The position numbers and the translations under genes are program-made. A stretch of 64,000 bases of DNA from Ulota crispa (taxonomy: Eukaryota > Streptophyta > Bryopsida > Orthotrichales > Orthotrichaceae): assembly GCA_963920765.1 (NCBI GenBank), contig OY987244.1, forward strand, positions 4,466,501 to 4,530,500. The letters are read 5' to 3'. Below the pieces are notes generated by a model, which had not been told where the DNA came from, searched no databases, and worked only from the letters and a program-made list of their open reading frames with translations. Position 1 is the stretch's first letter; the number at the start of each line of letters is the position of its first letter. Of this stretch, positions 1 through 64,000 are shown piece by piece.

Positions 1-1308
1 ACCTGCAGCACTTGTCAAAATTAAGAAATCGACAGAATCCCGAATCCAGTGATTGTTTGAAACGAGTACTTCCTTGCTAGGAAATGCATTTAAAAAGAGA
101 TGCAACGGTCACTTATTTTTCTTGAAAAAGCACAATCGTAAGAATCTAGATAGCATGAGAATTTCGACGGCGTCTACAAAATTTATCGCCAAAAGATAAC
201 ATGTCCAGTAGTTCATACTATACCTTGAAGTGAAACATTTTGGTCGTCTTGTTAGAAGCCAAAGAGGAAATTGCATAAGAATGATGATGCCGCTGTCCAC
301 AGGAAACCTTCGATGTAAAGAGCAGGAGCGAAAGGAAAAGCGAGATGACATAAAATGCCATTTTATCGCGAATTTGGATCTCGGTGAGGTGCTGCGTTCA
401 GTAACACGGCGCGTACAGCAGAGAAATCACAAACAATAAGGCTTATTTATCGAAGCACGCTCGAAAGTTCCTTCGGTGCATGTTTCCTGCTAGTGACGAC
501 TCGAAGACTCTCGACAAATTTCTAACACTGGCCTGCTTCACAAGAAAATAAAATCCTCTGGATGTTAAAATATTGCAGTGAGACGCTGCCAGAGCAATTA
601 ACTAATAAGGCTACTTTCAAATGACATAACTATTCCGCGCACGTAAGGCGTTCATAATTTCTGTTGAACTCGCTCCCTGCTTCTTCTCACCTGGTGTGTA
701 CGAAAACTTGAAAGCGCATGCGAAGTTCTCCGCTACTGGATCCCCCTCCAATGTACAGTACAACGATCTCCATTAGAATACTACGAGCGCAGATTCACCG
801 AGTTCACTGCATTCCCGACTACGAAGGCCTTGTAAACAACGTTACTATGAAAGCATTTCCAAAACGAACCTTGAGTGGAAATGTTTATGTACAACGATCT
901 CTATTAGAATACAACGAGCGCAGATTCACCGAGTTCACTGCATTCCCAACTACGAAGGCCTTGTAAACGAAGATACTATGAAAGTATTTCTGAAACGAAC
1001 CTTGAATTGAAATGTTTTGTCACTCGCAACGCTTGTTGTCGGCGATCCGCTGCAGCAATGTGAGGCGAAGACGAGGCAGGCTATGAAACGAACCGAGACT
1101 CTCGAGAGTGTGGAGAGTCCACAGGGAGGGAGGCAAAACCGGGGAAGACTGCCCGAGAGTGACCGGCCGAAGCGGTTGTAATCGAGAGTCGCGGGGGAAC
1201 GCCGGGACCAACTCACTAATGAGCGGGAATTATGACGTGGCCGAATGATTTTGAAGTAGTTCCAATTACGAATTCAAAAACTGCTCGACTCAGCCACGGC
1301 TTCTAAGG
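1..1308. repeat. Intergenic; contains a 131-bp tandem duplication at about 761-1022
   Basis: Two adjacent copies start at 761 and 892 (both CAACGATCTC...). They share AGCGCAGATTCACCGAGTTC and ACGAAGGCCTTGTAAAC, with only scattered differences. The open frames across them are not conserved coding sequence. Nothing else in 1-1308 is recognisable. Confidence 0.7.
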
Positions 1309-1311
1309 TAA

Positions 1312-1811
1312 GGGCATCTCCACCGGTACAGGCTCGCTCAAAGTTTTCCATCTGCTTTGGCAAGGCCTGAAGGCTCCTAATCTTCATCCATGCTCTTTGA
1401 AAAGGTGTCTTTACACTCCAACACACCCCATAAATAAGCAGTTGATAACTTATTTAGGGAAGTACAGTGGTGTCTCAATAAGTTGAAGGTATCCAAACAA
1501 CATATTCATTTTGTGTAAAGAAAACATTCATTGGAACCAGACACATATTTTGTAATTCCCCAACCGCCAAGGATAGTCATCTCTTTCATCTTAGCTAAGC
1601 ATTTTTTCTTATAAAGGTTCATCTTAAAGAGGCACTCTTGTAGAGGATAAAAATCACTAAACTTAGGGTGAATAGTGCATGTATAGTGGCTTGAAGAGTG
1701 GCTTGCTAGACTTGCTAAATAAGAGAGTTTGAGACTTTGAGAGGGTTTTGAGAGGGGCTTGGACACTTTTCATCCATTTTGAGCGAGCCTGAGCCACTGG
1801 TGGAAATGCCC
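1312..1811. mobile_element. Family A Tourist-like MITE (A1)
   Basis: Terminal inverted repeat GGGCATCTCCACCGGT at the left and its counterpart ACTGGTGGAAATGCCC at the right, with TAA duplications at 1309-1311 and 1812-1814. The 3-bp TAA duplication and GGGCATCTCC ends fit PIF/Harbinger (Tourist-like) MITEs. It is 500 bp long, larger than the other copies. Confidence 0.75.
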
Positions 1812-1814
1812 TAA

Positions 1815-3030
1815 GAGGCTCATAAACCGACTGGGTTGTATAACCAATCAGGGCCTAGAGGTACATTTTGCTTTCTTTCATGTACCAGTAGTGTACACTT
1901 CAAGGGTGATCGGTTTTAATAGCCATTGCGTTTGAACTTCAAAAATTCATAACTAATTCCACAAAGGTTCTAAAAATATGAAACAACTTAGGTTAGATGT
2001 GAATTCCATATTTCTTCCTACTACAAATTATCAAAAATTGTTTCAAGCAGTTTAGCTTCTCCAAAATGGTAAATAGCTATTAGATGTGTGATTTATGAGC
2101 CTCCTACCTTACACTAAATATTGCATTTAGGTTGCCCCACACTAATTTCTCTACATTTTACACTTTAAATTCTTACGGCTGCTACAATCAAGATTATTGC
2201 AATAATCTTTTTTTTAAAGGTCTCGTAAGAACAATGAAGCTCCAAAACAACAAACTAAGGGAGGAGGTTTAAAAACCGCTTGGGTTCTAATTGCGTTTGC
2301 ACTCTACAAATGAGTGACATGATTCTCCAAATATCTATTACTGTCATTGATGAGTTAAGTAGGTTTAAATGGTCACTCTATGGACCTCCTATCTAAGCGG
2401 CTTTCAAGTAGTAAAGCATGTGAAATCCAAGTTTTTAAAGAGTTGCATACACCTCCAAGTGGCTAGGTGATGACTCGTGAGGTGATTTTCTAGGTTAAGG
2501 CAACCTAATTGTCCAAGCAACCTAAATGCAAAATTTAGTGTATTAAACACGTATTCTTTTTCTTTATTCCTTTTTAACAAAGAAATTTTGATGGATACCC
2601 CTAAAATTTGCAATAATTGTACAAATGCCCCTAAGTTTTCAGAATTTGCACAAATATCTTTAACATCTCATGCAATATTTCATTACTAGCAAAATTTTGC
2701 CAATTCTAACAAATTTTGGACAGTTTTTGGACAGTGAAGAATCTTCCCTCCAAATGTACTCCATTTTGACAAGGACAACAAAGTACTCACTCTTGCTTAA
2801 AAAAACACTAATCTCAAGATAGTTTTGCAAGTATTTTTTTCAAATCTTTTGTTCCATCTATGCTTCAAACAACTTTCTGTACGACATGTATTCATTAAGA
2901 CATTCGTTGCAAGATTTAGAAACAATAACTTTGAAAAAGCATAATACATATGTTGAGGGAATTTGTGCAGTTTCTGAAATACCAGACATCTGCACAAATA
3001 TGACAAATTTTGAGGGATATCCAACTATCC
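1815..3030. repeat. Head-to-tail MITE remnants (families E, F, L)
   Basis: Three short elements follow each other. 1815-2110 is family E, ending ATGAGCCTCCTACCTTA. 2111-2541 is family F: ACACTAAATATTGCATTTAGG at the left is inverted as CCTAAATGCAAAATTTAGTG at the right. About 2583-3030 is family L: TTTGATGGATACCCC is inverted as GGGATATCCAACTATCC. None has coding capacity. Confidence 0.6.
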
Positions 3031-3351
3031 ATTAAATCTTCCCTTCATTACATTATTGGTTAATAGATTTTTTCTTCCATTTTTTCTTAGCTAGAAAGCA
3101 ACAATATTTTTTGGATTGAGTAGGAAGAGGCGTCACCAAGAAAATTTGAATGCCATAATTTTTTTTGCTAGTGAAGTTATATGTTTGGTCTAACAATTAT
3201 TACAAATTGCAGTTGAAACTATGTGAAGTCCAAAATGTTGTATCCAATTTTTATGAGAATTCAAAGTTTAATTAGCAGAATTTTACAATAAATGCCCAAA
3301 TTTCAATATCCTTTAGAAAAGTATTGTGTAGTGATAATTTATTTTGTATTC

Positions 3352-3613
3352 AACACCATATTAGGTAAATTGGGAAAAATAATACATTTTGTGACTTTCA
3401 CTATTTTGTCATTCTGTACAATTTAGCATATTACAAAAAAATAATTATGCACTTTCTTGTACAATACTAAAGTCTTAGTGATTGCTCCCAAGAATTTCAA
3501 ATAATTACAACTTTGAGCTATAGCTATGCTTACATTATTTTATTGTATATTAAGATTAAAGGTGGAGTACAAAATGGACCCTCCATTTTCCCCAATTTAC
3601 CTAATATGTTGTT
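3352..3613. mobile_element. Family B MITE (B1)
   Basis: 262 bp, beginning AACACCATATTAGGTAAATT and ending AATTTACCTAATATGTTGTT. Its flanks ATTC/ATTT are consistent with a 4-bp duplication with one change. The interior is the same as the copies in the bHLH introns. The flanking 3031-3351 and 3614-4551 hold nothing recognisable. Confidence 0.8.
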
Positions 3614-4551
3614 ATTTGCATTTATTCAACCATCCTATTAGATATATACTTGCATTTATAAAAAAAGAGCATTTGGAAGTTACTTTTTTTTAACTAGATT
3701 AATCAAAACTTAATCATGACAAATAACGCATACCCAAGCTCTCAAAGGTGGGAAATACTAGAGGTAGACACACCTTCTTCACCCCATTGTCAATCTTCAA
3801 AGAATGGGGATGTGGCACTCTCTCCTTGATTTGCAAGGTACCCATTTTTGAAGATCGAGAAGCTTTCTTCTTGGGTGATGGCACAATCAAGTACCCAAAA
3901 TGGACTGCTTAAGTGCAATTTGGCCTTACCTATGATACTTCTCATATTTATGATGTCCTACTAGATAGTGCTATGGTATTAATGTTTTGGCAAAAACATG
4001 CTTACACTTGTAGAGTTGTAGAAAGAATATATGTTTTTTTAAATGAAGAATGTTATCTGGTCTAAATTAGTGATTTTGTGAGAAGTTCTAGAACTGTCTT
4101 ATTTCATCAAAATGCAGTAAAGGACTCATCCAAACTACAAGTTTGTTTGGTAGGATTTAGGAAAATGCATTAATTTTATAGTTGTGCAAGCTCAAGTGCA
4201 AGCTTCTATACATGGTCCATGAATCTAAATTGTATTAGTCCATACATTATTAAAATGAGTTGTGGTGAATTATTTAAACAACAATTTCATGTGAGTTCTT
4301 CCATGCCCAATAAAGAACATTAAAAATTTGTAAATGTACCTTTTAAGTGTGAAAAATATGCACATATACTTGTTTCTAGGTGCACATACAATCAAATCTA
4401 TTAAATGTCAATAATTCATTTTAGGGAGCCATTACAAATTACAAGTCAAAAAAAGTCTAGATTAGGACATTTGGGTTCTAATCGCTTTTATGGTGTGAAA
4501 AAAAATCATAAAAGTCCTTTTAATGGAGGAAAAACTTTCTAAATGAATGTC

Positions 4552-5472
4552 TTAACCCCTAAAGGCCCAAGGAGCCCACTTTGGGCTTTATGAGAACTCG
4601 GGCAAGCTCTATTGACTTCATAATTTGGAAAATTTTCATGAAATTTTTAGGATGGATGCTACTCATCATAATCTACATGTGAAGCTTTATTTTGTTTCAT
4701 TCCAATAAGTAATGCAAAAGTTATAAGGTTTTTTCAATTTCAATGTAAAACTCAGCAGCAAAAAATATATTCTGAATTTTTTTAGTTTTATTTTTATATA
4801 ACTGTATAGAATGATACCTACTCAAAAAAAACTGAATCACTCAATTCCAAATAATGAGGTAAGAGTTAAAAGGAGTTTTATTTTGCGGACAATGAAGGTA
4901 GGAAGAGGGTAGAAAATACATATAAAGTTATCTCTTCCTCTCAATTTTGAAAAATTTCAAACGAAAATGAAAACTAAAGTTACTAATTGTCTGTTAGAGC
5001 GTTCTCACCATTGGGATTAACAATTTTCAAATTCTTCCAAAACTTATTAGCATATTAGTTATATCTTTCATTCATCAATACCTTTTAGTTTACGATTTTT
5101 GTAAAAATGAATCCAAAGTTTTTTTTGGTCAATTTTTTTATATATGCTTTCAACCCATTCTCCAACATATTGCAAAAATTGCATAAGAAATATAACATAT
5201 GGGTTTTTCTCTAAAAAGTTTGAAAAACAAAACTTCACCTTCTAGAAGGATTAGAAAAGCCTACAGTTTGAAGTTCAGGCACATTGATCTTGCAATTGGT
5301 GGGGATTTTCATTCTAAAATTTTGGGACAATGTGGTTGTGCAAGTCAACTAAAGGATCCTATGGTTGGATTTGTGAAAAAGTAAGTTTCAATGAATATTT
5401 TGACCCTAGTTTGGGGACTAGTATTTTGAAGCAATTTTGGGCTTCTAAACACAAAAGAATTTTAGGGGTTAA
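4552..5472. mobile_element. Family D TTAA-flanked element (D1), long form
   Basis: Left TTAACCCCTAAAGGCCCAAG and right TTTTAGGGGTTAA; about 921 bp including both TTAA. Divergent from other copies but with the same order of blocks (AAATTTTCATGAAATTTTTA, then a GGGAGGAGT-type region). The 61-codon frame at 5199-5384 is not recognisable. Confidence 0.6.
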
Positions 5473-7111
5473 CATAAGGAAAGCTTAAGAAAAATGACTC
5501 ATCACTTGCACAATTAAATTTTCCCCTAACCATAAATAATCCGGACTCACTAGTGCAAGTGAGACACAAGTCATGCATGTCCAGAGGTTGTATTGGGGTA
5601 CTTTGATCGCGCCATTACCCTCTTCACCTCTTGAGGAGAAGAATGGTCATGAAGAAGTTTTAGCTTGTAAAGTTTTTACTAATGCATGTCTCTTTTTCAT
5701 CTTACTTTTTTTACTTTCACCTTCTTTGTAATTGGAGACCTTGGTCGAGTGTCTAAATGCAACTAGCATTTATATTGCATCACCATTTTCACAAGAAATT
5801 CATTCTCCATTCTCCATAGGTTACTAAAGAGGAATTGCACCTTCTTTTTGGAGAAATGCTTCAATTAGCTCCCGTTTTCATTCCACAACTTCTCATTCTT
5901 CATAAGAGTTTCATTCTTAGAGGTGTGACTACCCCCTATTATTTACAAGTAAACATTGATTAGCAAAATTATGAACTTTTTAGATGTCCCCTCCAAACTC
6001 CTTTCAAAGAGCCCCAATAAAGGTTTTAAATTGCACTTGAAGATACAAAAAATACCTTACAACCTGCTTTTCCCAATCCAAAACTTTAAGTGCTATGATG
6101 GCTAAAAGCCTTGGATTCCAATGAAAACAATGCCCCATTCAATCATGATGGTGCATAACACCAAAAAGTAACAAAAAAATTGTGGTACAGTACTTGATTG
6201 TGTCAACTCAAATTTGGATACCATATTAAATCCATACTTTTGTAACACTTAGTACTTGTACAATAGGAAAGTCATATGAAGTAGCAACACTTCACACACT
6301 TCTAATATACCTGACTTCAATTCAATACATTTTAAGAGAGTCTTAAATTAAGGGGTACTTGGAGGACTCACAATTTTGCTAAATGATAAAAATCAGTGTA
6401 AGGTGTGAGCACCCACAATAGTCCACAATAGCCTCTTATAATTGCAGCTAAGCAAAAATTAGAAGGAAGAAATATTGGCCGCTCATTAACCTCTATGCAT
6501 ACACTTGACATCAAATATCAGACTACTTGAGACTTTTCGTGGTTTCCATCTCCAGTAGCTGGAACCAACAAAAGTTGCAAAAATTGGAGAAGAGCAAGTT
6601 CTTGCAACTGCTAAAGAAAACCAGACTATTGCAACAATTTGATGAAGCAAAACGAAGAAGAAACGTGCCGAGCACGATAAGATAAATATTACACCAATTC
6701 AAAGAGCAAGAATAATCAGAGAACGGGCGAAATGGCGAAATCTCAGTCAACATTGCTGCGTCGCAGCAAAAGGATCAGCAGAAGCAGCAGCAGAGCTGAA
6801 GTCTGTACAAAAATGATTGAGGGCAAGTGAAACACTTACGCGTACCACTCAAGGTTAAAATCCTAAATTTTTCTCATCCTAGCAAATCATGATATCTCTG
6901 TGGTGACCTAGAACTATCCAAAACCCGTGCAAAAGAGGAATCTTGTACACGTTTTGGCTCAAACTTTTTCGTTGGCGACTGATTTTCAGCTATGCAATAT
7001 TCGCACAAAACAACAAGTACTGCAACGCCAGCATATGAAAACCTTCATGGAAATCTTGCTGTACAAGGGATATTTGAAAGGAAAGAAAACAAGCATTGGA
7101 ACTGGACTCTT
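5473..7111. other. Intergenic / probable 3' flank of the bHLH gene
   Basis: No gene or complete transposon was recognised. AT-rich DNA runs to about 6700, then less AT-rich sequence with short CAG-type runs (6765-6800). Part of 6850-7111 may be the bHLH 3' untranslated region; the polyadenylation site was not found. Confidence 0.4.
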
Positions 7112-10100
7112 TCAAAGGGAGTGCATGGAGGGAAGCCTGGTTGGGGGCACCATTGACTCCAGCTCTTTGTTCCGTTGCTCCAATTCGTTATACGACTTCT
7201 GCAAAGTCTCATACTTTCTCTGTGACTCAGCCGAGCCCGCTTCCAGTTCTTCAATTCTGGACTCCAACTGCTTGAGGTAGATAATGGCGTCTCCGAGAAT
7301 GGAAGCTTTGTCTGCCTGCAGTTGTGCCCAACAAATCAGATCTCTACAACTGGTTTAACCCCTGATCGCCTAAGGTCCAAAGACACCTAAAACCGTCCTT
7401 GCTTTTGTCTAAATGTCAATAAAGTATGAAAATATCAATTGCACAATCTTGTAGTGTGCATGTTATAGATGATATGGATTAAATTTGGGGTTATTTGACT
7501 ACATAGATTGGATGATTAGAATGTTTTAGTGTTAAAAATAGATGCTGAAATTTTCCTAAAAACACATTTGGAGGTGAAGTTTGATTTTAAACCTACACAA
7601 ATGAAAAAAATTTAAAAGGTAAAATGATTCAAAACCAAAATATAAAACACATTGGTGAAAAAAAATATCATTCAATAAACTCATTGTGTTTGTAAAATTA
7701 TTTTGAAATGTCAAAAAACAGTGCAAAATGTAGCAAAAAATCACATCTATGGCTAAACCTCCCTCTACTAAAATACTTCTCCTTCACTCATAAATTCTTG
7801 AACTGATATGAAAATTTTATCATAAAAACTAGACTAGTATGCACAACTTTACTAACAAGTTTTACTGTATTCAAACACAGCACTTCAAATTGGAGTGCTA
7901 GACTATTGGAGGACACTTTTGGTCCCTTAGGAGAGGAGGGGTTAAGTAGGAAAGGCGCTTGCTTGTTGCTGTAGTAATGCATTCAGGGGAGAAAGTATGA
8001 AACCTAGAGAATATTTTCATACCTTTGAAATGATGGGAACCAAGTTCCGCAACGCAGCAAAATTCTCCTTTTGCCTCACTCTACGGCGTCTCTCTGCCAT
8101 CATGTGAGTCATGGCTGCTTCATCGTGCCCATGATGCACTGCTCCCATAATGGCACTCCTGGATCCGCCTCGAGGTCGCCTCTGCCCTCTCGGTAGAACC
8201 TGCAACAAAAGATTTCAAGGAAATATAAAAAACCTCTTCATACTACAGCCATGCACCCCTAAAAAACTTCGTTTTGCATACAATATCACGATCTTTGCCA
8301 CGTTGGAATTTCTTATCTAGTATACGAACTAGAACGCACGTGAGAAAACTAGACCCAGAACTAGTATTCGGCCGTCCGTTTTGATGGGTTCTGCATGGAA
8401 TAGGTAAATTGGAAAAAATGAAGGAACCATTCTGTACTCCACCTTAATCTTACATCAGGAAATGTAGGCACAGGCATTGCTCAAATGTTGTGATTAGTGA
8501 AGATCTTGGAAGCAGTCATTGAGGCTTCACTATTGTACAAGAAAATGCATGCATGTTTTGTTGTGATATGCTAATATATACATATTGGCAAAGCCCCAAA
8601 ATGTACTGTTTTTTCCCAATTTATTTACCTAACGTAGTGTTATGGGAGATGCACATACCGGGTCAAAGGGGTCTTGGGCGATGTTATAAGCAACAGTCTC
8701 AGGACTGGAGCTAGACGCCAGATGCTGAGCTGGCACGTTGTGCACCACCGGCTGCGATTCAGTCTGGACAACCGGCAACTTATTAGTCACATGAGAGATC
8801 TGTTTCATCATGTCGAAACACCGGCGTAGAAGATCCTGGCTGGGACAACCGGTCTTCTTTTGGGCCTGGACACGTGCCTGTCGCCAGGGCTTGAACGATT
8901 TTGACTCGAGCTGCTGTTGAAGCCCCCCGTAGTGCTGAGTTCCATTGGATGCTCTTTGGTGGGGATTTCCATTGTTGGGGTTGTTGGTGCCTGAATCCAG
9001 CAGGTTCATGTGACTCATGTGGGCCGTCTCCGGTGAATGGAAACTGTTACAGTAGGTTTCAGTTTCCAGTGGCTCCCCTTCCAGCATCAATCTGATGGCG
9101 TCCAGCTGGTTTTCGTGAGTTACTAGTAACGATGGTGTTCTGATGGTGTCCTCGAGCTGATTCCGCTCTGGGCTAAGGGACGACGCTCCTCTGAAAACCA
9201 AGCCAAACTGTTCAGTACTCCACATGTATCACCATCACGAATGATAGAAAGCATCAATCAATATGCCGTAGATCGTGTAAATGTCGATAGAACACCATAT
9301 TAGGTGAATTGGGAAAAATGTGACTTTTTATTTTCTTTTGCCAGTATGTACACGTTCAGCATATTACAAAAAAAACCAGCGTGCACTTTCTTGTACAATA
9401 GTGACGTCTCAATGATTGCCTCCAAGAACTTTACATAATTACAACGTTGAGCTGTAGCTATGCCTGCATATACTGTATGTGGGATTAAGCTGGAGTACAA
9501 AATGGTGTCCCTCCATTTTTCCCAATTTATCTAATATGATGTTATAGAGAGCAAGGAGTGACAAAAAAAAAAGAAAAAGAAAAAATGATTTGTAGGAGGA
9601 GACTTTGATTGATTACCGTCTGGGAGGGGAGCTGGTGTTGGAATGCGAGGGTCGGCGTTGGCTGGAGGTCCTGAGAAACACGTTCTGCTCGGGAGAATCT
9701 CCAGACAGCCGAGTCGACACCGCCTCTTCCAAGCTGCTCACGCTGGAGGATGTGGTGCCAGAGCGGGACCTGTCCTGCCCGCGGGTCCGGCCTGGGATGG
9801 GCGGGTAGTATGCTTGCTTAGCAGTCGTCTGCACCATGCCAGCTGTTGCTGCTCCTGCTGATGCTGCTCTTGCAGGTAATGCTGGCACCCCATAGCTGAT
9901 CCTTAAAGCTCCATCTATTGCAAACACCATATTAGGTGAACAGATGGACCATTTTGTACTCCACCTTAATCTTACATACAAACCCGATATTTGTTAATTT
10001 GGGAAAAATAGGTATCTCTCTTTGTATTCCACTTGAAACCCAAAAAGTTACTTTAAAAAACCAGATTCAAAAGTATCAGATTCAGTCTGAGCCACTAAGA

Positions 10101-13100
10101 TTTTTTCCCTCGCAAATTCTTCCTCTCAAATGAGGACACGTGTAGGTTTTAGGAGGTCACCTGAAACCTTCATATCAAAATTCTGAAAATCCCAAAATGT
10201 ACAATTTTTCCCAAATTAACAAATATCAGATTTACAGTAAATCTAAGCATAGTTATAGCTCAAAGTTGTAATTGTTTGGAATTTTTGGAGACAATCCTAT
10301 ACAAGAAAATGCAAGCTTGATTTTTTGTAATATGCTAATATATACATAATGACAGAAATAGTGAAAGTTCCATAATGTATTGTATTCCGAATTTACCTAG
10401 TACGGTGTTTGCAGCTGGCAGCAACATGTTGTCGGTGTTCATGCCGACTTCCTTCCCTTCCGCATCTTCTAAGGATATGTGTGACGTGCTAGCCGATCTG
10501 TCCCAAGAGTACATATTCACAATCCAGCGTTAGTTTCTGAAACATGATATTTGTTAATTTGGCAAAAACTCATTCCCAAAACAGGTTTTGGGATACTGAA
10601 TTTTGCATTTGTGTGAACAATTTGGTGATTTGAAATGAGGTTTTTGATAGCTCCTTCAAGATGTTTCATCATTGATGTAAGGTCTTGAAGAAATCATGAT
10701 CATAAAACTCACTCTAAATCATTAAAAATCTCTTATAACCATAAAATCCAAAAGTCCCAAAATGCATCTTTTTTTCCCAAAGTAACGAATATAATGTTTT
10801 TCTACTGTAGTGGGAAGTGCATGAGCAAGCAATCCACGTCAGCATTGAAACTAGTTTCAAAACATCTAACGCACACACAGGCACTCTATTTGAAAAGACG
10901 TCAAGCTATCCCGTGTCTCTCAAACCTTCTCCAAGTGAAAGTCTCGAACTTAGGCAAATGTGAGTGCAGGCATACTTGCCACTGTATTTTTTTCCAGTTG
11001 GGAAAGACTAAGGTTTGGTGTAGTTTGTACCTTCTGAAGATTTGCTGGATTAGGGAATTGGTCTCGAAGGTCTGGGTGTTGATATTGTCAGACAGATGTT
11101 TCAAGGGAATCAACGATGAGCCGGAGCTCGGTTGCATCATAGGAAGAGAGGATAGTGGAAAGCTTAAAATTGCTTGGGATATGATCTGAGAATGACCGCT
11201 GGCTTGTTGCTCACGCACTGCCACGAGTTCCCTCAAAAACCATCTCCGGATTTCTTCCATCAGACCCAGATTCTCCGGAAACTGTCGTCAAGCAATTCCC
11301 ATGAAACCACATTCAATCAATACAGATGTACGAGTAGACCAAATTCGCATAGACAACGCACATCGCTTGGAGTTTAATAACTGCAATATATCAAATTATT
11401 GGCACTTTTTGAGACCCTCAGATGTAACCTAGCCACCTTGACTGAATTTGAGCACAGTGATGCCTTTCATGACAGTTTTTGAATCTTCTGTTTAAGCACA
11501 TCATCTACTCCAAATTAGTGGTCACTACAAGCTGTTGTGCTTACATTATCACAAGTGCCGAGCTCCAGAACTCCCTCGGTCCAGGGAATGAATATCGCAG
11601 TCTGGAAAGAACACAAAATAAACAAAGCTCACGTCACTTCATGAGGTAATGAAAAACTGTGAAGGAAATTTTGGAAATTTATGCTCTTTTAATAATAAAA
11701 TTTTCACAAACACCATTATGTGCAGACAAGTTTTTGATAAAGAAAACAGGTATTTTTATGAGGCTGCTCTTGGTATGCACCAAAAATTATTAACAATTTA
11801 TCTGGTAACAATATTTGGAAAGCCTGAAAAGAAAGAAAACTTCAGCTACGTACCGAGATCCTGGCTCGACGTAGAAACTCGGCTAGCTCTTCAGATCCAG
11901 CATTCTCTAGAACACTTGGTCCATACATCCAAACGTTGCTGCCTTTTGCATACGCCATAGCTGCAGACCTGCAGATATTGCAACAAGTGCTCAGTGCCTG
12001 CGAGTCCAAGTACTCGATAACCATCACTCGGATTTGCAAAATTGCCCATTCTCATTCAAGAGAACCGGTAAGTCCACTGATCATTCCTCCTCAGCGTGGT
12101 TAAGCCCAACCTTTTGCTCTGAAAACAGAGTACGGACGGGAGTGCTAAACTTTCCATATTAAAGATTTCTGAGCACCAGCTCTGGCTTCTCTCAACCCCA
12201 CAAGTGCCAATTTGCAAGTAAATTGACCAAGTCGAGCCAAACTACTCCCACAACTGAAAATTTCATAGCATTTCGGTGCCCTAAAAATAGAGCATTTTAA
12301 AGATTTTCTACTGAATTGTCTCAGCGCTAACACACCCGGGTGCGTCGTGGTCGTTGCTAACTGATCATATTAAATCTAGTATCAAAGCCACCGCAATCTT
12401 CCAGCCCCTACAGACCTAAAGAGCTCGCTGATCCGGAGCCCTGAAAAATGGTGTAAGTGGCCACTACCGCGTGGAAAAGCTCTAAATTTTAAAAGGAAGA
12501 AAAAACTCTTACCCGCAGTGTGGTCCGAATTGGCAGAACTTGAACGTGTAGTTGAAAAAATTCTCGTTCCGGTCGTGCGTGTCGGTATGCTGCCAGTGAC
12601 CGCACAAATATTCCAGGTTCCTGAAACAGAAGCCAATTCAGAACTACGTCACCCCTCAGATTGCCCAATCAACAGACTCAATGAATTCCTTTAATTGCGC
12701 AGAATTCGACAGGGTCACTGGAACTCGGAATACCAAAGTGGCATTAGAACACTCTCAAGTCTCAATTCCCAGGATTAATCACTATTGCACAATTCCTACA
12801 GAAAATTTGGCAAAAATGGCAGTTTGCAGAAAAGCTTCTCATTTGCTCCCCAAAACTATTGGTTGTGTGAATTCACTGGGGATTCTACTGTTTCCTGCAT
12901 TGCACAATTTTCCTTGGAGAACTTCGATTGTGCTGGCACAGAATTTGAAACGTGACTACAGGAGTACTCTGGGACTACTAAAACTGCAACCTTTGGGGTT
13001 CCTTGGGGGGTGTCATTTTATAAACCTGGTTTGAGGGTTGAGCGACCACAGGGCCACGTAGGACCATTGCAATTCCTGCACCAAGACCTGAAGCCGCGCC

Positions 13101-13168
13101 TGCAAACGTGATTGCTCAGAATGTTGGAGCAGCGGTCCGGCCATCGATTGCACTTGTGAGTAGCTCAT
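7112..13168 (-). CDS. bHLH transcription factor with MYC-type N-terminal domain (IIIf/GL3-TT8-like)
   Basis: Predicted nuclear DNA-binding regulator. Exons in gene order: 13168-13026, 12620-12513, 12463-12416, 11968-11854, 11601-11545, 11281-11031, 10497-10397, 9914-9617, 9190-8659, 8199-8023, 7315-7112; all are GT-AG and in phase, giving about 677 aa. Residues ~20-172 read as a bHLH-MYC_N domain: LQWSYVALWSLNP, then FRSAAMAYAKGSNVWMYG, then TAIFIPWTEGVLELGT and FPENLGLMEEIRRWF. The basic region has H583, E587 and R591 (HMMAERRRR), the E-box-binding set, followed by helix-loop-helix and a coiled-coil tail (LESRIEELEAG). In the family this type acts with MYB and WD40 proteins in pigment or epidermal programmes; that role is inferred. 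The start is the first in-frame Met, with a stop upstream in frame. Oddities: MITEs occupy introns 6-9, intron 7 looks MITE-made, and the exon 2/3 junction needs a very short intron. Subgroup assignment is tentative. Confidence 0.88.
8399..8641. mobile_element. Family B MITE in intron 9 of the bHLH gene
   Basis: About 243 bp, with one shortened end (AATAGGTAAATTGG) and the other ending CTAACGTAGTGTT. It is flanked by the 4-bp duplication ATGG (8395-8398 and 8642-8645). It sits about 16 bp inside the intron from the exon 9 donor in the gene sense, and shares the interior with other B copies (TTAATCTTACAT, TGCTAATATATACAT). Confidence 0.75.
9291..9543. mobile_element. Family B MITE in intron 8 of the bHLH gene
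   Basis: A 253-bp element with ends AACACCATATTAGGTGAATT and ATCTAATATGATGTT and an exact ATAG target duplication (9287-9290 and 9544-9547). Unlike intron 7, it lies well inside an intron (9616-9191) that has its own donor and acceptor outside the element. Confidence 0.85.
9923..10409. mobile_element. Family B MITE forming intron 7 of the bHLH gene
   Basis: The ends are AACACCATATTAGG on the left and TACGGTGTT on the right, flanked by a perfect 4-bp duplication TGCA (9919-9922 and 10410-10413). It is about 230 bp long once the nested family C element and its duplication are removed. In the gene sense the terminal repeat contains the donor used by exon 7 (CTAG/GTAAAT at 10397/10396). The acceptor AATAG/AT (9915/9914) lies just outside in host exon sequence. 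Intron 7 (10396-9915) is therefore almost exactly this element. Confidence 0.85.
9981..10232. mobile_element. Family C MITE nested inside the family B element
   Basis: Starts AACCCGATATTTGTTAATTT and ends AAATTAACAAATATCAGATT, flanked by TACA at 9977-9980 and 10233-10236. The interrupted family B interior (cttaca/cagtaaatctaagcat) matches intact B copies across the join. Length 252 bp; no coding capacity. Confidence 0.85.
10541..10798. mobile_element. Family C MITE in intron 6 of the bHLH gene
   Basis: Ends AACATGATATTTGTTAATTT and AAAGTAACGAATATAATGTT form a degraded inverted repeat of the C type. The target duplication is not clean. It lies inside intron 6 (11030-10498). Confidence 0.65.
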
Positions 13169-14134
13169 TGCGTCAACCAGCAGGAATCTCTTTATCTTGC
13201 TAATCAATCGCCAATTCTCTCGATCCTCTCAACTGTCGGTTGAATCCACTCAGCACCGCGTTACGTTTCTAGTCGAACGGCGAGAAGAAAGCAATCATGC
13301 GGATTGACAACGACTGGTTGGGACGGTGCTCGTGGAGCATCTCCATGCGAGACAAACACTAGATGCGAGACAAACACGAGATGCGAAAGAGACAATCCAC
13401 AACTCTCGCTAGTTGTTGTCGTTGTCGGTGAATTTTGCCTGCGGTGGCGTATTCACTCCACCTCCGATTCCGAGCTAATGCACTGGTAACGCAGCCAGGC
13501 GATGCAAGTGCACTACCCAGACCAAAAAATCATCCACGTCGACTTGAATCAAAGAGAATCACCGACAGATTTGCGTTCCGGAATTGCGAGCAAGATCCCA
13601 ATCGGATTATCAAACAGTTCAAGCGGGGCGGTCTGTTAAATGAGCACGCGTCCAGACCACCAACTACACGAAAGTTTGTTACGCAATCTGCTGCTTGCAC
13701 TCAGCCCTTCAGGACGTCGAACTAGCTTGCGCCGCTAGTCTACCCTCACTGACGAATGCGGATCCGCTCACTGAATCAAAAACACACTCAGTGAAGCACA
13801 GCGAGGTGCGCGCGCAAGCAAGCTGGGATGGGCTCTCACGCTCTGTCTGTCTGTGAAGGTGAAAATGAGGTTTGGGTTCTAAGAGCGGAGGAGGAGAATG
13901 TAGAGGTGACGAGAGATTGTAGAGTTGAAGAGAGTGAGGGAGGAAGTGTTGGAGGTGAGAGAGAGGGGTGGTGTGCGCCAGGTGAGGTGAGGAGGGACTA
14001 GTGAGAGCTATGGCCCAGTACTCCAGTAGAGTTTGTACTTTGTAGAGGAATTGCACACGTTTCTGAAATGCTCTCCTTTCTTTGCGCCCTTTTGGGCTGG
14101 TGAGTGGTGACTCCCGCATTGACCGCGCCCCCAT
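13169..14134 (-). other. 5' flank / probable leader of the bHLH gene
   Basis: No further convincing coding exon was found upstream of the bHLH start. Read on the minus strand, about 13860-14100 is rich in CT runs, as plant leaders and core promoters often are. A short direct repeat based on GATGCGAGACAAACAC lies near 13348-13398. A 141-codon open frame here (13709-14134) has a low-complexity Ser/Leu/Pro composition and is read as non-coding. The transcription start was not located. Confidence 0.4.
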
Positions 14135-14367
14135 CTAAATCTCCACTTCTCCGAGCATCCGGCGCTGGGCCCCGCTTGGCGGTGACCTCCTCACGTCCTC
14201 CCTAGTCCCTCCCTACTCCCTAGTGGGTCTAGTCCCGAAAGGTGCAGAAACAGAAACTTACAAAAATAAGCAAAGCTACCGCCGTGGTGTGACCTGTACT
14301 GTTGTTCACGTGAAGCGCCGGTTACCAAGTTACCTCGGAGTACTAACTGACTCTTGAATTAATTACT

Positions 14368-14580
14368 AAGGTAGGAGGCTCTAATTCAGACCATGCTCTA
14401 ATTTGGACCAGCTGTAGAAAGGGCTGACATTTTGGATCAAATATCTATTACTGTCATTGATGAGCTAAGTGGGCTTAGCAAGTTTGCTAAGCTCACCTAA
14501 CTCATCAATGACAGTAATAGATATTTGATCTAAAATGTCAGCCCTTTCTACAGCTAGTTTGAAATAGAGCATCCTACCTT
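14368..14580. mobile_element. Family E near-perfect palindrome MITE (E1)
   Basis: 213 bp: the whole element is an inverted repeat, with AAGGTAGGAGGCTCTAA at the left and TAGAGCATCCTACCTT at the right. The arms (AAGGGCTGACATTTTGGATC and its complement) meet at a short centre near 14478. It is flanked by ACT on both sides (14365-14367 and 14581-14583). It lies just upstream of the bHLH leader region. Confidence 0.85.
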
Positions 14581-14914
14581 ACTACTTTACTTTGTGTCTT
14601 TATTGTTGGAGCACCCCTAGGATTTTTTTTTGGTTTTTTGACCAATGACTATGTGGCATTCTTTAAAAATGGTTTGTAGCTTGCAAGCTCCATCCCTATT
14701 CTTGGTTGGAGTTGAAGGTGGCCCTATGCATGGATTTATGTACCATTATGGGATTTTTTTTGTAGGCAAAAAACATTCATTAGTCTTTTTTGAAAATATC
14801 CAAATAACCATAGGCATTACTTAATTATTGCATGAAATTGGATTAGGCAACACTCCAATTTTTTTTTAAATGATGGCATCAACTGCCAATTTGATAAGAA
14901 TTTTATGAAAGCCT

Positions 14915-15059
14915 CACAGGTAAAAAAACGGGTCCACTATGACTAAATGACAATGACTGCAATGACTAAACAACAACTAAAAAATGATTGTAAAATGACA
15001 GTACAATCATGGTTTAGTCATTGTCACTTAGTCATTGTGGACCTTTTTTTTTACCTGTG
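14915..15059. mobile_element. 145-bp CACTA-like MITE
   Basis: Ends CACAGGTAAAAAAACGGGTC and TTTTACCTGTG, flanked by CCT (14912-14914 and 15060-15062). The CACAG terminus and 3-bp duplication fit a CACTA-type deletion derivative. Internal arms repeat GACTAAATGACAATGACT and its inverse. Confidence 0.7.
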
Positions 15060-15183
15060 CCTAGGCTACAATGCAATTTTCATTATTGCAATTTGGCACT
15101 TTTGAGTGTTTTTCCATTTTTTTTCCCTGTAAGCTTGAAGCTAGCCCTTTTCTTTTGAGACAATTTGGCCTTACATTGCCCAA

Positions 15184-15438
15184 AACACCATATTAGGTAA
15201 ATTGGGAAAAAAAGTACATTCCGGGACTTTCACTATATCTGTCATTATGTACAATTCAGCATAATACAAAAAAAACATGCAATTTCTTGTACAACATCGA
15301 AATCCCAATGATTGCCTACAAAAATTTCAAATAATTTTCAACTTTGAACTTTAGCTATGCTTACATTTAGTGTATGTAAGATTAAGGTGGAGTACAACAT
15401 GGTACCTCCATTTTTCCCAATTCACCTAATATGGTGTT
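15184..15438. mobile_element. Family B MITE (B5)
   Basis: 255 bp with ends AACACCATATTAGGTAAATT and AATTCACCTAATATGGTGTT and an exact CCAA duplication (15180-15183 and 15439-15442). This is the best-preserved B copy in the window. Confidence 0.9.
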
Positions 15439-15442
15439 CCAA

Positions 15443-17178
15443 AGAAAAAACACTGGGCGCCCCTGCCCTGCTGGGAATAGGGGTATAGATCAGCCATAGG
15501 TGTGGGATGTACGTGTTTTTTTACATTTTCTTGTAAATAAATGTGGGGGATTGGAGGGTGGTTTTGATTTTAGGTGGACGTGAACCATTACGTAACAAAG
15601 AGTTTTACCATTTTGACTTCAAATTGTAACTTTTTAAAATAAAAAAAAGGACAATCGAAACGAATCTGCAAAGACACCTACTTTTAAATCCGTATGAAAA
15701 ATTTGCTTGAGTTTTAATCATGTATGAATTGCAAGAGTATGACGCAAAGAGGCGCAGGTAAACGTCCAGAGAGGCGGAGGCATTAGAGGGTGTCAAACCT
15801 TCGACTTTTGGTGGTTTTCGGATAACTTTATCCTGCAATTCATTCAAAGTTACGGGGTGTCACTAATTCGAGAATTCATGAAGTTGTCATCTTCACAAAT
15901 TTCAAAAACCAGTTGATAATTTTAGTTACTTCCCCTCCATAACTGTTTCATGCTGGTCCGTGCAAGTCATGAGGAAGAGGGCAACGACAAGGGGGAAGAC
16001 AACAACGACCTTGCGTAAGTCGCTTTCAAAACAGTCCACAACTCTTTTGATTATCAGGCAGCATTAGAGGTGGATCATAAAGTTATCCGGATTGAAAACT
16101 CCTAAAAGTGGCTGAGTTACGGGTAAACCTCCTCAGAGTTACAGGTAAGAAAACAAGGGGGTTTGACACCCACTATTGGGGCCAAGCATAGAGGCCTACA
16201 TAGAGCAGGCAATGAAAGAAAGATGAGAGGAGGATGTGATTGGGAGCGGTAAACACAATTCCAAATGTAAACTACTTGAGATTTAGAGTAGGTATGGTAA
16301 AAGTTGAGGTAATACTATTAGTACCATAATAGTAAATATTTTTATTGGTGTTGTTGTAAATTGAAAATCCCAAAGTTTAGCTTGTTCACCAGTCAAATTT
16401 TGAGAACTCACTTAGAGCCCTAGAACATGGTGCTGAACTGCTCTTGACCAATCATGTTCATGTATAGGAGTTTTATGGGCCTTTGAGACTGGAAACATGG
16501 TGTGCAGTTCTAAATCTTGAGTTTTTGCCCTTCCCCAAGCAGATTTTGAGAACCTTGGGAATTTTGAGAATTGGGGTAATGTGAGACCCTCCCCTAATAC
16601 AAGAATTGCAAAGGAGTAGGGGTCACAATTGCACACCCCTTCTAATTCCACGGAATTCCACCTCAAATTCAACATGACTTCCACCAGACAACAGTGATGT
16701 GGAATCTTTAAACACCATTGTTTGATGACACGTGGAAATGTGGCCGCCTCGTTGAACATTGCACTTTGTTTTTGCCTAGGAGTAGAAGATTCCATGAGTG
16801 ACGTGTATGTGGTCTGATTCACTTACAGAGTGTCAACGTCCTTTGGTTATATAACATTTTGTTTTGTAATTTTCAGCACAGATTGAAATACCGATTGCAA
16901 AAAATAGAGAAAATGCTAAAGTAAATAGATAAACAAAGTCAACTAAGGACAAATGGATTTCAGTAAAACTCACCTTGGACTGACACCTTATTATTATAGG
17001 GGCTAGGGTAAAAATAGGTTTGTTATTTTATGACAATGATAAAAGTAAAATTTGCTCCTGTTTTGAAGTTGATCATTTTTATACCCTTTGGGTACCCAGA
17101 CTAAATTAAGGTCTCTAAATCCAATTGTAAATTTAGAATATTTAAATTCAGTTTTTTGATGGTAAATTCCTAAACTCT
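15443..17178. other. Intergenic, no gene recognised
   Basis: AT-rich sequence without a family match that I can name. The 136-codon minus frame at 16412-16822 has no recognisable domain, no conserved start context and no supporting splice structure, so it is not called. A possible promoter or gene end here cannot be excluded. Confidence 0.3.
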
Positions 17179-17181
17179 TAA

Positions 17182-17493
17182 AGCATCTCCAACGGTGACT
17201 CCAACACGCTCAAAGTGGATGAAAAGTGTTGCGGCCCCTCTCCAAACCCTCTCAAGACACTTAGTTGTATCATGTTTAGCAAGGACCCTTCAAACCACTA
17301 TTCATCTTTATTGAGCTTAAGTTTAGTGAACTTTATCCTCTATTTTCCTTAATAAGTGGTTAATTGATTATTTATGGGGTGTGTTGGAGTGCAAGACCAC
17401 CTTTTTGAAGAGCATGGGTGGAGATCAAGGAGCTTGAGGGCCGACCAAAGCATATGAAAAACTTTGAAAGAGCCCGAACCAATGGAGATGCTC
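17182..17493. mobile_element. Family A Tourist-like MITE (A2)
   Basis: 312 bp, left AGCATCTCCAACGGTGACTC, right ACCAATGGAGATGCTC, with TAA at 17179-17181 and 17494-17496. The interior shares TTTAGCAAGG, CTATTCATC and GTGTTGGAGTGCAAGACCAC with A4 and A5. Confidence 0.75.
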
Positions 17494-17499
17494 TAATAG

Positions 17500-18045
17500 A
17501 TTTTCTGGCGGGTGAAAAATCAGAGCTTTCCACCCTGGCCCAAAATCGACACATGTGCAGTAGATCGAGCCCTATTAAAACACTGCTCAATGTGCAAAAA
17601 GGAAAACTTCTAATTTGACGCACTTTGTATTCTTCACGTTTGCTGGAAGCCTGGAAGGCTGGAACTGGACAGAACTAAAATTAGGATAGTAGCAAAATCT
17701 GCTAAACTTAGACATACTTGTGGATAAATTGAGGGACTGGTGATCTGGCAGAACAAGGATACATGAACCAGGGAAAGCAAGGCCACCCCCATTCATTCTA
17801 ATTTCCAGAGCATGTTCAAAACATGCAAAAAAGTACAACTAAAACCTTGCGCCGAATTCCCCAAAGGCAAGATTCCATGAGCCGCAATCCCAGCATGCAT
17901 CTTAGCATTTTCATTGGCCACGGCTTCAAATTAGTTCTGTCGCACCTGCATGACGGCTTGTCAACTGCTTTACTGCACATCCTTGTTTGTGGGTGTCAGG
18001 GTGGAAAAGCAAAGCAAAGCTCAGCTACTTTTCACCACCAGGAAA
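17500..18045. repeat. Family I inverted-repeat element
   Basis: The motif GAGCTTTCCACCCTGGCCC (about 17531) faces its inverse CAGGGTGGAAAAGCAAAGC (about 17999). Longer imperfect arms continue outward (GGCGGGTGAAAA against TTTTCACCACC). The same motif recurs at 29164-29398, about 38070 and about 41320. The 77-codon frame at 17823-18056 is not recognised. Confidence 0.5.
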
Positions 18046-18222
18046 TTAACCCCTGAGCAGCGTTTAATTTTCTGGCGAATTCTGACAGGTTTCCTCCAGT
18101 AGTTTATCTTCCCTCCAGAAATAATCCACTTTTGAGGGGACACGCAGCAAGAATTTGCTAAAAAACTAAACGCTGCCCATGAGCACCCAGAGTTATTTTT
18201 GGATTTAGGAGAAAATGGGGGT

Positions 18223-19400
18223 TTAACCCCTAAAGGTCCATTGTCTCCTCAGGGGACAAATGGGATTTTGGGCAAGTACTTATGGCTAAACTACTTTGTG
18301 TGATTTTTTGAAACTTTTATTGAAGTTGAGGAATTCAAAGATTTACGTGGGAATGTAACTTTTTCTTCATTTTGACCTTTATTGAAGAAGTTATGCATGA
18401 ATAACTAAAAAATAGGGGACTCCGGGCAGCCCAAAAACTTCTATAAAAATTGTGTTTTTTTCAAATAAAAATCTGAAATAGGTTCTTTAGACTTATATAG
18501 ACGTGGGAAGTTTTGAATCATTCAATTCTGATAAATGAGATGAAGTTATGAGAAGTTTTAGTTTGCGGGTAGGTGTGGTTTCGAGATGCTTTTTCAGAAG
18601 TTATACAAATATCTTTGGACCATAATTTTAAGCATTTAACCCTAAAGTCCGACGGGTGTTGTAGAGAAAATAAGACCAAAACTGTCATTTTTTGATGATT
18701 TATTTAAATTAAATTAATCAATTTTTTTTAGTTTTGACCTACAAAAGTGTAATATACAAGTAAGGCAATGTGTGAAAAATTTCTAGGCCATTTGACCGAG
18801 TAGATTGTAAGGTTGTAATGTTTGAAGTGAGAAAAACAACTTTTTTTTCATTCTTGCAAAACAAGGTCAGCACACTTCAAGCCCTCCTAAAGTAAAACTT
18901 TTTCTCTACACAAAAACAATATTTTTGACCGTTTACAAGTATATGATGTTAGGTTCACTTGTGAAAATTTTTAAATGCAAATATATAATTGAGCTTTTTC
19001 AAAATCACCATGTAATGCAAGGAGGTTTAGGGAATTGGCAATACACGAGTCACTCTTTCATGATTTCTTTTGCAATGAAGAAGTCTTTTCTTTGAAATCT
19101 AAATGGTGAAAAAGTTATAGACAAACATCATGAATATGAAAAAAAAATTTGGTAGCTTTGGATTTATAGAGCCCAAACATAGTTAACAAAGTTTGACTCC
19201 TCTAAAAATGTGATGTGAGAGCACAATTTTTTATTTGGCAATCGGGTACCACATTTTATTAGTTACATACTTGCCAAATTTCAAAAGTCAATGAGAGTTT
19301 TAGCATAAGATTCTCCAAAGATGCCAAATTGCCCAAGGTGCCCAAATTCTTTTTGGCAACATAAGTTTTTACTCAAGCATTTGATTGAAGTGTTTTTTTT
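18223..19400. repeat. Family D-like segments, incomplete
   Basis: Starts TTAACCCCTAAAGGTCCATT with the usual D left block (TGGCTAAACTACTTTGTGTG). From about 18640 it runs into sequence that is the inverse of the D element at 22776-23738 (for example AGAGTTTTAGCATAAGATTC). No right terminus was found, so the element is probably broken or composite. Confidence 0.5.
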
Positions 19401-21642
19401 TTTCACACAAAGGTATTCATTGTCTGCACTTTGTCTCCAAATCTTTTAAACATCTGCCAAAATTTGACTATATAAGAACCTACCCAAACTATCAACTAAG
19501 TGTTGAACAAACTTTTGTGGTGTAGGGACCGTTAATTGTTGTGCTTGTACTTCCTTCATAACCAATGTTAAAAAAGGAATGTAATGAGAAAAAAAATCAA
19601 TGTACACACAAATGACAAAGGGAAGTGACATACACAACAAAAAAAAATGCTTGAAATTTTTGGTTCAAGAATGTTTGTGTAAATTCTAAAAAAACAAGAG
19701 TGTCTATAAAAATATTGCAAATTTTAGGGATATCCATGAAATTTTCCCTAGATTCAAAGGCCTTGTTTTAGTCTGACTAATTAGAGACTAATCACAAAAT
19801 AAGGGCAAATTGTTCTTTTTACCCTTATTTGTAAAAAAAGGTAGAGCTTCACAAACATGGAAGTGCATTCACCCTAGGCCAATATATCAAGCATTCAAGC
19901 CTTACACAAGGACCTAGATGAACGGACCTCCTCAATGCTCCTTGAGCAGATGAATGGGGCAGGGGAGCTCTATCTATTGCACGTTCATGTTTTCTAGTCT
20001 AGGTGGAAAATCTCAATTTTGTTCGCAAACAAGATTAAAAATAAAAAGCATGTCCGCTATTTTGGAGTTTGATCACTCTTGTCGTCCTCTTTGATCCTAG
20101 CTTAAATCAAGGTCTCTACATCCAAACATGAATTTAGTATTTCCAAAATTCAACCTCTTGATGGTAAATTTTTAAACACTTAAAATTTTTGACATGTGAA
20201 AAAGTGGAGGTTTCTTTCTCACCCTAGCTCCACAAACAAGGTTTAAAAATCTAGCTAGAGTACTAATTTGCTCTAGCCTCCATGTACATGCACCTAGGGT
20301 TTTTCTTTGTTTGGTTGAGCAACCCGCAGCCCAGAATGCACACATGTAAGAAAATTTTGACTAAAATTGGAAAGAATTAATTTTATGTGAAAGTTCATCC
20401 AAAAACTAATAATCTAAGATATTTTTATCCAAAAGATGACAAATTGAATTTTTATTCAAGGAGAAAAATGGCAATTTCATCCACTTTTCCCTCAAATTCT
20501 TAGTGTAATGGTTGCTAGAGGCGGTCTGAGGTAAGATTAGTGCAAATTTGCCTTAAAAGAAAACCCTATGTGCATCTTGGTCATTCATGGATCCAAGTCA
20601 TCCCACTCTCATTGGATTGCAGGTTGGACTTGAAGGCCCATTCCCACCGGATAGTTGGACATGTTTGGGTGAGAATGTTTTTGTCTTCTTCCTTGACTTG
20701 TGTCAACATGGGTTTGAAAAAATTCTCTCTAACATATTTGGAATGCGTCAATAAATAATGTTCTTTGAAGTGACGCATTCCTCCATTACAAGCAACAAAT
20801 GAGAAAGTTCCATGTATGATCTCAAAAAGTGGTAGTAGTGATGTGCATGGGACCTTTGAGGTGATGGGGTTTTGAACTTTTCTTGTGCTTTTGGTTTTTA
20901 TTTATGTCATGTTATTTCTATGATGCTCCTTGCCAATGAAAATGAAATTTTGATAATTTGTTCCAAATAGTGTTTGTGGCCGACCCAACGATTGTTAGAC
21001 GTGTCAATGGAAATAGCTCATGAGGCTTGAGCACATCCGTTTTTAGAGACAGCAACCACGTGTTGGATTTCTATGCAGTTGGCAAATGCCCACAAATAGG
21101 CGTCTTTTACAATTATGTGCTGTTTTCCTTTGTGTTGATTTCAGCCACCTTAAAGCATATGTTTATTCGTCGGTTGTACTTGTACACAGTAAGACCATCT
21201 AAGGTCACCCGCTTAAACAAGCACCTGGAAACTTAATTTGGAGGGGCCGAGAGCTACAAGTAGCACAAGAGGCCATGAAATTCCCATGCAGCTTGGGGTG
21301 AAATCCCTGCAAGAACGCAACAATAGCGCCAAGGAGCCTTCCTGCCCTAATATCCTCGTCATGACAAGGGCCATGAAGGGAATTTGTACAAAACTAGAAT
21401 TTGCCGTGAATGTGGCTTAGCCAGAAAGGCCCTGCACCTACACATCAACAAATGCACATCAACAAATATAATACTATTGGAGACTTGAAACAAAGAAGCC
21501 ATTGTGGATTGAACGCAAAGGGCTCATTTGGCATGTGGCATGAGACTCTCTAACACACTAGTAGGTTCATCACGATTCTCCCTTTTGTGAATGTTTGTAC
21601 TTTTTATCCCCGCCAACTTGTACTACTCAGGGCATCTTCAAC
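19401..21642. other. Intergenic, no gene recognised
   Basis: Contains one end of a family L element near 19700-19755 (GGGATATCCATGAAATTTTC). The short open frames at 20540-20778, 21027-21236 and 21238-21420 lack recognisable motifs and are not called. Confidence 0.35.
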
Positions 21643-22130
21643 CCTCTTGGCATAATGGCCCAATATATCAATCTTGATATATTAGTAGCAAATAGTTAAT
21701 CACACAAAAAGTATATGATTTGAAGGGCATGAAAAATTTCATTCTAAAAACGTAACAAAATTTTGATTTGGACATTGCATGATTTAGATATATCACATCA
21801 AATGTTAACTAACTTCCAAAAAACTTAAAGGCCTCTCCAAATCAAGCCTAAGTAAGAAAATTTTAATAAAGTGGACGGCAATTGTACCAAGTTCTATCAA
21901 CCCCTTTACTAAAATTTCCTTATTTAAGTAAGATTTAGAGAGACCTCTAAGTTTTTGGAAGTTAGCTAACATTTGATGTGATGTAACATGCAATGTCCAA
22001 ACCAATATTTTATTACGTTTTTAGAATAAAATTCTTCATGCCCTTCAAACCATATAATTTTAATCTAATGATCTATCTGCTATTAATAGATCAGATCTTG
22101 TATATCGGGCTTGTTTGCCGGGTGGATTAA
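21643..22130. repeat. Foldback element K
   Basis: The left arm GATTTGAAGGGCATGAAAAA...TTTGGACATTGCATG is matched in inverse at the right (CATGCAATGTCCAAACC...TTCATGCCCTTCAAACC). A second inner pair (AACTTCCAAAAAACTTAAAG) is also inverted. About 490 bp; outer ends CAACCCTCTTGGCA and TTGCCGGGTGG are only partly similar. Confidence 0.6.
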
Positions 22131-22194
22131 GGATAACCTCACTACAATTCCATATCATGATGCTACAGTACAAGGTCTAAGAAATATTTGAGTT

Positions 22195-22385
22195 TTTCTG
22201 ATTGGTTTCTTTTAATTACCACATTAAACCGGTTTATCAATGAACTATTTAGGTTAATTTTTCTATTTCATACCATAAATTTAAAAAATCAATATATTTA
22301 ACCGATTTTTTGCTGATGTTTATAAATTACAAACGATTTTTGCTCATTTCAACCGGCTAACTTTGAACTAGCGGTTGGTTCATCC
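22195..22385. repeat. Family G repeat (AACCGGTT-rich)
   Basis: Matches, in inverse orientation, the block at about 28300-28455. Shared words include TTCAACCGGCTAACTTTGAACTAG, given here only in part (CAACCGGCTAACTTTGAACT), and AAACCGGTTTATC. A related block lies at about 27845-28045. No coding capacity. Confidence 0.5.
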
Positions 22386-22775
22386 TGGACCTTGCTACAG
22401 TAGCAAAGTGGCCATTCCCACCTGTCAAAACATACGTGATCCCTATTCACGTGGAATCCAAGATTTCTGGATAGCCATCAAAACCAGGTGCAGCCAAGCA
22501 CGGTGTTTCATGATTTCTCTTTCCCTTGTTGTTTTGAAGTTTTCGTCTATTTGTGGCAAATATGTTCAAATGTCAGAACGCTCTCTGTCACTGCTATGCC
22601 CGGACTCCGGAGCACATTTCTTCTCTCACCTGGGTTTTAGTTCCAACCAATATTTTGGGAGAACTGGCATGAAGTTAGTGCAGGTAAAGTTAGTGCAGGA
22701 TTATTTTCTTTGCAAGTTACACTAAATAGTGCATTTAGGTTTGGCCGCACTAATTTCTTAACATTTTACAATATA

Positions 22776-23052
22776 TTAACCTCTAAAGGATCAAGGATCA
22801 AGGGGGAACTCAGGTAGGGTCATATGGAGTTAATTTTTATCGGATGTTCTTAAAATTGTTACACAAGGTGCAAATATGTATCTCAAGTGGAAATGTAATT
22901 TTTTCCCCAATTGGATGTCCGGTTCAAAAGTTACGTTGCCCAAAAGAAATTGGGCAGCTCGGGTAGTTTAGGCATCTTTGGAGAATCTTATGCTAAAACT
23001 CTCATCAACTTTTGAAATTTGACGAACATGTAACTAAAAAAACATGGTGTAC

Positions 23053-23088
<36 letters not shown>

Positions 23089-23738
23089 TGAACTCTCACA
23101 TCATGTTTGGGAGGGAGTTAAACTTTGTTAACTATGTTCGGGCAGTTTCAAGAAAAAAAAATTCCTCTAACTTCAAGCCCCAGTATCTTTCAATCTGTAA
23201 ATCCAAAAATTTTGAAACTTTTTTTCACATATTCCAAATGATTGTTTCTAACTTTTTGACATTTTAGATTTCAAATGAAAAACTTCCTCATTGCACAAGA
23301 AATCATGAAAGAATGACAAACGTGTTGCCAGTTTACTAAACCTCCTTGCATTGCAGGGTGATTTAGAATAAGCAAGATTCTATATTTGCATCTGAAAATT
23401 TTCAGGAGTGAATCTAACATCATATACTTGTGAATGGTAAAAAAGCTCAAATTTGTGTAGAGCAAAAAATTTACTCTATGAAGGCTCAAAGTCTGCTAAC
23501 CTTATTTAGCAAGAATGAAAAAAGTTGTTTTTCTCACTTCAAGCGTTGTAATCTTACAATCCGCACGGTCAAATGAGCTGAATTTTTTTTGCACATATTA
23601 ATTCATGTGTTTTACACACTTTTGTATGATTGAAATTGAGAAAAATGTATGTATCTCCATTTTTTTAGCAATGCACTACAAGTTGGCAATTTCTAAGATC
23701 TTTTTCTTGAAAAACACCTTTAATCCTTTAGGAGTTAA
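22776..23738. mobile_element. Family D TTAA-flanked element (D11), long form
   Basis: Left TTAACCTCTAAAGGATCAAG and right CCTTTAGGAGTTAA, about 963 bp. It carries a long poly-A run at about 23059-23086. The right block (AATGAGCTGAATTTTTTTTG, TTGCACATATTAATTC) corresponds to the same region in D3 and D5. Confidence 0.65.
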
Positions 23739-25436
23739 TACTTACGGATACTACAGTAATTTCCATTCAATAATTACTAAAACTAGCATTTTTCATTGAC
23801 ACCTGTACTGACTAGTTTACATAACATTGAGTAGCGTGAAGAGAGGTTGCCTTTCCCTCTCTTTAGGTATCATCCACAAACTTCATCATGACAAAAAAAA
23901 AAAAAAAAAGAGGTTTTTTTTTTTTTTAAATTTTTTTAAATTTTTCTGACATGGCTGGCCTCCACATCGACATATGTGCACTAAATTGAGCCTCTCTTCA
24001 TGAACTCCTTGACAAATTCAACCAAGTGTCCTCTTAGCTACTGCTGGGTGTGGAACATTCCACACTCTTGAGTTGGAGGGAGGGCAATCAGGCTGATTGC
24101 TACTGAATGTTATGTAATAGATAATTATCAATTTGCAGCTTATTTGTTTCTTAATTTTTTTTTTTGAAGACTTAAATGGATGCTCCATAAATTTGACCAA
24201 AATAATCAAGAACTAAGGAAGAGGGTTCTAAAATGGTGCACTTTTAGGAATAGCTGACATTTTCTCCTCAACTATCTCTTATTGTCATTGATGAGTTAGG
24301 TAGGCTTAACTTTATAATAGATGGTTGAGGGAAAAATGTCAGCCATTCCTAAAAATGCACCATTTTATAACCCACTCCATTTTAGAACCCTATACCTAAA
24401 TATTTGGTGTTGGGAATTAAACTAGTAGCCAAGATTGTACAGTATTGCAACAACCAAATGCGTTCAATCAATAAACACCAATGTTTTTTTTAGGGTTTGG
24501 CAAGAATAGTCAAAGCATGTGTGCCCTCTTGAGACTGGTCACAGTCAATTTTCCGAGGGAGGAATGCACATAGGCTGAAATCCCGTCACTAAGTTTGAAA
24601 CTGGCATCATGAGACAAAAAAAAAAGTTAAGTGAACACTACACTCTTAACCGAAGTCCAATGGTCGATATCTCATGTCCTCATTATTAGTGTTAGCCCAT
24701 GGAATCTATCCACCAATAGCACCATTCAAAATAAGTTGTGTGAATTTCCTTCTTATTGACAAAAAGCTTTAAAAATAAGAATGTGAATTAAGAGACATAA
24801 ATAACTAATAGCACCTGAGATTTCCAAAATCTCACCATCTAAAAGGTTTCACATGATTGTTTGCATGACTAATGAGGGTCATTCATTAAGAACCTTCTCA
24901 TTAGTTGCATGGAAAGGAAAAATGTACCATGTAAGAAGACACAATTGTTTGATGTGTTCTCCTACACGTTTTACAAACGCGTTAAAAGCCCATATACTTT
25001 ATCCAACATAACGCGTCTCCAAACAAAGTTTTATCTTCTTTTTCTACACGAGTTCAAATAAATGTTCATTTAATGAATTGTGGGAGAAGGCATCAAACAA
25101 GGGAATTGATATATGTACCACCTTTTTTCAATTATTCTATCACATCTACTATATATGGTTAATATTTACAATATTAAAGTAAATGTGGGTCACATGCAAA
25201 ACATCACTAATTTGAAAATATAAATTAACATAGAAGTTGTAACTTTACTTTTTTAGCTCTAGATTATGCTCATTGTATCCATTCAAAAAAAATCCAAACT
25301 AAACTAGGCATCTTTTTTTGTTTTTTATTTGATACTTTGAGCAAGATTCAAATTTGAAAAGCAAAATTAAAGTAGGAACTTCTATGCCAAATTGTGTTTT
25401 TGAATTAGTGATGTTTTGCTTGTAGTCTACACTAAG
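23739..25436. repeat. Intergenic with a family E element at 24215-24396
   Basis: 24215-24396 is an E-type hairpin (AAGGAAGAGGGTTCTAAAAT against ATTTTAGAACCC) with TGACATTTTCTCCTCAACTA arms. Poly-A/poly-T runs occur at 23890-23945. Nothing else recognisable. Confidence 0.5.
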
Positions 25437-26018
25437 TAAGGTAGGAGGCTCATAAACCGTCCATCTAAGGGCTAAAACTGAATTTTGGGGACGTGAAAAC
25501 TTTTTGAAATATGTTTCAGTAAATTTTCCTTGGAAGACAAGAGGAATTGGCATCTCACCCAAGTTTCATATATTTTGAAATTTTGTGGAATTAGTTACAA
25601 AATTTTGAAGTTGAAGTGGCATAAGGCTCTAAAACCGTCCACCTCCTCAAATGTGTTCTACTTGTACAATGTTGAAGCTTATAAAAAACAGCATGTACAA
25701 AAGGCATACATTTGAGAAGGTGGTCAATTTTAGTGCCTGGATGGTTTCAAAGCCTCTTATTTTAATTGTATTTAGTAAATTGCAGAAAATAGTACATTTT
25801 GGAATCTTCACTATTTATGTCATTACATATAATTTAGCATATATAAAAAAACGCAAGTGTGAATTTTTTTGTACAATAGTGAAACCATAGTGATTGCCTC
25901 TAAGAATTTCAAATAGTTACAACTTTGAGCTATAGCTATGCCTACATTATTGTACGTAAGATTAAGGTGGAGTACAAAATGGTCCCTCCTTTTTTCCCAA
26001 TTTATCTCATATGGTGTT
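25437..26018. repeat. Family E element followed by a degraded family B MITE
   Basis: About 25437-25757 is an E copy (AAGGTAGGAGGCTCATAAAC at the left, CAAAGCCTCTTATTTTA at the right). About 25769-26018 is a B copy with a decayed left end and intact right end (ATCTCATATGGTGTT). Confidence 0.55.
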
Positions 26019-26808
26019 TTACTTTAATATTGTAAGTATTGACCATATATAATAGGTGTGGTAGAATAGTCTAAAAAAAAGTGATACATGTATCAATTCC
26101 CATCAAAAAAATGTAATTTCTACATGACCATATATTTCTATTTCAAACAACCAATGAAGAGGTTCCACATAACCCAAAAATGGAAACAATTATGTGAACT
26201 ATTTAGGTGGTGGGGACCTGAAAATTTCATATGTTTTCATTTTATGTTATGTTCTTTTTTTGTTCAAGTTTATTCCTTCAACACTCGTTGCGATGATGGA
26301 GCATGCAATAACTAAGGTAGGAACACCCAAATGCAACACTAGCCGTTTAGTGACATCTAAATTAAACCTAAAGTAGACATTCCTTCACCCAAACAAGACA
26401 CGCATGCACCTAATCTAAACATGTATGTTAACATAAGGGAACAAAAATTATGTAGGTGACAATTTCTGATTGGGTGTGACAAGGTCTTTTTGTTGTCATG
26501 ACATGGTCTTTTTGTTGTCTTTTTTTTAGGGTATAGTGTCCACAATAGGTCAATCTAGGGAGCTCCTTTCAACAATTTGTAATTTATTTTTACAATCTCA
26601 AAAATTTCCAAAAACAATATTGCTTGCATCTATACCCATTTTGTAACAAGCACATGCCATTACATTCTCAAAAGTCCCTCCCAATTACCACATCTAAGGT
26701 AAGTGTTGCTTTTAGGTGCTTCTACCTTATTCTGCAGTCATGTTGAAGAAGTCAAAAACTTAGTGGCAAAAATCTAGCACGTTGAGCAATACAAATAGGC
26801 CTACGCCT

Positions 26809-27135
26809 AAGGTAGTATGCTCATATTCCGCTCATGCTCTAATCCCACTCACCTCCCAAAATGTATCCTCTTGGTACATGTCTTATTCATAACCTTTCAA
26901 CAATGTACATGGGACAAACATTTGAGAGGTAGGCGATTTTAGAGCACTTATGACCTTTCCACTTCAAAATTCATAACTAATTCCACAAAACTTCATAAAA
27001 TATGAAAACACTTGGGATAGATGCCAATTCCTCTTGTCTTTCAAGAAAAATTTACTTAAAATTATTCCAAAAAGTTTCACCTCCCCAAAATTCAGTTTCA
27101 GCCTTTACATGAACGGTTTACGAGCACACTACCTT
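26809..27135. mobile_element. Family E MITE (E4)
   Basis: Ends AAGGTAGTATGCTCATA and GAGCACACTACCTT. The interior ATAACTAATTCCACAAAACT and GATGCCAATTCCTCTTGTC are shared with the E copies at 25437, 39655 and 40452. The 96-codon frame starting at 27034 is part of this repeat. Confidence 0.65.
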
Positions 27136-30076
27136 ACCCCTGATGGTACCCAATTCCAAACATCGAGTGCATCATTCAGTCAAAAAAAGGTAATGAAAAT
27201 ATTAAAAGAAAATCAAACCCCCAACTTCAGCACAAATAGCAAAACCCATGCCCTCATTTCCTTCCACATGGTCTATAGAATCTTCAGAACTCCTGAAACA
27301 TGTCTAAAGCAGATTCCACGGTAGGACAGGAGGTGGAAGAGAAAACGCAGGTTTTGCACTGTTTGTGGAAACCGACAAGATTGGGAAGAACAAGTCCACC
27401 AGCATTTCGGAGCACCTGAAACAATTAAAACACATTTCAGTAATTTGCGGAGGCCAGGGCACCAAGCCACCACTCACCAGCTGGAGAGTAAAAATAGAGT
27501 CAAATGTTTTTAGTGGGCGCTTCAAAAAAAGTAGTCACATGGTCCTGAAACTTTGTTGTATTCCTAGATGGTAGAGTTAGAAAATCCTCACTGGCACAGG
27601 TTGACTTGCTGACGCGCAGGATTTGCTGTTTCTTCAATTCTCGGTGTCTAATATCAGGGTTCTTTTTCTGGGCAAATATATGCCTGAATCCTACCTCGAA
27701 CTGTCATTCCCTCCCACTACACAAAAAAAAATTGGGTGAAAAAGGGGATGAAATCGCCAAATCCCTCCCCAAAGCAAACACCAGGTTTGCCATAATCTGG
27801 ATGAAAGTAGCTATTACTAGCAGGGTTTGGGGAGAATCGGTGGTTAGTGTAGTGGTAGTCGGTTGAAATTGCAAAAGATCTGGTTGAAAATGAAACCATC
27901 GGCTAAAAAACCAGTCCATTTTTCTTAAATATCTAAATATAGTACTTTTACAATAAAAATTTAGAAGTTTTACAGAAGATGACCGGTTCATATTAGTAAA
28001 AATCCGGTTGAAACTGAACACTGCCGGAGTTCAACCGGTGAAGCTAAAATTTCTCCCCGAATCCTTATTACTAGGAACGTTTATGAATGGACATGCACAC
28101 ATCATGGATTCTATCTAATTTAATTTAAAATTTCCTTACCTGTTTGTATTCTCGGGAACAGGCCGCTCTACCCTAATTAGAACCAAAAAAAACCTGACTA
28201 ACATGAGATAGGACGTAAATCTTTACTGCAAAGTGGGAAACGAAATTCAAAAAAATCAGTCACTTTTGAAGCAGTAGGTGCTTTCTTTGGGAACAAGATT
28301 CGGAAAGAACCGGCAGCTAGTTCAAAGCTAGCCGATTAAAATGAGTACAAACCGTTTGCAACTTGTAAACATTAGCTAAAAAACCGGTTGAAATCTTAAA
28401 AAAATCTATTTATCGTAAATAGTTCCTTGGTAAACCGGTTCACCGGTTCAGCATAGCTTAATTTCTTGGCAAATTTTTGCCTAAATCTTACCTTGAAAGG
28501 CCTATGGTGACTAGTACACTAAGAAAATGGCATGAAAATCTGGATGAAATTGCCTAATCCCACCTTGAGCAATAACTTAGTTTGCCAAGTTTTGAATGAA
28601 AGTAGCTTATATTAGTAATTCTTTGGATGAACTTCCACATATTATTCATTCTCTCCAAATTTAGTCAAACTTTCCTTATTTGCCTCCATTCTGGGGTGCA
28701 GGTCGCTCTACCTTGGCAAAAAAAATAAATTAAACCCTGCGGTTCAGTACGGAATGGAAGGAAATCAACCGGAACAACTCAGATATTTTCCAGACCCTAT
28801 TCGGATAAAACAATTCAAAACTTTGGCAAACCAGGGACTCCTGACAAAAGCCGGGTTTGTCCGCAAGCTACAGCTGCCCACATGTGTTATAACGAGAAAA
28901 GGAGGTGCTTCAATTAGCTGCTCTGAAAGAGTCTGTACTTGGCTAGTGACAGCCTAGCTCACGATTGATTGTGAGGAATCTCGAATAACGAACATGTGAC
29001 CCTTGTGCTGTGAAAGAAATAAAAAACAAACACACGTGGGATTTAGAGCCACTTGACGCACTCCACACAACTTGTGCAGGTGGGGTCCTGCATATAAATA
29101 GGGGCGGTGGATCCTTTGCAACTCATTTAACACATGCGCATTGGTATCCACCGGCTCGGTTTACTGCACATCCGTATTTGAGGGGCCAGGGTGGAAAACA
29201 GAATCTAAAATTCTGGAAATTTACCATCACGAGATTGGATTCGGGAAGTTTGAATTCACATTTGGATTCACAGACCCTGCACCACGGAGGAAGATACAAG
29301 TGATTAAGTTCAAATTAGGGGCTAATTTTTAATTTCACCTTGCTTGTAAAAAAAAAGCTGAGATTTTCCACCCTGGCCCCACAAACATGGATGTGCAGCA
29401 TATTGAGCCGCATCAATCCTGGTGTTAAACAGCCGCGGCCATGAACCAGGTCCACGTAAGAAAAATGCCGACCAGAGGGGATTAGGTACAGAAACGTGCT
29501 CTGCAAAGATTGTATGCTTATAACCGAGGTTTTTTACCGGTTTTTTTCATTCCCTTTTGGGTCGAAGAAATGCTAACTAAAAAAATCCTTAACTTGTTCA
29601 TATCTGATCTTCGCGTGTAACTATTCTCTGAAACCAACTGATCGTTCTTCAAACTTGAAGAATTAGCACAAAAAAGCTCCCTTTAAAGACGCATTAATTA
29701 TGCGGTTTTGTGTCCAATTGTTGCCTGAAACTCTCGAGATACATACCATGTATTGACAATAACTGAATTTCAATTCCCAGGGAAAGGTCAAGCTTGAAAG
29801 ACTAAGCAGTAAGTAGCTGACGACATACCTGAGTTCTGGTCACCCATATCAGCGCCTATGCCTTTCGATATTCTCCAAAATTCAGAATATGTGAGTAAAG
29901 CTCATCAAGGAATCTATAGACATAACCTCAGAAAATTAATTAAAACTGGGATATCTATCGTCTGAGTTCATGAGAAGCAAATGTTCAGACACTGAAAATA
30001 CGTGATTTACCAAAACCAGAGGTTGAGGTTGCGTATTCGAGAATGACCAGAGGTACAAAAACATGCCAACAGAAAC
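27136..30076. repeat. Intergenic: family G blocks and a family I inverted repeat
   Basis: Family G repeats lie at about 27845-28045 and 28300-28455. At 29164-29398, CTGCACATCCGTATTTGAGG and CCAGGGTGGAAAA face TTTTCCACCCTGGCCCC and ACATGGATGTGCAG. A TATA-like CATATAAATAGGGG (about 29090-29103) precedes that repeat, but no gene follows it. Small frames here show no motifs. Confidence 0.45.
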
Positions 30077-30077
30077 A

Positions 30078-30346
30078 ATCACCATATTAGTTAATTTGGG
30101 AAAAATGGTACATTTTGGGACTTTCAGGAAGTTTGAGGTGATCACCTCAAACCGGGCTCAAACTGAGCTCAGCGTTTTTTTCGTTATACATGTGCCCTCA
30201 CCTGAGAGGAGGGATTTGCGAGGGAAAAATCTTAGTGGCTCAAACTAAATCTAATATCTTTGAATCTAGTTTAATGTAACTTTTTGGGTTTGAGGTGGAG
30301 TACAAAATGGTACCTCTGTTTCTCCCAAATTAACAAATATACTGTT
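30078..30346. mobile_element. Family C/B-related MITE (C3)
   Basis: Left ATCACCATATTAGTTAATTT and right AAATTAACAAATATACTGTT. The interior shares TTTAGGAGGTCACC-type, CTCACCTGAGAGGAGG-type and TTTGAGGTGGAGTACAAAAT blocks with the C copies. The left end mixes B and C features. No clean target duplication. Confidence 0.6.
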
Positions 30347-31409
30347 ACAGTATTTAGACTTGAATGAGAAACATTTATCAACCGGAATAATAAAAGTGTT
30401 CAACGACCAAGCACTATGCGGGTTTTTATAGATGTAAAAGGAACTAGAACGTGATGAGTCAGATTCATTTTTTGGGGCTAACTAGTATTGGAAAGTCAGA
30501 AAAAACAACCTCGCAACATGGCACGAAATAAGCTGCAGAGAGCTGAGTTATGGTTAAGTCCTCATCGAAAATTCTATAAAGAATGATCCGTTTTCAGATG
30601 TAGTTACAGACTATACTTCACTCCAAGAATCAGTTTGTGCGACTTAGGGAAAATATATCATGGAGAGATTGTGGCAGCATGATTACCACACTGACCAGCA
30701 GTACACAAACATCAGGAAAATCATGATATCATACAACCACAACCTTTCCATGGTACCATATACAGAATTGTGTCGTTGCACCACCTTCTGCTCCAGCACT
30801 GCATGGTATATCCAAAACATTAGCACAGTTGAAAAATCACTTCTTCCTTATTTATGAAGATTGAAGACCCCTTTTTCTTTTTTTTAGATTCTGGAGCTAA
30901 TAATAAAGACATCAGAATACTGATTAGAAACTCACTAATACAACCATTAATGTACTATGCTTCAGTTAAGTTGGTCCATTTTAGCAATCAAGGAGTGCAT
31001 GGAGCAACTTCATTGCTTGTAAAAAGTAAAGTTAAGAAACATACAAAATGGACTCTTGAAATCACTTTCAAGTGTAAAATTTCGATTGACTACCATGACT
31101 TAGCAAATTAAAAAGTATTCAACTTAAGCTACTCCATGTTGTTTGTGTATGTATATATTTGTACACATTTCCTGCTAGACAGTTTAAACTCGATTAAATT
31201 GAAAACATCCATAGCTTGTGGAACAAGCGTGTAGTACTAAAAGAAAGGCTTCAAGGCAATCATGATACCGTGTGACAGATTTCTACTGACATATGGAAGA
31301 ATGTCCTTACATTCAATCTCTACCAAATTACGCACGGGTTGAGTAAAAATTCTCAAACTCAAGTAAACTAAAACTTCGTGACTCAAGATGGGGGTAAACC
31401 CGAGAATGA
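30347..31409. other. Gene-poor stretch next to the candidate gene at 31.4-33.2 kb
   Basis: No repeat family or motif was recognised. If the unidentified minus-strand gene is real, this region would be its 3' end or 3' flank. Confidence 0.3.
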
Positions 31410-32949
31410 TCATTTAGAAGGAGTATGAATTAACTCATGGAAGGGATATAATTGGCAACAGCAAACCACTGTGTCTTTCACTTCATAACTAGAGCTCCGG
31501 GAATGGTCATGGGGATCATTGGTACATGCGTCGGAAAGCTCTGCAGCAATGAGAGAATTTTAAAGAAAGTTCATACCAAAATTGACGAGGAAGAAATATC
31601 CGAGAGAAACCTTCAGTAAATGACGGACTGAGTAGTCTTTGAAATCTATGTATCTAAAGTCAGCATGGAATATAGCAAGCTCAATTGCAACTAAACTAGC
31701 CTTTCAAGGTCAAACATTTAAGAGGTGGAAATATGTGAATATATCAGCGTTTGTATACCAAAATGACATGACTTCCAGTACAATCACATGCTTACGTTCC
31801 CGTTCAAACTACCTGTCCAGTAATTTCCAACCAATGGAGGACTAAACCAAACCAATGATGCTGCATTTATCTAAATATGAACTATCCAAAATCCATAAGT
31901 AACAATCCAAAAATTATTTTAGTTTTCAAAACATTAGGAGGTACTAGCAAAACATGGAGAGACATGTCCAAATAAAAAGACATGTAAAACTTCAGGAAAA
32001 ATACATGCAAAATATTGAGAAATCACAGTTGTTTAGGGACATATAAAGTTCATACTTACATGAATAGTCCATGTGTCATAATGGCGAATTATTCTGGCTT
32101 GACTTAGCATCAACAACTGGTGCATTTGCGCAGAAAGACAGAACTACAGAAGAAATCTCAAGCATTTCCTAACAGATATATACAAAACGGAAATAAAACC
32201 AAAAAAAAGAAGGAAAAATGAGAGTGAAGAGATGGAACCTGGGCTGAAGACTGAAGTCAATAACAAGTTGCTCTTCGAGAACATAACCACCGACCACCGA
32301 ACCTCTCTATGCACTATATCATCAAAACGCAACGAAACCACTTCAATATTTCATTTGCGTCCAGAAAAGCCACAAAGCAAATAAAAAAAGAAACAGAAGA
32401 AAAATCTCAAAGTAGCACGCGTCCTCACATCCTTTATCTCCGCTTCTCTTCAGCTTCTCCTTTAGCTTCGTCTTTGTTGACAGCTTTCTAGTAAAGACAT
32501 GACCTGTAATCAATTCTGTTGATCAATACACTATAAAACGTACTATAAAATCCGCATGTACATGATAAGGTCACCTCACGAAGATTTGAAAGCTGACATG
32601 CATACATGTATGTTTATATTTCAATAAAAATCTAGCAGAAACACTTACATTTGTAATCGTCTCGTCTAAAACAACGTTACATAAGAAGTCCTCGAGCATC
32701 AAACAGAGGATACCATCGTCTGTAAAAAAAAAGCCGAAAAAAAGTCAAATTGAACAGCTTCCATAGTTTGAACTTTACCGTCACTTTGCCACTCAAGATC
32801 TACACACAGAAAACAACAACTCATAGAAGATGAAGAAAATATTTTAGAAAACGCAACCAAATACGCTCAACCTTTTTAATACTCTTTGCTGTTTTGTCAC
32901 AATCTTACAAACAAAAAACAAAACATCGTCAGGCTCTACTCCATAGAGA
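31410..32949 (-). CDS. Unidentified multi-exon gene, partial model
   Basis: Not recognised. Six short segments have splice-like borders and keep one reading frame: 32949-32909, 32799-32779, 32719-32649, 32143-32060, 31610-31577, 31540-31410 (ends TGA). The first three are the strongest: each has a GT donor (TTT/GTAAG, GACG/GTAAAG, AAT/GTAAGTG) and a pyrimidine-rich AG acceptor, and they join as LYGVEPDDVLFFV, YLEWQSDDDG, ILCLMLEDFLCNVVLDETI. The later segments add QARIIRHYDTWTIH and a Cys-rich tail (TVVCCCQLYPFHEL). No 5' exon is fixed. An ATG at 33228 opens MATKTVSSVVRNLVEEFGDA in good context but runs into a stop, so it may be an alternative or untranslated exon. The region lacks MITEs, unlike its surroundings, which fits a gene. 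Chance agreement of phases is possible for the last three segments. Confidence 0.35.
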
Positions 32950-33228
32950 CTGCGGATCCAACAGAAGACTAAGCATGAACGCCTTAACAAAAAGAAAGGA
33001 TAACTCCCAAACATCACCCTAAACTAAAATTCTTGCCAAAGAAAAGGTTCCGGCGATGAGGAGAATGCAAGAGAAGGAGTTGTTACTGATGTTGAGCTTG
33101 GAAACATTTGCAAAACACATATAAATATTCGTACTGCGAGCATTGCAACCCTCACACACACCACTTCAAGCATCGCCGAACTCCTCCACTAGATTCCGAA
33201 CAACGCTGCTCACAGTCTTGGTCGCCAT

Positions 33229-35554
33229 AGCTCAAGATTGAAGTCCACAACCAGTCAACCAATTCCTAGAAACCAAACACATCAAAGCGGCGTACATTCT
33301 CACAGTCTCAGCTCAAGTTCGCGACAGAAAAAAACACCAGTTGCATCGACCAAAACCAAATGGCTTCCGCACTTCACACAACTAAGTTACGTCGTGAAGC
33401 GCCGGAGCAAACGAGCAAACCACTGAAAAATTCAATTTGAAAGACATCGTGACAGTAAAAGCGTAAGGCTCAACACCGGAAAACTTTCAACCACAATAGC
33501 CGTGCAGTTGACAAAGAATGACAAAGAATGCGCACAGCTTGTGAATCGTTTTCTAAACGTGCACTAAGAAAACAGTGGAAGACAGATGAGAATTTTGTTA
33601 TGGCGCATGATTGGCGGTTTCCAATTGCGCACGTTTCTATAAAGAAATGTCCTTGACTAAGCGGCGTGCTCAATTCTTCTTACCTGCAGTCAGAAATTTT
33701 GGCACAAAAGAGAAATTTAGGCAAAGGAGGAAAATAATAATAATAAAATAAGTTAGTGTGATCCTCGTAGTCGCGTTAGTGCTTAACTCGCGAATCTGCC
33801 ATGTCTGACAGAAAAAAGTAACAGTTAACTTAGATTGAAAACGTGGAACTAAAAACCTGCGAGGGCGGGTGTTTGGAGCTGGATTTGCTACGATTTCATT
33901 GAATTGGCGACGCACATGCGCAATTGGCTGGTGTGAGGGAATTAAGTTAAGGGCGCGTCTCTCGGTGCGTGCCACGATTCATTAGGGTTTGTTGTTTCGG
34001 GGCAGAAGACGGAATCCGATATTTCTTTGCTTGTCTTCGGAGGAACAGTGCTGCACGTGTGTGTTATCGGAGCTCGAGAATCATTTCTTTCCAATTTAAC
34101 TCCTTATCTTTCTTCTACCTTTTCTTTTCCTTCTTCTTTCGGGACCATCCTGCGGGGAGATTTTGAGCTTCTTTGGGCCGCTTCTAGTAAAGAGGCCGAG
34201 TAGCCAAATTTTGTTGAGAGGTCAAGAAAATCTGCTGAAAATATGTAACAAATGTTAAAATAATTGTCTTCTTGATCATAGTTTGGATCTCCATTTTTGT
34301 TGTATCTAAATTTCTCCTTGAAAGGCCGTTGTTTTGGATGATATCGTATTGACACGTAGGCAATTTGGTGAATAACAAATTTTTGAACTTTGGTCGCTAG
34401 TGTGAAGGGTCGAAAGGCCAAACTCTTGGTTTCTTGGTGGAAACCCACAGCCTCTCAACCTTTGGCCATAGTGTGAAGTGGCCCTTTGTCAAAAAAATCT
34501 TACACTTTTCATTTGCAATCGGTTTTTTTAGTGAATGCATCAGATATTGCCTATCTATCCTTATAAAAGAATGCTCACTTTTGGTAGTGTATTTTGTGTG
34601 TGTGTGTTTGTGTGTGTGTGTTTGTGTGTGTGTTTGTTGGTTTGATAATTAGTGATTGGCCAAGGGCCAAGGGGCAAAGTGAAAGGACAATGGCATGGGT
34701 GTTGGGTGTGATGGGACATCTTTTGAGGACACCCATTGGATCTTTTTCCAACTTGGAAATGAAATTCAACTACAAAGGGGTGGGGAGGGAGAGATGAAGG
34801 GGCAAATTAATTTGAATTTAAGAAATGGATTGAACCACATTGGAGACTTTATTAATTTTGAAATTGAAATTCAATATTCTTCAAATCAATTGAGCTATGC
34901 TAAATGGAGAGAATCCCCTCCCCCCTCCTCTATGTCAGCTTTTCTCCCTCTCCCTCTCTAATATTGGAGATTTTAATAATTATTTTTATTTCAATTTTAG
35001 TTATTTAAATTTAAAAGTACCTCATTGGATATTTTTGTTTTTCTAAAAATTTCAAGTTGAGTTTCTACAAAAAAATGCTAAATGGGGTTGCCAACTCATC
35101 TATGTATGCTAAATGGAAACATCGCATTTACCTCTGCTATGTTAAATGGAAACGTTGAATTTACCTTTGTTATGCTAAATGGGGCAACCTTATTCATTAC
35201 AAAATGTTCCTCTTTTTTGTTTTTCAAAATCCCCCAACTTGAATCCCACACCACCATGATAGATGAATCTTGAGACCATTTTGCGGTAGCAAAATGGGAT
35301 CAAGACTATCCTTATAAAAAAATGGCCACAACCTGTCTGTTGGGTAATTCGACTGGCCAACCTCAACATTAACAAACAAAAAAAAACGCTTGGTATATTG
35401 TGACCCATGTTTTACCTAATATTTGGAAGGTGAAAGGACATTCTCAATGAACCTTATTAGTTAACTCTTACTTTGTATTTTAAATTGAATACAAAGGGGT
35501 GGGGAGGGAGACAAAAAGACTATTGAAATGAACTCCTTTGAATATTTTTTAAAT
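33229..35554. other. Intergenic / possible promoter of the minus-strand candidate; microsatellite at 34594-34640
   Basis: 33229-34170 has mixed composition without repeats and could hold the 5' end of the minus-strand candidate gene; an AAACCCTAATG-type stretch lies near 33980. A (GT)n/TTTG microsatellite is at about 34594-34640. The rest shows no motif. Confidence 0.35.
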
Positions 35555-36481
35555 TTAACCCCTAAAGGACCGTTGTCCCGTTGGGGGATAAGTGGGAGTT
35601 CGGGCATGTACCTTTGGATAAGCTACTTTGTGTGATTTTCCAAAACTTTTATTGAAGGTGGAGAATTCAAAGATCTACATGCGCATCTAATTTTTTCCTC
35701 ATTCCAACTATTATTGAAGAAGTTGAATAAGAATTTCTGAAAATTCAAAGACGATTGCCTGCCTGGGCAGCCCAAAAATTTCTTTAATTTTTAAAAAAAA
35801 AACCAAATTTTGAAATTGGTTCTTTAGATTTTTTTTTGTAGGTGAGATCATTCTATTTCAATCAATGAGATGAAAGTTATGAGGAGTTTTTGTTTGCAGG
35901 CAATTATGGATTCTCTACTCAAAAATAAACTTTGAAGTCCTTTGTTTTACTCAATTTTCATTATTTTGGAAAAAAATTAAACCAAAGGAAGTAGATTGTT
36001 TATCACAACATTTTGGCCATTAGGATTTGCAATTGTCATTTTAATAATTAAATTCTTAACAATTTAGTGATTTGACTCATTCTCTACTTCTTTTTACTTA
36101 CTGATTTTTCCCATGTGTTGTGTAGTTCCAATTGATTTGAAAATTCTCCCACACATACCTAACTTGATATCCTACATGGAAAAAAAAAGCGCAAATTTGG
36201 GTAGAGCAACTTTTTTGTTATAAGAGTGGTCAAAGGCTTCTGAGAAATTTGGGCAGCATGAAAAAAACTTTTCTTTTCACTTTAGATGTAAATATCCCAC
36301 TCTTCTCCATCTGGAATGACCTGATTTTTTTTTCCACAAGTACCTAACCCAGTGTAGGGCAAGATCCTACAGTTGGATTTCCCAAATTTTTTAAAAAAAA
36401 CTACCTTCTTACTAACCTCCCCAAAAGTGGCAGTTTTGAGTGATTTTCACTGAAAAAATGGCTCAGTCCATTAGGGGTTAA
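35555..36481. mobile_element. Family D TTAA-flanked element (D3), long form
   Basis: TTAACCCCTAAAGGACCGTT at the left and CCATTAGGGGTTAA at the right, about 927 bp. The blocks are in the same order as D5: GGCTAAACTACTTTGTG-like, then TTATGAGGAGTTTTTGTTTG, then GTAGAGCAAC and AAGTGGCAGTTTTGAGTG. It is not a hairpin. No coding capacity. Confidence 0.75.
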
Positions 36482-36545
36482 ATCTAAAATTTAAAACTAG
36501 AAGAAGTATAGATTGACATGAAAAGACATATGCATTGAGTCCCAC

Positions 36546-37272
36546 TTAACCCCTAAAGGACCAAGCCCCCTTTTTGGGTACAAATGGGATTTTGGGCACA
36601 TACCTATGGCTAAACTACTTTGCATAATTTTTTGAAACTTTTATGGAAGATGGCAAATTCAAAGATTTGTGTGGTCATCTAATTTTTTCCTCATTCCAAC
36701 ATTTATTGAAGAAGTTAAAAATGAATTTATGAGAATTTTAGTTCAATGGGCAGCCCAAAAGCTTCTTTACAAATTGCATTTTTTTTAAAATAAAAATTCA
36801 AGGTTAGTTCTTTAAAATTATGTATAAGTGGGAAGATTTGAATCATTCAATTCTAATTGATGAGATGAGAGTTATGAGAAGTTTTAGTTCGCGTGTAGGC
36901 ATTGTTTTGAAATTCTCCACCCTACCTGCAAACTAAAACTTCTCATAACTCTCATCTCATCAATTAGAATTGAATGATTCAAAGCTTCCCACATATATGT
37001 AAGTTTAAAGAAGTAACCTTGAATTTTTATTTTTTAAAAATGCAAGTTTTAAAAAAGTTTTTGGGCTGCCCGCCAAACTAAAATTCTCATAAATTCATTT
37101 TTAACTTCTTCAATAAATGTTGGAATGAGGAAAAAATTAGATGCCCACACAGATCTTTGAATTCCCCATCTTCCATAAAAGTTTCAAAAAATCACATAAA
37201 ATAGTTTAGCCATAAGTACATGCCCAAAATCTTGAAAGTCCCCCAAGGGGACTTTGGTCCTTTAGGGGTTAA
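36546..37272. mobile_element. Family D hairpin element (D4)
   Basis: A 727-bp element flanked by TTAA whose two halves are inverse copies, about 350 bp each with a centre near 36900-36920. TTAACCCCTAAAGGACCAAG at the left is matched by TTTGGTCCTTTAGGGGTTAA at the right. Both arms contain GGCAGCCCAAAAGCTTC-like and ATGAGAGTTATGAGAAGTTT blocks. It lies 64 bp from D3. Confidence 0.85.
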
Positions 37273-38099
37273 AGTCTCACCACTATTCATTTACCTTGGA
37301 AAATGGGTTTACCAATTCATACACTTACAGTAAATTAAAGAACTTCCAAAAATTTAGTTGGTTTTTAGCCAGTTTATTTAAATTTCAATTAGTTTTTTTC
37401 ACATTTCCATTTTGCTTAATTTCTATTGTTTTTTGGCTCTCCATGTACAATGGCCTCCAACAAAGTTTTTTCCCCCCCCCTTTTACCACTCACTATTTTA
37501 TAGAATAAAACTAGCATTAGTTAACATTTTATTACATTTTATTCTTACCTTCAATCTCAATCAAACATATCAAAATTCAACCCCAAATGACTAAAACCCA
37601 ATTTTTGGTCAATCAATTTGTGTCAAAATCATGATTTTACAAGAAAATTTATTGAAAAACATTGATGATGAATTTGTGAGATTTAATTGCATGGGTATGT
37701 AAAAAACATCCATATGCACATCATGCATGCTTGCTTCCATGCTAAAAAAAACCCTATTAAGTAACAAAAACTTGATCTTCAAAGGATTTAGTGTGAAGTG
37801 TGATATGCACAAATTTTGTAAAATAGATGTTTCTTTATGATAATAAGATTTTGCTATTTGACTAATTCATTGTGACTAAGTTTGTACCTTTGAAAATGGT
37901 GCTACGTTTATTTTGTGAAAAGTTATGTAAAAATTAAAAACAAGTAAGCTATCTATGATGCACTTAGATTTGAGATTTTAAATGAACACCTTGTGTGCTT
38001 AGTGATGGCGTTAGGTTCAATGATTGGGAATGGGTATACCTACCTTACTACACACAAGTTTTTGTAGGGCCAAGGTGGAAAAGCTCAAGTATATCACCT
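37273..38099. repeat. Family J repeat copy
   Basis: About 37540-37890 matches the left arm of the foldback at 44.1-45.8 kb: ATCAAACATATCAAAATTC, GATGATGAATTTGTGAGATT, AAACCCTATTAAGTAACAAA. It includes the TTAA that is occupied by a D element in the other locus. Confidence 0.6.
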
Positions 38100-38893
38100 A
38101 CACTAAATAGTGCACTTAGGTTACCCACACTAATTTCTTGACATTTTGTACTATACAAATGTTCATTGACACAACAATAATTTTCATTAATAATTACTAC
38201 AATGAATTTTTTTTAATAGCAATAAGGACTTGACAACAACAACGATGCTTCAAAAGAATAAACTAACACTCTCCAAACCATAAACAAGGTGAAATTTTAA
38301 TTATATCTAGAAAGTTGTCTTTACCTCCAAATGACCAAGCAATGAGTCATGAGGTAACTTTTCAACGTATGGCAATCTAGTTGTTGAGGCAACATAAATG
38401 CACTACTTAGTATAATCGAGACCGTCTGAGTTTAGAATTTGGAGGTCGAATTTGAAAATTTTGAATGCTTATTTAGCCTCAGAGACCGTGATTACATTTG
38501 AAACCTCGGAAGGTGATAGATTTTACCAACTCCAAAATAAAGTTGAGGACAATTCTTAGTTTTCCCTTTGGTTGTTTAGAAAAAGGTAAATTTGATGGAT
38601 ACTTTTGAAGTTTGTGGTATTTGTTCGGATATTCCTGATTTTTCAGAAATTGTACAAACACCCTTGGATCATAAATTTTAGGCAATTTTTTTTTGTGCAT
38701 ATCACTTCCTTGTCCCTTTGTGAGCACGCTCCTTCTTTCCCATTTTGCATGCATACAAAGGGACAAGGAAATGGTGTGCACAAAAAAAAATTGCCTAAAA
38801 TTTATGATCCAAGGGTGTTTGTTCAATTTCTCAAAAATTAGGGATATCTATACAAATATTGCAAACTTCAAGGGTATCCATCAAATTTTCCCT
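38100..38893. repeat. Family F element and family L foldback
   Basis: 38100-38413 is family F (ACACTAAATAGTGCACTTAGG shortened; inverse end ATAAATGCACTACTTAGT). About 38583-38893 is family L, a foldback whose arms (AATTTTAGGCAATTTTTTTT, CCTTGTCCCTTTGTG) are repeated in inverse (ACAAAGGGACAAGG, AATTGCCTAAAATT). Short frames on both strands here are products of that symmetry. Confidence 0.6.
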
Positions 38894-39546
38894 TTAACCC
38901 CTAAATGCCCAAGCAACTAGATTGGGTATACAAAAACTTTGAAGATGAATAAAACCTTATTAAATCACTATTTTTTTGTACTTTTCTTTCAATATAAGTT
39001 TGATTTGAAGTCTATTTTCAACATCAAAAGTTTGATTTTGAAAATGAATGTTGATGATTTTTCTATTGAAGATTTTGTACACAGGGTGTCCATTGCAATA
39101 TTGAGTTTGCTAGAGTTGGAAGATCTTGAAAATGAGCCCAAATACAATAGAGCTTGGAGAAAAATCTACTTTAATACTCCATCTATATATATATATATAT
39201 GAGTAGATTTTTAAAGCTGTAAAGTGATTAAATTTAGACATGTAATAATCTTAAACCTCAAATTTTTTTGGTGGCCAACTTTTTAGATTTGACATGTGAA
39301 ATGAGGATTAGAAAACTTCAAGTCACTTTTGTAATTTTTTAATCCTCATCTTCAAACATCATATCTTTCAAAGTATAAGTAATATTGTTGTGTTTTCTTT
39401 TTCCATGTAATCTCTAACATGTTTTGTTTAAATTTGTACGATTACAATTGAAAAAGCTTGATGAAATTTATGAAAAGGTTGGTTGATTGTTTAGTTTCAT
39501 GAAAATGCCAAGAAGCTCAAAAAGGCCTTGGGCATTTAGGAGTTAA
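38894..39546. mobile_element. TTAA-flanked element with ...AAATGCCC ends (D9)
   Basis: Left TTAACCCCTAAATGCCCAAG and right TTGGGCATTTAGGAGTTAA, 653 bp. The terminus is a subfamily of D (AAATGCCC instead of AAAGGACC). It contains a short (AT)n at 39183-39200. The 87-codon frame at 38939-39202 is unrecognised. Confidence 0.6.
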
Positions 39547-39654
39547 ATATTGCAACTTTTAGAAACAATATTATAATGAGTGGATACTTGCCACACTAGT
39601 GTAGAACACTATAGCACTCTAGAAGGGCTGGTCACACTGACCCACGCATTGTTT

Positions 39655-40772
39655 AAGGTAGGAGGTTCTAAATGCCTATAGGTTCTAGAATGGTGCTCCT
39701 TCAACAATGTACAGACAATGTACAATTGAGGAGGTGCACCATTTTAGAACCTTATGGCCTAATATCCACTTCAAAACTTCATAACTAATTCTACAAAGCT
39801 CCAAAAAATATGAAATAACTTGGGTTAGATGCCAATCCCTCTTGTCTTTCAAGGAAAATTTATTGAAAAATATTTCAAGAAGTTTCACCTACCCAAACTC
39901 TAGTTTCAGCCCTTAGATGCTCCATTCATGAGCCTCCTACATTGAATATTGCATTTAGGTTGCCTTAAACTAGTTTTGCCACATTCTACACTATATAAAT
40001 ACTTATTGCTCCTATAGTAATCTTCATAAAAAATTAATGCAGGAATTTTTTTAAAGGGTTGACAATGGCAACTAAATTGCAAAAAAAGAAATCAACAACG
40101 TCCAAGTCATAAACAATGTGAAATCCAAGTATTTAGAGAGTTGCTTGCACCTCCAAATGACCAAGTGATGAGTCATGAGGTATCTTACCACGGTAAAGCA
40201 ACCTAAATGCGATATTGAGTGCAATATACAAGGTGTATTGGAGTTTAGTTACAAGCTAGCCGGTTGATTTTAAGAATTGCCAAATTGAATTCAAAAGTTT
40301 AGGAAAAAATCAACCATTTAAGAGGAAAAAAAGAAGATTTTGTTTTTTCAATAGGCTTAGCCAGGAGTATACTCTAGACAATTGGTTGACCCAAAAGAAT
40401 GTAGGATATCGGTCGGTTAAACTAAAAACTCCTTAGACTATGATTTAATGTAAGGTAGGAGGCTTGAAAATTGTCTAGGCTCTAAGAACCACTCACCCTC
40501 TGAAATATACTCTTTTTGTACATGCTTTTTTCCATAGGTTTCCAAAATGTACAAGTAGGATACATTTGAAGAGGTGAGCAGTTTTAGAGCCCTATGCCAC
40601 TTCAATTTCAAAATTTCATAACTAATTTCAAAAAACTCAAAAAAAGATGAAACAACTTGGGTTAGATGCCAATTCTTCTTGTCTTTCAAAAAAAATTACC
40701 AAATTTTTTTCAAGAAGTTCCACCTCCCAAAATTCAGTTTCAGCTCTTAGATGGTCAATTTATGAGCCTCTT
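39655..40772. repeat. Family E, F, E elements in series
   Basis: 39655-39940 is an E copy (AAGGTAGGAGGTTCTAAATG; ATGAGCCTCCTAC). 39941-40225 is an F copy (ATTGCATTTAGGTTGCC; GCAACCTAAATGCGATATTG). 40452-40772 is an E copy (AAGGTAGGAGGCTTG; ATTTATGAGCCTCTTA). Minus-strand frames at 39685 and 40438 are the same repeat-borne peptide (DKRDWHLTQV / DKKNWHLTQV). Confidence 0.6.
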
Positions 40773-40982
40773 AGGGGTTAAAAAAAGCTGAAGTTTTCAT
40801 AACATTGTTAACCTTCACTAGGGTCCCCTTTTGCTCCCCCAATAGGAGGATCCCCAACGAATACCATTAGATAATTGTAGACCCGCACCAATCAGATGGT
40901 AGAATTTATAACTAAACTCTCCTCCCAAGTATCCGGGGGGAATATCCCTCCACGGCTAGGGGGAGGTATGATACTGGGTTAA

Positions 40983-41306
40983 GGGCATCTCCATTGGTGC
41001 CTCGGGCATGCTCAAAATGAATGAAAAGTAGCCAAAAGTAGCCAGGCCCCTCTCAGGCCACGCTCAAACCCTCTTATGTGGCAAGTCTCTCAAGCCACTC
41101 TCCAAGCCACTATTCATACACTATTCACCCTAACTTTAAAGATCTTTATCCTCTACTTCCTTAAATAAGTGGTCAATTGCTTATTTATGGGGTGTCTTGG
41201 AGTGTTAGGCCACCTTTTCAAAAAGCATGGGTGGATATTGAGAGCCTTCAGGCCTCGCCACACCAAATGGAAAACTTTGAGCTAGTCTACACCGGTGGAG
41301 ATGCCC
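40983..41306. mobile_element. Family A Tourist-like MITE (A3) upstream of the PDI-like gene
   Basis: 324 bp; left GGGCATCTCCATTGGTGCCT, right ACACCGGTGGAGATGCCC, with TAA at 40980-40982 and 41307-41309. It ends about 280 bp before the start codon of the PDI-like gene, so it probably lies in that gene's promoter. Confidence 0.85.
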
Positions 41307-41585
41307 TAACAATGTTATGTTCCACCCTGGCTACACAAACACGTCAACCAAGCCATCGTGTCGAGTTGTCGTGTCTTCGTCGCTGTAGCCGTGGTGAGGT
41401 GTTTGCAGAGGTCACCGACGTTCGCTTGCACCGAATTCCTCCACCCTTTACAGAGCTAAAAGCTTACCAGTGAAGTGAGTTAAGCCGTCGCCATCGTCTT
41501 CGACGTACATCGATTCTCCACTTCTGCGTCTCTTCACTACACTTGTGTGTGTTTTATTCTTGTACGGATCTGTCGAGCAGCCAAC

Positions 41586-42044
41586 ATGAAGTCCGCAAGC
41601 ATCACCCTACTCCTCGTGGTAATCACCGCTGCCATGGCCGTGGTGGACGCGGACGTGGTGGTGCTCACGGACGCCACGTACGCGGACAAGCTGAAGGAGC
41701 AGGACACGCTGTGGTTCATCAAGTTCTACGCGCCCTGGTGCGGGCACTGCAAGAACATGGCGCCGGCGTGGGAGAAGCTGGGCAAGGCGGTGGTGGACGA
41801 GAGCGGGGTGGAGATCGCCTCCGTGGACTGCACCACCAGCAAGGCCACGTGCACCAAGGCCGACATCCGGTCCTACCCGACGCTCAAGGTCTTCTACAAC
41901 GGCGACGAGGTGAAGAAGTATCAGGGTCCCCGGGATGTGGAGTCGTTGAAGGCGTTCGCTCTTCAAGAGTACGCCGACGCTTCTTCCAAGGCCAGTAGCA
42001 CCACCGACGAGGAGGAGGTAGCAGCAGCTACGGCGGAGCTGTAG
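41586..42044 (+). CDS. PDIL5-1: Protein disulfide isomerase-like 5-1 (single thioredoxin domain)
   Basis: 152 aa. Residues 1-22 form a secretion signal (LLLVVITAAMAVV core), so the protein should enter the ER. Residues 23-125 are one thioredoxin domain with the active site WCGHC (Cys52 and Cys55), the cis-proline Pro98 (SYPTLKVF), and the extra cysteine pair Cys82/Cys89 (VDCTTSKATC) that I associate with this subfamily. It should catalyse disulfide formation and exchange in folding secretory proteins. The acidic Ser/Thr-rich tail ends AEL, with no KDEL-type retrieval signal. The start is the first Met (CAACATGAAG); the reading frame is open further upstream but without a Met. The gene has no intron and is markedly GC-rich beside AT-rich flanks; flowering-plant relatives known to me have introns. 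MITEs lie within about 300 bp on both sides. Confidence 0.9.
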   Translation: MKSASITLLLVVITAAMAVVDADVVVLTDATYADKLKEQDTLWFIKFYAPWCGHCKNMAPAWEKLGKAVVDESGVEIASVDCTTSKATCTKADIRSYPTLKVFYNGDEVKKYQGPRDVESLKAFALQEYADASSKASSTTDEEEVAAATAEL

Positions 42045-42289
42045 AGGTCAGACAGACAGGTTTGTGCGTCCAAGCGAGAGCCTAGTACAAGGAACTAGGT
42101 TAGGCAAGCTTGATTGATTCTAGTTAGGTCTTGTCAATTTGCAAATGAATGAGGACCCTTCACGCATCTCTATATGTGTCACTTGAACTTTGTTTTTGAA
42201 CACGTTACGGATTTTCCAAGGTTCAATTAAAGCATGGTTCTTAATACTAGAAATTGCCTTAATTTTTGATTGATTTCTATTTGGACTTA

Positions 42290-42613
42290 GGCCTGGTTCA
42301 GACTAGCGTTCGGCCAAAAATTTCTCAAACGTGATTGGTTGAAATTTAGTCTTTTTCTGCTGTTGGGTTCAGACTGCGAGTTTGTCTAGTACTTTTACAT
42401 CCATCTTCACCATCGTGGGGACCACCCTATATAGCCACATTAGCGGCTAAGGTAGTGAAGATTTGGGGCCTGCTCCAAGGGTGGTACCAAATTTGTCCGG
42501 CAGATGCACACTCTTGGATGACAAGCAATTACACAAAGAAGTCTCTATTGGGCGAAACACCGAACGGGGTGTCGATTTTCGTGTCTTGGCCGGCTGGTAA
42601 TCTGAACTGGGCC
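42290..42613. mobile_element. Family H Tourist-like MITE (H1)
   Basis: 324 bp; left GGCCTGGTTCAGACTAGCGT, right AATCTGAACTGGGCC, flanked by TTA (42287-42289 and 42614-42616). The TTA duplication again suggests PIF/Harbinger. It lies about 245 bp after the PDI-like stop codon. Confidence 0.75.
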
Positions 42614-42649
42614 TTAGTTGTAATTGAAAAAGAAGTTAAATGAGTTGTA

Positions 42650-42996
42650 GGCTTAATTCAGACTAGCGACCGGACAAAATTATCTCCAACGTCAGTGGTT
42701 GAAGTATAAGTTTTGTCCATGGAAGTGTTCACATTTAGAGTTTGTGTGGTACTTCAACTTGCTAGATCACCAAGCAATATAGCTACGTTAGCAAACTAGA
42801 TAGTGAAATTTTGGGGCATTCAATTAGTGTGGTTTCAAACTTGTACGATAGATGAACACTCTTGCTTTGACTCAATCTAGTGATATAGATGGCACACCCA
42901 ACGACTAGATGACATGGAAGTGCTCATGGAGGACAAAAGACTAGATGGGGTGCCACTTTGTGTGTTCGTCTGCTTACTAGTTTGAAGTGAGTCTTA
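42650..42996. mobile_element. Degraded second family H MITE (H2)
   Basis: Same orientation and block order as H1 (TTCAGACTAGCGACCGG, GTTTGTGTGGTACTTCAACT, TTTGAAGTGAGTCTTA), starting about 34 bp after H1 ends, but with many substitutions. It looks older than H1. Confidence 0.5.
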
Positions 42997-43916
42997 GCAT
43001 GCATGATTTGGTTAGGCTATGAATCTTGTAAGTGTGCTCTCAATCATCTTTACACTCTCCATTTAGACCGCATGCATATCATGTATGTTTTAGATATGAT
43101 TTTTTGGACAAGGGCTAGAATTTGGGTAGTGATTAGTATTGACTGTAGTATTTTGATTGAGTTTTTTGAATTGCTAGGTGTAGTTTTGTAACCCTAAATC
43201 ATCTATATGGCATTGTTGGTGGTGCATTTGAGGTGACCTTGTCAAAGAGGGACATTTGAGAGTTGTTGAATATTGTCCCTATTGGGTTGGTCAAACCTTT
43301 ATTGATGTTCTTGTTGACAAAGGAGCAAGGATTTCAATGCACCAAAGACTTTGTTATTTTGATATCATGTGTAAGAGCTCTCAAGAAATTATAATCTTAT
43401 TGGTCTTCAAATTATTTTTTTGACAATGGCTACGTGTTAATTAATGAACTCACACTAATTGAACAATTTTTGATATAGTGGTGCTTATGGGTCTTGGCAA
43501 TTATGGATGTCCTTGCCTTTTGTTAGTTTAGGTTTTTAGATTTAGGAATCTTGTTATTTAGGTCAATCATGTCAAAAAGTAGATTTGTGTTATCCTTTTG
43601 TATACAAGGAGTAGGATACAAATGACCAAGGATCTAAGTTTTTGATATTGCACCTAGATTGCCCGTTTCATGGTTGTTGGAGCTACTTTCAATTTGATTG
43701 GGGTGTTAAAAAATGAACTTTTTTTTACAAATCACCATGTTTGAAAGGTGTCATCATTTAGAATCTACTAATCATATTAAGTGTGAATAGCACAAGGCAC
43801 AAACACTTGAAAGATATTCCACCCAAAATAAATATACATATATAACAATAAATGATAAAGTACACAACTTCTAATTTATTACACGCTCTCAACAATAAAT
43901 TGAATTTAAAAGCACT
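42997..43916. other. Intergenic; possible retroelement trace
   Basis: Nothing firm. Around 43295-43340 the plus strand reads QTFIDVLVDKGARISM, which faintly recalls a retroelement aspartic protease region, but there is no open frame around it. Confidence 0.2.
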
Positions 43917-44119
43917 TTAACCCTTGAATGCCCCAAAGGACTAAAAGTGTCATCCCCTAATTTTAAAAGCCATTTTGAGGTACTAGACCTAATTTTTTGA
44001 TTTTGTTATATATTTCAATTATCAAGGCATTCAAGTGGTTCATGCAAGTTAAGTAATGGTAAAGCAAGCTTGATGTTGTACAATACCCCTCAGAATATTA
44101 ACGTTCAAGCTCATTTTGA

Positions 44120-45850
44120 TGTTCAAAAAACTTTACATAAACTAGAGTATAATTTTGTTTTCTTGCCTTGTATCAAGGTTTTGTGATTCTTATGCAATGT
44201 CAATCAAGCATATCAAATTTTAGTTCCAAAAAATCAAAACCCTACTTTTAGTAAATTATTTCGTATTAAATTCATAGTTTATATGAAAATTGATTGAAGA
44301 AAATTGGTGATGAATTTTTGAGATTTGATTTCATGGATATGTAGAAAACATGCATATGCACATCTTCCATGCTAAAGAAAACCCCATTAAGTAACAAAAA
44401 ATTGGTCTACAAAAGATTCATTGAAACTTGTGATAGGCCCAAATTTTGTAAAATACATATTATTCTATGAAAATCAAATTTTGTTGTTTGACTCAAATGT
44501 TGTAACTAGGTTTGTATCTCTACACATGATATATCTTTTACTTCATCAAAGACTCGTTAAAATTTAGAAATATGTATTTCACAAAATTTGGACCTATCAC
44601 AAGTTTTAGTGAATCTTTTGTAGACCAATTTTTTGTTACTTAACCCCTAAAGGACCAACTATCTATTCAACGGACAAATGGGATTTTAGGCATGTACCTA
44701 TGGCCAAACTACTTTGCATGATTTTTTGAAACTTTTATTGAAGATGGGGAATTCAAAGATTTGCGTGGGCATCTAATTTTTATTCCATTTGATACTAGGG
44801 AGCAAAAGTTATGCCCAAATAAGCTCAAATTTGGGGACTCCCGGTAGCAAAAAAAATTCTTATAAAAACTTCAAAAGAAATTTAATTTTTTTTTCCCATA
44901 GATTATATGTTTTTCTACATCTGAACTATGATTCATTTCATTTGGACTAGTTATGAGAAAGTTATGGACAATCTTGTTTTTTGGGCAATTCAAGCATCTT
45001 CTTGAGAAAATAACTTATGAACTTCCTTTTTGAATGAAATTTTAACATTTTTTCAAAAAAATTGTTGGAGAGGGTGAAGTTTGCTTTCTAGAACAATCTC
45101 CTCATTGGGATCACTGCATTTCAATTCCATTGTAGGGTTATTAGCAATTTAAGTTTTTGTTTAATCTCATACCTTCTTCTGCCTAATGTTTTTTTTTAAA
45201 GAATGAAAATTAATTATTTTTTGTTATTTTATTTTTCCCAAGATTACCAACTCAACTTCCCACCATGCAAAAATAGAATTCCAAACTCTGTAGTGCAAAA
45301 ATTTTAAGTTAAAAAAGTTCAAAGTTAAATAATCTAATCATGCAAGGTGCAAAAAAGTTGTTTTTTACTTTTTAAATGCAAATATCTTCCAACTTGTATG
45401 GTCAAAGTTCTTGAGTTTTGTATGACACATTCTTATAGTAGTCTAGTACAAGATCCTACGGTTGGATATGCAAAAAGGTTGATTTTCAAACTTTTTTACT
45501 CTTTGCCACAGAAGTGACAGTTTTGTGTGTCTTTTGACAAAATAAAGACCATGGTCCTTTAGGGGTTAAGGGGGTTTTCTTTAGCATGGAAGATGTGCAA
45601 GTGCATGTTTTCTACATATCTATGAAATCAAATCTCAAAAATTCATCACCAATTTTCTTCAATCAATTATCATATAAACTATGAATTTTAATACAAAACA
45701 ATTTACCAAAAATAGGGTTTTGATTTTTTGGAACTAAAATTTGGTATGCTCGATTGACATTGCATAAGAATCACAAAACCTTGATACAAGGCAAAAAAAA
45801 ACAATTAAACTCTATTTTATGCAAAGTTTTTTGAATGGCAAAGTGAGCCC
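44120..45850. repeat. Family J foldback, right arm interrupted by a D element
   Basis: The left arm is about 44120-44463. The right arm is about 44561-44640 plus 45570-45850, its exact inverse order (CAAAATTTGGACCTATCACA; ATGAAATCAAATCTCAAAAA; TTGATTTTTTGGAACTAAAA). The interruption is D5, at a TTAA that is single in the intact left arm (44387-44390). Confidence 0.8.
44640..45569. mobile_element. Family D TTAA-flanked element (D5) with identifiable empty site
   Basis: 930 bp including both TTAA: TTAACCCCTAAAGGACCAAC at the left and GGTCCTTTAGGGGTTAA at the right. It is inserted in the right arm of foldback J. The intact left arm reads ACCCCATTAAGTAAC, so the target held one TTAA and the filled site holds two. 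Thus CCCCTAAAGG...CCTTTAGGGG is the element and TTAA the duplication. Confidence 0.85.
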
Positions 45851-46240
45851 AAATGTAAACATACTAAGGGGTACTGTACAAGAGTTTGGAGAGCCTCAAT
45901 TGGGTGGAATACCATACAAGGTGAGGTGGCAATCAGCACCTTATAGATTGTAAGTAGTCAATATTCATTGCAAACTTCCTTGGAGGTACTCTATGGTGGC
46001 AAGAAACTACCAACAAGGGTTCAAGCATGTTCTAGGCCTTTGTAGTGGCAACTCTCACTAATTGTGATAATCACCATTTTTTGCTCAAAAGCAATTAAAA
46101 GCCTCAAAACTTAAGATTTAGAAAAAATTGGCTTTCAATAATTTGCAAATGTGTGCATTCACATCTAATCTGACTACTCACAAAATTTGAGATGAAATAG
46201 AGGCCCTTGGAATTTTGTAAAAATCAATAAACAACAACTA

Positions 46241-46714
46241 CATTAGAACCTCTCTAAACTAATATGGATCCCAACCATATTAGTTTAAATAGGTTGTTGG
46301 TTAATTTTGGTACTAGGTGTAAATGAAGTGACCTTCAAGGTAACGCTATGATAGTCCCAAGGAACATGATTATTGTGGAATTAATGCTTGTGGTTGAAGC
46401 AAATTACAATTAAAAGCTCCAAGCAGTGACCTTGTTAGAAACAAACCCCAACTAGGACCTTCTAGCATTGAGTGTGTCTTAAACAAATTCCAATGAGGAG
46501 CTTGCAATATTGATCATGTCAACCATGTTAGCCTTGCAAAAGGATAGTGACATTGATGGGAAAAAAGAAAATGGTACACACTAGATTTGACAAGTTACTT
46601 CCACTTAACCTAATTTTGTTTGTTTATATCAAGATGTTCACATTGGAATTAGTGCTATATATTAACTTACAAGGATATCAGTTTAGACAATATTAGTTTA
46701 AAGAGGTTCTATTG
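46241..46714. mobile_element. pogo/Emigrant-like MITE
   Basis: Left CATTAGAACCTCTCTAAACT and right AGTTTAAAGAGGTTCTATTG, flanked by TA (46239-46240 and 46715-46716). The AACCTCTNTAAANTAATA-type terminus and TA duplication fit Tc1/mariner (pogo) derived MITEs of plants. 474 bp. Confidence 0.7.
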
Positions 46715-47404
46715 TACCTACCAAATGTGAGATTTTGCGATCTCATGTTGTTTGATCAAATACTAAAGTCTCCCATCTCCCACAGTCGATTGTCCCCAAA
46801 TTTTACAAACCATTTTCTAAGTAGATATTCCACTATTTTCAATGGTCATTTTTTGGATTGCTCAAATAAATAAGTTACAATGCAAGAAAGTTATAGGTCC
46901 CCTAAAACCCTAATTTTGATGAAAACGGCTTGGGCATTTAGGCGTTGAAGCATCTTATGATAAAAAATGACTTCTGTATTAATTGCCAACGTACAGCAAT
47001 AGTCCATAACAATTATCTTCAAATTGATGTGTAGCAATGAATATTATGAAATCAACATGTGGCAAATATACTAATAAGTTGTCTAATATCCATGTAGGTC
47101 GTTCTTTTAGGAATATTAAGTGAAATCTAACAAATAGATTAGAGTTTCTTAGACCTCTTTGATGGTTCCTGTCTATAATTCAAAATATTCTTCATCCTTC
47201 AAAATATGTTAAATTTTGGAGGTTTGTGATAATCTTTCAATTAAAATTTCAAATTGTACTTGAGTAGACATAATTACCCACATCAATAAGTAAGGCAGTT
47301 TTTTATACTCTTGTAATCAACCTTCCTTTAAATATATTAAAATTTGAAATATTATCCCTTAATTTATAATTGACTTGTGGACACTCAATTTAATCTCTTC
47401 ATGT

Positions 47405-47653
47405 AACCTGATATTCATTAATTTGGGAAAAATAGGTGTCCCACTTTGTATTCCACCTGAAATCCAAAAAATTACTTTAAACCAGATTCAAAGATATCAA
47501 GATTCAATCTGAGCTAGTAAGATTTTTTCCCTTGCAAATTCTTCCTCTCAGATGAGGACACATGTAAGTTTTAGGAGGTCACCTAAAACCTTCATATCAA
47601 ATTTTGAAAATCCCAAAATGTACAATTTTTTCCAAATTAACAAATATTGGGTT
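47405..47653. mobile_element. Family C MITE (C4)
   Basis: 249 bp; left AACCTGATATTCATTAATTT, right AAATTAACAAATATTGGGTT, with exact ATGT duplication (47401-47404 and 47654-47657). The interior is nearly identical to the nested copy at 9981-10232. Confidence 0.9.
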
Positions 47654-47680
47654 ATGTGTGATTGATATGTGGACACAAGT

Positions 47681-48045
47681 TTAACCCTTGGAGGACAAAT
47701 AGATCATTGTGGCTTGCCCTGCCTATAGCAGTCTACAGTGTTTTGCACATGGGTACCAATAGTATTGCTTCAAAAAGTTGGAAAAGTCAACAGTGCATGG
47801 TGCCCTCATGAAAATTGCAAGAAGGGCAGCTTGGGAGCTAACACCATGTTTTTGATTCTTATCAGAATTTGGGTTACAAAAAAAATGAATGCATCTCAAG
47901 AGGTAATTTTTTGTCTTCCATGATGGACCATGTGTTTATAATCACTTTTGAAAAAAGAAGATGAAAAACGACTTTATTCTGAATCTCAAAATTTTTTTTC
48001 AGAGGTGGAGGGCGTTTTTTATCCTCCTTGACATTTAGGGGTTAA
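47681..48045. mobile_element. Short TTAA-flanked element (D8)
   Basis: TTAACCCTTGGAGGACAAAT at the left and GACATTTAGGGGTTAA at the right, 365 bp. Its interior (GATGGACCATGTGTTTATAA, AAATTGCAAGAAGGGCAG) recurs around 60.1-60.9 kb, where it is split by the palindrome array. The minus-side flank to 48350 is the ANKRD39 upstream region. Confidence 0.6.
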
Positions 48046-48350
48046 TACTCTTTTTAGAATTAGGAGATCCTTGGATTTTAAAGGTTTTGCTTCAAAAATT
48101 ATAAATAACTTCTCCAATAGCTAAAGGCTAGGGGACCTCGTGAATTCTGGAACTTAGATCGAAATGTCCAAGATTTTATTTTACAAAAACATGGTATCTC
48201 AAAATTTGATGAGCCAAATACCTGACTTTTCTAAATTATTTACCTAAGCCTACTCCATTTATTTCAAGTTTATCAAAATGCATGGCAAGATTGATCCATG
48301 CCAACGAGACACCAGGTTTCTCCGGACATTGTTCTCGTCGTCGTCTTTGT

Positions 48351-48603
48351 CGTCCTTCCGTCGTCCTTCCGTCGTCCTTCCGTCGCCCTTCCGTCGCCCT
48401 TCCGTCGTCCTTCCGTCGTCCTTCCGTCGTCCTTCCGTCGTCCTTCCGTCGTCCTTCCGTCGTCCTTCCGTCGTCCTTCCGTCGCCCTTCCGTCGCCCTT
48501 CCGTCGCCCTTCCGTCGCCCTTCCGTCGCCCTTCCGTCGCCCTTCCGTCGCCCTTCCGTCGCCCTTCCGTCGCCCTTCTGTCGCCCTTCTGTCGCCCTTT
48601 CGT
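48351..48603 (+). repeat. 11-bp minisatellite upstream of the ANKRD39-like gene
   Basis: About 23 copies of CGTCCTTCCGT or CGCCCTTCCGT. Copies with T or C at the third base occur in blocks, and the last copies drift (CTTCTGT, TTTCGT). Because 11 is not a multiple of 3 and no unit contains a stop in any phase, all three plus frames read the same 11-residue repeat (RRPSVVLPSPF). The minus strand reads GRRKGDGRATE. The array ends about 170 bp before the start codon, in the leader or promoter. Confidence 0.95.
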
Positions 48604-48774
48604 CATCGACTTCGTCGGAACGTCGCCGCTGCTAATCGCACTAGCAAGCAGGATCTCCGTCTCGAAAAGCACGCCCTCTGTCGAAATCGGTGCTTTGGCA
48701 TGGCCAGATCGATCGAGGGATTGATGCGATCACAGCAACAGAGGAGCCCCTGAGGAGCCCCTGAGGGAGAGACC

Positions 48775-51700
48775 ATGACGAGCAGCATGGGGAAGAAGGG
48801 CGTGACCGCAGGCTACTGCAACTGTTGCGTCGGAGGCGCGCACGCCGGCGTCACGGCGTCCCTTGACGAAATGGATTTCCACAGGAGCTTGTCGGGTGCA
48901 GCGCAAGCGGGGGACGTAGGGCGCATGCGAGGATTGTTATCTCGGGGTGCCAAAGTGGATGGAGATGGCGACGACTCAGGCTACGCTCCTCTGCATTACG
49001 CTGCTCGCCACGGCCATTCTCAAGCCTGCCTTCTCCTCCTTCAGGTCTGCTCCATCTCCTGCCATGCATTCAACAATTCGCATAACTTCACAAACCTTAT
49101 TCGGATCAGTTTGTTTGTCGATTTACACTTCGCTATTTTGATTACAAACAGAGTGAAGCACGAACATAATTTAGTTTCCAATTTATCACGAAGATTTGGC
49201 AAACCCTAATTTGAACGTCAAGCAAGATTTTGCTTGAAAAATCATGCTCCTCTCTGCATTTCGCTGCACATCATGGCCACCTTGAAGTTTGCTTTTCTTC
49301 TCCTTCAGGTGTTCAATGCCTTGCCATGCAGCCACAATTTGTATAACTTTACGAACCTTATTAGGTTTAGTTTGTTTGTCGATTTGCGCTTCGCTAATTT
49401 GATTCCAAACAGAGTGAAGCAAACAAGCTTAATTCAAACATAGTTTGGTTTCCAATTTGTCACGAAGATTTGGAAAACCCTAATTTGAACGTCAAGCAAG
49501 GTTTTGCTTGTAAAATCACGCTACGCTCCTCTGCATTTCGCTGTACATCATGGCCACCTTCAAGTTTGCCTTCTCCTCCTTCAGGTGTGCTCCATTTCCT
49601 GCCATGCATTCAACAATTTGTATAACTTTACGAACCTTATTTGGCTTAGTTTGTTTGTCGATTTGTGCTTCGAACGAGTTATTCATTAATTTGGGAAAAC
49701 GATGGGTACCATTTTGTACCTCACCTTAATCCAAAATAGTCACATTAATTTAAATTCAAGAGGTCACCTTAAACCTAGTTAATGAACTTCTGTCCAAAAT
49801 TTCAGAAGTTAATGAACTTTCTGTCCAAAAAGAGCGTATTTTTGGAAGACATGTATCTCATTTCATTGGAAAACAGTCAATGGATTCCCAATTCGATGAG
49901 TATGACGTTCTTTGGAAAAAAAGCCAGAAGTCCCACTTTGTACGCTTTTTCCCAAATTAACGAATAATGCGTTTTTGCTATTTTGATTCCAAACGGAGTA
50001 AAGCATCAAGTTTAATTTAAACATAGTTTATTTTCCAATTTATCACAAAGATATGGAAATCCCTAATTTGAAGTTCAAGCAAAGTTTTCCTTAATCGGAA
50101 ATGAAAAATCACGCTACGCTCCTCTGCATTTCGCTGCACATCATGGCCACCTTCAAGTTTGTTTTTCTTCTCCTTCAGGTGTTCAATGCCTTGCCATGCA
50201 GCCACAATTTTTGTACAGGTTTGCGACTTGTATTCGAATTGTTTCTATCATGGATTTATGCTTCGCAACCTCGATTCCAAGCAGAGTTAAGCCCGAGTGT
50301 GCTTTTGAACGTATAATTACCTTACTTAAATCGGCACTGGAAGCACATTTACTACTGATGAGGGAAGGCTACTCTTTCAGCATTCTCGCTAGCACGAGAG
50401 GCTTCATTGTTATGGTATCATATGCAAAGGTTATAAGGTTCGACGTTTTTTAGGTAGGTGACCTAAAAATGGCATAAGTTTTAATGTTTAAGAATTTCAC
50501 ATTCTCAAAATAATATTGAGCAAGATTTTAGGTCTATTGTCGTGTCGCAATTAGATATCTCCCGCTTTGTATGGTTGTTCGAAGAGCCTATCTACCACGA
50601 AGATGTGAGTCTTTAAACCCTAAACCTAATCTTTAAACGGGGCTTTACTGCAGAGCGGCGCTCAAGTGAACAGGAGGACTCGAGCAGGGCAAGCTACAAG
50701 TCTGCACCGGGCAGCGTACTCGGGGCACATCGAGGTGGTGAAGGTCCTGTTACAACATGGCGCCAGTGTGGAGTTGCAAGATAGTGACGGTCAGACTTGC
50801 CTGCATAAAGCATGTAAGTCTCTGATGCAAATTATGATCTAAGTGGCTTTATCATGTTGAATGCATGGTGTTCTTAGTTAGGCCAATCCATACAAATGCG
50901 TTTTCTCTATCTGTGAAGGTATTATTCAACTAAGGAGCAATTTTAGCTAATTGAATCTACTTATTGCATGCACACAGTGCGTATATTGGTGTTATATCTT
51001 GTTGATTAGCTTACAAGGAATTTACTTACATTTCTATAGGTTTATTTTCCTCCGCAAATTTAAACAAGTAAATTAATCTGCCTGTACAAATGGTTTGAAG
51101 CGCCAAATCTGCCCACATCAACCAAGTAGCATCAGTTAACTGAATTAAAAGCTTAATTCTCATTGGTCATCTTGCAAGTGTAGATACGCAATAGAGTAGT
51201 TCACTTTTAATGAGCTGATGAGCCTCAACACCCTAGTACCTAATAGGTGCTACTTGGTTAATACAGGTGTTGATGAATATGATTACAAAGTACGATTGAC
51301 ATTTTTTTCTTCTTTCCCTAGTGAAATCACTATAAAGTATTTGGTATGGCATTCTTTTACTGGTGTAGAAAGTGACTCCAGTTGTGTGATGAGTAGCGAT
51401 GCAGGGCCATATGGAGGTGGTGAAGCTGCTTACGGAATCGTGTCCTAGAGCTTGCGAAATTCTTGATAATCGGGTATGCTATCCCTCTACTTGAATGCTT
51501 GTTAAAATTCAAATTAAATATTGACTATCATTAGCAATGAATCTCTTTAAACTGTTGAATCCGCTGCACAAAGTTTGAAGTTGATTAGCGACATTTGTCA
51601 TGGGAGAGGCCAGTTTGTAGTGTAGAGAGCCCGGGTGAGGAAACCTATCATACAGTAGGGTTTCTTCCCAAAAGCTCACAGGTGAAGACCCTTGTATATT

Positions 51701-51990
51701 GCAAACCCTAGAGTGCAGAGCTGTGAAACCATCCTGCTTAGGGTTTAATCAGAAACTTTTTGAACAAGAAGTTCTATAGGGCTAATCAAATTGACCTCTG
51801 GCTTTTATGTATACGTTGGAGACCTCTATACTTTGGATAGAACTGCGTTGCCTTTGATACCTTGTTAAATGCAGATTTGCTAAGCAAGTTTTCCTATCTT
51901 AGAAGAGATTTATGACAGCTCCTTTTTGGCTGATTGCAGGGACGCAGTGCATTGCCTTGGAGGATGGCCACCAAATTTTATTCTTATTAG
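48775..51990 (+). CDS. ANKRD39: ANKRD39-like ankyrin repeat protein
   Basis: 185 aa from four exons: 48775-49044, 50654-50813, 51397-51473, 51940-51990 (TAG). Junctions are LLLLQ/SGAQVN, LHKA(S)/MQGHME and LDNR/GRSALP, all GT-AG and in phase. The protein has a short Cys-containing N-terminus (YCNCC), then DEMDFHRSLSGAAQAGDV and ankyrin repeats at about 36-68 (YAPLHYAARHGHSQACLLLL), 72-107 (TSLHRAAYSGHIEVVKVLLQ), 108-140 (TCLHKASMQGHMEVVKLL) and a short C-terminal cap. Order, motif placement and length match animal ANKRD39 (about 183 aa). Ankyrin repeats bind partner proteins; the partner is unknown. Exon 3 could instead start at 51394, adding one codon change (Leu-Ala for Ser). Intron 1 holds three decayed copies of the exon 1 end and a family C MITE. 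Confidence 0.88.
48981..50300 (+). repeat. Four tandem copies of the exon 1 end plus intron start
   Basis: Copies begin at about 48981 (functional), 49244, 49521 and 50114. Each runs from CTACGCTCCTCTGCATT through TTCTCCTCCTTCAG/GT into the intron (TATAACTTTACGAACCTTAT, AACCCTAATTTGAACGTC). Copies 2-4 lack an AG acceptor in front (AAATCACG), so they are not complete exons. Copy 3 still reads YAPLHFAVHHGHLQVCLLLL. Copy 3 is split by the MITE at 49673-49973. Confidence 0.85.
49673..49973. mobile_element. Family C MITE (C5) in intron 1 of the ANKRD39-like gene
   Basis: 301 bp; left AACGAGTTATTCATTAATTT, right AAATTAACGAATAATGCGTT, flanked by TTCG (49669-49672) and TTTG (49974-49977). The neighbouring tandem copy, reading GATTTGCGCTTCGCTAATTT, shows the uninterrupted target. 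Confidence 0.8.
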
Positions 51991-53870
51991 AATGATCTCC
52001 CTTTGAAAACTTCGGTTGCCAAATTTCATACCACTACTCCCATGTTTTGGGAGGAGTCTGAAGCAGCACATGTGAGAGCAAGTTGATTATTACTCGTGGA
52101 ATGGAAGGAATTCCGACACTACCTGACCTGCGGTTCTATAACGACTGTGTCTACGAAATCATACTCACTATCTTCGTCAGGTATCATTCGCAAGGCCCAA
52201 TTGTTGAACACTAGTTGAATGAAACTCTTTTGCAAAGGTTGCGTATTATTGAGCTTACCACTGTACACACTATTCTTTTAGTTTCAAGATTAACACGTAA
52301 ATAGCATCATCGTCCTAAGGTTGATGTTTCTGCTTGAAACTTGAAAAACAGTGTTATTTTGTGGAGAATTGTGCAATCGATTGCTTTTGAATCTTTGACG
52401 GCAAATTACCTTGTCTTTGAATGCTAGATTTGAGAAAAACTGACAAGTGAGTTGCTTGTAAGAATTGTTTATTCCCTCTCCTCTCCCCGGTATTGTTGGG
52501 ATTCTCTTCCACCGGCTAGATTGAATATCCCTCACTTATTTTCCATCGAATTTACATCTTTTGCCCTCAAAAGGAATCGTGAGTTGTGTTTCCATGTAGG
52601 CGTATTCTGAGGTGTCTGCTGTAAATTAAATACTACTGAACACTGCCGTGCTGGGTAGTGATGCTCTTCTGCTTTGAAATTGACGTGTTGATTTTGAGAC
52701 CCCACTCACTTCTGATCTATAGCTCATGATGTGTGCTCGTGTATGCCAGACCGGTTCCTACGACTCCTTTCTAGAGGGCATCTTCAGCGTGGCAGGAATG
52801 AGCAGATTCAGCTGACTACCCAAAAAGATCCATTGCCAATCATGTATGCAATAAACTTTATGACAAACTTTCTAGAGCGCTGTGGCAGACCTCCATGTCA
52901 ACCTCAAATGTTGCATTATTTGTCTGGTTGCCTCTTTGGAAATGCCGAGCCATTCTAGTCAACCTCGTAAACTAGTCTGTGGTGGGCCTCTGAATGGTTT
53001 GTAATCAATTCAGGAAGTTTAGTTACATTCTTTCTTCTCAAAAAGTGCAGAAGTTTGTCCTGGGAGGGGGAACTGGACCACAACAAGAGCCGGGTCACTT
53101 TGCCAGTGTCACTTCCTGTTTTTAAAACCTTTTTATGGAAGAATTTACAATGTTACGTAATACTTGTGTTGCTCTCGTTCAGTACTTTTCTCTTTTAACC
53201 CCTGAGCGCCCAGCGCTCAAACCAAGAAACCAGCCCGAAATGCACATGGTGGCATTCGCAAATTCACCAGAAATGCAGGAAGTTGATCGAAGCAAATTCA
53301 CCGTTGAAAAAGAGAGTCAGTTAGGGTAGGGTGCTCCTGGAAGAATTTCGAGATTTTTGACCGTGCTCTTTAGGATCTTATAATGGTCAAACTGTTTTGA
53401 CTGTGATAAAAAACACTTTGAGCGCATGGGTCCAGCACTTTCAAAATTCACAGCGGCTTGAGGAATGGTCGGATTGGCTCGAAATTTTTAGGGAGGGAGG
53501 GTGAGAGGGTTTATGAGAGACACCCAAATTTGCAGATCTTCTAGTCCAATTCTGAACCCAGGCGACATCTCCAAAGTTCATAGGGTGCTAGCTGCAGGTA
53601 CAGGCTTACATGGAAGTGTATCCGGGCAAACCCCACCCCAAATTGTCAGAATAGCCAAAAACTTGAATCCACTACTCTGAATAATGGTGACCACTCCCAT
53701 ATACGTCCTCAAATAGAAAATCGCCCATTCCCCTTCATTACTTCAAGGCCCCCCCTTGTACATACTACAAAAATAAAATTTAGAAAAGCCACAACCAAGC
53801 CAGAATTTGGATTTTTCAAATCGAGAGGGGCCATATTTTGTCCCCAAGGGCGCTCAAGGGTTAACCCTAA
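51991..53870. other. 3' flank of the ANKRD39-like gene, no further gene recognised
   Basis: Less AT-rich than average and free of the MITE families. It could include a long 3' untranslated region. The plus frames at 52731-52958 and 53135-53329 have no recognised domain. Confidence 0.35.
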
Positions 53871-54582
53871 AGGACCACTTGTCCCTACGGGGGACAAATG
53901 GAATTTCAAGCATGTATTTATGGCTAAACTACTTTGTGTAATTTTTTGAAACTTTTATGGAAGATGGGGAATTCAAAGATTTGTGTGGTCATCTAATTTT
54001 TTCCTCATTCTGACATTATTGAAGATGTTAAATATGAATATACGAGAATTCTAGTTCGGCGGGCAGCCCAAAAACTTTTTCAAAAATTGCATTTCTTTTA
54101 AATAAAAATTTGAGGTTAGTTCTTTAGACTTGCTTATATGGAAGCTTTGAATGATTGAATTCTAATGGATGAGATGAAGGTTATGAGAAGTTTTAGTTTG
54201 CGGGTAGGTGTGAAAAATCTCAAAAATATGCCTACATGCAATCTAAACTTCTCATAACTTTTATCTCATCAATTAGAACTGAATGATTCAAAGCTTCCCA
54301 CTTATACATAAGTTTAAAGAATGAACCTCAAATTTTTATTTTAAAAAAGTGCAATTTTTAAAGAAGTTTTTGGGTTGCTCGCTGAACTAAAATTCTTGTA
54401 AATTCATTTTTAACTTCTTCAATAAATGTTAAAATGAGGAAAAAATTAAATGACCACACAGATTTTTGAATTCCCCATCTTTTATAAAAATTTCAAAAAA
54501 TTACACAAAATAGTTTAGTCATAAGTACATGCCCAAAATCCCATTTGTCCCCCGTAGGGACAAGTGGTCCTTTAGGGGTTAA
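53871..54582. mobile_element. Family D hairpin element (D6)
   Basis: 712 bp; TTAACCCTAAAGGACCACTT at the left is mirrored by AAGTGGTCCTTTAGGGGTTA at the right. The halves are inverse copies of each other, as in D4, with the centre near 54220. The outermost 25-30 bp pair almost perfectly (TTGTCCCTACGGGGGACAAA at the left). Confidence 0.85.
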
Positions 54583-55723
54583 AGTACCAGCTCAAGGGAC
54601 GATGAGACTTTTCATTGAGCAAGAAGAACGTGAACTGCATCACACCATGTTTTATGTACTTTATGATCGGTGAGATTGAAATTCATTTATTCTCTGCTAA
54701 TTGGTGCTGTTATGTATTTACTTGTTTATTTACTCGTTTGTTGTAAGCAAACTAGTGGCTACTTGCAACTGTCCCTACCCCAACTAGAAATGCTTAGTTT
54801 CTGTGTCTCCTTTTATACGTTTTTCTATAATTCTCAGTACAATTGTTACTGATTGATAGTTTCAAAATACTGTTGACAACCTTTAAGTGTAACTGTTTCG
54901 TAATCACAAGTTGTGATCTTTTCTATATAGAAGAATATCATGAAATTCTTTGATTTGATTGCCGTTGCTTTTGGAATGTGTCAATTTCATTTAGCACATT
55001 AACATTTTAAGGTATGAATATGTAATTGTGTGCTCCAAATGAGTCTTACGCTCCCATTTTAAAACAAGGCCAAAAATTATGATCCAAGGTTATTTGTGCG
55101 ATTTCTGAAAAACCAAGAACATCCGTACAAAGATTGCAAACTTCAGGGGTATCCATCAAATATTCCCTTTAAGATACTGGTCAATAGTTCGTTTATAAGC
55201 TTGGGATTTTATTGATAATCTCTTTCACAAATCTCAGTTGTCACTGAACCAGAACCTGCAATTTTTTTAATCATTAGCAAAGCTTGGAGGAGGGGTAAAT
55301 GGAATTCTCCATTAGGAAGAATGCTATGAAGGCAGCTCTGTAGTCCAGTCTGTTGAAATTTAGCTGGGGAACGTGATTTATTGTCGCAATCGGATAACTT
55401 GCAGCAAGGAACATGTTGGTACACATCACTTCTATGCATTTGCCCCTTGGCGAAAAAGTAGAAGCTAACCTTTAACACCAATGAACTTAACCCCACCCTT
55501 AACTTCACCTTTTAAAAACCATGCGTCCACATTTTGAAGAAAGTAGGAGCACCCAATATCATCAGTGTATCTAATAGCCTCACTTTCTACACAAGGTGTT
55601 TGTTTTTAGACTTAAATTTAGGTAAGAGAGATAGCTTATTGCTCTTGACCAAAATGATAAGTTATTTTTGGCTTACCTAAATGAAAGTTTTAGAATGAAC
55701 ATCCTTTGTAAAGATTGACCTTA
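54583..55723. other. Intergenic, one family L end
   Basis: A family L terminus lies at about 55080-55168 (GGGTATCCATCAAATATTCCC). The 99-codon minus frame at 55209-55508 is unrecognised and unsupported. Confidence 0.35.
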
Positions 55724-57113
55724 TTAACCCCTAAAGGTCCAAGTGACCTTGCGGGGGTCAAGTGGGGTTTTGGGCATGTACCTATGGCTAAATTACTTTA
55801 TATGATTTTTTAAAACTTTTACAAAAGATGGGGAATTCAAATATCTACGTGGGCATCTAATTTTTTCTTCATTCAAACATTTATTGAAGAATTTATGCAT
55901 GAATAACTAAAAAAACAAGGGAGAAGTGGGCAGCCCAAAAAAATGTGTTTTTTTAAAATAAAAATTTGAAATTGGTTCTTTAGATATTTATATTTGTGGG
56001 AAGCTTTAAATCCTCTAATTTTGATTGATGAGATGAAAGTTATGAGAAGTTTTAGTTTGTAGGTAGGTATGGGACTACAAAACCTCGATTTCTTTTGCCC
56101 CTTGTAAAATTTGGTGCTTTACTTTTTTGTGCTCTTTGTGTTTTTTTTTTGACTTTTTTTTTCCCAAGTTTTAGTAGACTAAGATTCCTTGGTTTTCACC
56201 ATTTGGATCAAAGTCATTTAGATTTCTCAAGTTTACATAAATCCTCCAATTTTGCCTAGTGTATATGCAAATTTAATGGCCTTTTAGCATTACAAGATTT
56301 TACAAAGTATGATTCACACCTTCAATTCATTTCAAAATTCTTTGCAAATGGAAGACTTTGGAGGACATAATACATTTTCTGGAAATGAAAGCAAAAGGTG
56401 GAAAACGCATAGCAAGGTGCAAAGAATCCAACTCAATGCGCTTTCTTGGAGAACCAATATATATTTTCTTTTGGGGTGTTGCTATGAATCTGGTGGATCA
56501 TCCTCATGGAGGAGGTGAAGGACGCACAAAAGGAGGTAGACCTTCGGTATCACCTTGGAACGCAGGCACTCCAAAAGAGGTTCACGGCTGGAACACAGGC
56601 CATATTGATAGATATATTGAACAAAGGTAGACTATAAACAAGGTGGACAATACTCACCACCAAAGAGCCAAGATTGAAGATGGCGCAAACATTGCAATTA
56701 AATAACGGTGCACAATCCGTACATTGCATCCCTTTGACTTTTGTCCAGTGATCAAATAAAATAAAATAAAATAATTCTTGGTCCCACACATACCTAACTT
56801 GGTTTTCTACATGGAAAAAAAAAAAATAGTTTTGCCTAGAGCATTTTTTTGATATAGGAGTGGTCAAAGGCTTTTGAAATTTTTGGGCAGCAAGAAAAAA
56901 CCTTTTTTTTCATTTCAAATATCAATATCTCACTCCTCTACTTCTAGAATGAGCTGATTTTTTTCCTACAAGTACCTCCCATAGTCTAGGACAAGATCTT
57001 ACAGTTGGATTTCCAAAAAAAAGCTTTTTTTCTTACCATTCTACTAATTCCCCCAAAAGTGACAGTTTTCAGTGGCTTTCACAAAAAAAAAGGGCTTGGA
57101 CCTTAGGGGTAAA
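55724..57113. mobile_element. Family D element (D7) enlarged by foreign sequence
   Basis: TTAACCCCTAAAGGTCCAAG at the left and TTGGACCTTAGGGGTAAA at the right (right TTAA mutated). It is about 1390 bp against about 925 bp for D3 and D5. The left (to about 56080) and right (from about 56775) parts match D3; the middle does not and carries the rpl2-like fragment. Confidence 0.7.
56475..56558 (+). pseudogene. rpl2: Fragment resembling mitochondrial ribosomal protein L2 (rpl2)
   Basis: The plus strand reads [20 protein letters not shown] followed by GRPSVSPW. This is the conserved C-terminal loop of ribosomal protein L2, in its plant mitochondrial form (the usual motif has P where this has L). 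Similarity stops after SPW (N-AGTPKE follows), and the upstream residues are not obviously L2. Only 28 residues survive, with no start or signals, so it is a non-functional fragment: mitochondrial DNA in the nucleus, or a piece captured by the surrounding D element. Confidence 0.75.
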
Positions 57114-57788
57114 ATACACTGTTGCTATTGGGTGCTCCTGCCTTACCCAAGCTTGATATGAGGAGCGCTAATTATATCGACAGGAATTGAACCCGAAAGC
57201 TCATGGGCCCTGAAGCAAGGCCAACAAACCCATCCAGCTGTGGATGTCATGTGAGGGTAGTGTAAGGGCATTTTAATTTGCACGAATCTGATTTTGAAAA
57301 CCATAGAGTAGTACTTGAAGTTCTAGGACATTGTGTGAACTGGCCCTTTCAGTAGTATTATGGATCTCAAAGCTCATTGGCTGGGTACAAAGATTTAGTT
57401 TACTTCGAAGGGACTTCTTTTACTTCTGAACCCAGAAAAGGGCTCATGCATTGGGTACAGACAAAGATGTGTGGCATGCCAGGAGCATGAGCCACAGGTG
57501 ACTGGGCTTTGTCGAAATCCAGTAGTACTTATAAATATGTGACTCACACTGTAAGGGAGTAAGGGACTAAGGGGAGGCCAGGTTCAAGTACAAAATAATT
57601 CAAAAATAAAAACTACAATTAAATTGAAAGGGAACCTGTGAAAGTGGCCCCTAAACTGATTGGAAAGTAAAGGATGTAAAAAAACTGGTCAAATTCTTAA
57701 AAGGACTAAGAATCAACTTGTGATTGACAAGAATCACTGGTTGATTTCAAACCCATCTTATGTGGATGGCTGTCCGCTTGACAATATA
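57114..57788. repeat. Possible tRNA-derived SINE remnant at 57140-57245 (minus strand)
   Basis: On the minus strand GGTTCAATTCCTG (57181-57193) is close to a Pol III B box, with TGGATGGGTTTGTTGGCC and GCTTGCTTCAGGGCCC upstream of it as in tRNA-related SINE heads. No A-rich tail or target duplication was identified. The rest is unremarkable. Confidence 0.3.
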
Positions 57789-57960
57789 CAGATATGTGCA
57801 TACACATATATATATGTAGACTATGTATGTATGAATGTGTATATGTATGCATGTATATGTACATATGTACGTACGTGCACGTATGTAACTTATGTAAGTA
57901 TATGTATGTATGGTTATGTATATGTATGTGTATGTATGTGCATGGAAAATTTTAGCTATA
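57789..57960. repeat. (TATG)n-type microsatellite
   Basis: Degenerate ATGT/ATGC/ATAT tetranucleotide run (GTATGTATGTGTATATGTAT). The 122-codon frame at 57660-58028 crosses it and is Tyr/Cys/Met-rich for that reason; not coding. Confidence 0.85.
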
Positions 57961-60030
57961 TGTTTTTCAATAAAACCATATACTTATATATTTATTCTAA
58001 AATTGCTGCGTCAAAAGCCAGAACTTGACGAAAGATTTGAAGGGGGATATCAAGCAAATAGTAGGGGTCCTTGTTTGGAAAGAAAAGATGGATCTTAAAT
58101 TCAAATTTTTTTTGTTTGTTCTTGTGCAAACCATTCGTAATAAGTTGCACCTCTATTTCGGACTAATGGGAAGGATTTTAGGCATTCATGTAATGGATTA
58201 CGATGACACAAGGTTTAATTTCTACCAAGAATGCAATAATTAGTATCTGGTTGTAAACTAGCATTTTTTTGACATTGGGAGATTCATGTTGGTGCAAGTT
58301 CTAGTTCGAAGGTGATGAGTTGGTTTTAAATTGGTTATGAATTCATGATAGGTAAAATCGTAGATTAGATAATTTGGAGAAGATAAGTGTGTTGACAAAC
58401 TGATGCATTCTTGTGAGATGAGGAAGATTGCCCAAAATACCTTGAAAAACTTCCAAAGCCTAAACTTCAATTGTAATGAATGGACTCCTTTGGACAGTCG
58501 TTGTAAATTCATTTTTGAAAAATGAAGTGCAAATATTTTCAATTGCGTTTTTAGTTGGATCTTTATCCTTTAAAAAAAATCCCCCTCAAATTGTAGGAAG
58601 TTCTTACCTTCTTTCCAACCATTCTAAATTTGAGTTGTTTTGAATATGTATACATTTGAAGATGAAATAAATGTTCTAAAAAAGCATGCTCTTGCATTAT
58701 CCTACATTTTTGCAACCAATAGAGATTGCCCCTCCTTTAAGGAAATGAGCAAGGAAACTTCCAAGAGGTAAGGTGAGCTAGTTCTTAGTCAAGTTTATTC
58801 CAATCTAGCCATTAAAAACAATGGCAAGCAAAAAAACCATCTAATTTGAGAACGTGTGAATAGTTGGATCTTTGCCTTTAATTCCCAATAGAATATTGGT
58901 TCTTCTTACTTTTGTGATTTGCAAGACCTGGTGTGAATAGAAATACCTCAACTCATGAAACAACTTCTCAAATAAAAAGTTTGTGATGTCCAAAAAAATT
59001 TACAACGTTAAATTGTATAGTCTACTAATAAATTACTGTACTTGAGCTAATTTTGTTTGGTTTGATCTTAAATTGACATAAGTACTAGATTCTATAACTA
59101 CTTTGTCATAAATCACAATGGAGTATGCTGTATTGACCATTTTTAGAAAAAATATAGCGTCCTAATCCTTTTGCTAGTATTTGTACAAACATTATTCAGT
59201 CACTCTACCCTGCATATATGGTTATTGTTATCTATTGTAAGACCACTTTATATAATTACTTGTCTAGTTTCAAAGGAGAATAAAAAGATTAGACTTTGTC
59301 AAAGTTGTTAAAATGAAGGAGGGAAAGAAAAAGGCATAAAAGGAGGGTGAAAAATCACAAGAAATTAAGAGTGACAAGGTGGAAAACGGGTTCAAAACAT
59401 ACTTGCCATTTTTTAAGTAATAAAAATAGGGGGCTTCAAACATCAACTTTTTCAGGTGACTTGCGTTGAGATTCACCTAGGTGAATTCACTAGTGCACAA
59501 CAAGGTGAGTCATTTTTGGAATTCACTCCTAACGTGATTCATGTTAGGAGTGAAATTCATAAACTCATTTTTGCACGGCTCATCCTCTCAAGTGTGTCAG
59601 AGGTTTAGACCCCAACTTGTGCACAAAACTCTAATAACAAACTCATTGGTGTGTCAAACTTTGAGCATACCAGTAAATAAAAATAATTCACTAGTGAGTG
59701 GAAGTCCTGTGAGGTGAGAAACTAGTAGACCAGATTTTATGTTTGAACCCTAATGTATTGTCAAAGTGGGGCTCATGAGGGCTGTGAATGTGAAAAGTGA
59801 GAAGCAGTTGTACCCCAGTAGGTGGCACATCACATCACAGCCATCCCATAGGGCTTGCTTGCTGGACCACCTATTTCTGCCAAAGTAATGCTCCAGAAGG
59901 AATTTTTTGAGTTGAATTATTGAATTATTGGTGGAAACATTTAACCCCCAAGGCTTGGTTGTTGAGAAACAATCACTTACAGCATGAATTGTATGGGCTT
60001 CGGAGATAGAGTAAGGGCCAATATTGGTTC
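57961..60030. other. Intergenic, nothing firm
   Basis: AT-rich. A short perfect-arm palindrome lies at about 59524-59554 (CACTCCTAAC against GTTAGGAGTG). No gene or named repeat. Confidence 0.35.
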
Positions 60031-60035
60031 AATTG

Positions 60036-60945
60036 GTTAACCCCTCATTGCAGGCGGATCTCGAAATATACGGGAAATGGGTACATAATTGTTCACTTAG
60101 GGAATGAGGGGTTAATGGGCTGGTCGCTGCTGCTGCCAATTAATTATAATGCTGTGTGGCAAATGTTTACATATTTTAATATTTTTTTCAAAAATTGCAT
60201 AAGACAATATTGCTTGTTGTCCATACAAAATTGCAAGAAGAGTAATATGGGACCTAGCATAGTGTTTGTGAGTTTTCTCACAAGACAACACCATATTCAT
60301 TAATATGAGAGTTTTCCATTGAAATGAGAATTTTCTATTGAAATGAGAGTTTTCCATTTGAAAAGAGAGGTAATTTAAAGAAAATTCAACAACTTTTTTA
60401 ATGTTAATTTAGCTAAAATTGAAGAGTTTTATGTCAATTTAACTCGATTTGAGTTAAATTGACATAAAACTCTTCAATTTTAGGGCAAATTTGAAAGGTT
60501 TTATGTCAATTTAACTCAAATTAATTAAATTAACATAAAACCTTTCAATTTTAGGGTAAATTTGGAAGGTTTTATGTTAATTTAACTCAAATCAAGTTAA
60601 ATTGATATAAAACCTTTCAATTTTGACCCAAAATTGAAGAGTTTTATGTTAATTCAACTTGAAACTCTCATTTTAATGGAACTTGCTAATTTAAGTCAAG
60701 ATCAACATGATTATTTTGAGAGGTCTCAAATCTCTCATTTTAATGAATATGGTGTTAGTTCAATTACTGAAAAAAATGAATGCTTTTAATGAGGTTGTTT
60801 TTTTGCCTCTGATGATGGACCATGTCTCCATAAGTACTTTAAAAATTATGTACTTACAAGAAAAACACTTTTTTTTCATCCTACAAAGTGTTTTCTTTTG
60901 TCATCCATCAAACAAAAAATGTCCAAATTGGCATTTAAAGATTAA
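60036..60945. repeat. TTAA-flanked short segments split by the palindrome array
   Basis: At about 60040-60116, TTAACCCCTCATTGCAGG faces GAATGAGGGGTTAA, giving a tiny hairpin. From 60116 to 60287 and 60753 to 60945 the sequence follows the D8 interior (AAATTGCAAGAAGAGTAA; GATGGACCATGTCTCCATAA). The array at 60288-60752 therefore appears inserted in a D8-like element. Confidence 0.5.
60288..60752. mobile_element. Foldback element with tandem palindromes
   Basis: Ends ACACCATATTCATTAAT and ATTTTAATGAATATGGTGTT are inverted and resemble family B/C tips. Inside (about 60412-60662) three to four units of about 70 bp each form a palindrome of GAGTTTTATGTCAATTTAAC or GGTTTTATGTCAATTTAACT and its inverse. 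Confidence 0.75.
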
Positions 60946-61295
60946 GGGCAACTCCACCGGTGCCCTCCCAAGGTTTGATACATGCCCAAAAGTGGATGAA
61001 AAATGTTGAGGGCCCTTTCAAAACCCTTTCAAGACACTTTGTCTTACCGTTTCTAGCAAGGGTCCTTTAAGACACTATTCATCACTATTCACCCCAAGTT
61101 TAGTGAACCTTACCCTCTAGTTTCCTTGATAAGTGGTCAAACAAATATTTACGGGGCATGATTTATGGGGCATGTTGAAGTGCAAGGCCACCTTTTGGAA
61201 GAGCATCTAGGTGGAAATCAAGGAGCTTGAAGGTCCTTCAAAAATAAAAAAATAGATGGAAACCTTTGAACTTGCACGGACCGGTGGAGATGCCC
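60946..61295. mobile_element. Family A Tourist-like MITE (A4)
   Basis: 350 bp; left GGGCAACTCCACCGGTGCCC, right GACCGGTGGAGATGCCC, with TAA at 60943-60945 and 61296-61298. The right TAA is shared with the next element. Confidence 0.85.
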
Positions 61296-61298
61296 TAA

Positions 61299-61621
61299 GA
61301 GCATCTCGACCGGGTGACTCCAACATGCTCAAAGTAGATGAAAAGTGTTGCGGACCCTCTTGAAACCCTCTCTTGACACTATGTCTTACCGTTTCTAACC
61401 CGTGTTTAGCAAGGGCCCTCCAAGTCACTATTCACAGCTATTCATCCTAAATTTAGTGAACTTTATCCTCACTTTGCTTGATAAGTGATCAACTGATTAT
61501 GTATGAAACATGTTGGAGTGCAAAATCACCTTTTTAAAGAGCATAGGAGGAGATCAAGGTACTTTAGGGCTGCCAAAACAGATGGAAAACTTTGAAAGAG
61601 GCCGGGCCGGTGGAGATGCTC
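61299..61621. mobile_element. Family A Tourist-like MITE (A5), abutting A4
   Basis: 323 bp; left GAGCATCTCGACCGGGTGAC, right GGCCGGTGGAGATGCTC, with TAA at 61296-61298 and 61622-61624. Same orientation as A4 but a different subtype, closer to A2. Confidence 0.85.
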
Positions 61622-61624
61622 TAA

Positions 61625-64000
61625 TACTGAGTTTTCACGGACCGTGCTGTTCTGGTATCATTAAAATGTCTAGAAGTGACTCCAAGGGGATTTGAGATCT
61701 CATTGACTGGAGTTAGAAAGCTTACTCATTATTGGGAGCGCATGCTCGTGGGCATTGGTGAATGCACTTGAAGGGATTTGATTGTTTATAAATCACTCAT
61801 TCTTGGTTTAGATGGCCATGTCAAGATCTATAATGTAAACTTTATGAACCCTAACTAAGTTCATATTTTCGAATGATGAGCGCATGGAAACAAGTCCTAT
61901 GCACAAGAAAATTTGGTTTTTCTTATAAAGATAACATGGGTGTTGGTTTTCTGACATTTGTACAATATAGATCTTCAAATATAGATCTTCAAAATATTTA
62001 TAGGTAAATGTTATTTAGTTTGAGGAATCACAATATTATTTCATCTGATAAACTCATGTTTTTAATTCAAAAAGTTTTCATTGGAAAATGATTTCAAAAT
62101 GTAAACATGAAAAGACCTATTGAAAAATTTGTCACCATAGAGCTTAATATTGCAAATTCTCATGATTAATAAATCAATAAATAAATAAATAAGCAAAAAA
62201 TCCTTGAGAAAATCAATGAGCTTTATTCTAATAGTCAATTATAGAAACGATTTTGATTTTATAAAAAATTTCTAACAATAAATTTATTGGTGATTACATT
62301 GGTGGACTCCATTACAAGAAATACAACTTAAAAAAGGGTGTTACCAAGTAATCCAAAAAAATTTGTAAACACAAATTGTATAGATTGACCTTATATGATA
62401 TTCAATCTTGTGTTGTGAAATAAAGGAGGTACAATGCAAACATGGTCACATTCATAAACAATAAGAAGTACGGAATATATTCACAATACAAAGTGGAGCA
62501 CCTTAATAGAAGTGTACAATAATTTTTTAGTTCTATAGCATTACAAATCTCACAAAACTAGTATACTTCAACTACACTAGTTTAGGTTTTATATGTTTTG
62601 AATTGAATATAAATTGAATTACTTTGGTTGTGTTGGAGCCTTTATTACTTTGTCACCGTACTCACTAATCAATTACTTATTTGTTGTTGAGTAGGATCAT
62701 AATATTCTTATGAATTTTGCAAGTAGTAAATCTACAAGTTGAAATATTGAATAGAAATGAGGTTTACATTTTGTTTTGTATTTTTTACATGTAAATTAAT
62801 TTTTTCATCAAACTAATACAATTGGAAATGGGGAATTAAACTATTTGATACAAGAAGAATATTGAGTAGCAAAATACTAGTATTTATTTATGAAATAATG
62901 GCGCTTGATAATTTAGAGTTCACCTAATATTCATATAGATGTCAATGGTTATGTATTGATCAAATCAACAAATTTTATTTGAAATTAAGATATCATTGAC
63001 TTTGCAATGCATTCATAAATTTGTGGTCCAAAACACTACAATTTTCACATACATAATTAGAATTAAAAAGAATGGCATTAAAAAAAAAAGTCAAATAATT
63101 AATTTCAGCAATTTGCACTTGAAGTTTGTTTTTCTTGTGCATTTACATTAAAAGTTCAGAACCCTTTGAGCACAAAGCAACTACTTAGTTCAACAAACAC
63201 AAGTAATTTGCCTCTAGCTTCATGAAGTAAATTGAAGGGATCATCTAATTTGCACTCAAATTTGCCAATAGCTTCTCTGTTAGGTAACTTGAGACACTTT
63301 CAAAGTAAATTCACTTGACTATGGCTTCCTAGCATAAGTAGATTATACTCTTGTGCAAAGGTTTACATATAAAAACCTAGAATCAATGTCTATTTCACCA
63401 ATAATCAACAATTTTAAATTCCATACTTCATTCATAAATATACATATCTATACCACTAAGTGGGGGCCTAACCCTCACTAATTCCACGTCCTTTTCTAGA
63501 ACCTTTTAGAAATTTTTGGTGGAAGTTGAAGTAATAACATATGCTCTAAATGTAAAACACCAAGCACTCTCCAACCATGTCCTTTTGAACTTTTTGGTGG
63601 AAGGTGAAACAATAAAGAATGCCCCAAATATAAAACATCAAACACCCTTCAATGATGTTTTAGAAAACCAACAAAACGCCAATTGCTCCATAGCAAAGTA
63701 TAAAAGTAACATCAAGATGAAGGCAATTATTATTTTTGGTTTGAAAAGATGACTAAAATGACAATGCATAAAGGTTAGATTTTGAATCAATTATGAGATA
63801 TTGATTTTTTCTAAAATGTATCACACTTAAATTCTAGACCAATTAATTTGTGATATATGAATATTTTGTAAAGTTGAATGTTGCATTACACATACATGTC
63901 CAACTCAGGCAAAGCTTGAGCATGTATACTAGTACTACATAAATGTAAGTTTATCATCTTGTTGTTGAGGAAAATTAACCAAAATCAACCAAGAGGGTTT
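61625..64000. other. Intergenic to window end, no gene recognised
   Basis: Very AT-rich with an AAAT repeat at about 62172-62195. An internal near-repeat occurs at about 63500-63660: CTTTTTGGTGGAAG and ATATAAAACATCAAACACCC echo TTTTTGGTGGAAGTTG and AAAACACCAAGCACTC. The 78-codon frame at 63516-63752 is made of this duplication and is not recognised. Confidence 0.35.

Follow-up and report, generated by a model that had tools for sequence, protein, structure and literature searches.

The accessible part of Yenerall and Zhou (2012; PMC3443670) lists 35 transposon-born introns from Oryza, Drosophila, Oikopleura and Zea. In the portions available of the survey by Gozashti et al. (2022; PMC9860276), introners with 4-bp duplications are reported from Symbiodinium and Chrysochromulina and none from land plants. 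The available text of a 2025 review of plant MITEs covers alternative splicing caused by MITEs, with no mention there of a constitutive intron born from a MITE. The corresponding part of a study on the MSH1 introns of green plants cites introners, with none demonstrated. The kind of event described here is already known, because transposon-born introns and introners have been published. The particular event is not named in the literature searched, most subscription papers being outside the reach of that search. To our knowledge, it is rare to find an intron birth in which splice sites, element and target duplication can all still be read. We put the probability at roughly 0.85 that, in the window (the whole stretch of 64,000 nucleotides analyzed), a bHLH gene received a MITE in one of its coding exons and that this element became intron 6 of the gene by means of a donor in its own repeat.

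The bHLH gene and the features within it are given in Table 1. The splice sites of the ten-exon model were set by eye, and the frame is open throughout. When the protein with the element taken out is submitted to Pfam, it matches PF14215 (bHLH-MYC_N, 3.5e-15) and PF00010 (HLH, 7.6e-10), so named domains lie on both sides of the insertion. The junction itself is in Ala/Ser-rich surroundings outside both of them. Intron 6 (10396-9915) is MITE over nearly its whole length. An earlier note on this DNA had called it intron 7, which differs from the ten-exon coding model in numbering only, and had it coincide with a family-B MITE flanked by TGCA on both sides; its location, the repeats and the duplication are all found as described. 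Over 22 nt, the inverted arms (9919-9940 and 10392-10413) show 86% complementarity.

Table 1. Positions of the bHLH gene, its inserted elements and one comparison locus.
Feature	Position	Strand	Remarks and basis
bHLH-MYC_N / HLH transcription-factor gene	7112..13168	-	from ATG to stop in ten coding exons
bHLH exon 6	10397..10497	-	includes 13 MITE-derived nt; ten-exon model
Exon 7 of the bHLH gene	9617..9914	-	ten-exon model
Predicted GT-AG intron 6	9915..10396	-	482 bp; donor CTAG/GTAAAT, acceptor TTTGCAATAG then A; predicted splicing
Family-B MITE, AACACC...GGTGTT	9923..10409	-	487 bp including nested family-A element; repeats, duplication, consensus
First 13 nt of the MITE, now exon in the model	10397..10409	-	AACACCGTACTAG; sequence and ten-exon model
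Branch-site-like CTAAT in 3' terminal repeat	9931..9935	-	read from sequence
TGCA target-site duplication, 5' copy relative to the gene	10410..10413		sequence
TGCA target-site duplication, 3' copy relative to the gene	9919..9922		sequence
Nested family-A MITE	9981..10232		252 bp; TGTA duplication at 9977-9980 and 10233-10236
Second family-B copy, in the next intron (9616-9191)	9291..9543		duplication ATAG; repeats and gene model
MITE with B-type ends in exon of Rubisco-activase-like gene (L107)	G000:C3:30906448-30907103		Pfam and alignment

The assignment of the element to family B stands for 231 bp of it, its length once the nested element is subtracted together with the 4 bases that the duplication of the nested element added; the remainder of the 487 bp is the nested family-A MITE plus TGTA. 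With the family-A MITE taken out, the host element matches the family-B consensus at the insertion point. Because of this restored consensus and the separate TGTA duplication, the order is read as family B before family A, with the family-A MITE apparently entering the bHLH intron after it had formed. Family A is itself repeated, being matched at 86-92% identity by at least 39 other genomic places among the 40 of 5116 candidates that were scored, the query included. The divergence of 7.4% from a family-A consensus is rough, being taken from a mixed set of 28 rows that includes the copy in the window (L009). The family-B consensus, 257 bp long, was built from 23 copies other than the bHLH copy. 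Against it, with the nested element excluded, the bHLH copy shows 26 differences in 231 aligned bases (11.3%) and three indels, which are 1, 15 and 10 bases long. The donor GTAAAT, the CTAAT motif and the last 15 bases of the copy equal the consensus, while 10 bases nearby are deleted. The second family-B copy, in the next intron, is an ordinary intronic insertion, in contrast to the one in intron 6. A degraded family-B-like element also lies at ~8400-8650, in the intron preceding the HLH exons of the same gene.

The coding consequences of the insertion can be read directly. When the element and one TGCA are removed, the frame runs continuously as ...LLPAAIDGALR..., in agreement with what had been claimed for the coding strand. 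Without splicing, translation would end within the MITE, whose 25th codon is a TAG stop. The donor falls within the terminal repeat and the acceptor reaches into former exon, as previously proposed; the acceptor, TGCAATAG, is composed of the TGCA duplication and former exon sequence and holds the first AG downstream. Predicted splicing from CTAG/GTAAAT to TGCAATAG would yield ...LLPAANTVLDGALR..., a gain of three codons (+9 nt) in frame. The replacement of one Ile by Asn-Thr-Val-Leu, also foreseen, is borne out as ATA giving way to AAC ACC GTA CTA in the predicted spliced product. The candidate branch A, at 9932, lies 17 nt away from the final base of intron 6, and the CTAAT around it is branch-like by the branch-site consensus. 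A TAG acceptor and a 17-nt branch distance are acceptable, short of ideal. We infer that the spliceosome uses the sites at 10396 and 9915 in vivo and that the bHLH gene is functional.

The events that would account for this arrangement are as follows. A family-B MITE would have inserted into the bHLH coding exon between the GCA and ATA codons with a 4-bp target duplication. Its upstream terminal repeat would have supplied a ready 5' splice site, AG/GTAAAT, 13 nt in. Since the repeats are inverted, AG/GTAAAT would lie 13 nt inside whichever end is upstream. At the downstream end, the opposite repeat would offer the CTAAT branch-like site in its final 13 nt, and the host would provide the 3' splice site as the first downstream AG, that of TGCAATAG, from duplication and exon. 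Splicing would then remove nearly the whole element at the cost of exchanging one Ile codon for Asn-Thr-Val-Leu, and the family-A MITE would later have landed inside the new intron. We simulated insertion of the consensus element at each of the 1941 coding positions of the bHLH gene, using the first AG if it fell within ~38 nt and in the same exon. The frame was kept at 653 positions, and 349 of these (18% of all positions) were also free of a stop. The real insertion position is among the 349 that are rescued.

Family B is abundant in the genome. With up to 2 mismatches allowed, 3316 occurrences of its end, AACACCATATTAGGTRAATTGGGAAAAA, are found in 275 Mb and 0 of the reversed control. We took 62 distinct pairs of ends that face each other at a distance of 230-290 bp, chosen without any condition on a duplication, and compared the four flanking bases. 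They match at 4/4 in 35 pairs, 3/4 in 14, 2/4 in 11, and 1 and 0 in one pair each, and a 4-bp target-site duplication is therefore normal for elements with B-type ends. Together with terminal inverted repeats, high copy number, short length and no evident coding capacity, a duplication of constant length identifies these elements as MITEs. Among the open frames at 27 loci with an unpaired end, read by eye for an autonomous partner, none was recognized as a transposase. Outside the bHLH gene, B-type elements are also found in introns beside CSA-like and pectate-lyase-like exons, judging from translations read by eye.

We assembled a sample of 58 distinct copies, 200-300 bp long, in which each of the two B-type ends has no more than 4 mismatches and the duplicated bases agree at 3 or 4 of 4 positions. 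The duplication is perfect in 44 of them, 26 have a B interior, and the bHLH copy was added by hand. The sample is not random: its sources include 30 perfect-end loci on contig C1, 30 loci on C1 and C2 in which the duplication and the one base after it end in AG, 20 loci with AG four bases past the duplication, 10 loci hand-picked (6 + 4) for acceptor-like or G+C-rich letters, and chance copies in the window and in other fetched loci. The donor octamer AGGTRAAT is present in 81 of the 116 terminal repeats of this sample (73 as AGGTAAAT, 8 as AGGTGAAT) and in 43 of the 52 repeats of the copies with a B interior (37 and 6, respectively).

Across their rejoined flanks, 35 of the 58 copies gave 58 open frames of at least 50 aa. 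Besides the bHLH frame, 14 spanning frames were submitted to Pfam, the Rubisco-activase frame among them being delimited differently, and two matched: Rubisco activase (L107) and a K+ transporter C-terminal domain (L036). Two of the 58 copies are placed in exons by homology, those of the bHLH gene and of the Rubisco-activase-like gene, and one is in frame; this count is a lower bound because only those 14 frames beyond bHLH went to Pfam and most genomic copies are outside the sample. The L107 match to Rubisco activase (1.1e-13) stops before the junction, and an activase of solved structure aligns with the rejoined flank across the junction, over 63 of 63 query residues. The neighboring Rubisco-activase-like copy (L109) has this exon unbroken. 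Between the L107 element and a donor-like GTAGTA there are 8 bp, counting the duplication. We rejected it as a second new in-frame intron: the donor in its terminal repeat would lead to an in-frame TAG, and the downstream part of the gene copy looks decayed (L110). The K+ transporter case is read as intronic because an acceptor-like TTTTGCAG separates the element from the coding part. A copy by a WD40 gene, CSA-like by eye (L032), is likewise read as an intronic insertion. At another locus (L103, G000:C7:4436747-4437402), a copy with B-type ends is followed immediately by an acceptor-like TTTTTTGCAG and then by a short stretch resembling an exon. We read it as an insertion near an existing acceptor rather than an exon-born intron, and the older intron may take its branch site from the terminal repeat of this copy. 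For a copy outside the 58 (L062), one of two Pfam queries was without a match and the other gave FBPase_C at 0.041, below the cut-off.

A paralogue offers a view of the gene without the element. Among four fetched paralogue loci, one on the minus strand (L049, G000:C9:14564000-14573500) is the sole match in this part of the protein, and the other three (L050, L051 and L052) have no significant match there. Its alignment to the bHLH stretch has a z of 9.7, with 0 of 1000 shuffles as good. By eye, L049 has a single unbroken exon where the bHLH gene has intron 6. Its introns fall at the positions of bHLH introns 5 and 7, read as phase 2 in both genes. LLP before the insertion point and PALPA after it are common to the two proteins, with gaps flanking the junction on both sides. 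The intron is absent, then, from an element-free homologue, in the form of one paralogue of the same genome. Within this one genome, the evidence for gain is the duplication together with a single diverged paralogue. No empty allele was seen among the 40 of 5116 candidates scored, the 499-bp stretch having one full-length match. Several MITE-like ends were observed in the introns of L049 itself.

The element could instead have entered a pre-existing intron, its ends coming to lie at the splice sites by accident. B-type elements do occupy other introns, both in this gene (9291-9543 and ~8400-8650) and elsewhere. Against this, both TGCA copies are flanked by in-frame coding sequence, no residue of an intron is left without the element, and the one informative paralogue has a single exon at that point. 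We therefore regard a pre-existing intron as very improbable. It is somewhat less improbable, though still distinctly unlikely, that the MITE is exonic and is not spliced or is spliced inefficiently, leaving a truncated MYC_N protein or a pseudogene. The splicing is predicted, and the comparable exonic insertion in the Rubisco-activase-like gene gives a stop in a copy that looks decayed downstream. In the bHLH gene, by contrast, the downstream exons are open and HLH is recognized despite the 11% divergence of the copy. The donor, CTAAT and the last 15 bases are also unchanged in spite of the deletion of 10 bases close by.

The strength of the open-frame argument can be calculated. All 403 codons downstream of the insertion are open. 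Under neutral substitution, the probability of no stop among them is 0.013 at 11.3% divergence, 0.045 at 7.4%, 0.13 at 5%, 0.28 at 3% and 0.42 at 2%, and ~14 indels would be expected in these codons at the indel rate of the bHLH copy itself. Divergence from the consensus is an upper estimate of the age of the insertion. Because it overstates the time since insertion, we take the open frame as support for splicing and not as proof. Open downstream exons would also be explained by a separate promoter or start that keeps the downstream coding part, in which case the intact frame is silent on splicing. That account needs an unseen promoter, while the spliced model preserves frame and phase unaided, and we give the separate promoter or start hardly any credence. 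The earlier note's central claim, that a MITE created the intron, is supported by the unbroken exon in the paralogue, the 4-bp duplication usual for these elements and the intact coding sequence downstream of an apparently old insertion.

The same note described the case as introner-like. The term fits the mechanism, with the donor carried and the acceptor borrowed. Recurrence was not seen: no second in-frame exon-born intron was found among the 58 copies, whose flanks were searched in part for coding homology. Introners are families of many similar introns, in the available text of PMC9860276, whereas family B has one in-frame case here. We consider it doubtful that family B is a land-plant introner that presents donor and branch-like site in either orientation and has produced dozens of such introns in this genome.

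What the locus adds is that the capacity to be spliced can apparently be read from the sequence of the element, with a strong-looking 5' splice site in one repeat and a branch-like site in the other. The question of why some transposons turn into introns becomes, in this form, a countable prediction for one genome. A land-plant case is of interest next to the 2022 survey, the accessible part of which is without land-plant introners (PMC9860276). The genome also encodes a SAM_LFY (LEAFY-type) domain, matched at 1.2e-27 and in 0 of 14 control genomes, and this domain and bHLH-MYC_N together indicate a land plant or a close relative of land plants. The transposon-born intron is a known kind of event, and the bHLH intron is a new, well-supported example of it. 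As far as the available text of PMC3443670 describes them, the Zea and Oryza introns are the same in that an exonic DNA element is removed by the spliceosome, as we infer for bHLH. The bHLH case differs from those in combining a MITE and a 4-bp duplication with a donor and a branch-like site in the repeats and a borrowed acceptor. Among introners, in the accessible sections of PMC9860276, those of Chrysochromulina belong to a family without terminal inverted repeats, which family B has. Insertion is accompanied by a gain of codons in the introners of Aureococcus and in the bHLH gene alike (PMC9860276, same sections), and the Chrysochromulina introners resemble the bHLH intron in carrying the 5' splice site and co-opting the 3' splice site.
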